Shown here one piece after another: positions 1 to 38,898 of a stretch of DNA of 38,898 nt. The translations under genes and the position numbers were made by a program. The DNA comes from Candidatus Rokubacteria bacterium 13_1_40CM_68_15. GTDB lineage: Bacteria > Methylomirabilota > Methylomirabilia > Rokubacteriales > CSP1-6. The DNA is taken from the NCBI GenBank assembly GCA_001917585.1, contig MNEG01000108.1, positions 1 through 38,898 of the forward strand. Direction: 5' to 3'. Under the pieces are notes generated by a model. It made no database searches. It was given only the letters and a program-made list of their open reading frames with translations, and was not told the origin of the DNA. Position 1 is the first letter of the stretch, and the number at the start of each line of letters is the position of its first letter.

Positions 1-586
1 CGTCCACGTTGCGATCCTTGAACGCGCCCGCCTGCTCGGTGTAAGAGCCGCGGAAGAACCGTGCCCCCGCCGCCTCCCAATCCTTGTAGGAGAGGCCGTA
101 GTGCTCCATGACTTTCTCGAACACCCACACGTCCGACGAGCCGGGTTTCGAGATCGCCAGGCGAATGGGTTTCTTCCCCTTGAAGATGTCGTCCATCGTC
201 ATGCCGGCGTAGGGCGTGTCGGCGCCGACGTAGAAGTGGAACGTGTTGAGGCTCATGTTGCCGGCCAGCGCCCGAAGATCCGGCATCTTGTGGCCCTGAT
301 ACGGATCCTCGCCCTTCATCGCGGCGTCGAGGAGCGGAGGCAGGCCCATGCCGATCTCGGCGTCACCCTTCTGCACGAGCACGGGGTTCTGGGTGCCGCC
401 GCCCGGAATGACCTTGACCGTGAGCTGCGCCTTCTCGCGCAGCAGCTCGGCCATGCCGCCCGAGATCGCGTACCAGCCGCCACCGACGGCGCCCGCCGTC
501 CACGTCAAGCTCAGCTGAGCCGTGGCCGGCAGTGCCAGCACCACGGTGGCGACGATCGCGACGAACGTCATTCCGGCTCGTTTCAT
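1..586 (-). CDS. TAXI-family TRAP transporter solute-binding protein (3' end outside window)
   Basis: Periplasmic binding protein of the TAXI type, which feeds organic acids or amino acids to a TRAP permease. About 195 residues are visible before the window edge cuts the C-terminal part. The N-terminus has a Lys/Arg start, a hydrophobic stretch and an Ala-x-Ala cleavage site near residue 23. The mature part opens with the family pattern TWTAGAVGGGWYAISGGMAE and continues with VKVIPGGGTQNP. The ATG at 586 is preceded by a good Shine-Dalgarno sequence, TTGGGAGGTT on the coding strand. It lies 71 bases downstream of the FAD oxidoreductase on the same strand, so it is probably the last visible gene of that operon. 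The substrate is not readable from the sequence. The TRAP membrane subunit is not in the window. Confidence 0.85.
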   Translation of the reverse strand, partial: MKRAGMTFVAIVATVVLALPATAQLSLTWTAGAVGGGWYAISGGMAELLREKAQLTVKVIPGGGTQNPVLVQKGDAEIGMGLPPLLDAAMKGEDPYQGHKMPDLRALAGNMSLNTFHFYVGADTPYAGMTMDDIFKGKKPIRLAISKPGSSDVWVFEKVMEHYGLSYKDWEAAGARFFRGSYTEQAGAFKDRNVD

Positions 587-657
587 CGGTAACCTCCCAA
601 GGTGTTGCGGCGCGCTTCAATATTGATGGACGCGAGCCGGCCGTCAAGCACGGGACT

Positions 658-1821
658 TCACTCGGCGTCGGGGCCGTGGCTCGCCGCGCGACGGGCGCCG
701 CGAGCGAACCGCGCCGGGTCGAACAGCGAGAGATCGAGCGATGGCTTGCCCTCGACCAGCCACTCGGCGACGTGACGGCCCGTTGCCGGCGAGTGCTGAA
801 AGCCGTGACCACCGAAGCCGACGGCGAGGAAGAATCCCTCCACACCTGGGGCCCAGCCGATGATGGCGTGGTCGTCCGGCGTTAGCGGCCTCAGCCCGGC
901 CCAGCCGCCGGCCACGCGCGCCTTCTCGACGATCGGCAGGCGATAGAGCGCCTTCTCCACCGTCTCCTCGACGCGAGACCAGTCCACGGGGGCGGCCAGA
1001 TCCGCGCCGACGTCTTCGACGTCCCCGGGTGAGAGGAGGAGCTGCTCCATCTCCTTGCGAAAGTAGAAGCCGCTGGCCCGGTCGGTCGTGAGCGGGACGG
1101 GGCCGGGTAGCTCGGGAAACGGCTCGGTGAAGAAGATGTGGCGGCGCCGCGGCAGCACCGGGACGCTGACGCCCGCCAATCGCGCCACGCGTGCGGCGGT
1201 GGGGCCGGCGGCATTGATCACGACACGCGTGCCGACATCACCCTGCGACGTGCGGACGCCCGCGACGCGTCCGTGCTCCACGATGAACGCGCTCACCTCG
1301 ACGCCTTCCACGATGCAGGCGCCCATCTCCCGGGCTCGCCGTGCGAAGCCGGCGGTGACCTCGGCGGGCCCGGCCATGCCGTCCTCGGGCCCCCACACGG
1401 CGCCGATCAGGTCGTCCACGCGGAGGGCGGGAACGAGCCCGCGCGCGTCGTCGGGCGAGAGCAGCCGCACGTCGACGCCCAGCCGGCGCTGGAGCGCCAT
1501 CCGCTCCTGGAACCCGGTGAGATCGACGGGGTCGGAGACGAGGAAGAGATAGCCGATCTTCCGGTAGCCGGGGTCGACGCCGAACTCCTCGACGAAACGC
1601 TCGAAGACGGCGATGGACTCCAGCGAGAAGCGAATCTCCGTCTCGGTGGAGAACTGGGCCCGGATCCCGCCCGCCGCCTTCGACGTCGTGCCGGAGCCGA
1701 CGGCCTCGCGCTCGAGGATCAGCACGTCGCGGAGGCCCCGGAGCGCCAGGTGGTACGCGAGGCTGCAGCCGACGACACCGCCACCGACGACGACGACGTC
1801 GGCCGAGCGCGGCAGCGTCAT
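658..1821 (-). CDS. FAD-dependent oxidoreductase, DAO family (sarcosine oxidase/D-amino-acid dehydrogenase-like)
   Basis: A 387-residue flavoprotein that probably oxidises an amino-acid or N-methyl-amine substrate. The dinucleotide-binding motif VVGGGVVG sits at residues 11-18, followed by an acidic residue ending strand 2 (LILERE), the usual FAD ribose contact. The C-terminal block GGWAGLRPLTPDDHAIIG followed by GFGGHGF is the typical second FAD-contact region of this family, and the length is normal. The start is the ATG at 1821, which overlaps the racemase-like stop in an ATGA arrangement, so the two are translationally coupled. A longer in-frame reading through to 2634 is only the shadow of the racemase gene. 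Substrate assignment (D-amino acid, sarcosine, glycine) is inference from the neighbours. Confidence 0.88.
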   Translation of the reverse strand: MTLPRSADVVVVGGGVVGCSLAYHLALRGLRDVLILEREAVGSGTTSKAAGGIRAQFSTETEIRFSLESIAVFERFVEEFGVDPGYRKIGYLFLVSDPVDLTGFQERMALQRRLGVDVRLLSPDDARGLVPALRVDDLIGAVWGPEDGMAGPAEVTAGFARRAREMGACIVEGVEVSAFIVEHGRVAGVRTSQGDVGTRVVINAAGPTAARVARLAGVSVPVLPRRRHIFFTEPFPELPGPVPLTTDRASGFYFRKEMEQLLLSPGDVEDVGADLAAPVDWSRVEETVEKALYRLPIVEKARVAGGWAGLRPLTPDDHAIIGWAPGVEGFFLAVGFGGHGFQHSPATGRHVAEWLVEGKPSLDLSLFDPARFARGARRAASHGPDAE

Positions 1822-2555
1822 CGGGCCGGGCGGGGGCCCACTCCGGCGACGAGGCTCGCGTGAACCATGCGGACCAACGAGACGACGTCGAAGACAGGCC
1901 GGCCCGTGGCGCGTTGAATGTCGAGCGTGTACGGCGGCATGTTGGTGCACTCGAGGACGATGGCGCCGATGTCGGGGTGATCGGCGACGAGGCCGCGGGC
2001 GATCTTCACGTGCTCGTCCCGGGCGGCGTCGACGTCCAGCTCCAGCTCGTCGCCGAGCAGCACGCGCGTGAACTCCTTCTCGGTCTCGAGACCGGCGATG
2101 GCGAGCGGGATGTCCGGCCCGACGCCGGCACCCTCGAGATGCTCGGGTGTCAGCGTGCCGGCATTGACGGTGAGGATGCCGACGCGCCGCCGGGGCGCCA
2201 GCATCCGGTGGACGAGGGGGACGAGCAGCAGGCTCGACGTGAAGACCGGCACGTTGACGGCTCCCGACAGCTCGCGCTGAAAATTCACCAGGAACCCGCA
2301 GTTCGTGGTGATCGCTCCCACACCTTCCCGTTCGAGTGCACGGGCACCGGCGATGAACGCCGGCAGCAGGCCCGAGGCGCCCCGCCGGACGACGAGATCG
2401 GGATCGGCGCCGCTCACCCGGTGGTAGCGCACCGGGAAGTCGAACGTCGTGGCGTTCCCCATGTCGCCCGCAATCCGCGGGAAGCGCGTGTCGAGCATGA
2501 GGATGCCGACGGTGAAGCCGTACTGATTGAAGCCGCCGACGACCCGGCCCGTCAT
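1818..2555 (-). CDS. aspartate/glutamate/hydantoin racemase-family protein
   Basis: A 245-residue member of the Asp/Glu racemase superfamily. These enzymes use two cysteines as acid/base pair to invert or isomerise amino acids, hydantoins or maleate. Both candidate cysteines are visible: C86 in TTNCGF and C203 in LECTNMPPY, at the positions expected for the two pseudo-symmetric halves. It is the first gene of a minus-strand operon with the FAD oxidoreductase (4-base overlap) and the TAXI binding protein. This suggests uptake of a substrate, stereochemical conversion and oxidation. The ATG at 2555 lies 8 bases after a TACAGT -10-like box and has no Shine-Dalgarno sequence, so the mRNA may be nearly leaderless. 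It could equally be an arylmalonate-decarboxylase-like or maleate-isomerase-like enzyme; the exact reaction cannot be told. Confidence 0.8.
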   Translation of the reverse strand: MTGRVVGGFNQYGFTVGILMLDTRFPRIAGDMGNATTFDFPVRYHRVSGADPDLVVRRGASGLLPAFIAGARALEREGVGAITTNCGFLVNFQRELSGAVNVPVFTSSLLLVPLVHRMLAPRRRVGILTVNAGTLTPEHLEGAGVGPDIPLAIAGLETEKEFTRVLLGDELELDVDAARDEHVKIARGLVADHPDIGAIVLECTNMPPYTLDIQRATGRPVFDVVSLVRMVHASLVAGVGPRPAR

Positions 2556-2596
2556 GGGTCCATACTGTACCGCGGTTGTTGTACACTCGGGCGCGA
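2556..2596. promoter_or_regulatory. divergent promoter region between racemase-like gene and ABC operon
   Basis: About 40 bases separate two divergent genes. On the minus strand TACAGT (2564-2569) lies 8 bases before the ATG at 2555. On the plus strand TACACT (2582-2587) lies 9 bases before the GTG at 2597. Both fit -10 boxes giving very short or no leaders. A small inverted repeat TGTAC/GTACA (2566-2570 and 2581-2585, 10-base spacer) overlaps both boxes and could be an operator. No good -35 element is seen, so this remains a suggestion. Confidence 0.4.
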
Positions 2597-3373
2597 GTGG
2601 TCTCGGAAGCGATCGCCGTCCGAAAGCTCACCAAGACGTACGCGGCCCGTCAGGGCTCGGTCGTGGCGCTGGAAGACATCTCCTTCAGCATCGGTGAGGC
2701 TGAATTCGTGGCGGTGGTGGGGCCATCGGGGTGCGGCAAGTCCACGCTCTTGAAGATCCTCGCCGGTCTGCTGGCGACGACCATGGGCGAGGCCTTCCTG
2801 CGCGGCTCGCTCATCTCGGGACCGCGCCGCGACATCGGCGTCGTGTTCCAGGCGCCGGTGCTGTTCCCCTGGCGGACCGTCCTCGACAACGTGCTGCTGC
2901 CCGTGGACGTCCAGGGGCTCGGGCGCCAGGCCCATGAGCGCGCCGCGCTCGATCTCCTCCGCCTGGTGCACCTCGATGGCTTCGAGCACCGGTATCCGTG
3001 GGAGCTCTCGGGCGGGATGCAGCAGCGCGTCGCCATCACGCGGGCGCTCATCCACGACCCCGCCATGCTCCTGATGGACGAGCCCTTCGGGGCGCTCGAC
3101 GCCATGACTCGCGAGCACATGAACCTCGAGCTCCAGCGCATCTGGCTGGAGAAGCGCAAGACCGTGCTCTTCATCACCCACTCGATCCCAGAAGCCGTGT
3201 TCCTGGCCGATCGTGTGCTGGTGATGACGCCGCGACCCGGCTGCATCATGGACGACGTGCGCGTCAACATCCCGCGGCCCCGGCCGCTCGAGGTCATGAA
3301 CACGCCGGGCTTCGGCGAGTACGTGCGGGTCATCCGAAAGCAGTTCAACATCCGTGGGGGGCTCGACGGGTGA
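2597..3373 (+). CDS. ABC transporter ATP-binding protein (nitrate/sulfonate/taurine type)
   Basis: Cytoplasmic ATPase of an SsuB/TauB-like importer, 258 residues from the chosen start. Walker A GPSGCGKST is at residues 42-50. A Q-loop follows (VVFQAPVLFPWRTV). The signature is LSGGMQQRVAI, Walker B is MLLMDEPFGALD, and the switch histidine is in LFITHSIPEA. GTG at 2597 is chosen because it precedes the first conserved strand by a normal distance and follows a -10-like box. An in-frame TTG at 2576 would add seven residues but overlaps that box. The stop overlaps the GTG of the permease gene (GTGA). The partner binding protein is NMT1-like, so substrates such as sulfonates, aromatic acids or pyrimidine precursors are possible but unproven. 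Confidence 0.93.
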   Translation: MVSEAIAVRKLTKTYAARQGSVVALEDISFSIGEAEFVAVVGPSGCGKSTLLKILAGLLATTMGEAFLRGSLISGPRRDIGVVFQAPVLFPWRTVLDNVLLPVDVQGLGRQAHERAALDLLRLVHLDGFEHRYPWELSGGMQQRVAITRALIHDPAMLLMDEPFGALDAMTREHMNLELQRIWLEKRKTVLFITHSIPEAVFLADRVLVMTPRPGCIMDDVRVNIPRPRPLEVMNTPGFGEYVRVIRKQFNIRGGLDG

Positions 3374-4150
3374 AGACGAACACGCGCAACCTCATCCTCA
3401 CCGTGGCCCTCTTCTGCGTCTCGATCGGGACGTGGGAAGCCGTCGTCCGCTTCTTCCAGATCCCGCAGTTCATCCTGCCCGCGCCCTCTCAGGTGACGCT
3501 GGCGCTCTGGCGTGGTCTCAGCAGCGGCCTCTATCTCCGTCACCTCTACGTCACTCTGCTCGAGACGCTGCTCGGCTTCGTGCTCGGCTCGGCCCTGGGG
3601 TTCTTCCTGGGCACCGCGGTGGCCATGAGCCGCTGGGTCGAATACTTTTTCTATCCCTACATCGTGATGTTCCAGTCCCTGCCCAAGGTGGCGCTGGCGC
3701 CGCTCATCCTGATCTGGTTCGGGCTCGGGCTGACCTCGAAGGTCGTCAACGCCGCCCTGGTCGCGTTCTTTCCCCTGCTCGTCAACACCATGGTCGGCCT
3801 GCGCTCCGCCGACGAGGAGCGCGTGAGCCTGATGCGCTCGCTGGCTGCCCGCGACTCCCAGATCTTCTGGATGCTGCGCCTGCCCAACGCGTTGCCCTTC
3901 GTCATGGCCGGGTTGGACGTGGCCATGATCTTCGCCCTCATCGGCGCCATCGTCGCGGAGTTCGTGGGTGCCCAGTCCGGGCTGGGCATGCTCATCCAGT
4001 CGATGAACTTCACGATGGACGTCTCGGGCCAGTTCTCGGTGTTGCTGATCCTGTCGGTGCTCGGGCTCCTCCTGAATCGCTGCATCCTGCTCCTCCGGCG
4101 GCGGGTCCTCTTCTGGGATCCCTCGGAGAAGCAGCAACCCCAACCGTTAG
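3370..4150 (+). CDS. ABC transporter permease, SsuC/TauC type (probable frameshift near 3' end)
   Basis: Inner-membrane permease with about six hydrophobic helices and the ATPase-contact (EAA-type) loop around LRSADEERVSLMRSLAARDS. It starts at GTG 3370, coupled to the ATPase stop. Read literally, the frame runs past the expected end and into the next gene as far as 4398, adding a tail that is plainly the binding-protein gene read in a wrong frame. Removing one C from the CCCC at 4138-4141 ends the protein at TAG 4148-4150. That gives 259 residues, the normal family length, with the stop just before the Shine-Dalgarno of the next gene. I therefore infer a one-base insertion, either a sequence error or a recent mutation. 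Coordinates reflect the corrected gene. Confidence 0.85.
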
Positions 4151-4162
4151 GAAAGGTCAGGC

Positions 4163-5232
4163 ATGAAGGTCCGGCTGCTTGCTCGGCTCGTTCTCGCTGC
4201 CGTGCTGCTGACCCCGGTCGCCGACGCCACGGCCCAGATCAAGGTGCGCGTCGGCTGGTGCGCGCGCACGATTTCCGCGGCCACGACTCCGTTCGCCATC
4301 GCCACCAAGCTCGGCTGGTTCAAGAACGAGGGAATCGAGGTCGAGCTGATTCCCCTTCCCGGCTCGACGGATTGCACGACCAACGTGGCCATCCGTGAAC
4401 TGATGTTCGCGCTGCCCAGTGTCGAGCCCCTGGCCGTCGTCCGTCCGCAAGGCGTGAAGGCGAAGATCTATTACACCGCCTATCAGGGGAACATCTACGG
4501 CATCGCCGTTCCCGTCGACAGCCCGATCAAGAAGATCGAGGACCTCAAGGGCAAGAGCATCGGCGTCATCTCGATGGCCTCGGCCGGCGTGCACATCGCC
4601 CGCGCGCTCGTCACCGCCCACGGCATGAATCCCGGGACGGACGTCAACGTCGTCGTGGCCGGCGAAGGCGCGCAGACGGCGGCGCTCGTCCGCCAGAAGC
4701 AGGTGGACGCGCTCAGCCAGTTCGACACCCAGTACGCGATGATCGAGAACGCCGGCGTGAAGCTCCGAGTGCTCGAGACCAAGGACATCGACCGCTACCC
4801 GTCCAATGGTCTCCTCGCGCTCGAGGAGACGCTCAGGAACCGACGCAAGGAGGCGATCGCCGTCGCCCGGGGCTACGCGATGGGAACGATCTTCGCGATC
4901 ACCAATCCCGAGGCGGCGGTGCAGATCCTCTACGAGGTCTTCCCCCAGACCAGGCCCACGGGCAAAGACGAGGCCACGGCGATCAGCGACGACGCCAAGG
5001 TGCTGCGCGCCCGCGCCGCCAACTGGCGCCTGGACAAGGCCGGCGTCAAGCGCTGGGGCGAGAACTCCGTCGCCAACTACGCCGCCTACGTGGACTTCCT
5101 GCTGAAACAGGGGATCATCAAGCAGAGGGTGGAAGCGGGCGACCTGGGTGACGAACGAGCTGATCGACGAGATCAACAAGTTTCGACGCGGCCAGGATCG
5201 CGGCCGAGGCCAAAGCCTACAAGGTCAAGTAG
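4163..5232 (+). CDS. ABC transporter substrate-binding protein, NMT1/SsuA-like (two apparent frameshifts near 3' end)
   Basis: Periplasmic binding protein with a signal peptide (MKVRLLARLVLAAVLLTPV, then an Ala-rich cleavage site). The opening pattern is typical of NMT1/THI5-like proteins: a short strand, then PFAIATKLGWFKNEGIEVEL. The ATG at 4163 follows AGGAAAGG. The frame is normal up to the GDL codons near 5145, then degrades. Deleting one G from GGG (5146-5148) and one T from TTT (5181-5183) restores a family-like C-terminus, VTNELIDEINKFDAARIAAE, ending at TAG 5230-5232. The corrected protein is 355 residues. Uncorrected translation runs to 5290 with an Arg/Pro-rich nonsense tail over the next gene. 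The protein belongs to the ATPase/permease operon at 2597-4150. The ligand is unknown. Confidence 0.85.
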
Positions 5233-5238
5233 GGCGCG

Positions 5239-5776
5239 ATGCATCCGTGGCACGACGTTCCGCTGCAGGCCGACGGTGGCGAGGGCGTGAACGTCGTGAT
5301 CGAGATCCCCAAGGGATCGAGGGTCAAGTACGAGCTCGACAAGGCGGCCGGGCTCCTCGGCGTGGATCGCGTGCTGTACAGCGCGGTCCACTACCCCGCC
5401 AACTACGGCTTCCTCCCGCGGACGTTTTGCGAGGACGGCGACGCGCTCGACGCCCTCGTGCTCGGCCAGGAACCGGTCGTCCCCCTGTGCATCGTGCGGG
5501 CGCGCCCGATCGGCGTCATGATGATGATCGACGAGAAGGGCCGCGACGACAAGATCATCGCCGTCCACCGATGACCCCGAGTACGCGATCTACCAGGACA
5601 TCGCCGACCTTCCGCCCCACCGTCTCAAGGAGCTGGAACGGTTCTTCCTCGACTACAAGGTCCTCGAGCACAAGACCGTGAACGTCGAAGACCTGCGGGG
5701 CCGGGCCGACGCCGCTCGCGTCATCGTCGACGCCGAGAAGCTCTACGCGGGATCCTTCACGGCCAGGAGGCAGTAA
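5239..5776 (+). CDS. ppa: inorganic pyrophosphatase, family I (apparent frameshift)
   Basis: Soluble Mg-dependent pyrophosphatase that hydrolyses PPi to phosphate and so pulls biosynthetic reactions forward. Active-site blocks are visible: [34 protein letters not shown] and the signature [10 protein letters not shown]. The literal frame stops at 5574 (111 residues). The rest of the protein ([15 protein letters not shown]... to AGSFTARRQ) follows at once in the next frame and ends at TAA 5774-5776. Removing one C from CC at 5568-5569 joins the two into a 178-residue protein of normal length. Loss of an essential enzyme is unlikely, so a sequence error is the simplest explanation. The gene starts 6 bases after the binding-protein stop. 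Its last 34 bases overlap the convergent cyclase gene. Confidence 0.88.
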
Positions 5777-7464
5777 ACCGTCACCGGCTCCCGGGCGCCC
5801 TTCACCCGCTCGAGACGTCCCGGGCTCACCGTCACGAGGCCCGACACCCGGGCCAGCAGCTCCTCGGAGAGCAGCACTTCACCCCCGGCGGTCAGTGCCT
5901 GGATGCGCGCCACCATGTTCACGGCTGGCCCGACCACGCCGTACTTGAGGCGCTCGGGGCTGCCGATGTTGCCGGCCACCACCGGGCCGAGGTGAAGCCC
6001 GATGCCCATGGCGAGCTCGGGAAGCCCGTCGGCCCGGTTCTCCTCGTTGAAGACGCCCAGCGCCTGGTGCATCGCCCATGCGCAGCGCACGGCACGCTCG
6101 GCGTCGTTCGGCCCGCCGAACGGCGCACCGAAGAGCACGAAGATGGCGTCGCCGATGAACTCGTCGATCGTTCCCCCGCACTCGACGATCACCGGGGTCA
6201 TCCGGGCCAGATAGCGGTTGAGGAGGTCGATCATCGCCGCCGGTCCCAGGCGCTCGGACAGCTCGGTGAATCCGCGCAGATCCGACATCAGCATGGCGAC
6301 CTCGCGCACCTCGCCTCCGAGCCGCAAGGCGTCGCGGTCGCGCAGGGCTCGCTCGGCCAGCTCGGGGCTCACGTAGCGCCCGAAGGTCTCGCGGATGAAG
6401 TCGCGGTCGCGCAGCGCGTGAACCATGTCGCCCATGGCGCGGGTCAGCACGCCGATCTCGTCTCGGCTGCGGGGGGCGATCGTCACGTCCAGCTGGCCAT
6501 GGCGGATCCGCCGCGCCACGTCGGCGAGCTCGCGCAGGGGGCGCGCGATCCATCGCGCCACCGCCACCCCGCCGGCGGCGGCCACCACGAGGGCCAGGAT
6601 CCCGAGGCCGAGGGCGATCCGAGCTTCCGCGTCGATTTGCTGGGTGTAGTCGCGCTCCGGCACGACGACCTCGACGAGCCAGTTCAGATCACCGACGCTC
6701 AACGGGACGGCACGGCCGAGATAGCGCGTTCCCTGGTGCTCGAATTCGAACGTGGTCTGCTGCTCGAGCGTGGCCCTCTGCATCGTCGCGCTGGCCAGCT
6801 CGGCATCGATGACCTCGACGCGGGACGCCCCCGAGCCCCGCCGGCTCACCAGGATGGTCCCCTGGCCCGTCGCGATGAACACACGCCCGTGCTTCGAGAC
6901 CTGCAGGTCCTGGAGCGTGCCGGCCAGCCGATCGAGCGAGAAGTCGACGGTGAAGACGCCCCGGACGTCGCCGCGGGCGTCGAGGAGCGGCGCCGCGCAC
7001 GTGATGCCGAGGCCGCCGCCGGCGTAGAACTCGTAGGGCTCCGTCCACACCATGTCACGCTTCGCCGCCGCGGTGCGGAAGTACGGACGCTGCGACGGCC
7101 GGTACCCGTGGTCGTCCACCCTGCGTACCGGCTCGCGGCGTCCGTCGGGGAAGATTCGATCCTCCACCAGTCGGATCCGCTCGCCGACCGGAAAGCTGTG
7201 ATTCACGAACACGTTGCCGCGGTCGTCGCGCTTGGCGCCGACGAAGTGATCGGTGCGACTGCCGTAACTGATCCAGCTCACGTGCGGGTGCGCGCGCAAG
7301 AGCGCCAGCGTAAAGCGCTCGAGCGCCCCGGCGTCGTCGGGATCGAGCTGGCCCTGCTGAGCGAGCAGTGGGCCCAGCCGCACGGTGGACTCGGCGTCCT
7401 CCAGCGCGCGGTCGGCGTTCGCAGCCGTGAGCCGCGCCGCTTGCAGCATCGCGGCGTCGAGCAA
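5743..7464 (-). CDS. class III adenylate/guanylate cyclase with Cache-like sensor and HAMP domain
   Basis: Membrane signalling enzyme making cAMP (or cGMP). Order: an N-terminal membrane helix, an extracytoplasmic dCache-like sensor (PYFRTAAAKRDMVWTEPYEF, then GVFTVDFSLDRL), a second helix near residues 280-300, a HAMP region (ARPLRELADVARRIRHG) and the catalytic domain from about residue 385. Catalytic features are MLMSDLRGFTELS with the first metal Asp, EFIGDAIFVLFGAP with the second, and NIGSPERLKYGVVGPAVNMVARI. The start is unresolved. TTG 7464 or ATG 7449 are the first usual start codons, but the open frame continues upstream past 7600 and encodes an obvious helix (LALVGLVVLLTGLTGALIG, about 7500-7565) with no ATG, GTG or TTG. 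A non-standard start or an undetected indel is likely. Confidence 0.88.
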   Translation of the reverse strand: MLDAAMLQAARLTAANADRALEDAESTVRLGPLLAQQGQLDPDDAGALERFTLALLRAHPHVSWISYGSRTDHFVGAKRDDRGNVFVNHSFPVGERIRLVEDRIFPDGRREPVRRVDDHGYRPSQRPYFRTAAAKRDMVWTEPYEFYAGGGLGITCAAPLLDARGDVRGVFTVDFSLDRLAGTLQDLQVSKHGRVFIATGQGTILVSRRGSGASRVEVIDAELASATMQRATLEQQTTFEFEHQGTRYLGRAVPLSVGDLNWLVEVVVPERDYTQQIDAEARIALGLGILALVVAAAGGVAVARWIARPLRELADVARRIRHGQLDVTIAPRSRDEIGVLTRAMGDMVHALRDRDFIRETFGRYVSPELAERALRDRDALRLGGEVREVAMLMSDLRGFTELSERLGPAAMIDLLNRYLARMTPVIVECGGTIDEFIGDAIFVLFGAPFGGPNDAERAVRCAWAMHQALGVFNEENRADGLPELAMGIGLHLGPVVAGNIGSPERLKYGVVGPAVNMVARIQALTAGGEVLLSEELLARVSGLVTVSPGRLERVKGAREPVTVYCLLAVKDPA

Positions 7465-7598
7465 GGCACGCGAGCGCCCTCGCTGCTCGAGCCAGGCGAG
7501 GCCGCCGATGAGTGCACCGGTGAGCCCGGTCAGGAGAACGACGAGCCCGACGAGAGCAAGCGTGAACGGAGGACGGCGGCGCGGGCGGCCGGTGGAAG

Positions 7599-8876
7599 CT
7601 ACCGGTCCAACTCCACGAGGTACTCCTTCACCCGTTTGGCATCGGCCGCATCGGGTTTGAGCGCCAGGTACTTCTCGAAGGCCGCCCTGGCCCGGGCCGG
7701 ATCCTTCTGCTGGTAAAAGAGCAGACCGAGCTGTCGGAACGGATCCGGATAGGAGGGATCGAGCGCGACCGATTGCTCGTAGCTCTCCAGGGCCATCCGC
7801 GCCTCGGTGTCCCGCTCGGCCACGGTCTTCGCACGCTGTGACTGCAAGCGATGAAGCTCCCCGTTGTAGAGATGGGCGATCGCATCGTTGGGCGTGGCCT
7901 TGAGCACGCGATCGAGCTGCTTGCGGGCGAGCGGGAAGCGCCCGGCCTGCGTATCGAGCGCGGCGTTCTCGCGAACGAGCGTCAGCATCCTGGCCTCGAA
8001 GTCGTCGGTGCTCTTGACCAGGTCCGTTCTTTTGGCTTCCTCCCCGTAGCGCTTCCGCAGCAGTTGCTGGGCGGTGTCGAAGCGCTCCTGGAGTCGTACC
8101 GCGTTGCCGAAGAAGAACGCCTCCAGGGGACCGCGGGCGGCCGCTTCGTCGCGCAGGAGCCTGAACAGCTTCAGCGACTCCTTGGGATCGTACCCGGCCT
8201 GCACGAGTGCGGCCATTCCGGCGACGTCGGCCTGGCGCTCGAATTCGCGGCCGTAGCCGTTGAAGGCCGAAATCGCGGTGATCTTGAGCCCAAGGCCCAG
8301 GATGGCGTTGGCCGTCCGGCTGAGCACCGCCGCGCCCACGTACTGGTCCCGACTGTCCTGAATGGCGGTCGGCGGCGTGCCGAGGGAGGCCACCATCTCA
8401 CGGAGCCGGTTGAGAACCTTCGTGCTGTCGCTGTCGCGGGTGAACGCGATGAAGTGCCGGTCGTACACGTGCGTCAGCTCGTGGCCGAGGATGGTGGCGA
8501 GCTGCGCCTCGTTCTCGAGACGGCTCAGGAGTCCGGTGTGGACGAAGACGCGGCCCTCCGGCATGGCGAACGCGGCCAGGGTCGGATCGCGGAGAACGAC
8601 GAACTTGATGACGGGCCCGCCCGATCCAGCGTCGAGCCGGGACAGCTTGGCCGCAACGCGGCCCAGGTACTCGCCGAGGAGCGGATCCTCGTAAATCGTC
8701 ACCCGCGTGAGGAGGCTCTCCTCCTCGCGCTCGGCCTCGCTCCACAGCCGGCGTTCGTCGGACGACGAGGTGAACGCGGTGCCGCCGGGCCCGATGGGTG
8801 GAACGCGACTCGCACAGGATGCGGCCACGACTCCGACGAGCAGCGCGCGGGCAAGGGTGCCGGCGCCCCTCCTCAC
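7599..8876 (-). CDS. M48-family zinc metallopeptidase lipoprotein with C-terminal TPR region
   Basis: Predicted outer-membrane or periplasmic protease of the BepA/LoiP kind, 425 residues, involved in envelope protein quality control in known relatives. The N-terminus has a lipoprotein signal with lipobox VAAS-C21. The zinc motif HELTH is at residues 132-136, and the third ligand lies in the downstream FERQADVAG helix. After about residue 290 come TPR-like helices (FPLARKQLDRVLKATPNDAI; SYEQSVALDPSYPDPFRQLG; ARARAAFEKYLALKPDAAD). The start is GTG 8876, one base after the SirB1-like stop and with no clear Shine-Dalgarno, so translation is probably coupled. It is part of the minus-strand run that begins at def. 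Confidence 0.9.
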   Translation of the reverse strand: MRRGAGTLARALLVGVVAASCASRVPPIGPGGTAFTSSSDERRLWSEAEREEESLLTRVTIYEDPLLGEYLGRVAAKLSRLDAGSGGPVIKFVVLRDPTLAAFAMPEGRVFVHTGLLSRLENEAQLATILGHELTHVYDRHFIAFTRDSDSTKVLNRLREMVASLGTPPTAIQDSRDQYVGAAVLSRTANAILGLGLKITAISAFNGYGREFERQADVAGMAALVQAGYDPKESLKLFRLLRDEAAARGPLEAFFFGNAVRLQERFDTAQQLLRKRYGEEAKRTDLVKSTDDFEARMLTLVRENAALDTQAGRFPLARKQLDRVLKATPNDAIAHLYNGELHRLQSQRAKTVAERDTEARMALESYEQSVALDPSYPDPFRQLGLLFYQQKDPARARAAFEKYLALKPDAADAKRVKEYLVELDR

Positions 8877-8877
8877 G

Positions 8878-9708
8878 TCAGTTCAGCGCCGCGAGTCGCT
8901 GACGAACCTGGCGGAGCTGGTGGCGTACGGCGTCGGCGTCCTCGGCCTGCGGGCACCGCGTGAGGTAGCGCTCCCAGTCGCTCAGGCCTTTGTGGAAATG
9001 CCCGAGCCGGACGTACACGGCGCCGCGGTCGCGGAAGTGGGCGGCGGCGCTCCCGTCGAGGATCAGCAGCCGGTCGTAGACCGAGAGCGCCTTCGTCCAC
9101 TCACGCCGCTGCGTGTAGACCGATTTCAGGTTCATCAGCATCCGCGTGAGGATCTGCCGCTTGGTCACCGGGGCCAGATGCTGCTCGGTCATCGGCGCCC
9201 GGCGCCCGAGCGCGCGCGCCACCACTTCGGCCGCCCGCTCCGGTGTCAGCACGGCGCCGCCATCGAAGGGGTCGAGCAGCACCGGATCGGGGCCCACGTC
9301 GGCACGCACGACGAAGTGGCCGGGCAATCCGACGCCCAGGATGCGCAGCCCCACGCGCCGGCCGACCTCCATCATGAGCACGGACAGCGTGATGGGAATC
9401 CCGAGCCGGCGGTCGAGGACGTCGTTGAGACAGCTGTTGCGCGGATCGTAGTAGTCCTTGCCGTTGCCGCTGAAGCCTTCCTCTTCGAAGAGGAACTCGC
9501 GCAGCCGGTGGAGCGCCTTCACACTGTCGCCCACGGCGCTGGCGCCTGACCGCATGGCCAGGACATCGAGGCGCTGTTGCTCATGCGCCGCCGCCAGGTT
9601 GGGATGCTCGACCCGGGCAACCTCGAGCGCGCCGAGGGCCAGATCGATCTCTGGCTCGGCGCCGCAGACGGCGTCGCGGAAGGCCCGGAGCGCGTCGTCG
9701 ATCAGCAT
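8878..9708 (-). CDS. SirB1-like transglutaminase-fold protein with TPR tail
   Basis: A 276-residue protein of the SirB1 family (Transglut_core2 fold). The conserved core is visible: FLFEEEGFSGNGKDYYDPRN, then SCLNDVLDRRLGIPITLSVL and LRILGVGLPGHFVVR. These carry the Cys and His that would correspond to a transglutaminase-like active site. A C-terminal tetratricopeptide-like stretch follows (WTKALSVYDRLLILDGSAAA). The function of the family is poorly established. The start ATG at 9708 overlaps the end of the ferritin-like gene by 7 bases. Context is a mixed housekeeping and stress operon, which does not settle the function. Confidence 0.88.
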   Translation of the reverse strand: MLIDDALRAFRDAVCGAEPEIDLALGALEVARVEHPNLAAAHEQQRLDVLAMRSGASAVGDSVKALHRLREFLFEEEGFSGNGKDYYDPRNSCLNDVLDRRLGIPITLSVLMMEVGRRVGLRILGVGLPGHFVVRADVGPDPVLLDPFDGGAVLTPERAAEVVARALGRRAPMTEQHLAPVTKRQILTRMLMNLKSVYTQRREWTKALSVYDRLLILDGSAAAHFRDRGAVYVRLGHFHKGLSDWERYLTRCPQAEDADAVRHQLRQVRQRLAALN

Positions 9709-10364
9709 CCTGGAGCGTGGTGGATACCGGCGGTGGTGAGCGCCGCCCGCTGCAGCTCGTCAGCGAGCTGGAGCGTGCGCCGGGCCGCTTGCCGGGCGGC
9801 CGCCTGGGCGTCGGCGGTCGTGGCGAGTCGCAGGAGCAGCTCGCGGCCAAGCTGCTGGTGGTAGCGCTCGTCGGGCTCGATGACGTCGCGATAGAGCGCG
9901 GCCGTCTCCCGGTCTCCCGCCCGCTCGCAGAACTCGATGAACTGACGATTCTTGACGACGGCGATGGCCTCGCGCGTGAACTGGCCGGCGGCCACGCGCT
10001 CGACGGTCGTCTTGAGCGAGTCGAGATAGTTGAACAGTGGCCCGTAGCCCTTGCCGAGCGGATTGGCGTAGGCCGCGGTGGGCACGCCGAGCGCGCGCAG
10101 ACGATCGCGGATCATGCGGTAGTGCTTCGCCTCGTCGCCGGCCTGGCGCGCGAACGCCATCTTCACGTCGACGTCATCCGTGGCGCAGAGCCAGCGCGCC
10201 GCGATCTCGGTGGCCTCGACCTCGTTCTTGAGCGCGACCTTGAGGAGGTTGACGACGTTGAGTTCACCCTGCACCTCGGGCTTGAGGGTGTCGTCCGGCG
10301 CCAGACGGCTGAGGAGCACGTGGTTCTCGGCGTCGAGGGCGCTGACGAAATCTTCCGCGCTCAT
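9702..10364 (-). CDS. ferritin-like diiron-domain protein
   Basis: A 220-residue all-helical protein with the ferritin-like pattern of four metal-binding helices. Candidate ligands lie in KNEVEATEIAARW, GDEAKHYRMIRDR (ExxH type), QFIEFCERAGD and EPDERYHQQLGREL (second ExxH). This spacing resembles diiron oxidases and hydroxylases of the MiaE or rubrerythrin-related kind more than storage ferritin. No rubredoxin domain is seen. The ATG at 10364 overlaps the stop of the receiver-like gene (10361). The reaction is unknown; oxygen or peroxide handling, or a tRNA or lipid hydroxylase role, is possible by family analogy only. Confidence 0.78.
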   Translation of the reverse strand: MSAEDFVSALDAENHVLLSRLAPDDTLKPEVQGELNVVNLLKVALKNEVEATEIAARWLCATDDVDVKMAFARQAGDEAKHYRMIRDRLRALGVPTAAYANPLGKGYGPLFNYLDSLKTTVERVAAGQFTREAIAVVKNRQFIEFCERAGDRETAALYRDVIEPDERYHQQLGRELLLRLATTADAQAAARQAARRTLQLADELQRAALTTAGIHHAPGC

Positions 10365-10756
10365 GGTGCGACGCCTTCCCGGAGAAGGGATGGCAGCTCG
10401 GCGGTCAACGTCTCCTTCGTCACCACGCGGGCACAGCGCGCATGCCAGGGCTGGGTCTCGCGGGCGAGCGCGTGCGTCGTGAAGGCGAGGACGGGAACTC
10501 CGGCGCGCTCGGCGGCGTCGAAGATGCGCGCGTAGTCGAACCCGGTGGTCAGGTCGAGGAGCAGCAGACGGGGCCCGGTGACGCCCGCCTCGACTTCGTC
10601 GGCGCTGCGGGCAATGGCCAGGGGCACGCCGGCCAGACGTGCGGTCTCGCGAATGCGGGCGACGAAGAAGAGGTCCTTGACGACGGCGAGGACGGGACGC
10701 TGTTGGCCGGAGCCGGGCGACGGCCCGGCGACGGCCTGGGGGGAATCGGGGGCCAT
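10361..10756 (-). CDS. atypical response-regulator receiver-like protein
   Basis: About 131 residues from ATG 10756, or 148 from ATG 10807. The fold looks like a CheY-type receiver: RPVLAVVKDLFFVARIRETA (strand 1/helix 1), LLLLDLTTGFDY with a possible phospho-acceptor Asp, VPVLAFTTHAL (strand 4) and ARVVTKETL with the position of the conserved Lys. The usual acidic pair at the end of strand 1 is replaced by VKD, and no output domain follows, so it is probably a pseudo-receiver or single-domain partner. The start is uncertain because both candidate ATGs lie inside a tandem G-rich repeat (10741-10810). It is downstream of def on the same strand and overlaps the ferritin-like gene by 4 bases. 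Confidence 0.65.
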   Translation of the reverse strand: MAPDSPQAVAGPSPGSGQQRPVLAVVKDLFFVARIRETARLAGVPLAIARSADEVEAGVTGPRLLLLDLTTGFDYARIFDAAERAGVPVLAFTTHALARETQPWHARCARVVTKETLTAELPSLLREGVAP

Positions 10757-10810
10757 GTCGGGGCCCCCGATGTTCCGAATCTGGGGGGCCATTTCTGGGC
10801 CCCTCATGTC
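10741..10810. repeat. two tandem hairpin-forming G/C-rich units, 36-base period
   Basis: Unit 1 has perfect 10-base arms, ATCGGGGGCC (10745-10754) and GGCCCCCGAT (10762-10771), around a 7-base spacer. Unit 2, shifted 36 bases, has arms GGGGCC (10785-10790) and GGCCCC (10798-10803) around another 7-base spacer. The period equals 12 codons, so on the minus strand it would encode two related peptides (RGPEMAPQIRNI and GGPDMAPDSPQA) if translation of the receiver-like gene begins upstream. The units lie directly between the def stop and the next gene, where a processing or stability hairpin would be useful. Confidence 0.6.
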
Positions 10811-10811
10811 A

Positions 10812-11360
10812 TCAATCGCCCTGCTCGCGGACGCCGAGCCAGTACCTCTGCCACTCGGCAATGTGGGAGAGGGTCGACAGGTCGCGCATACGATCGAGGT
10901 ACACGTGCCCGTTGAGATGATCGGTCTCGTGCTGGGCGACGCGTGCGAAGAAGTCCTTGGCATCGACGACCTGGCGCGCGCCTTCACGGTCGTGAAACTC
11001 GAGCCGGACCGCCGTGTGGCGGGGCACGACGCCCCGCATGTCGGGAACCGACAGGCAGCCCTCCCAGCCGTCTTCCATCTCGTCTGTCAACGGCGTGACG
11101 ACGGGATTGATGATCACGGTGAGCGGGATCTCGGGCGCGTCGGGATAGCGCGGATTGGCCTGGACCTCGATGACCGCGATTTGCTTGAGGACGTGGACCT
11201 GGTTGGCGGCGAGTCCGGCCCCGTCGTACTCGCGCATCGTCTCGATCAGGTCGTCGATGAACTGCTGGGTCTCGGGGGCCAGAATTTCTTCCGGGGAGAG
11301 CGGTCGTGCCGGCTGTCGCAGGACAGGATGCCCGAGTCGGGCGACCTTCAGAATGGCCAT
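10812..11360 (-). CDS. def: peptide deformylase
   Basis: Removes the formyl group from the initiator methionine of new proteins; cytoplasmic metalloenzyme (Fe or Zn). All three signature motifs are intact: GAGLAANQ (residues 47-54), EGCLS (100-104, with metal ligand C102) and QHETDHLNG (H144 and H148 as ligands, E145 catalytic). At 182 residues the length is normal. ATG 11360 lies 10 bases after an extended -10 element and has a short GAGGG close to the start. It heads the minus-strand run that continues through the receiver-like, ferritin-like, SirB1-like, M48 and cyclase genes. No fmt gene is next to it, unlike in many bacteria. Confidence 0.95.
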   Translation of the reverse strand: MAILKVARLGHPVLRQPARPLSPEEILAPETQQFIDDLIETMREYDGAGLAANQVHVLKQIAVIEVQANPRYPDAPEIPLTVIINPVVTPLTDEMEDGWEGCLSVPDMRGVVPRHTAVRLEFHDREGARQVVDAKDFFARVAQHETDHLNGHVYLDRMRDLSTLSHIAEWQRYWLGVREQGD

Positions 11361-11370
11361 GACCCTCGAA

Positions 11371-11379
11371 ATTGTAGCA
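11371..11379 (-). promoter_or_regulatory. extended -10 element upstream of def
   Basis: On the minus strand the sequence reads TGCTACAAT, that is TG-N-TACAAT, a near-consensus extended -10 box. It lies 10 bases before the def ATG, so the transcript would begin only a few bases upstream of the start codon. No convincing -35 hexamer is seen, as is common for extended -10 promoters. Confidence 0.5.
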
Positions 11380-11407
11380 CGCAGATTTGAGGACGCGACC
11401 GCGCGTG

Positions 11408-12388
11408 CTACTTCGTCTCGATGCGGCCGACCCGGCGCACCCCGGCGGCGAGCCGGCGCGCGTCGGCATCGAAGAACCGCTGGAAGTCGTCACCCTGCTT
11501 GAAGACGATGGGCGTCTCGAGTTTGTCCATGGCCCCCTTGAAGTCCGGATCGTTGACTACCTGCCGCATGGCGTCCCGCAGCCTGGTCAGGATCGGCTCC
11601 GGTGTCCCTTTGCCCGCGAAGACTCCGGCCCAGATGTAGAACTCGGCCTCGGGATAGCCGAGCTCCTTGAACGTGGGCACGTCCGGCAACGCGGCCACGC
11701 GCGTGTCGCCCCAGCCGGCGAGTGCGCGCAGCTTCCCGGCCTTGAGATGCGGAAGCACCACGGCGGGCCCGGACGCGAGCGCGTCCACGTGGCCGCCCAG
11801 GATCGCGGTCAGCGCGGGCCCGGCACCGGCATAGGGCACGTGCCGCAGCTTTACGCTGGCCCCGTGCTCGAGGAGCGCCATCGCCATGTGGAGCGTGCCG
11901 TAGACCCCCGACGAGCTGTAAGACATCTGGCCGGGACGCTTCTGAGCGTCCTCGATGAACTCCCTGGCCGTCTTCCACGGACTCTCGGCGCGGACGACCA
12001 GGACCGTCGGGTCGGCGGAGACGAGGGCGATCGGCGCGAACTGCTCGACGGTGAACGCCGGCGGCCGCCCGAAGATCTTGTCGGCCTCGGGAATGATCGA
12101 GATCGAGGAAAGAGCCAGGAGCAGCGTGTACCCGTCGGGGCGGCTCGTGGCCACGTACTGCATGCCCACGGCACCGGCGGCGCCGGTCTTGTTCACGACC
12201 CCGACGGGGATTTTCAAAACTTTCTCGAGCGCCGCGGCGACGGGTCGCGCCGTCAGGTCGGCCACGCCGCCGGGCGGGAACGGCACCACCAGCGTGATCG
12301 GGCGCGTCGGATAGCTGCCCTGCGCGCCGGCGACACCGGCCACGACGGCCAGCGCCACCACGCCGACGAGGACACGCGCACGCGTCAT
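11408..12388 (-). CDS. tctC: tripartite tricarboxylate transporter substrate-binding protein (Bug family)
   Basis: Periplasmic binding protein for carboxylates or related compounds, 326 residues. It has a signal peptide (about 22 residues, cleaved after VAGVAGA). Bug-family blocks are YPTRPITLVVPFPPGGVADL, VVNKTGAAGAVGMQYVATSRPDGYTLL, HVPYAGAGPALTAILGGHVD and LPDVPTFKELGYPEAEF. ATG 12388 overlaps the tctA stop (ATGA) and has a strong AAGGAG seven to eight bases upstream, within the end of tctA. It completes a tctB-tctA-tctC operon. Bug proteins are numerous and their ligands cannot be predicted from sequence alone. Confidence 0.93.
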   Translation of the reverse strand: MTRARVLVGVVALAVVAGVAGAQGSYPTRPITLVVPFPPGGVADLTARPVAAALEKVLKIPVGVVNKTGAAGAVGMQYVATSRPDGYTLLLALSSISIIPEADKIFGRPPAFTVEQFAPIALVSADPTVLVVRAESPWKTAREFIEDAQKRPGQMSYSSSGVYGTLHMAMALLEHGASVKLRHVPYAGAGPALTAILGGHVDALASGPAVVLPHLKAGKLRALAGWGDTRVAALPDVPTFKELGYPEAEFYIWAGVFAGKGTPEPILTRLRDAMRQVVNDPDFKGAMDKLETPIVFKQGDDFQRFFDADARRLAAGVRRVGRIETK

Positions 12389-13914
12389 AGCTCTTCTCCT
12401 TTTTCGGCCATGGCGATCCGCGCACGCCAGTCGAGGCCGCGCGTGACCAGGGATTTGAGACTCAGCAGGACGAGGAGGACGCCGACGGTGAGCAGGGTCG
12501 TCGCGATCGGGCGCGTGAGGAAGATCGCATAGTGCCCGTCGGACATGGCCAGCGATTGGCGCAGCGCCATCTCGATCATGGGGGCCAGGATCACACCGAG
12601 CACGATGGGCGCCGGCTCGAAGTCGAGCTTGCGCAGCAGATAGCCGACCAGCCCCATGACGAGCATGATCCAGACGTCGACGACGCTCGAGTTGACCGCA
12701 TAGACGCCGAGGATGCAGAAGACGAGGATGCCGGGATAGAGCAGCGGGTACGGCACGCGAAGCAGGTTCACGAAGACGCCGACCAGCGGAAGGTTGAGAA
12801 TCAGCAGCACGACGTTGCCGACGTACATCGAGGCGATGAAGCCCCAGAAGAGCTCGGGCTGTTGCTTGATGAGCAGCGGCCCCGGCGACACGCCGTGCAC
12901 CATCATCGCCGCCAGCATGACGGCGGGGATGGGCCCGGAGGGCACGCCGAGGGCCAGCATGGGAACGAAGGCCCCCGAGGTGGCCGAGTTGTTGGCTGAC
13001 TCCGGCCCGGCCACCCCCGCCACCGCGCCGTGCCCGAACTCCTCCGGCCGCCGGGAGAGCCGGCGCTCCACCGCGTAGGACACGAACGACGAGATGATGT
13101 GCGCCGAGCCCGGGATGATCCCGATCAGGAAGCCGAGCACCGTGCCCCGCCCGATGGGCCAGATCGACTCCTTCCACTCCTGTCGCGACGGCAACAGCTC
13201 GCGCAACGTCGGCTTGATCACGGCGGGCGGCGTCTCCTGCCCGGCGGTGGCGAGGATCTCCGAGAGTCCGAAGAGGCCGACGGCGACGGGCACGACGCCG
13301 ATCCCGTCACCCAGCTCGACGACGCCGTAGGCGAAACGGAAGTACCCTGTCATCTGATCGATGCCGATCATCCCGAGGAGCAGACCGAGCGTCGCCATCG
13401 CCAGCGCTTTCACCATCGACCCGCTCGACATGTAGGCGAGCACGAGCAGGCCCAGGATCAACAGGGCGAAGTACTCGGGCGGCCCGAATCTCAACGCGAA
13501 GGAGGCGAGCGGCGGCGCCAGGAACATCAGGGCGACGACGCTCACCGTCCCCGCGACGTAGGAGCCGACGGCGGCGATGGCGAGCGCCGCCCCCGCCCGA
13601 CCCTTGCGGGCCATCGCATACCCGTCGATGCAGGTCATCACCGACGCCGCTTCGCCGGGAATACGCATGAGGATCGACGTGGTCGAGCCGCCGTACATCG
13701 CGCCGTAGTAGATCCCGGCCAGCATCACGATCGCTTTCGTGGCATCGAGGCCGAAGGTGGCCGGGAGCAGGAGGCTGATGCCGGCCAGTGGACCGACGCC
13801 GGGCAGCACGCCGACGATCGTCCCGACGACGCAGCCGACGAACGCGTAGAGCAGGACCGGCGGGGAGAGGGCGACGGAGAAACCGAGGAGAAGGTTGTGG
13901 ACGGTCTCCGCCAT
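12385..13914 (-). CDS. tctA: tripartite tricarboxylate transporter large permease subunit
   Basis: Large membrane subunit (509 residues, roughly 11-12 helices) of a secondary carboxylate importer driven by an ion gradient. Diagnostic stretches are GTIVGVLPGVGPLAGISLLL, GIYYGAMYGGSTTSILMRIP (the repeated substrate/ion-binding glycine-rich turn), FGPPEYFALLILGL and GPESANNSATSGAFVPMLAL (its pseudo-symmetric counterpart). It starts at ATG 13914, 10 bases after the tctB stop, and overlaps tctC at the other end. It is clearly homologous to the second TctA at 33011-34519 but diverged, so the two sets probably carry different substrates. Confidence 0.95.
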   Translation of the reverse strand: MAETVHNLLLGFSVALSPPVLLYAFVGCVVGTIVGVLPGVGPLAGISLLLPATFGLDATKAIVMLAGIYYGAMYGGSTTSILMRIPGEAASVMTCIDGYAMARKGRAGAALAIAAVGSYVAGTVSVVALMFLAPPLASFALRFGPPEYFALLILGLLVLAYMSSGSMVKALAMATLGLLLGMIGIDQMTGYFRFAYGVVELGDGIGVVPVAVGLFGLSEILATAGQETPPAVIKPTLRELLPSRQEWKESIWPIGRGTVLGFLIGIIPGSAHIISSFVSYAVERRLSRRPEEFGHGAVAGVAGPESANNSATSGAFVPMLALGVPSGPIPAVMLAAMMVHGVSPGPLLIKQQPELFWGFIASMYVGNVVLLILNLPLVGVFVNLLRVPYPLLYPGILVFCILGVYAVNSSVVDVWIMLVMGLVGYLLRKLDFEPAPIVLGVILAPMIEMALRQSLAMSDGHYAIFLTRPIATTLLTVGVLLVLLSLKSLVTRGLDWRARIAMAEKGEEL

Positions 13915-13924
13915 CAGCGAGCGG

Positions 13925-14368
13925 TCAGAGCCCGAACGGTCCGCGCGGCAGCGGCACGCGGAGGAGCGTGTCGAAGAGGAAGTAGGAGCCGGCGGCGACC
14001 GTGACGGCGAGCGCCAGCGTCAGGATCACACCCTGGCGCTCGATCACGCCGATGAGGAAGGCGAGCGACACCGCCATCGTCAGCCGATAGCCGAGGCGCT
14101 CCAGCGCGATGGCGGCGAAGGCGCACGTGCCCAGTATGGCCGCGGCGTGACGCCATTCCGACCAGCCGACCGCGCTCAGTCCGCGCCCGGCTCCGCCGTA
14201 GACGGCGACGAGAATGGCGAACGCGAGCAGGGCGAGGGCGAGAAGCACCGGCATGTACGCCGGGCCCGGGTTGTGGAGCGATCCCAGCGGCAGCTTACGG
14301 CTCTCGAACAGCACCAGGACGGCGAGCACCGCGAGTGCAACGGCAGCCACTCGGTTCGTGGTCAGCAT
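13925..14368 (-). CDS. tctB: tripartite tricarboxylate transporter small permease subunit
   Basis: Small membrane subunit, 147 residues, with four predicted helices. The first helix is followed by ESRKLPLGSLHNPGPAYMPV, a common TctB pattern, and the protein ends with the short tail RVPLPRGPFGL. I take ATG 14368 because MLTTNRVAA is a typical TctB opening; ATG 14395 would add nine residues. Neither has a clear Shine-Dalgarno. This is the first gene of tctB-tctA-tctC. The 181 bases between it and the VOC gene (14369-14549) hold no gene I can support and presumably contain the operon promoter. Confidence 0.88.
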   Translation of the reverse strand: MLTTNRVAAVALAVLAVLVLFESRKLPLGSLHNPGPAYMPVLLALALLAFAILVAVYGGAGRGLSAVGWSEWRHAAAILGTCAFAAIALERLGYRLTMAVSLAFLIGVIERQGVILTLALAVTVAAGSYFLFDTLLRVPLPRGPFGL

Positions 14369-14549
14369 CGCGGGGATAGTAACACTGAGGGACATCCGTG
14401 CCGCACAGTCGGAACGCTCGTCGAGCTCCTGATCGATCGTCCACGGTGATCGCGGCGGGGCCGCAGTGCGAGCCGAGGTGCGCCGCGCGCCGAGGCGAGC
14501 GGTGAAATTTACCGAAGTGCGGGCGAGAGCCCGGGTGCCCGTGCCCTGT

Positions 14550-14924
14550 TCAACGATAGCCGACGAGCTCCAGGAGATTGCCGTCGGGATCGAGGAAATA
14601 GAGGCAGTCGTGATCGCCCCAGTCGATGGGCGCGTGGTACGGAATGCCGCGGGCCTCGAAGAGCGCAAGGGCAGGCTCGAGCTCCGCATACTCCACCGCG
14701 AAGGCGTGATGTGACTTGCCAAGCGGGTTGTCGATCTGCTCGCGCCCGCCCGGGGGCCGATCCGGTTTGAGGAAAAGCGCGCAGGCGCCGTCGCCATAAC
14801 GCAGGAGCACCTGATCGGGCAGCCGCATCTGCACCGTCATGCCGAGAACATCCGTGTAGAAGCGCTCGGCCCGCGCCAGGTCCGCGACATCGACGCCGAA
14901 GTGGTCCAGCTGACGTAGTCTCAT
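14550..14924 (-). CDS. VOC (glyoxalase/bleomycin-resistance fold) family protein
   Basis: A 124-residue single-domain vicinal-oxygen-chelate protein made of two beta-alpha-beta-beta-beta units. Metal-site candidates are H8 (LDHFGVDV), H73 in KSHHAFAVE and the C-terminal Glu in DPDGNLLELVGY. The motif LARAERFYTDVLGM is typical of dioxygenase- and glyoxalase-like members. The substrate is unknown. The ATG at 14924 overlaps the HEAT-repeat protein stop by 4 bases, so it is the last gene of the minus-strand run that begins at the methyltransferase. Confidence 0.85.
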   Translation of the reverse strand: MRLRQLDHFGVDVADLARAERFYTDVLGMTVQMRLPDQVLLRYGDGACALFLKPDRPPGGREQIDNPLGKSHHAFAVEYAELEPALALFEARGIPYHAPIDWGDHDCLYFLDPDGNLLELVGYR

Positions 14925-15544
14925 CGCTTTCCGCTCCGCGGCTTGCGCTCGCTCATGACGTAACGGGCGGCGTTGCGAACGGTGGAATCGGCATCGGCGC
15001 TCAGCGTCGTCAATGCCCGCTCGACCTCACCGTCGTCGTCCAGGACGAGACCGAGCGCGGCGATGGCGACGACGCGGGCGCGTGACGGGCCGGTGCGCGC
15101 GGTCTCGATCAGGAACGCGGTGGCCTCGCGCCCGCCGGCATGGCCCAGAGCGCGATAGAGATACGGGACCGGCAGCCGCACGGCGTCGCTGTACGGCCCT
15201 TGCGGGTCGACGCCGCGGGCGGCCGTGGACTGGACTGCGCTGATCAGACGCGGCACACCTCGCGGATCGCGCAGCACGGACAGCGCGTACGCCGTCATCG
15301 CCTGCACCGTCGGATCGGCGTCGCCGTGCATGGCGTCGCTGAGCGCGTCCACGACCTCCGGAGGATCTGGCAACGGCACGTCACCGAAGCCATGGGCGAG
15401 CGCGATGGCGGCGAGCGCTCGAACCGAGGGATCCTTCGAGGTGCGCAGCGCGACGAGCGCCTCCTGGTATGGCCGCGGCAGGTCGCTGCCACCAGCCGTC
15501 GCGGCCCACAGCGAAAGGCCAACCATCATGGCCCCAAGCGGCAT
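14921..15544 (-). CDS. HEAT-repeat protein with probable signal peptide
   Basis: A 207-residue protein built mainly of HEAT-like helical pairs, for example KDPSVRALAAIALAHGFGD, ADPTVQAMTAYALSVLRDPR, PSRARVVAIAALGLVLDDDG and ADSTVRNAARYVMSERKP. The first about 20 residues (MPLGAMMVGLSLWAATAGG) look like a short signal peptide or membrane anchor, pointing to an exported scaffold or binding protein. No catalytic motif is seen. A hairpin terminator for the upstream small gene lies before it, so it may have its own promoter. It overlaps the VOC gene by 4 bases. Confidence 0.75.
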   Translation of the reverse strand: MPLGAMMVGLSLWAATAGGSDLPRPYQEALVALRTSKDPSVRALAAIALAHGFGDVPLPDPPEVVDALSDAMHGDADPTVQAMTAYALSVLRDPRGVPRLISAVQSTAARGVDPQGPYSDAVRLPVPYLYRALGHAGGREATAFLIETARTGPSRARVVAIAALGLVLDDDGEVERALTTLSADADSTVRNAARYVMSERKPRSGKR

Positions 15545-15581
15545 CGCAAGCAGGATACCGCAGGCGCGCGCAAAGACAGAT

Positions 15582-15609
15582 GGCGCCCCGACGAAGCCGC
15601 CGGGGCGCC
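15582..15609 (-). terminator. GC-rich hairpin downstream of the small Gln/Pro-rich gene
   Basis: Perfect 9-base arms GGCGCCCCG (15582-15590) and CGGGGCGCC (15601-15609) with a 10-base loop, 28 bases after the stop at 15638 on the minus strand. No long U-run follows, so it may work as a weak terminator or as an mRNA-end stabiliser. Confidence 0.45.
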
Positions 15610-15637
15610 ACCAACAAGCAGGCTTGCGGGCCCGCTG

Positions 15638-15820
15638 CTACTTCTTGTGCTCTTCGGGCATCGGCCGGCCGGCCGGTTGCGGCTGGCCGCCCTGCTCGTG
15701 CTGCGGATGTTGCGGCTCAGCGCCGCCCTGCTGGCCGGGCTTGTCCTTGTCGAGCTGAACAGGACGGCCGCTCTTCTGATCGTCCCGGTCCGCGTCCATC
15801 CGCTGGTCTTTCTGGTCCAT
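15638..15820 (-). CDS. small hydrophilic Gln/Pro/Lys-rich protein of unknown function
   Basis: A 60-residue, low-complexity, highly charged protein with no hydrophobic core: MDQKDQRMDADRDDQ at the start, repeated PQHPQHEQGGQPQPAG in the middle, EEHKK at the end. Support for it being real is a good AAAGGAG 8 bases before ATG 15820, a stop followed by a hairpin, and codon use in keeping with the region. It looks intrinsically disordered, like small stress or desiccation-type proteins, but I recognise no family. It sits alone between queG and the HEAT-repeat gene on the same strand. Confidence 0.55.
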   Translation of the reverse strand: MDQKDQRMDADRDDQKSGRPVQLDKDKPGQQGGAEPQHPQHEQGGQPQPAGRPMPEEHKK

Positions 15821-15894
15821 GGCTCGGACTCCTTTGCGTGAAATGACCGCTTCTGAGTAAAAGGCAGGAGCAAAGCGTGAGCCAGCGGGTCACT

Positions 15895-16917
15895 TCACGG
15901 TTGTAATTTCTCCAGCGCCCAGGCCGCCGCGTCCGCCACGGCTGGATCCGCGTCGGCGGCGGCCTGCAGGAGATCGAGCCGCGCGGACCGGTCGCCCGCG
16001 TTGCCGAGCACGATGGCGGCGTTTCGGCGGAGGCCGGATCGCTTGGCGCGACTCAAAGCCGTGCTGCGAAAGCGCGAGCGAAATTCTTCCTCGTCGAGCC
16101 TCAGGAGCATCGCTGCCGGAGGCGGATCGCTCGGGGTCAGCGAGGGATCACTGGCCGACGGCGCCTTCCGGTTCCACGGACATACCTCCTGGCAGATATC
16201 GCAGCCGAAGAGCCAGTCGCCGATGCCCGGCCGGAGCTCGGCGGCGATCGAGCCGCGATGCTCGATCGTGAGATACGAAATGCAGCGCCGGGCGTCGAGC
16301 GTCCACGGCCCGACGAACGCCTGAGTCGGGCAGGCATCCAGGCACGCCCGGCAGGTCCCGCAGCGGTCGGGTTGCGTGGCGTCGGATTCGAGCTCCGCGG
16401 TTGTCAACACGATGCCGATGAAGAAGTACGAGCCGAGATCGGGGTCGATGAGATTGGTGTTCTTGCCGATCCAGCCGAGCCCGGCAGCAGCCGCGAGGTC
16501 GCGCTCCAGGACGGCGCTCGTGTCGACGGCGGCGCGGCTGCGGGTGCCGCTGCCGGCGGTCCCCTCGATGAAGCGCGCCAGCGTGTTGAGCCGCGGGCGC
16601 ATCACGTCGTGGTAATCACGGCCGCCGGCGTACCTGGCGATTCTTCCCCGAGGAGATTCCACGCGGTCGGCAGGCGCATACAGCATCGCCACGGCGAGGA
16701 CGGAACGAGCGCCGGGCAGGAGCCGGGTGGGATCCAGGCGTTCGTGGCGCGTCCGCTCCAGATAGGCCATGTCCCCGGCGTAGCCGGCGTCGAGCCAGCG
16801 CTCGAACGCCGCGCCGTGGACGGGGGGCGCCGCTGGTCCCACCGCGACCCGATCGAAGCCGAGGTCGCGCGCGCGCTCGCGAACCGCAGCGGTGAGCGCC
16901 AGGGTGGTCAGCGTCAT
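15895..16917 (-). CDS. queG: epoxyqueuosine reductase
   Basis: Catalyses the last step of queuosine biosynthesis in tRNA, reducing epoxyqueuosine with a cobalamin and two [4Fe-4S] clusters; cytoplasmic, 340 residues. Cluster cysteines are C186, C189, C192 and C196 in CGTCRACLDACP, and C239, C242 and C246 in CDICQEVCPWN, with C212 as a probable extra ligand. The putative general acid Asp lies in AAVDTSAVLERDLA (D132), and GLGWIGKNTNLI is a family signature. The C-terminus has the usual HEAT-like helices. ATG 16917 overlaps the methyltransferase stop (ATGA). No other queuosine gene is in the window. Confidence 0.93.
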   Translation of the reverse strand: MTLTTLALTAAVRERARDLGFDRVAVGPAAPPVHGAAFERWLDAGYAGDMAYLERTRHERLDPTRLLPGARSVLAVAMLYAPADRVESPRGRIARYAGGRDYHDVMRPRLNTLARFIEGTAGSGTRSRAAVDTSAVLERDLAAAAGLGWIGKNTNLIDPDLGSYFFIGIVLTTAELESDATQPDRCGTCRACLDACPTQAFVGPWTLDARRCISYLTIEHRGSIAAELRPGIGDWLFGCDICQEVCPWNRKAPSASDPSLTPSDPPPAAMLLRLDEEEFRSRFRSTALSRAKRSGLRRNAAIVLGNAGDRSARLDLLQAAADADPAVADAAAWALEKLQP

Positions 16918-17594
16918 CGCCGGCGCGCCTTCACGATCAGATGGCTCCGCGTCAGCGTTCGCCCGCCCTCCTCGAGGAACTTGATGTATCGGAACCAGCG
17001 GCCATCACTCCGCCACTTGTCCTCGAGCCCGACCACCGCGGCCAGCGCCGCTTCTACCGAATCGTATCGCCGCGTGTCGCGATCGACCTCGAGGTGCTCG
17101 ACGGCGAACCCGTTGGCGTCGAGCAGCGCGCGGGCCCGCGCCTCGTCGTAGGAAAAGCGCGAGCGCCGTCCCGTCTCGCGCCACTGCTCGGCCTCGAAGG
17201 CCACGAACCCGAAGAGACGGCCGGGGGCCAGCGCGCGGCCGGCCCGCTCGATGATCGCGTCCGACATGCAAAGGTGCGCGACGACCATGTCGGGCGTGAA
17301 GGTCTGATACTCGCAGGCCTCCGCATCGGCCACGACGAACTCGGCATTGGCCATCCCGGCCGCGGCCGCCCTTCGGCGCGCGTCTTCGATGAGCGAACGC
17401 TCCCGGTCGATGCCGACGATGCGCCGACAGCGCGGGGCGAGCTCGAGGGCCAGCCGTCCCCATCCCGTACCGACGTCGAGCACGCTCAGCCCGGCAAGCG
17501 GCTCGGCCGCGAGCAGCCCGAGAAAGGTGGGACTGATCCCCGTCGTCTTCGCCGCAGCGCCCGTCACGCATTCAATGGTATCTTGACCGCCCAT
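16914..17594 (-). CDS. SAM-dependent methyltransferase, class I
   Basis: A 226-residue Rossmann-fold methyltransferase. Motif I LDVGTGWGRLALEL binds S-adenosylmethionine, motif II is IVGIDRERSLI with the acidic ribose contact, and AEFVVADAEAC gives the adenine-contact Asp. The acceptor is unknown. ATG 17594 lies on top of the start of the divergent MBL gene (ATG 17593), and neither has a Shine-Dalgarno. ATG 17603 and GTG 17567 are alternatives. The longer open frame to 17948 is antisense to the MBL gene and should be ignored. It is coupled to queG by a 4-base overlap. Confidence 0.82.
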   Translation of the reverse strand: MGGQDTIECVTGAAAKTTGISPTFLGLLAAEPLAGLSVLDVGTGWGRLALELAPRCRRIVGIDRERSLIEDARRRAAAAGMANAEFVVADAEACEYQTFTPDMVVAHLCMSDAIIERAGRALAPGRLFGFVAFEAEQWRETGRRSRFSYDEARARALLDANGFAVEHLEVDRDTRRYDSVEAALAAVVGLEDKWRSDGRWFRYIKFLEEGGRTLTRSHLIVKARRR

Positions 17595-18447
17595 GAGCGT
17601 CATGCCACCGATCACGTTGGGTGAAGTCAGTGTGCGCTCGGTCGTGGAGATCCCCCGCTCGTCGTTCGCCACGACGTCGATGCTGCCCGACTCGACCGCG
17701 GATGCCGTCGCGCGCCACCATCGGTGGCTGCGGCCGCACTTCTGGGACGAGGCCACCAACGATCTCGGCTCGCGCATCCAGTCCTTCGTCGTCAGGACAC
17801 CCCGGACGACCGTCCTCATCGACACCTGCGTCGGCAACGACAAGAACCGCGAGGGCTCGGCGCTCTGGCACATGCGCCGCGGCTCCTTCCTCGACGACCT
17901 CGCGGCCGCGGGCGTCAGGCCCGAAGACGTGGACGTCGTCGTGTGCACGCACCTGCACGTCGATCACGTCGGCTGGAACACGCGACTGGTCGACGGCCAC
18001 TGGGTCCCGACCTTCCCACGGGCGACGTACGTGATACCGGGCGAGGAGTGGGAGTACTGGCGCCACGAAAAGGACGACTGCATCGCGGACAGCGTGGTGC
18101 CGATCGTCGAGGCCGGGCGCGCTACCCTCGTCGACGCGCGTCACACGATCGATCCGTGGCTCGGCTTCGAGCCGTCGCCGGGCCACACGCCCGGTCACGT
18201 CTGCGTCCGGCTCAGGACGAAGGCCGGTGAAGCCGTCTTTTCCGGCGACCTCATGCACAGGGTCGTGCAGGTCGCCGAGCCGCAGTGGTCGAGCCGCTTC
18301 TGCTACGACGGCAAGCACGCGGCGCTGACCCGCCGCGGGTTCATCGAGCGACACGCCGACACCGGTACGCTCGTCCTTGCCGCCCACTTCCCGCGCCCCG
18401 GCTACATCGTGCGCGAGAACGGCGGCCACCGATTCCAGCCCGCATGA
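17593..18447 (+). CDS. MBL-fold (metallo-beta-lactamase) hydrolase
   Basis: A 284-residue metal-dependent hydrolase. The zinc motif is THLHVDHVGW (H120, H122, D124, H125). Further ligands are in PSPGHTPGHVC and VFSGDLMHRV, and the last His may be in LAAHFPRPG. This pattern is common among lactonase-like members such as quorum-quenching AHL lactonases, but many relatives act on other esters or lactones, so no specific substrate is claimed. There is no signal peptide, so it is probably cytoplasmic. It is translationally coupled to the LLM oxidoreductase (ATGA overlap), suggesting a joint catabolic or detoxifying step. Confidence 0.88.
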   Translation: MSVMPPITLGEVSVRSVVEIPRSSFATTSMLPDSTADAVARHHRWLRPHFWDEATNDLGSRIQSFVVRTPRTTVLIDTCVGNDKNREGSALWHMRRGSFLDDLAAAGVRPEDVDVVVCTHLHVDHVGWNTRLVDGHWVPTFPRATYVIPGEEWEYWRHEKDDCIADSVVPIVEAGRATLVDARHTIDPWLGFEPSPGHTPGHVCVRLRTKAGEAVFSGDLMHRVVQVAEPQWSSRFCYDGKHAALTRRGFIERHADTGTLVLAAHFPRPGYIVRENGGHRFQPA

Positions 18448-19355
18448 TGCGCATCGGCATCTCGCTCACCAGCGCCCACAAGGTTCGCGACCCGCGCGAG
18501 ACCGCGCGCTTCCTGGTCGAGCGGACGGCGGCCGCGCATCGCGCCGGCCTCGACTCGCTCTTCGTCGGCGACCACCACGCGACGCCGGGGCCCTACTATC
18601 AGAACGTTCCGATCATGGGCCGTCTGCTGGCCGAGTGGGGCGACAAGCCCGCCGGCTGTCTGTTCCTGCTTCCGCTCTGGAACCCCGTGCTCGTTGCCGA
18701 GCAGATCGGTACGCTGGCCGCCATCGCGCGCGGCCGCTTCGTCCTGCAAGCCGGACTGGGCTACGACGAGGCGCAGTTCCTCGCCATGGGGGCCAACATC
18801 AAGCAGCGGCCGTCGGCCTTCGAGGAGTCACTCGGTATCATCCGGCGCCTGCTCGCGGGCGAGGTCGTGAGCAGCGACCATCGCTTCCACGTCGAGAATG
18901 CGCGGCTGGCGCTGCGCCCGGCCGAGCCCGTCGAGGTGTGGATCGCCGGCACCGCGGAGCCGGCCATCGATCGTGCCGCCCGCCTCGCCGACGGCTGGCT
19001 GGTCTCCCCCGAGCCGACGTTCGAGCAGGCGAACACGGCGATCGCGTACTATCGCGCGCGCTGCGCGGCTCACAAGCGCACGCCGACGGCGATCGCCATC
19101 CGTCGCGACATCTACGTGGGTGAGTCCGCGGCCGAGGCCGAGAAGACCGCGCGCGCCGTCGTCGACCGCGGCTATCGCGGCATCGAGCCCAGTGCCCTGG
19201 TCTGGGGCGACGTGCCGACGGTCACGGAGAAGTTCAGACGGCTCGGGACGATGGGCTACACCGACGTCATCGTGCGCCATCTCGTCGACGACCAGGCGAA
19301 GATCATCGGCTCGCTGGCGCGGCTCGCGGAGGTCCGAAGAGCCCTCGCCACCTGA
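18444..19355 (+). CDS. LLM-class flavin-dependent oxidoreductase
   Basis: A 303-residue luciferase-like TIM-barrel protein that uses FMN or F420. Family patterns are AHRAGLDSLFVGDHH, NPVLVAEQIGTLAAIARGRFVLQAGLGY, FEESLGIIRRLLAGE and EVWIAGTAEPAIDRAARLADGWL. The start is ATG 18444 (a second ATG follows at once), overlapping the MBL stop. A longer reading back to 18285 is only the MBL gene in another frame. Whether it is a monooxygenase or an F420-dependent dehydrogenase cannot be read from sequence. The coupled MBL hydrolase suggests successive steps on one compound. Confidence 0.9.
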   Translation: MMRIGISLTSAHKVRDPRETARFLVERTAAAHRAGLDSLFVGDHHATPGPYYQNVPIMGRLLAEWGDKPAGCLFLLPLWNPVLVAEQIGTLAAIARGRFVLQAGLGYDEAQFLAMGANIKQRPSAFEESLGIIRRLLAGEVVSSDHRFHVENARLALRPAEPVEVWIAGTAEPAIDRAARLADGWLVSPEPTFEQANTAIAYYRARCAAHKRTPTAIAIRRDIYVGESAAEAEKTARAVVDRGYRGIEPSALVWGDVPTVTEKFRRLGTMGYTDVIVRHLVDDQAKIIGSLARLAEVRRALAT

Positions 19356-19363
19356 TCGTCGCT

Positions 19364-20488
19364 CTACGGTGACGACTCCGAAACTGTCGCCGGGGCGAAC
19401 CATCGCTGGGCAATGACCGTGGGAATGACAGCGCTCGCCACCACGACGCTGACGAGGACGGAGAACTGTGCACGGTCGAGGATCCCGGCATTGAGGCCGT
19501 AGAGCGAGGAGATCGTGCCGAAGGTCAGGCCCGTGGACATGAGCAGCGTCGTGAACATCGCGTCGTGGCGGACGTAGCGCCGGGCCAGCGGATAGACGCC
19601 GAAGAACTTCGTCACCTGCTTCACGGCGAAGAGCACGACGAGCAGACCGAGGTTGGCCCACACGAGGGCCAGTGACACGTTCATGCCCCCCCTGAGAAAG
19701 AAGAACGGTGTGAGCAACGCGAAGGTGACGACCCGGAACCGCCGCGTCAGCGCTGGATGCTCGTGGAAGATCCGGGCCAGTGCGAGGCCGAGGCCGAACG
19801 CCGGCAGCACAGCGTGGCTCTGCGCTTTCTCGGCGAAAAACATGAGTACGAGAAGCGCTGCCACCGCGCCCTTGATCTCCGGTTCGATGACCCGCTCGCC
19901 GTAGCGCGTGAAGAACCACGGTTGGAGGCGGACCATCGTCCAGATGACGAGGACCGACACAGTGAGAAACGGCAGGAGCCACCAGGTGGGACGGATGAAA
20001 AGCCCCGCCAGCGCGAGAGCGACGCCGAAGTCGGTGACGAACGTGGAGGCCATGATGAGTTTGCCGAGCGGCCTCAGCGTGAGCCCCGTCTCCACCAGGA
20101 CCGCGTAGACGACGGCCAGCGACGTCGTCGACAGCGCGACGCCGGCGATCTGGGCAGCCGGAGTCGTCCAGCCCAGCACCCCGGCGCAGAACGCCCAGGC
20201 GCCGACGAAGGGCGCGACGAACGACACGCCACCGATCAGAAGACTTTCGGTGAGCTTCTCGCGCATGATGCGGGGATCAACCTCGGCCCCGGCCAGGAAG
20301 GTCAGTAGGATGCTGCCAAACGACGCGAGGAAATCCATCCAGGGCGGGCTCGTCAGACCGAGCACATTGCCAGCGATCACGCCCAGAGTAATCTCGATGA
20401 GCGCGACGGAGACGCCCAGCTCGACTGACGCCAGACTCGCCAGCAGGATGAGAACGCCGGCGATGACCGCGATGAGGAGACTCTCCAT
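19364..20488 (-). CDS. cation:proton antiporter, CPA2/Na_H_Exchanger family, under a fluoride riboswitch
   Basis: Inner-membrane exchanger of 374 residues with about 11-12 hydrophobic segments and no C-terminal TrkA-N domain. Family features are ITLGVIAGNVLGL, FLAGAEVDPRIMREK (the helix-2/3 glycine and acidic turn) and STFVTDFGVALALAGLF with the acidic residue expected in the ion-exchange helix. ATG 20488 has GGAGG 5 bases upstream. The gene is preceded on the same strand by a fluoride riboswitch and terminator (20510-20592), so it should be expressed when cytoplasmic fluoride rises. Fluoride riboswitches are known to precede Na+/H+-antiporter-type genes as well as crcB and fluoride-type CLC genes. 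Its role may be to correct the proton or cation imbalance caused by HF entry, or fluoride export itself; sequence does not decide. Confidence 0.9.
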   Translation of the reverse strand: MESLLIAVIAGVLILLASLASVELGVSVALIEITLGVIAGNVLGLTSPPWMDFLASFGSILLTFLAGAEVDPRIMREKLTESLLIGGVSFVAPFVGAWAFCAGVLGWTTPAAQIAGVALSTTSLAVVYAVLVETGLTLRPLGKLIMASTFVTDFGVALALAGLFIRPTWWLLPFLTVSVLVIWTMVRLQPWFFTRYGERVIEPEIKGAVAALLVLMFFAEKAQSHAVLPAFGLGLALARIFHEHPALTRRFRVVTFALLTPFFFLRGGMNVSLALVWANLGLLVVLFAVKQVTKFFGVYPLARRYVRHDAMFTTLLMSTGLTFGTISSLYGLNAGILDRAQFSVLVSVVVASAVIPTVIAQRWFAPATVSESSP

Positions 20489-20509
20489 CGATCCTCCGTC
20501 GATTCCAAC

Positions 20510-20540
20510 AAAAAACCCCTACCGGCACTGCCGGTAGGGG
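20510..20540 (-). terminator. intrinsic terminator forming the riboswitch expression platform
   Basis: On the minus strand, CCCCTACCGGCA (20540-20529) pairs perfectly with TGCCGGTAGGGG (20527-20516), followed directly by six U residues (20515-20510). The first arm contains the CCCC that the aptamer needs for its pseudoknot, so hairpin and ligand-bound aptamer exclude each other. It lies 22 bases before the antiporter ATG. It would also stop read-through from ilvD. Confidence 0.9.
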
Positions 20541-20592
20541 TCATCAGCCTCACGGTCGGTGAGGCGGTTTCAGGCGAACCCCATCGCCTTTT
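20535..20592 (-). promoter_or_regulatory. fluoride riboswitch (crcB motif)
   Basis: Read on the minus strand, the RNA has all parts of the crcB aptamer. The first hairpin is AGGCGA/UCGCCU (20589-20584 and 20577-20572) with loop UGGGGU. The linker GAAACC follows. The second hairpin is GCCUCAC/GUGAGGC (20565-20559 and 20553-20547) with loop CGACC. The conserved tail is UGAUGACCCCUAC. The GGGG of the first loop can pair with the CCCC of the tail, giving the known pseudoknot. The strings GCGAUGG, GUUCGCC, AACCGCC and GGCUGAUGAC agree with my memory of the motif consensus and of the Pseudomonas syringae example. The tail is also the first arm of an intrinsic terminator, the usual on-switch layout: fluoride binding prevents termination. 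Confidence 0.92.
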
Positions 20593-20650
20593 TCGTCTAC
20601 GACATCGTTATCGTCCTCAGCGCTAGTTGGCCCTTCTCAGTTGGGCATGG

Positions 20651-22324
20651 CTATCCGGTAACGGCGCCGTCCGACGCGCTGGACACCAGGCGCGCGTACT
20701 TGGCCATGGCGCCCCACGTGTAACGCGCCTTCGGCGGCTTGACCGCCTTGAGACGCTTCTTGAGCTCCGCCGCCGACACCTCCACGTCGAGGTGCCGCTT
20801 CTTGACGTCGAGCACGATGCTGTCACCGTCCCTGAGGGCGGCGATCGGCCCCCCGACCGCGGCCTCCGGCGCGACGTGCCCGACCATGAAGCCGTGGCTC
20901 GCGCCCGAGAAGCGGCCGTCGGTCATGAGCGCAACGGTGGGGCCGAGGCCCGCGCCCTGGAGCGCGCCGGTGACGTGGAGCATCTCGCGCATTCCCGGCC
21001 CGCCCTTGGGGCCTTCGTAGCGGATGACGATGAAGTCGCCCGCCTTGATCTTGCCGGTCTTGACGGCCACGAACGCATCCTCTTCGCGGTTGAACACGCG
21101 GGCGCGCCCGCGAAACACCTCGTCGCTGTGACCGGCGAGCTTGGCCACGCAGCCATCGGGCGCGAGGTTGCCCTTGAGGATGGCCAGACCGCCGTGGCCA
21201 GCCAGGGGATTCGACAGCTGACGGATTACCTTCTGGCCGGGCGCCTCGCGCGCCGCACGCGCCGCCTCGCCGATCGTTTTCCCGCTGACGGTCATCTCCT
21301 TCTCGTTGAGGAGTCCCGCCTGGAGTAGCCGCTTCGCCACCACGGCCATGCCACCAGCCTCGTGCATCTCGGGCGCGGTGTAGCTGCCCCACGGCTTCAT
21401 GTCGGCCAGGAGCGGCGTCCTGCGCGAGATGCGGTCGAACTCCTCGATGTCGAGCTGGACGCCCGCTTCCTTGGCCACGGCGAGCAGGTGGAGCACGGCG
21501 TTGGTGGAGCCGCCGGTGGCCATCACGCCGGCGATTGCGTTCTGCAGCGACTTCTTGGTGATGATCTGGCGCGGGAGGAGCCCCTTGCCGAGCAGGTCCA
21601 TGACCATGCGCCCGGTCTGGACCGCTACCTCTTCCTTGTGGACGTCGGGCGCGGGCACGTCATTGAAGCCCATCGGCGACACACCGAGCATCTCGAACGC
21701 CGTGGACATCGTATTCGCGGTGAACTGGCCACCGCAGGCGCCGTCGCCGGGGCACGCCGAGCACTCGATGGCGTGCAGCTCGCGGTCGTCGATCTTGCCG
21801 GCGTTGCGGGCCCCGATGGCCTCGAAAATGTCCTGAACCGTGAGGCGCCGGCCCTTGTACTCGCCGTAGAGGATGGACCCGCTGTAGAGCATCACGCTCG
21901 GCAGATTGAGCCGCGCCATCGCCATCACCATGCCCGGGATGGTCTTGTCGCAGCCCGAGATGCCCACGAAGGCATCGAAGAGGTGGCCACGCACGACCAG
22001 CTCGACCGAGTCCGCGATCCAGTCGCGGCTGATGAGCGAGGCCTTCATGCCCTCGGTGCCCATCGCGATGCCGTCGGTCACCGAGATGGTGTTGAACTCG
22101 ATCGGCGTGCCGCCGGCCGCCCGGATGCCTTCCTTCACCTTCTCGGCCAGCTTGCGGTGGTTCGAGTTGCACGGCGTCAGCTCGATCCAGCAGTGGGCGA
22201 CGCCGACGAGCGGCTTGCGCAGGTCGTCGTCGGTGAAGCCGACGGCGCGGAAGTAGGAGCGCGCGGCGGCGCGGTCCGTGCCATCGAGGAGGACGCGGCT
22301 CTTGTGCCGGGGATCGAAGGTCAT
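20651..22324 (-). CDS. ilvD: dihydroxy-acid dehydratase
   Basis: Third step of branched-chain amino acid synthesis: dehydrates 2,3-dihydroxy-isovalerate and its methylvalerate analogue to 2-keto acids. 557 residues, normal for IlvD. Fe-S cluster cysteines are visible in [40 protein letters not shown] and [36 protein letters not shown] and [20 protein letters not shown] are catalytic-domain signatures. ATG 22324 overlaps the stop of the upstream MaoC-like gene (ATGA), so it is translated from a mRNA starting with two MaoC genes. No ilvB, ilvC or ilvE is in the window. Its transcript probably ends at the terminator within the riboswitch region. Confidence 0.95.
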
Positions 22325-22734
22325 GCTGGTCTCCTTGCCACGAGAAAAGTGAAGCGGCCGCGCTGCACGGTCTCACCCCGTTGATCGATGATCTCGTGGT
22401 CCTCGATGACGATCCCGCCCTCGCGCATCGTCCGCCGACTGACCACGCGGGAGGTGCCGTAGACCGTGTCGCCGACGTGCAACGCGCGGACGATCTGCCA
22501 GTCCATCGACATGAAGGCGAGGACGGCGAGGGGCGGCTGAGGCACCCGCCAGCCCAGGCCGATGCTCAGGCAGAGGGGCAGCAGTTCGGCGACGGCGCCA
22601 GGCTCGACCGCCGCGTCGCCGGTGAGCCCGCTGTACAGCGACAGGTGGGCCTCGGTCACCGTCATGGCCGGGCTCGTCACGAGATCGTTCAGCTTGGTGT
22701 CCTCGAAGAAGGTGTGGGCGGCCGCCGGCGTCAT
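22321..22734 (-). CDS. MaoC-like hotdog protein lacking the usual catalytic Asp/His
   Basis: A 137-residue single hotdog domain. The C-terminal half matches MaoC-type acyl dehydratases ([20 protein letters not shown], then [20 protein letters not shown]). In the N-terminal half the segment [20 protein letters not shown] takes the place of the active-site loop and has no D-x-N-P-x-H-like motif. The helix that normally carries the FG-x-x-IAHG turn reads LCLSIGLGW. It is therefore probably non-catalytic and pairs with the adjacent MaoC protein, as in heterodimeric hydratases such as the mycobacterial HadAB/HadBC. ATG 22734 overlaps the upstream MaoC stop by 4 bases and its own stop overlaps ilvD. 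Confidence 0.75.
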
Positions 22735-23183
22735 GCCGGCCGCCGCTCCACCATGAGCTCGGTCTCGCCCTCCTGAACGACCTCGTCGCGCTGGTTCAGC
22801 ACCGTGCGCTCGACGACGACCAGGCCGCGATCGGTCTTCCCGGTCTCGCGCTTGCTCGCAACCCGCGTGCGCAACCGGATCGTGTCGCCGATCTTGATCG
22901 GGCCTTTGAACTTCCACTTGAGGCCCACGAAAGCGAGGGTGGCAAAGACCCGTCCGGTCCGGTAGAAGAGTCCGGACTGGATGGCGAGGCCGAGGAGGCC
23001 ATGGGCGATGCGCTCCCCGAAGATCGACTTCTTCATGAACTCGGCGTCGGTGTGGAGGACGTTGTAGTCGCCGGACAGCCCGGCGAAGAGGACGATGTCG
23101 GTCTCGGTCACCGTCCGCCCGGGCGACTCGAACTCCTCCCCGACCTCGATCTCTTCGAAGTAGCGCCGGCCGCTCGGCGTCAT
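22731..23183 (-). CDS. MaoC-family acyl dehydratase (R-specific enoyl-CoA hydratase-like)
   Basis: A 150-residue hotdog hydratase. The hydratase 2 motif is complete: GDYNVLHTDAEFMKKSIFGE followed by RIAHGLLG, with D39 and H44 as catalytic pair. Likely reaction: reversible hydration of a trans-2-enoyl thioester. ATG 23183 is preferred because MTPSGRRYFEEIEVGEEF is a typical MaoC opening; the frame stays open to 23261 without family similarity. No clear Shine-Dalgarno is visible. It heads a three-gene coupled operon with the degenerate MaoC protein and ilvD. The 198 bases upstream to the permease stop contain half of a 31-base direct repeat and otherwise nothing I can identify. Confidence 0.85.
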   Translation of the reverse strand: MTPSGRRYFEEIEVGEEFESPGRTVTETDIVLFAGLSGDYNVLHTDAEFMKKSIFGERIAHGLLGLAIQSGLFYRTGRVFATLAFVGLKWKFKGPIKIGDTIRLRTRVASKRETGKTDRGLVVVERTVLNQRDEVVQEGETELMVERRPA

Positions 23184-23280
23184 GCCCGCGTAGGATAGCA
23201 CGCCGCTCGCGCGTGACCCGCTGTGCCTCGCGTCCCGAAGATCATCGTCTGGTTCCCGCACGGGCCCTTGAGTGAATGAT

Positions 23281-23412
23281 CTATTTCACAGCGCCGACCG
23301 TGAGCCCCGCGTGGCCGTGCGAGGTGAGACGCCGGCGCGGCGGCGAGCCGAGCCTATCACTCGGTCTCGGAGGGCCCCGGCCTATTTCACAGCGCCGACC
23401 GTGAGCCCCGCG
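23281..23412. repeat. perfect 31-base direct repeat duplicating the 3' end of the permease gene
   Basis: The same 31 bases occur at 23281-23311 and 23382-23412, 101 bases apart start to start. Each begins CTATTTCACAGCGCCGACC and ends CCCCGCG. The second copy encodes the last ten residues and the stop of the sugar permease (AGLTVGAVK and stop). The first is a detached copy downstream that ends an open frame running antisense and out of frame. The 70 bases between the copies hold no recognisable element. Confidence 0.85.
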
Positions 23413-24242
23413 ATGAACCGGTCGAGGAAGAAGTTGTAGACGACGGCGATGGGAAGGCTGGTCAGCAGGCACGCCGCCATCAGCGAGCCCCAGTAGTACA
23501 CGTCGCCGCGGATCAGGGCAACGGGCACGCCCACGCTCACGGTCATCTTCTCCACCGACGAGATGAACGTCAGGCTGTACACGAACTCCTGGATGACCAG
23601 GGTCAGCGCGAAGATCACCACCGTGAGCAGGCCCGGGATCGACAAGGGCAACACCATGCGCCAGATGGCCCCGACGCGGCCGCAGCCGTCGACCATCGCC
23701 GACTCCTCCACTTCCTTGGGCAGCGATTTGAAGAATCCCATGAGGAGCCACGTGCAGAAGGGCACCGTGAACGTCGGATAGATCAGGACCAGCGACCACG
23801 TGCTGTTCTGGAGCCCGAGCGTCGAGATCAAGCGCGAGAACGGGATGAAGAGCAGCGTGGACGGGACCAGGTAGGTGAGAAAGATGCCGATGCTCAGTCG
23901 CTCGCCCCACGCCCCGGTGAGCCGGGCCAGGCTGTAGCCCGCGGGCACGGCCAGGACGAGCGTGATGGCGACGACGATCAGCCCGACGTACAGTGTGTTG
24001 AAGAGCCAGGTCGGGTACAGCGTCTGGCCGAAGAGCGTGGCGAGGTGGTCGAGCGTCGGCGGCCGGTTGAAGAGGAACGGGTTGTGGGCGGTATTCGAGG
24101 CGCCCACGTAGAGGTCGGCGTTCTGCTTGAACGTGGTCACCACCATCCAGTAGAAGGGAAACACCGCGAAGGCAACGAAGCAGAGGATCAGCGCGCGATG
24201 GCCCACCGTGGCCGCCGCCCGCCGGACGGTACGCACCGACAT
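23382..24242 (-). CDS. carbohydrate ABC transporter permease (MalG/UgpE type)
   Basis: Inner-membrane permease of 286 residues with about six helices. An N-terminal PFYWMVVTTFKQNADLY segment is typical of MalG-like proteins. The ATPase-contact loop is visible as EVEESAMVDGCGRVGAIWRMVLPLSIPGLL (EAA motif with the conserved Gly). ATG 24242 directly abuts the stop of the partner permease. The last 31 bases are repeated downstream (see repeat). No ATPase gene is found in this operon, so the importer must use one encoded elsewhere, as is common for sugar and polyol importers sharing an MsmK/UgpC-type ATPase. Confidence 0.93.
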   Translation of the reverse strand: MSVRTVRRAAATVGHRALILCFVAFAVFPFYWMVVTTFKQNADLYVGASNTAHNPFLFNRPPTLDHLATLFGQTLYPTWLFNTLYVGLIVVAITLVLAVPAGYSLARLTGAWGERLSIGIFLTYLVPSTLLFIPFSRLISTLGLQNSTWSLVLIYPTFTVPFCTWLLMGFFKSLPKEVEESAMVDGCGRVGAIWRMVLPLSIPGLLTVVIFALTLVIQEFVYSLTFISSVEKMTVSVGVPVALIRGDVYYWGSLMAACLLTSLPIAVVYNFFLDRFIAGLTVGAVK

Positions 24243-25091
24243 CTACGCGACCTCGGCCCGCCGCGACACGCGCAGCATGACGACGGCCAGCACGAGCAGC
24301 ACGGGCAGCAGGAAGATGGCCACCGCGGCGCCGCGGCCGACGTCGCCACCGAGGACACCGTCCTGGAAGGCGAGACTGGCCAGCACGTGGGTGGAGTTGT
24401 AGGGGCCGCCTCGCGTCAACAGGTAGACGACGCTCATGTCGGTGAAGGTGAAGACGACGCCGAACAGGAGCGCCACCGTGAGGATGGGCAGCATCATCGG
24501 AATCGTGATCCACAGCGTCTTCCGTAAGGGACCGGCACCGTCGAGATCGGCCGCTTCGTGGACCTCGGTCGGGATCGAGGTGAGACCGGCCAGGAGGATG
24601 ACGGTCGAGAACGGCAGCATTCGCCAGACGTGCACGGTGATGATCGCGAGCATCCCGAGGGTCGGGTCGCCGAGCCAGTAGTACCACTTCCCGGGCCCCA
24701 GCCAGCCCGCAACCTTGAGCACCCAGTTGATGACGCTGAAGGTGGAATCGAAGATCCACAGCCAGCCCAGCGTGGCCAGCGAGATGGGCGCCGCCCACGG
24801 CAGCAGGATCAGGAAGCGCGCGACCGATTTTCCTCGGAAGCGCTTCATCAGCGCGCGGGCCAGGAGATTGCCCAGGAGGATGACCGTGATCTGCGAGATC
24901 AGCGTGAACACGAAGGTGTTGCGCAGGGCCCGCTGGAAGACCGGGCTGCCCAGGACGTTCTTGAAGTTCTGGAGGCCGACGAACGAGAACTGCAGGCTGC
25001 CGGCCGAGGAGTTCGTGAGGCTCAGGAAGACCGCGAGCAGGAAGGGCAGGGCGACCAGGAGGATGATGTAGAGGAGCGCGGGCGCCAGCAT
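24243..25091 (-). CDS. sugar ABC transporter permease (MalF/UgpA type)
   Basis: Inner-membrane permease of at least 282 residues with six helices. The EAA-type loop is EVHEAADLDGAGPLRKTLWITIPMM (ATPase contact). From ATG 25091 the protein begins inside the first helix (MLAPALLYIILLVALPFLL), shorter than usual. The open frame continues upstream with a plausible basic N-terminus (KEIRSLARRERALGIV) up to the binding-protein stop at 25138, but without ATG, GTG or TTG. A rare start codon such as ATT or CTG, or a sequence error, is possible. It lies between the binding protein and the second permease in one operon. Confidence 0.9.
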   Translation of the reverse strand: MLAPALLYIILLVALPFLLAVFLSLTNSSAGSLQFSFVGLQNFKNVLGSPVFQRALRNTFVFTLISQITVILLGNLLARALMKRFRGKSVARFLILLPWAAPISLATLGWLWIFDSTFSVINWVLKVAGWLGPGKWYYWLGDPTLGMLAIITVHVWRMLPFSTVILLAGLTSIPTEVHEAADLDGAGPLRKTLWITIPMMLPILTVALLFGVVFTFTDMSVVYLLTRGGPYNSTHVLASLAFQDGVLGGDVGRGAAVAIFLLPVLLVLAVVMLRVSRRAEVA

Positions 25092-25137
25092 GACGATGCC
25101 CAGCGCCCGCTCCCTCCGCGCCAGCGATCGAATCTCT

Positions 25138-26541
25138 TTACTTGTCCTTCCCGCCTCCGCCGACCATCTTCTTGGCGCGCCACTTGTCGAAGATCTGGCG
25201 GGCCCGCGTGTTCGCCTCGGTCATGGCGTCCCGGGGCGAGAGCGTGCCGGTGGCCGCCTTGGCGAACATGTCGGTGAGCACGTAGGTGTCGAAGATCTCG
25301 CCCTCGGCCGGGTTGGCGTAGCCAGGGTAACCGAGGTTGGTCGACCACGGCAGCGACTTGGCAAGGAGGGCCAGCTTGTCGGCCGGGGCGGAGCCGAAGG
25401 GGTCCTTGTTGCACTGGGCGGCGATCCAGGCGGCGCCCGATTCCTGCCGCTTGTTGAGCGGCGTGTTCGGATCGGCGGCCGCGCCGTAGAACGACGGGAA
25501 GTTGTAGAGCTTGGACCCGAGCATCGAGTCGCGGGAGGCGTCCACGAGGGCGACGAGGAACTGCTTGGCCACGTCCTGGTTCTTCGAGAACTTCCAGACG
25601 ACGTAGCCGGACATCACGTGCTCGGAGGCGAGCTGGACGCCGGTCGGGCCCTTGAGCGCCGGCGTGAAGAAGTAGTTCTCCAGCACGGGCAGCTTGTTGT
25701 CCTGGGCCGTGCGATAGGCGGAGATCGAGTTGAGGATGTACGCGGTCTCCTGCGCGTTGAACGCCTGGTTGTTCGAGGCGGCGTTCCACGAGAGCACGGC
25801 CTGGGTCATGCCCACCGAGTAGAGCTTCTTCGTGTACTCGAGCGCTCGCAGGGTCTCCGGTGAGTTGAGGACGACGTTGCCGTCCTTGTCCTGGATGGAG
25901 CCGCCATGACACCAGAGGATGTTGCGCACGGCCATGTTGGAGTCGATGTCCTGGGAGAGCCCGATGCCGATCGGGATCTGCATCTGCGGAGCGACCCTCT
26001 TGATCTCGGGCGCCGCCTTCACGAGGTCGTCGTACGTGACCGGCCCGTTCGGCATGCCGATCTTCGTCCACACCTCCTTGTGGTAGTTGCCGGGATCGGG
26101 AACCCACATGTCGGAGAGGGCGAACTGCTTCTTCGTGAACGGGTTGTAGGTCGAGCGCCGAGCCAGCTCCACCTCCTTGCCGTATTTCTTCTCGAGCGTG
26201 GTCACGACGTCGGCGAGGTCGATGACGTGCTCCTCGAACGCGCTGGCCAGGCCGAGGAACATGTGGATGTCGTGACCCGACTGGGCGGCCACCTCGGCGG
26301 TGGCGCGGGGAACGACGTCGGCGAAGCCGACGTGGTCCACGCTGACCTCCACTCCGTGCTTGCCGCCCCACTCCTTGGCCCACGGATCGAACCACTTGTC
26401 ATACGCGGGGACGAAGTGACTCCACTGTAAGATCTTCAGCTGTCCGGCCGCCCGGGCGTCGCGCACGAGGATCGTGGGCCCGGCGGCGACGGCGGCAGTC
26501 GCAGCGGCCGCGCCCTTGAGGAAACTGCGACGGGTGTGCAT
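25138..26541 (-). CDS. ABC transporter extracellular solute-binding protein, family 1 (Tat-exported)
   Basis: Periplasmic sugar-type binding protein, 467 residues. The N-terminus HTRRSFLKGAAAATAAVAAG is a twin-arginine signal, so it is exported folded. The body shows family-1 features such as LKILQWSHFVPAYDKWFDPW, GHDIHMFLGLASAFEEHVID and YDDLVKAAPEIKRV. ATG 26541 has AAAGGAG about 9 bases upstream, which decides the start; the same frame is open far upstream (to 27942) only as antisense of mqnE and mqnC. It is the first gene of a binding-protein/permease/permease operon without ATPase. The ligand is unknown (sugar, polyol or glycerophosphodiester range). Confidence 0.92.
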   Translation of the reverse strand: MHTRRSFLKGAAAATAAVAAGPTILVRDARAAGQLKILQWSHFVPAYDKWFDPWAKEWGGKHGVEVSVDHVGFADVVPRATAEVAAQSGHDIHMFLGLASAFEEHVIDLADVVTTLEKKYGKEVELARRSTYNPFTKKQFALSDMWVPDPGNYHKEVWTKIGMPNGPVTYDDLVKAAPEIKRVAPQMQIPIGIGLSQDIDSNMAVRNILWCHGGSIQDKDGNVVLNSPETLRALEYTKKLYSVGMTQAVLSWNAASNNQAFNAQETAYILNSISAYRTAQDNKLPVLENYFFTPALKGPTGVQLASEHVMSGYVVWKFSKNQDVAKQFLVALVDASRDSMLGSKLYNFPSFYGAAADPNTPLNKRQESGAAWIAAQCNKDPFGSAPADKLALLAKSLPWSTNLGYPGYANPAEGEIFDTYVLTDMFAKAATGTLSPRDAMTEANTRARQIFDKWRAKKMVGGGGKDK

Positions 26542-26601
26542 CGAGCGCTTCTCCTTTCTGATCGTCCGGAAACGAAAACAAGGATACCACTGCGCGAAAC
26601 C

Positions 26602-26631
26602 TTGACACTCATCCTGACGCACCTTTAGCAT
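26602..26631 (+). promoter_or_regulatory. sigma-70-like promoter of mqnE-mqnC
   Basis: TTGACA (26602-26607, perfect -35) and TAGCAT (26626-26631, four of six matches to the -10 consensus) are separated by 18 bases. The predicted start lies about 48 bases before the mqnE GTG. The 144-base divergent region 26542-26685 also must drive the ABC binding-protein gene on the other strand, for which I see no clear promoter. Confidence 0.55.
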
Positions 26632-26685
26632 GCAGACCGGTTGGCCCCGACGTGGCTCGGCAACGAAGCGAGGAGGACACACACG

Positions 26686-27774
26686 GTGCGATTTTCCGAT
26701 GGGCGGCTGGCGCCGATCTGGGACAAGGTGCAGGCGGGCGCGCGCCTGACCGCCGCGGATGGTCTGACGTTGCTCGAGACCGAGGACCTCCTCGGGGTCG
26801 GGCACATGGCCGATCACGCCAAGCGCCGTCGCGAGGCCGACCGCGTCTACTTCGTCATCAACCGCCACGTGACGCCGACCAACGTCTGCGTGCTCTCGTG
26901 CACGTTCTGCGGCTTCGCGCGCAAGAAGGGCGAGGCCGGCGCCTACGAGCACACCATCGAGGACATGGTCGCGATGGTCAAGGACGGCGTGCGCGAGGTC
27001 CACATCGTGGGCGGTCACCACCCCGAGTGGCCCTTCGAGTACTACGAGCGGATGATCGAGGCGATCCACCACGCCCACCCCGACGTTCAGATCAAGGCGT
27101 TCACCGCGGCCGAGATCGACTACTTCTGGCGGCGCTGGAAGATCGAGCCGAAGGAGGCGCTGGCCCGGCTCAAGGCCGTGGGGCTGCGCTCGATGCCGGG
27201 CGGAGGCGCCGAGATCTTTTCGCCCCGGCTGGCCCGACTCCTCAAGTACACCGGAAAGGCCGACCCCGAGCGCTGGTGCGAGATCCACGGCACCGCCCAC
27301 GCGCTGGGCATTCCCACCAACGCGACGATGCTCTACGGCCACGTGGAGACGCTGGCCGAGCGCGTGGATCACCTCGTGAAGCTGCGCGAGCAGCAGGACA
27401 CCTCCGGCGGGTTCCTCACCTTCGTCCCCCTCGCCTACCAGGTGGCGACGACGAAGCTCGTGCCCCGGCAAACGCCGCCGGCCGACAGCCTCAAGACGAT
27501 CGCCACGGCCCGCCTGCTCCTCGACAACTTTCCCCACGTCGAGGCGTACTGGGTGACGCTGGGCGAGGAGACGGCGTCTATCGCGCTCAACTTCGGGGCC
27601 GACGACGTCAACGGAACGCTGGAGGACGAGCGCATCCAGCACCTGTCCGGCGCCGAAACACCGGCCGGTGTCGCCCGCGAGCAGCTGCTGCGGATGATCC
27701 ACGACGCCGGCAAGGTGGCCGTCGAGCGTGACGCACTCTACAACGTCGTGCAGGTGTGGCCGTGCGAGCGGTGA
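26686..27774 (+). CDS. mqnE: aminofutalosine synthase (radical SAM)
   Basis: Radical-SAM enzyme of the futalosine route to menaquinone. It adds adenosyl to 3-[(1-carboxyvinyl)oxy]benzoate to give aminofutalosine. The [4Fe-4S] motif is CVLSCTFC (C68, C72, C75). Family patterns are YFVINRHVTPTNVC, EVHIVGGHHPEWPFEYY, FTAAEIDYF and LRSMPGGGAEIFS. At 362 residues the length is normal. GTG 26686 is chosen because GAGGAGG stands about 9 bases upstream; the frame is open back to TTG 26641 without similarity. It is followed after one base by mqnC. Futalosine menaquinone synthesis points away from the gamma/beta proteobacterial MenFDHCEB route. Confidence 0.95.
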   Translation: MRFSDGRLAPIWDKVQAGARLTAADGLTLLETEDLLGVGHMADHAKRRREADRVYFVINRHVTPTNVCVLSCTFCGFARKKGEAGAYEHTIEDMVAMVKDGVREVHIVGGHHPEWPFEYYERMIEAIHHAHPDVQIKAFTAAEIDYFWRRWKIEPKEALARLKAVGLRSMPGGGAEIFSPRLARLLKYTGKADPERWCEIHGTAHALGIPTNATMLYGHVETLAERVDHLVKLREQQDTSGGFLTFVPLAYQVATTKLVPRQTPPADSLKTIATARLLLDNFPHVEAYWVTLGEETASIALNFGADDVNGTLEDERIQHLSGAETPAGVAREQLLRMIHDAGKVAVERDALYNVVQVWPCER

Positions 27775-27775
27775 A

Positions 27776-28858
27776 ATGACCGACATGCTCGATCGTGTCG
27801 CCGACAAGGCCCTCAACGGAAAGCGCCTCGAGCGCGACGAAGGACGCTTTTTGCTCGGGGAGGCCGGGTTACTCGAGCTGGGCGCCCTCGCCCAGCAGGT
27901 GCGCTTCGCGCGCATCCCCGAGAGGCGCGTGACATTCGTCATCGACTCGAACCCGAACTACACGAACGTCTGCATCACCGACTGCCAGTTCTGCGCCTTC
28001 TATCGGAAGCCCGGCGACCCCGAGGCGTGGACGCTCACGGTGGACGAGGTGCTGGCCAAGGTCGAGTTCGCCGCTTCCAAGGGCGCGACGACGGTATTGC
28101 TCCAGGGCGGCCACAACCCCGCCCTGCCGCTCCAATATTATCTGGACCTCGTGAGGGAGACCCGCCGCCGGTTCCCGCAGGTCACACCGCACTTCTTCAC
28201 CGCGTCGGAGATCCAGACGATGGCCATGGTCAGCGGCCTCGCCGTCGGCGACATCCTCGAGCGCTTGTGGGAGGCCGGACAGCGGACGATTCCCGGCGGC
28301 GGCGCCGAGGTGCTGTCCGAGGGCGTGCGCAAGCGGATCGAGCCCAAGAAGGGCGGGCCGGCAGCCTGGCTCGACGTCCACCGCGACGCGCACCGGCGCG
28401 GCTTCAGGTCCACGGCCACGATGATGTACGGCCACGTGGAGACTCCGGACGACGTCCTCGATCACTGGGACGCCATTCGCAACTTGCAGGACCTCCACGC
28501 CGGCTTCACCGCGTTCGTGCCGTGGTCGTTCAAGCCCGGCAACACACTGCTCGAGAAGTGGATCAAGCACTACAAGGGCCCGAACGCGTACCTCCGGATG
28601 CTGGCGGCGTCCCGGCTCTACCTGGACAACTTCGAGCACATCCAGGCGTCGTGGTTCTCGGAAGGCAAGCGCGCGGGCCAGGTGGCGCTCCACTTCGGCG
28701 CCGACGATTGGGGCGGCACGCTGTTCGAGGAGAACGTGCACAAGGCGGCCGACTACGTGAACACGATCACGGTCGAGGACATCACGACGCTGATCCGGGA
28801 GGCCGGCTTCACTCCCGTCCAGCGCACCACCACCTACGAGATCGTGAAGGCCTGGTAG
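27776..28858 (+). CDS. mqnC: cyclic dehypoxanthinyl futalosine synthase (radical SAM)
   Basis: Radical-SAM enzyme that cyclises dehypoxanthinyl futalosine in menaquinone biosynthesis. The cluster motif is CITDCQFC (C66, C70, C73). Other conserved blocks are FVIDSNPNYTNVC, ATTVLLQGGHNPALPLQYY, FTASEIQTMA, RTIPGGGAEVLSEGVRKRI and STATMMYGHVETPDD. 360 residues, full length. It is related to MqnE but distinguished by the NPNYTN and QGGHNP patterns. ATG 27776 is one base after the mqnE stop. It converges on mqnD with only 10 bases between the two stops. Confidence 0.95.
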   Translation: MTDMLDRVADKALNGKRLERDEGRFLLGEAGLLELGALAQQVRFARIPERRVTFVIDSNPNYTNVCITDCQFCAFYRKPGDPEAWTLTVDEVLAKVEFAASKGATTVLLQGGHNPALPLQYYLDLVRETRRRFPQVTPHFFTASEIQTMAMVSGLAVGDILERLWEAGQRTIPGGGAEVLSEGVRKRIEPKKGGPAAWLDVHRDAHRRGFRSTATMMYGHVETPDDVLDHWDAIRNLQDLHAGFTAFVPWSFKPGNTLLEKWIKHYKGPNAYLRMLAASRLYLDNFEHIQASWFSEGKRAGQVALHFGADDWGGTLFEENVHKAADYVNTITVEDITTLIREAGFTPVQRTTTYEIVKAW

Positions 28859-28868
28859 GCGGAGAGGC

Positions 28869-29699
28869 TCAGATCGCGTCGATCGGCGGAACGGCGGCGA
28901 TGAGGCCCTGTTGCTGCGCCTTCGTGAACAGCCGCTCCAGCGCGGCTCGCCCCTCGGCCCCCAGCGTCACCGTGTAGTCGTTGACGTACATCAGCACGAA
29001 CCGCCGGCACGTCTCCTTGTCGATCCCCCGCCCGTAGCGCATCGCGTACTCGAGCGCCTCGTCCACGTTGGCGTGGGCCCACGCGATGGAGTCACGCAGG
29101 CCCTGCGAGATGGCGCGGTGCATCGGCTCGCCCAGATCGCGGCGCATGACGTTCACGCCCAGGGGCAGCGGAAGACCGGTCTCGCGCTGCCAGCGCTCGC
29201 CGAGGTCGAGCACCTTCACCAGCCCCATGGCCTCATGGGTGATCTGTCCCTCGTGGATGAGCAGGCCGAGGTCGGCCTGGCCCTCGAGCACGGCGCTCGG
29301 GATCTTGTCGAAGGCGACCTCGATCAGCGGAGGCTCCTCCGGCAGGTACATCCGCAGCAGGAGCGAGGCCGTGGTGTGGCTGCCCGGAATGGCGACGACA
29401 CGCTCGGAGATCTCGCGTTCCGCGATGGGCTCGCGCGCCACGAGAATCGGACCGTACCCCTTGCCCATCGACGCGCCGGCATCCATCAGGCGATAACGAT
29501 CCGCCACCAGCACGTAGGTCGCGGCCGAGACGGCCGTCACCTCCAGCTCGGTGGTCCGGGCACGGCGATTCAACGACTCGATGTCCTCGAGGACGTGCTC
29601 GACGCGCGCCCCCGGGATGCTCACCTTGCCCGCGGTGAGGGCGTAGAACATGAACGCGTCGTCGGGATCCGGGCTGTGCCCAATTCGGATGGTCTGCAT
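28869..29699 (-). CDS. mqnD: 1,4-dihydroxy-6-naphthoate synthase
   Basis: Converts cyclic dehypoxanthinyl futalosine to 1,4-dihydroxy-6-naphthoate in menaquinone synthesis. It has the periplasmic-binding-protein-like fold of the MqnA/MqnD family. The opening RIGHSPDPDDAFMFYALTAG is specific for MqnD rather than MqnA. GSHTTASLLLRMYLPE, LGLLIHEGQITHEAMGL and NDYTVTLGAEGRAALERLF are further family blocks. 276 residues, full length. It lies on the opposite strand to mqnE-mqnC, tail to tail, so it is transcribed separately. MqnA and MqnB are not in the window. Confidence 0.94.
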   Translation of the reverse strand: MQTIRIGHSPDPDDAFMFYALTAGKVSIPGARVEHVLEDIESLNRRARTTELEVTAVSAATYVLVADRYRLMDAGASMGKGYGPILVAREPIAEREISERVVAIPGSHTTASLLLRMYLPEEPPLIEVAFDKIPSAVLEGQADLGLLIHEGQITHEAMGLVKVLDLGERWQRETGLPLPLGVNVMRRDLGEPMHRAISQGLRDSIAWAHANVDEALEYAMRYGRGIDKETCRRFVLMYVNDYTVTLGAEGRAALERLFTKAQQQGLIAAVPPIDAI

Positions 29700-29746
29700 G
29701 GGCGTGTTCGCCGGCCAAGGCTACCACAGACCGGCGAGACGGTCGG

Positions 29747-30316
29747 CTAGAGGGTCAGGTTGCCCTGACGGAAACCGAGACGAAAGTCGCCGGCCCGGAT
29801 GGCCCGGATGATGGCATCGCGTCCGCGCGGCGCATCCACCTCGATCCACGCGCGCCCGAAGTGCACCGGCTGGTGGGCGTCATCGGTGGCGACCTTCGCC
29901 AGCGGGATCTCCGACGAGTCGTAGACCGGGCGGTAGAGACCCGTGTCGGTGACCTCGATGGCGTCGAGGTTCACACCCTGGGCGCCGATGCGGCGAATCC
30001 GCGCGAGCGTGTCGCGCACGCTCAGCCGGTAACGGGCCGGGTGATTCAGCACGTGCAGCGTTTCGCGGTCACCCTTCACCCGCCCCACGTGTTGTGGAAA
30101 CTCCGCCCACGAGAGCTCGACGCCGGAAAACAGCAGAAGCCTGGGAGCCAGCTTGCCGAGGGTCTCCCAGTACCCTTCCGTGATCAGGTCGTCGTGGTCG
30201 GTGATCGCGAGGAAGTCATAGCCGAGCGTCTCGTACTCGGCGATGAGTCCCTCCGGTGGCAGCACGCCGTCCGAGAACGTCGTATGGGCGTGCAGGTTAC
30301 CCCGGAGCAAGGCCAT
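29747..30316 (-). CDS. PHP-domain metal-dependent phosphoesterase
   Basis: A 189-residue PHP-fold protein. The first metal motif is NLHAHTTFSDG (H9, H11) and the second is FLAITDHDDLITE. SGVELSW supplies the Glu, VLNHPARY a His, and KVATDDAHQPVHFGR the last Asp/His pair, so the metal site appears complete. Relatives hydrolyse phosphate esters such as nucleoside phosphates. The start ATG 30316 has no clear Shine-Dalgarno. It lies upstream of mqnD on the same strand (47-base gap); a functional link to menaquinone synthesis is not established. Confidence 0.85.
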   Translation of the reverse strand: MALLRGNLHAHTTFSDGVLPPEGLIAEYETLGYDFLAITDHDDLITEGYWETLGKLAPRLLLFSGVELSWAEFPQHVGRVKGDRETLHVLNHPARYRLSVRDTLARIRRIGAQGVNLDAIEVTDTGLYRPVYDSSEIPLAKVATDDAHQPVHFGRAWIEVDAPRGRDAIIRAIRAGDFRLGFRQGNLTL

Positions 30317-30352
30317 CAGGCCGGCTCCGGCCTGAGGAAGACGGTCATCCGG

Positions 30353-30772
30353 TCAGCGTGAAGGCTGCGGCCGCTTCGCCGGCGGAGAAGGTGGCCCACC
30401 CCACTCGATGGCGAACCCCAGTGCGAACCAGCCGGAATCCTGGCGCCATCCCGTCACCTCGGCCCCTATCGGCGTGTTCGGTGAGACCCACCCGGCGAAG
30501 CCAAACCGGCCGGTGCTCGTCGGCGTCTCGATCTTCTTCGAGAGGGGCTCGATGAAGGCTGGATCGTAGTTCACCAGCGGGGGGCTGGGATAGTTGTCGG
30601 CGTCGGAGGGCCGTGTCATTTGAAAATGGTCGCCCGGCGGTACGACGAGGGGCTGACGCGGACGTTCGGGGGTTGGTGCCTTGATCTCGATTTGCTGAGC
30701 GAACGCAGACCCTGTCATGAAGAGCAGCACCACCAAGAGCCCACCGAGGACCATCCGCATAGCAGTCATCAT
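30353..30772 (-). CDS. secreted hypothetical protein
   Basis: About 139 residues, no family recognised. It has a strong signal peptide (RMVLGGLLVVLLFMTGSAFA, cleavage before QQ), then a Pro-rich mature part with APTPERPRQPLVVPPGDHF, YPSPPLVNYDPAFIEPLSKK and a C-terminal GWVSPNTPIGAEVTG...SGWFALGFAIEWG stretch that looks like beta-structure. Probably periplasmic or outer-membrane associated. Tandem ATGs at 30772 and 30769 and further in-frame ATGs (30760, 30754) leave the exact start open; no Shine-Dalgarno stands out. It is 36 bases upstream of the PHP gene on the same strand. Confidence 0.6.
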   Translation of the reverse strand: MMTAMRMVLGGLLVVLLFMTGSAFAQQIEIKAPTPERPRQPLVVPPGDHFQMTRPSDADNYPSPPLVNYDPAFIEPLSKKIETPTSTGRFGFAGWVSPNTPIGAEVTGWRQDSGWFALGFAIEWGGPPSPPAKRPQPSR

Positions 30773-30910
30773 ATCAGATGTTGTCCGCAACATCCGTGCC
30801 ACGCGTACACTTGTTGTCCCGCAATGACTTGGCGGGCGCCGCACTTCTCCACGCGGGCATTTTGACGGGGAGATCACGGTATCCTCTGGGCTTTTTCGCC
30901 GTGGCCGCGG

Positions 30911-30919
30911 TGCCATAAT
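30911..30919 (+). promoter_or_regulatory. extended -10 element directly before the SDR gene
   Basis: TGCCATAAT (TG-N-CATAAT) ends six bases before the ATG at 30926. Transcription would start at about the A of the start codon, giving a leaderless mRNA; consistent with this, no Shine-Dalgarno is present. No -35 hexamer is evident. Confidence 0.45.
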
Positions 30920-30925
30920 CCCGGC

Positions 30926-31724
30926 ATGGCAAACAAGACATTGACCGGACCCACCGTGTTGATCACGGGCGGCGCCAGTGGAATCGGGGCTGCGTGCGCG
31001 CGGCGACTGACAGCCGACGGCGCCCGCGTCCTCATCGCGGACCTGGATGGAGGCGCCGCCGAGAAGCTCGCCACCGAGCTGGGCCAGCACGCCGTGCGGG
31101 CCGACCGTCACGCGGGGCGCCGACATCGAGGCGATGCTGGACGCCGCCTGGCAGCGCTGGGGACGCCTCGACGTCCTCTTCAACAACGCCGGGATCATTC
31201 AGGGCAAGCCGCTGCTCGACGTCACAGCCGCCGATTGGGACCGCCTGATGGACGTCAATCTCAAGGCCGTCTTCTTCGTGCTCCAGGCGACGGCGCGTCG
31301 GATGATCCGGCAGGATCCGATTCCGGGCTCCGAGCTGCGCGGCAAGATGATTCATACCGCCTCGATCGCCGCGTATCGGGGCGGCCTGCCGCTGACAGCC
31401 CCGTATGCGGCGTCCAAAGCGGCAGTGGTCAGCCTCACGCGAACCGCCGCGCAGGCGTTCGCCCCGCATCGCGTCACGTCGAACTGCATCTGCCCCGGCG
31501 TGGTACAGACGCCGCTGTGGGAGAAGCTCGATGTCGAGTGGTCCGCGCTCGAGGGCTGGGCGCCCGGCGAGGCCTGGAAGCGTCGGACCGCCGGCATTCC
31601 GCTCGGCCGCCCCGAGCGCCCCGAGGATGTCGCGGGACTCGTCGCCTTCCTCGCCTCCGCGGACTCCGATTACATGACCGGCCAGGCCATCAACGTGGAT
31701 GGAGGCCTGGTGATGGGTAGCTGA
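30926..31724 (+). CDS. short-chain dehydrogenase/reductase (apparent frameshift)
   Basis: NAD(P)-dependent oxidoreductase. The literal frame gives the coenzyme motif TGGASGIGAACARRL and then turns to nonsense after about residue 60. The rest of the enzyme (ADIEAMLDAAWQRWGRLDVL, NNAG, catalytic Ser in IHTASIAAYRGG, catalytic YAASK, then DYMTGQAINVDGG at the C-terminus) lies in the next frame. Removing one C from CC at 31105-31106 joins both into a 265-residue protein, a normal classical SDR length. The catalytic residues are intact, so a sequence error is likely. The substrate is unknown. Confidence 0.85.
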
Positions 31725-31730
31725 GCGGCA

Positions 31731-31818
31731 TCAGGCTGTTGCGATCAGCGCGCCGTCGCGGATGAGCTGATCGACGCGCACCAGCGTGCTCGCCGGGTAG
31801 TGGCGTACCGGCGTGAAA
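31731..31818 (-). pseudogene. possible 3' remnant of a RidA-family gene
   Basis: About 29 codons ending at TGA 31731 read FTPVRHYPASTLVRVDQLI then RDGALIATA, resembling the C-terminus of RidA-like deaminases (a PAST-V-V strand followed by an acidic, hydrophobic last strand). No matching upstream part is found in any minus-strand frame, so if real this is a truncated remnant, possibly cut when the neighbouring small gene or SDR was inserted. The similarity is short and could be chance. Confidence 0.3.
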
Positions 31819-31892
31819 ATATTCCAACTCATAGCCTCTGGCCCGCGCGTTGCAGTACATGGGCTGACTGCGGCGCCTGGGAGGCCCTCATC

Positions 31893-32108
31893 GTGAAAGG
31901 CGTGTACAGGCAGTTGCAAAACTTCATGAGCGTGCACGAAGGCTGCGGTCCGAACGCCGTGGCCGTCGATGCCGTGCCTCCGCCCAGTCCCGAGGGTTAC
32001 AACCTCTCGGCGTGCTGCGACTGCGGGGCGACCTTCCAGCGCTGGGTCAGCGCCGAGGACGCGCGGCACGACATGATCTTCACGACCCTGCTCGTTTCCT
32101 GGAACTGA
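31893..32108 (+). CDS. small hypothetical protein with CxxC-type cysteines
   Basis: A 71-residue protein, no family recognised. GTG 31893 has a good GGGAGG 8 bases upstream, the best argument for it being real; an in-frame ATG at 31800 would give 102 residues but without support. The sequence has one cysteine in HEGCGPN and a cluster in NLSACCDCGATFQRWV, suggesting a metal-binding knuckle, and ends in HDMIFTTLLVSWN. It sits between two SDR genes. The stretch 31725-31892 otherwise contains only the possible RidA remnant. Confidence 0.5.
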   Translation: MKGVYRQLQNFMSVHEGCGPNAVAVDAVPPPSPEGYNLSACCDCGATFQRWVSAEDARHDMIFTTLLVSWN

Positions 32109-32121
32109 CCCCTCGACCGCG

Positions 32122-32984
32122 TCACCACACGAAGCCGTAACGCCGGCGCATCAGGTCGAGATACTCCTCGTCCGACATCTGACGGCCCGTCGCGACGTAC
32201 TCCTCGTCGGTCAGCCGCTGCCGGCCTTCCGTCAGGCGCCTGGCGTCCTCGCCCACCAGCCAGCGTAGCTTCGGCTCTGAGGTCGTCACGGCCTCGTAAA
32301 TGACGGTCGCCACGTCCGAGGGCTGGCTCGGCGTCTTCATCTGCATCTGGTAGAAGAGCAGCAATCGGTGGACGTGGACGCGGTAGGGAGAGGCGGGATC
32401 GGCGAACCGCCTGGCCTTGCCGAAGATCGGCGTGACGACGACGCCCGGCTCGACGACGGCCACGCGGATTCCGAAGGCCAGGGCTTCCTGCGCCAGTGCC
32501 TCGCTCGCCGCCTCCAGCGCGTGCTTGACCGCCGAGTAGTGGCCGTGGCCGGCGATGGCGACCCGACCGGCGATCGAGCTCACGTTCACGATGGCGCCGC
32601 TACGCCGCTGCCGCATCCCGGGCAGCACCGCCTGGATCATGCGGACGGCGCCGAAGTAGTTCGTCTCGAACATGGCCTTCGCGAACTCGATCGGCACGTC
32701 CTCGATCGGCCCGCCACCACCGATCCCCGCGTTGTTCACGAGGACGTCGATGTGGCCCGAGCGCGCGATCACCTCCTGCACACCCCGCCGCACGGACGCA
32801 TCGTCATCGACGTCGAGCGTCAGCGGAGAAATCTTCAGCTTGTCCGTCTCGATCGCCGCCATGAGATCGGCGGCGGTGGCCATGGTGTGAACGCCCGCAT
32901 GAACCTCGGCCCCGAGCCGTGCGAAGTGAAGCGCGGTGGCGAGGCCGATGCCGCTGCTGCAACCCGTGATCAGGACGACGACAT
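32122..32984 (-). CDS. short-chain dehydrogenase/reductase (apparent frameshift at the very start)
   Basis: Classical SDR. The coenzyme motif TGCSSGIGLATALHFARLG, then DVLVNNAGIGGGG, catalytic Ser in VNVSSIAGRV and YSAVKHALEAAS are all present. The literal frame has no ATG/GTG/TTG before the coenzyme motif; the first in-frame ATG (32883) would delete it. ATG 32984, with GGAGG 6 bases upstream, starts in a different frame that stops after four codons (MSSS). Adding one base near 32973-32978 (for example TCGGTCC for TCGTCC) joins it to VLITG and gives 287 residues. A one-base deletion in the sequence is therefore likely. The long C-terminal tail (DEEYLDLMRRRYGFVW) is unusual for a minimal SDR. 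Confidence 0.82.
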
Positions 32985-33010
32985 GGACACCTCCGATTCA
33001 CGTCGAGAGG

Positions 33011-34519
33011 TCAGGCGGCCGCCGACGCCGGTGCCGCGCGGCGGCGCAGGCCAGCGAGCAGCGGGGGCCCGGCGAGCACGAGGGCGCCGATGAGGAGGAG
33101 GACGAGGCTCAGCGGACGGAACATGAGCAGGCGCCAGTCCCCGTGGGCCATGAAGAGGGTCTGGCGCAGCGTCTTCTCCATGATCGGCCCGAGCACCACG
33201 GCGACGATGAGCGGCGCGGGATCGATCCGCATCTTGCGGAAGGCGTAGCCCAGCAACCCCGTCGCCACCAGCACCCACACGTCGAGCATGCTGTTGTTGA
33301 GGCTGAACGCGCCGACCAGGCGGAGCAGGAGCACGAACGTCGAGAGGATGTGCTGGGGGATTCTCAGGATCGAGACGAAGAGTCCGACGAGCGGCAGGTT
33401 CAGGATGAGCAGCAGCACGTTGCCGACGTACATGCTCGCCACCACGCCCCAGAACACCTCCGGCTGGTTTGCGATCAGCAGCGGCCCCGGCTGGATCCCG
33501 TGGATGACGAGGGCGCCGAGCAGGATGGCGGTGGCCGGAGCGAACGGAATACCGAGCGAGAGGAGCGGGACCATGGCTCCCGCGGTGGCGCCGTTGTTGG
33601 CGGACTCGGGCCCGGCCACGCCCTCGATGGCGCCGGTGCCGAAGCGCTCAGGCGTCTTCGAGACTCGCCGCTCGATCGTGTAGGAGATGAAGGTGGCAAG
33701 CACGGTGGCGGGACCGGGGATGAGGCCCGTGAGGAAACCGACGACGGAGCCGCGCGCGATCGGCCACGACGACATTCGCCATTCCGTGCGGGTCGGGAAC
33801 AGCTCACGGAACCTCACCCGCTCGATGACCGCCTTCTTCACACCCTCCTCGGCGAGCACGAGCACCTCGGCCACGCCATAGAGGCCCATGATGACGGGCA
33901 CCAGCTCGATACCCTGGGAGAGCTGGACGGAGCCGAAGGTGAATCGACGCACGCCCGAAATTGGCTCCATGCCGACGGTGCCGATGGCGAGCCCGAGTCC
34001 CACCATCAGGAAAGCCATGAGCACAGAGCCACCGGACAGGCGCGAGAGGATCGCGAGTCCCATCACCGTCAGTGCGAAGTACTCGGGAGGACCGAACTGC
34101 AGCGCGAGGTCGGCGAGCCAGGAGGAGAACAGCACAATGCCGACGACGCCGCCAGAGCCGGCCACGAAGGATCCCATGGCGGACACGGCGAGGGCCGCCC
34201 CCGCCCGCCCCTTCCGCGCCATCTGATAGCCGTCGATCGCGGTCACCACGGAGGCGGCCTCGCCGGGCACGTTGACGAGGATCGAGGTGGTCGACCCGCC
34301 GTACATCGACCCGTAGTAGATGCCCGCCAGCATGATGAGGGCCGTCGCTGGCGAGAGCGCGAACGTCGAGGGCAGGAGGAGGGCCATCGCGCCCACGGGT
34401 CCGATGCCAGGCAGGATCCCGACGATCGTCCCGATGATCACGCCAATGAAGCAGGCGAAGAGATTCACCGGGGTCAGGGCCACGCCGAAGCCGTACAGCA
34501 GTCCTTCGACGGTTCCCAT
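33011..34519 (-). CDS. tctA: tripartite tricarboxylate transporter large permease subunit (second copy)
   Basis: A 502-residue membrane subunit with about 11-12 helices. It shares the diagnostic GTIVGILPGIGPVGAMALLL, GIYYGSMYGGSTTSILVNVP and GPESANNGATAGAMVPLLSL stretches with the TctA at 12385-13914 but is diverged along its whole length, so it is a paralogue from a separate acquisition or an old duplication. ATG 34519 is chosen (GTG 34522 directly precedes it). It follows tctB by 13 bases and ends the tctC-tctB-tctA operon, 26 bases before the downstream SDR start on the same strand. Confidence 0.95.
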   Translation of the reverse strand: MGTVEGLLYGFGVALTPVNLFACFIGVIIGTIVGILPGIGPVGAMALLLPSTFALSPATALIMLAGIYYGSMYGGSTTSILVNVPGEAASVVTAIDGYQMARKGRAGAALAVSAMGSFVAGSGGVVGIVLFSSWLADLALQFGPPEYFALTVMGLAILSRLSGGSVLMAFLMVGLGLAIGTVGMEPISGVRRFTFGSVQLSQGIELVPVIMGLYGVAEVLVLAEEGVKKAVIERVRFRELFPTRTEWRMSSWPIARGSVVGFLTGLIPGPATVLATFISYTIERRVSKTPERFGTGAIEGVAGPESANNGATAGAMVPLLSLGIPFAPATAILLGALVIHGIQPGPLLIANQPEVFWGVVASMYVGNVLLLILNLPLVGLFVSILRIPQHILSTFVLLLRLVGAFSLNNSMLDVWVLVATGLLGYAFRKMRIDPAPLIVAVVLGPIMEKTLRQTLFMAHGDWRLLMFRPLSLVLLLIGALVLAGPPLLAGLRRRAAPASAAA

Positions 34520-34532
34520 CACACGGTGCCCA

Positions 34533-34985
34533 TCAGTCGAAGAGGGCGCTGCGAGGCAGCGGAACCGCCAGCAGCACGGCGAAGACGTAGTAGGAAACGA
34601 GCGCGCTCACGACAGCGATCACTGCGGTCACCACCCACCGTCCCCCGCCCAGGCGGCGGAGAAGCCAGGCCACGAAGACGGCGGCGGCGAGCGGATAGCC
34701 GGCGTACGGGAGAATGAGGCAGAACGCGATCAGCCCGGCGACCGTCGCCAGGACGCGCGCCCGGTCGTCCGCCGGCATCGTTCCCCCGGAGCGCCCATCC
34801 TCGCTCGCCTGACGAAACGTGTGGACTGCGAAGAGTGCGCACACGAGACAGAGCAGGACGCCGACGGCGACGGGAAAGAAGCCGGCGCCCGGCCGGGCCC
34901 CGGAGCCGAAAGGAAACGTGGCTGCGCCGGCCAGGTACAGCCCGCTTGCCCCGAGCCAGGCCAGCGCTGCCACGCGCCTGGTCAC
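34533..34985 (-). CDS. tctB: tripartite tricarboxylate transporter small permease subunit (second copy)
   Basis: A 150-residue small membrane subunit with about four helices. TFPFGSGARPGAGFFPVAVG after helix 1 is the typical TctB pattern, and the C-terminal VFAVLLAVPLPRSALFD matches the end of the family and of the first copy (VPLPRGPF). It starts at GTG 34985, two bases after the tctC stop, with a weak AAGAGA upstream. Longer in-frame starts upstream overlap tctC and are not credible. Confidence 0.9.
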   Translation of the reverse strand: MTRRVAALAWLGASGLYLAGAATFPFGSGARPGAGFFPVAVGVLLCLVCALFAVHTFRQASEDGRSGGTMPADDRARVLATVAGLIAFCLILPYAGYPLAAAVFVAWLLRRLGGGRWVVTAVIAVVSALVSYYVFAVLLAVPLPRSALFD

Positions 34986-34987
34986 AT

Positions 34988-35952
34988 CTATCTCTTCAGC
35001 ATCCCGACGCGTTCGAGGATGTCGGTGTGCTTTCGGTACTCCTCCCAGAGATCCCCGCGCAGCTTGTCGCCGGGGCGGTAGTCGACGTCGATCACGCGTG
35101 CCTTCGCGAAGCTCGCGAAAGCGACGTCCTCCAGCGAAGCCTTTGCCGCATCGTGAAGGTAGCGAACGATCTTCTCGGGCGTGCTCTTCGGAGCCAGCAG
35201 GAGGAAGTGGAACCGCGTCTGGACGTCGTAACCGACTTCTTTGCACGTCGGCACGTCGGGAAAGACGGCGTTGCGGGCGGGCTGAAAGACGGTGAGCAGG
35301 CGCATCTTCTTCGCTTCCACGAGCGGCCGCACCTCACCGGGCTGGGCCACGATGGCTTCGATGTGGCCACCGAGCAGCGCTGGGCTGCCTTCCGCCCAGC
35401 CCGCGAAGGGCACGTGAGTCAGCTTTACACTGGCGGCGTGCATCAGCTCTTCGAGCGCGAGATGGCTTCCTGTCCCCTCACCGGGGAGCCCACGCGGAAC
35501 TTCCCGGGTGTCGCGCGCGCGGCATTGACGAATTCCTGGACCGTCTTCCAGGGTGCATCCTGGCGCACGGCCAGAAGTGGCGACCACGAGACGAGATTGA
35601 TGAACGGGACATAGTCATCGGGCGTCCGGTACGGGAGGTCGGTGAGCTGGGGCTGGATGATGAGGTTCGCCGCCGCCACGAGGCCGAAGGTGTAGCCGTC
35701 CGGCCTGGCGCTGATGATCTCGGTGGCGCCGATCGTCCCGCCGGCGCCCGAGCGGTTGACCACGGCGAGTCCTTTTGGAAATTTCTTCTTCATCCCCTCC
35801 ACGACGGCGCGCAGGACGACGTCGGCGAGCCCGCCGGCGGGGAACCCCACGATGGCATTCGTCGGCCGGTCCGGATATTCGGCGCGGGCGGGAGCCGCCA
35901 GCGCGCACGCAATGCTCAAGAGAACGACCCCGACGACTCCGGAACGCATCAT
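34988..35952 (-). CDS. tctC: tripartite tricarboxylate transporter substrate-binding protein (second copy; apparent frameshift)
   Basis: Bug-family periplasmic binding protein. It has a signal peptide (residues 1-24, ending PARA) followed by the Bug block YPDRPTNAIVGFPAGGLADV, then VVNRSGAGGTIGATEIISARPDG. The literal frame breaks after PGKFRVGSP near 35485. The remainder (GEGTGSHLALEELMHAASVK, LTHVPFAGWAEGSPALLGGH, FPDVPTCKEVGYDVQTRF) continues in the neighbouring frame to TAG 34988. Adding one C to CC at 35481-35482 restores a 321-residue protein, the normal length. ATG 35952 follows a GGAG. It is first in a tctC-tctB-tctA operon, unlike the B-A-C order of the set at 11408-14368. Confidence 0.87.
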
Positions 35953-35980
35953 CGGCACCACTCCGTTGGGCGCTCATTCT

Positions 35981-36020
35981 ATGCGATTCGGCCACTGGCT
36001 ATGCGCTTCGGCCACTGGCG
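35981..36020. repeat. 20-base tandem duplication
   Basis: Two adjacent copies, ATGCGATTCGGCCACTGGCT (35981-36000) and ATGCGCTTCGGCCACTGGCG (36001-36020), 18 of 20 bases identical. They lie 29 bases upstream of the second tctC start, in its presumed promoter region. Confidence 0.8.
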
Positions 36021-36214
36021 ACCGGTCGAGCGGATGCAGGATCAGCTCGCTCGGCGGTGCGGGTTCGTGTCAGGGAAGCTGACGCACTCACCCTTCGGTG
36101 GCGCGCCCCCACTTGCTAACAGGCGTCACATCGATCCTTCCTGGTTCGGCGTGCTCCTTGCACCACCAGCCGTCGACTCGGGCTCTGGTCTTTCTCATTA
36201 GAGGAAGAGCGACG

Positions 36215-36247
36215 CCGTTCGCCGGCACCCTCCCGTCCGGCGAACGG
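36215..36247. repeat. perfect 11-base inverted repeat upstream of hsp20
   Basis: Arms CCGTTCGCCGG (36215-36225) and CCGGCGAACGG (36237-36247) with an 11-base spacer, about 90 bases before the Hsp20 start. It could be an operator or a hairpin. It does not match the CIRCE sequence of HrcA, although arm length and spacing are similar. The 385 bases between the tctC start and the Hsp20 start hold no other gene I can support. Confidence 0.55.
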
Positions 36248-36337
36248 CCGTCGTTCTTCGGTCCCCTCGCCTCCTTGACCTCTCGCAGTATGATCGCTAC
36301 CAGAAGCACCTCCGATGTTCAGTGTGGTACCGAGCCA

Positions 36338-36808
36338 ATGAGGTTTGACATGCCAGGACAAGTCCAATCGTTGCCGCTTCGCGTGTATCGGACCGATCAC
36401 CGGATCATGGTCGTCGCACCCATGCCCGGCCTCGAGCCTACCGACATCTCGATCACGGTGACCGGTGAGCGAGTCACGATCCAGGGCAGAGAGCGAGGAC
36501 CGCACCAGCATGACCGCGATCTTGTCCTGGCGCAGTGGGCCATCGGTCCGTACGAGGGCCACGTTGCGCTGCCTGAGCCCGTCGAAGGTGCGCTGACCAA
36601 CGCCACCTATGGAAACGGTGTGCTCGTTCTCGCGCTGCCGAAGGTTGCGCCCGGCCAGCACGGCGTTGCGGCAGAGATCAGGCTCGCCCCGATCGCCGCC
36701 ACGCGAGGCGAGCGCGTCGGCCACGTCAGCCGCACGGTGAGACCGGCGACAACCGAGGAGCATGTGCGCCAGCATCGACGCCGCGCGGTCGCGATACCTC
36801 ACGGTTAG
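36338..36808 (+). CDS. Hsp20/alpha-crystallin family small heat-shock protein
   Basis: ATP-independent holdase chaperone, 156 residues. The alpha-crystallin core runs from about residue 15 to 110: MVVAPMPGLEPTDISITVTG, VTIQGRERG, the AQWAIGPYEGHVALPEPVEG strand region (replacing the usual R-F-x-R-x-F-x-LP) and the family-defining end NGVLVLALPKVAPG. The tail is long, basic and probably disordered. ATG 36338 or ATG 36350 could be the start; neither has a strong Shine-Dalgarno. It stands alone, with an inverted repeat upstream and a weak GGCGGG/CCCGCC hairpin (36821-36843) downstream. Confidence 0.85.
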   Translation: MRFDMPGQVQSLPLRVYRTDHRIMVVAPMPGLEPTDISITVTGERVTIQGRERGPHQHDRDLVLAQWAIGPYEGHVALPEPVEGALTNATYGNGVLVLALPKVAPGQHGVAAEIRLAPIAATRGERVGHVSRTVRPATTEEHVRQHRRRAVAIPHG

Positions 36809-37126
36809 GATCTGAGGTCAGGCGGGAAGAATCCTCGCCCGCCTCCTTCGTGAGCGCTCGTCGCGACGATGAGCGATGCACCCGTCGCGGCGTACCCGGA
36901 GATCCTCCCTACAGCACGATTGCACAGTGACCTACAGGCCAGTTGCACAGTGCTGCACGCATACGGTAGGGAACAACTGGGCCCCTTCTGAAGGGCAATC
37001 GTCGGCAATCGCGGAGTTGGGTCGCATTCGGTTAAATGGTACGGTTCTCGCTTACGCCGTACGATCCAGTATCTCGACGAACCCCTTTGATGTTCGGTGC
37101 TGCTCGACCGCGGCCATCAGGGGACG
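36809..37126. other. intergenic region with a 23-base tandem repeat
   Basis: No gene is supported here. Besides the weak hairpin after hsp20, it holds two adjacent 23-base units at 36908-36930 and 36931-36953, about 18 of 23 bases identical, both starting CCTACAG and both containing TTGCACAGTG. These could be tandem binding sites for a regulator of hsp20 or of the downstream small gene. Confidence 0.5.
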
Positions 37127-37357
37127 ATGCCGGCACCACAACGAGCACGAACCACCTACTCGATCGTCCCTGCGCAACTCCGCATCGGCGACCGGTTTAC
37201 TGACGCGGATGGCGTGTGGGAGATCGTCTCCCAGCCCGTCACCCTCAAACAACGGGACGAGGTGCGCGCCCGGGTTCAGCGCCCCGGCAGTCCTGGCACG
37301 GCGCGACAGATCGCGTGGCCAGCATATGAGAAATTAACGATCACGCGCGCACTATGA
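37127..37357 (+). CDS. small hypothetical protein
   Basis: A 76-residue protein with no recognised family. The central segment LRIGDRFTDADGVWEIVSQP then EVRARVQRPGSPGTARQIAW and YEKLTITR looks like a compact beta-rich fold with clear residue alternation, and composition fits real coding. ATG 37127 has AGGGGA shortly upstream. An ATG or other start at 37097 would add ten residues. It lies alone between hsp20 and the convergent kinase gene. The 93 bases to the kinase stop contain nothing recognisable. Confidence 0.5.
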   Translation: MPAPQRARTTYSIVPAQLRIGDRFTDADGVWEIVSQPVTLKQRDEVRARVQRPGSPGTARQIAWPAYEKLTITRAL

Positions 37358-37450
37358 GCATGTACGGGATGTGAGAGCAGCAGGACCGTCCTCGCCGTAT
37401 TCCTGGCCCTGCTCCAGTTCGCGGGGGTCGCAGCCAGCGGCTGGACCTTT

Positions 37451-38898
37451 CTAAGTCCCGGCCGCGGCTGCACCTCGGTCTTTGTTCAGCAGACTCGCGA
37501 TCGCCGCGACCAGGTGGGCCGGTTCGAGTGGCTTCGCGACGTGCATCTGGAACCCGGACGATAGCGCTCGCGTTCGATCTTCGGCGCGAGCGTAGGCGGT
37601 CACGGCAAGGGCCGGAATCGACCGCCCGCGATCGGCTTCCAGGCTTCGTAGCTTTTGGATCAGCGTGTATCCGTCGTCACCCGGCAGTCCGATGTCGCTG
37701 ACCAGAATGTCTGGGTGCCACCGTTCCACCTGCTCGAATGCCTCCTCGGCGCTGGCGGCCGCCATGACCTCAGCCCCTGAGGACCGCAGCACGATGCGCA
37801 AGAGTTCGCGGGCGTCGGCCTCGTCGTCAACGACCAAAACGCGCAGACCCTTCAGGACCGCCGGCCGGACGATCGTGTCGCCGTCGAGCGGGCGGCGCTC
37901 CGGTTCTGGCGCGACCGCGCCGACGCGGGCGGCAGTCAACGGGAGATCGACCGTGAAGCTCGCCCCACGACCCTCCCCCGGGCTTTCGGCCCGCACGACG
38001 CCCCCGTGGAGTTCGACGATGTGCCGCACGATAGCGAGCCCCAGCCCGAGGCCGCCATGTCGGCGGCCGATCGACGTCTCCTCTTGCCGGAAGCGGTCGA
38101 ACACGAACGGGAGGAGTTCACGTGGGATCCCTTTGCCCGTATCGCTCACGGTGATTCGTGCCACGGAGTCGGCACGCTCCAGTCCGACGTCCACCCGGCC
38201 GCCGCTCGGCGTGAACTTGATGGCGTTGGTCAAGAGGTTCCAGACGACCTGCTGCAGCCGATCGGGATCGGCCGGGACCGGGCCGAGGCACGGGTCCAGG
38301 CTCGCCTCCAACCGGATCGCCTTCGCGTCGGCCGCCGCCTGCACCGCTTCCATCGCCGCCACGACGACGGAAACGAGATCGACCGACACGATATCCAGGC
38401 GGAGCTTGCCCGTGATGATGCGGGAAACGTCGAGCAGGTCTTCGATGAGCTGGGCAAGGACGCGGGTGTTTCGTTCGATGATCTCTGGCCCCCGGCGGGC
38501 GCCCGTGGGATCGAGCGTCCCGGAGCGAAGCAGGCGCACCCATCCCAGAATGGCGTTGAGCGGCGTGCGGAGCTCGTGGGACAACGTGGCGAGGAATTCG
38601 TCCTTGGCGCGGTTCGCGTCGTCCAGCTTGCGACGTGACTCCTCCAGGTCGCGGACGACCATCTCGTAGGCGCGCATGTCACGCAGGATGCCAATCGCGC
38701 CGATCACGGTGTCGTCGGCGTCGCGCAGCGCCGAGGCATTCAGCGTCGTGGGGATGATTTCCCCGGAGGCGCTCCGCGGATTCAGCCGCGCATTTCGGGT
38801 GATGCCGCGGACCACCACCTCACGAAGCGCGGCCATGAACTCCCGCGTCTCGTCGACGCTGATGAAGCGGGACAGCGACTGCTCGAGGACTTCGTCCT
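37451..38898 (-). CDS. hybrid sensor histidine kinase with PAS and receiver domain (5' end outside window)
   Basis: About 482 residues are visible; the frame is open to the window edge, so the N-terminal sensor part is missing. The order is the end of a PAS domain (SGEIIPTTLNASALRDADDT), HisKA with the phospho-acceptor His in FLATLSHELRTPLNAILGWV, and HATPase_c with the N box LLTNAIKFTP, G1 SDTGKGIP and G2 GGLGLGLAIVRHI. A C-terminal receiver follows: LRVLVVDDEADARE, phospho-acceptor Asp in ILVSDIGLPGDDGY, conserved Lys in MHVAKPLEP. All catalytic boxes are intact. No separate output regulator or Hpt domain is visible. It converges on the small gene at 37127. Confidence 0.92.
   Translation of the reverse strand, partial: DEVLEQSLSRFISVDETREFMAALREVVVRGITRNARLNPRSASGEIIPTTLNASALRDADDTVIGAIGILRDMRAYEMVVRDLEESRRKLDDANRAKDEFLATLSHELRTPLNAILGWVRLLRSGTLDPTGARRGPEIIERNTRVLAQLIEDLLDVSRIITGKLRLDIVSVDLVSVVVAAMEAVQAAADAKAIRLEASLDPCLGPVPADPDRLQQVVWNLLTNAIKFTPSGGRVDVGLERADSVARITVSDTGKGIPRELLPFVFDRFRQEETSIGRRHGGLGLGLAIVRHIVELHGGVVRAESPGEGRGASFTVDLPLTAARVGAVAPEPERRPLDGDTIVRPAVLKGLRVLVVDDEADARELLRIVLRSSGAEVMAAASAEEAFEQVERWHPDILVSDIGLPGDDGYTLIQKLRSLEADRGRSIPALAVTAYARAEDRTRALSSGFQMHVAKPLEPAHLVAAIASLLNKDRGAAAAGT

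Follow-up and report, generated by a model that had tools for sequence, protein, structure and literature searches.

The window, a 38,898-nucleotide stretch of DNA that spans the full length of contig C158 in a 4.1-Mb Rokubacteria MAG (84% complete), carries on its minus strand a gene for a CPA2-like transporter of 374 residues (19364..20488, ATG at 20488), which was identified from its open reading frame, PF00999, an AlphaFold model and Foldseek. A fluoride riboswitch and an intrinsic terminator precede the gene on the same strand. Further upstream, outside the switch, lies ilvD (dihydroxy-acid dehydratase; 20651..22324, minus strand; TIGR00110, 684.6 bits). Since the next gene on the other side is convergent and ends at 19355 on the plus strand, the transporter gene is probably monocistronic.

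The riboswitch and its terminator

A cmscan of the whole window returned a single Rfam match, the fluoride riboswitch aptamer RF01734 on the minus strand (20597-20528). The match was full length (model positions 1-64) and scored 56.7 bits (E = 2.8e-13) against a gathering score of 34, bearing out the fluoride riboswitch of the initial annotation, and it is the only fluoride riboswitch in the 4.1-Mb assembly. The structural elements that had been described by eye are all present. Hairpin P1, GGCG-AUGGGGUU-CGCC, has its arms at 20588-20585 and 20576-20573 (Rfam structure line, fold and sequence), and P3, GCCUCAC-CGACC-GUGAGGC, at 20565-20559 and 20553-20547 (Rfam structure line and fold). The pseudoknot is formed by GGGGU at 20582-20578, assigned from the sequence, and ACCCC at 20541-20537, assigned from the sequence and from covariation in relatives. 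The conserved GAUGAC...CCUAC tail is also there.

The ACCCC strand lies, as initially annotated, in the 5′ arm of the terminator (20541-20510, minus strand), which was located by a terminator scan and by folding. Its stem pairs ACCCCUACCGGC (20541-20530) with GCCGGUAGGGGU (20526-20515) around the loop AGU, and is followed by a U tract to 20510. The arms form 12 Watson-Crick pairs, or 13 pairs if G-U is counted; the earlier count of six U was correct if the final base of the stem, itself a U, is included. The riboswitch region contained two terminator-like sites, compared with 0.3 in shuffled sequences, and the leader RNA folded to −51.3 kcal/mol, compared with −29.7 kcal/mol after shuffling (z = −6.5). 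A chance match or mis-call of the riboswitch was ruled out by the cmscan score, the fold z-score and the terminator scan.

The terminator ends ∼20 nt 5′ of the transporter ATG and the platform sits in the 5′ leader of the gene. A Shine-Dalgarno-like GGAGG (20497-20493, minus strand), 4 bases 5′ of the ATG, lies outside the terminator and the hairpins, which argues for control by transcription termination. The sequence shows mutually exclusive RNA structures, which fit a transcriptional ON switch. From its family membership, the aptamer is expected to bind fluoride with Mg2+, and we infer that fluoride brings about antitermination in the transporter leader. Without fluoride, ACCCC would be taken up by the 12-bp terminator and transcription would end 5′ of the transporter gene; with Mg-fluoride bound, ACCCC would be kept in the pseudoknot with GGGGU, so that the terminator would be blocked and the transporter made. 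A consensus search found no sigma-70 promoter 5′ of the aptamer, and only 53 nt (20598-20650) separate the aptamer from the ilvD stop codon. Thus, the leader may use another type of promoter or depend on read-through from ilvD.

The transporter clade and its linkage to fluoride riboswitches

The protein matches PF00999 with 113 bits (E = 1.9e-32; gathering score 26.2). Its AlphaFold model (pLDDT 87.8) has the NhaA fold, with broken helices at 120-123 (STTS) and 317-321 (MSTGL), an Asp in TM5 and a Lys in TM10, and Foldseek ranked NapA (E = 5e-11) and PaNhaP first and KefC next. In the alignment with NapA, D153 corresponds to D157, K294 to K305, and T152 replaces D156. Electrogenic Na+/H+ exchangers of the CPA2 type are recognized by an acidic residue at motif position 6 (DD) together with Lys at position 8 (PMC6181914); in the window protein position 6 is T152, and it is T or N in 97 of 97 aligned members. 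The label ‘CPA2-type’ in the initial annotation stands with respect to PF00999 and the NapA/KefC fold, but the protein falls short of the TIGR00932 (CPA2) cut-off (83.5 bits against 238.3; relatives score 94-106 bits) and belongs to a separate clade. 

A pattern search of genome contigs gave at least 577 relatives, of which the best 80, at 48-87% identity, were analysed. These 80 are spread over many lineages of bacteria and archaea, and the relatives at 84-87% protein identity are from Candidatus Rokubacteria/Rokuibacteriota. In a tree with 18 other CPA paralogs the transporters form one clade (support 0.98), whose signature is STTS in TM4, [T/N]D in TM5, K290, K294 and MSTGLTFG in TM11. Both lysines are invariant (97/97 aligned members), D153 is kept in 95 of 97, and Thr322 stands where most of the other CPA2 paralogs compared have the TM11 Glu. 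The conservation of MSTGLTFG in the 80 loci is partly selection, as this was among the search patterns; it is also invariant in a set of relatives collected without the pattern. R266 in TM9 was rejected as a hallmark because K or R occurs in only 73 of 97 members. Another 19 have V, Methanobacteriaceae and Methanoperedens sequences among them, and this split possibly marks two functional subtypes. No relatives of the transporter were found in phage records.

A fluoride riboswitch lies upstream on the same strand in 63 of the best 80 of the at least 577 relatives, or in 63 of 77 when only those with usable sequence upstream are counted. This number combines 54 with a two-block motif score above 20, where the background maximum was 17 (three riboswitch-like matches aside), with nine more found by Rfam at the gathering score. 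These loci made up part of the training set of the motif matrix, with pseudoknot pairing left out of the scoring, and across 807 kb a regex motif scan matched nothing on the opposite strand or at other places. All five pseudoknot pairs form in 52 of the 54 switches, with covariation between GGAGU/ACUCC, GGGGU/ACCCC, GAAGC/GCUUC and GAGGU/ACCUC. Within the home family, 19 of 24 transporters have a riboswitch no more than 2 kb upstream. By comparison, the reported shares under riboswitch control are just ∼15% for Flucs and ∼30% for CLC-Fs (PMC11139923). The clade is tied to fluoride riboswitches more tightly than the known exporters are, and it occurs mainly where both of these are missing. The proposed link of riboswitch and CPA2-like antiporter was upheld by Rfam, by folding, by the protein families and by its retention in these relatives, and the pairing of a fluoride riboswitch with a Na+/H+ antiporter is, as the initial annotation held, already in the literature (PMC11139923). 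We read the transporter as a member of a separate clade with the CPA2 fold, whose members would serve specifically in the response to fluoride.

Several further arrangements were seen. Variant switches in Acidobacteria and one Myxococcales MAG (L109 2946-3016, L112 4515-4582, L122 5749-5820, L124 3468-3537 and L131 5924-5992; Rfam 34-42 bits) have GGUG for GAUG and CCAAUGAC for CUGAUGAC. We take these changes to be A6 to G, U38 to C and G39 to A in the numbering of the T. petrophila structure, and together they suggest that the long-range reverse pair of the binding core covaries. In Rokubacteria and their relatives, DUF6062 (PF19538) is often the first gene behind a fluoride riboswitch, sometimes between switch and transporter (examples and similar cases are L233 2759-3859, L223 4153-5016, L010 1794-2636 and L228 8392-9381); the papers searched made no mention of it. 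Dynamin-like GTPases (PF00350) also lie directly behind fluoride riboswitches (L006 2-1477, L021 1588-2628 and L014, the last assigned by sequence likeness only). Locus L223 (G024:C6 28000-42000) has four fluoride riboswitches in ∼4.3 kb, around DUF6062, the transporter and other genes.

The transporter was also found in 38 plasmid records, 18 of them from Klebsiella. Four plasmid relatives, from Enterobacter, Rubrobacter, Caulobacter and Methylocystis, have a riboswitch, and riboswitch-transporter-uspA units are present in L234 (Enterobacter plasmid pY546), L235, L236 and L237. The Enterobacter unit adjoins mutS and an ars operon; on the Methylocystis plasmid, crcB-DUF190 follows the unit. 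Overall, the plasmid co-operons of the transporter include crcB, uspA, eno or mutS.

Fluoride exporters in carrier genomes

The initial annotation had noted that the antiporter has no crcB neighbour. This is correct and extends to the 84%-complete assembly as a whole, in which no CrcB (PF02537, E ≤ 10) and no CLC (PF00654) was found. Across the 57 genomes of the family, the transporter is present in 24 (15 of the close type and nine at 46-48% identity) and CrcB in 19, with both in two and neither in 16, so that a known exporter is dispensable in those genomes. Most of the genomes compared are incomplete MAGs; the exclusion between transporter and CrcB (Fisher p = 5.5e-4) was also seen in family genomes at least 90% complete (p = 0.0013). 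When CrcB was shuffled within genera, 6.0 genomes with both genes were expected against the two observed (permutation p = 2.5e-4), and in one genus the transporter occurs in three species, CrcB in six and both in none. The two genomes with both genes, G012 and G033, have a transporter of the 46-48% type that adjoins crcB in fluoride operons.

Over 119 genomes, transporter and CrcB again occurred together in only two (p = 8.6e-5), and depletion of CLC among carriers was not significant (p = 0.18). Outside the family, CrcB was found in five of 50 carriers, compared with 12 of 25 sampled genomes of other groups (p = 7e-4), and 12 of the 50 have some CLC. The published CLC-F signatures are GNNLI/GMGLI, GREGT/V and GEVTP (PMC11139923), and none of these occurs among the carriers’ CLC matches, a few of which are fragments that could not be judged. 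Fluc and CLC-F are themselves mutually exclusive; more than 85% of surveyed strains carry a known exporter and only ∼3% both known types (PMC11139923). The exclusion between transporter and CrcB thus resembles that between the accepted exporters.

Possible roles of the transporter and known systems

This distribution suggests that the transporter family fills the place of the fluoride exporters usually found. The genome has neither CrcB nor CLC, transporter and CrcB nearly exclude each other, and the CLC matches of other carriers show no CLC-F signature. The transporter is therefore a probable substitute for an exporter, by one of two routes, fluoride export itself or a Kef-like acidification. 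That the CrcB exclusion instead arises spuriously from MAG incompleteness and common descent, with a host exporter escaping detection, is very improbable. The host assembly is incomplete and most carriers are MAGs, which would favour such an artefact, but the exclusion holds in the most complete genomes and within genera, and there is no comparable depletion of CLC.

We modestly prefer fluoride export to acidification or a helper role. The main reasons are the substitution pattern and a lysine-rich core that is both more basic and less acidic than that of NapA, a shift that a path for anions might need. The combined reading, in which a fluoride ON switch controls a dedicated clade that replaces CrcB/CLC-F through proton-coupled fluoride removal (F− out, H+ in), is a good possibility, somewhat short of probable. 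In this reading, the ion transported by the clade would be fluoride. The clade keeps Asp153 and Lys294, which are essential in cation/proton antiporters and count against export, as does the lack of a universal K/R at position 266 (V in 19 of 97), and we know of no CPA member that carries a halide. The position beside crcB in G012, G033 and the Methylocystis plasmid also speaks against export, and fits a helper as well. In such a role, the antiporter would offset loss of proton-motive force and disturbance of pH while an exporter does the main work. This is the accepted reading and the published rationale for riboswitch-linked Na+/H+ antiporters (PMC11139923), and the plasmid co-operons agree with it. 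However, a helper would be expected to occur together with exporters, whereas a known exporter is missing from most carriers, and within a genus the genomes with the transporter and those with CrcB are largely separate sets; we consider this role unlikely here. Alternatively, fluoride may induce a K+ (or Na+)/H+ antiporter, and the entering H+ would lower the pH so that less HF is trapped as F−, replacing an exporter without any fluoride transport. NapA and KefC are the nearest families by sequence profile and by fold, the polar STTS of TM4 and the non-acidic position 6 are like those of K+-selective or electroneutral CPA2 proteins (PMC6181914), and the CrcB exclusion is explained as well. Intracellular acidification is also a yeast adaptation to fluoride, as reported by reference 88 of PMC11139923. 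The protein nevertheless has no KTN/TrkA regulatory domain, and its K290 and loss of the TM11 Glu were not found in the other CPA2 paralogs compared, making acidification rather unlikely in our estimate.

The broader proposition, that the clade evolved independently as a third class of fluoride exporter in bacteria and archaea, H+-coupled and with a CPA fold, and replaces CrcB/Fluc and CLC-F in many lineages, is possible but somewhat doubtful. Reviews name two prokaryotic classes of fluoride exporter (PMC11139923), and a 2026 paper still counts two (PMC13104614). A literature search, with subscription journals and preprints outside it, found no paper testing this antiporter clade. The pairing of riboswitch and antiporter is already known, and the part worth testing is the possible third exporter class. 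Should fluoride be the ion that the clade moves, a superfamily known for cations would include a new class of exporter, and fluoride resistance in many uncultured lineages would be explained; should the clade instead acidify the cell, it would protect against a weak-acid poison in a Kef-like way. In both cases, a single complementation assay can test the long-standing annotation ‘Na+/H+ antiporter for pH homeostasis’.

In 2010 the crcB motif was reported beside mutS and genes for the transport of K+ and Cl− (Weinberg 2010, PMC2864571). Na+/H+ antiporters, whose association with the riboswitch is credited to Baker 2012 as cited in PMC11139923, are the commonest riboswitch-linked genes after the exporters and have been explained by pH homeostasis (PMC11139923). 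As in those reports (PMC11139923; PMC2864571), a cation/proton antiporter homolog lies directly behind a fluoride riboswitch here; the difference is that it belongs to one clade with its own signature, usually in genomes without CrcB or CLC-F. The switch shares two stems, the pseudoknot, GAUGAC/CCUAC, the overlapping terminator and the ON logic with the crcB switches of Bacillus cereus and Thermotoga petrophila (PMC2864571), but its pseudoknot is G-rich (GGGGU/ACCCC) and the fold of the gene product it controls is not that of CrcB or CLC-F. The protein has the NhaA fold with broken TM4 and TM11 in common with NapA of Thermus thermophilus and with KefC, at ∼20% identity, and retains NapA D157 and K305 as Asp153 and Lys294. 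It differs in having Thr152 at the place of NapA D156, in Lys290, in Thr322 for the TM11 Glu, and in lacking the regulatory domain of KefC. With the CLC-F F−/H+ antiporters and the Fluc/CrcB channels, the clade shares control by fluoride riboswitches and mutual exclusion with other exporters, whereas its fold is unrelated to theirs.
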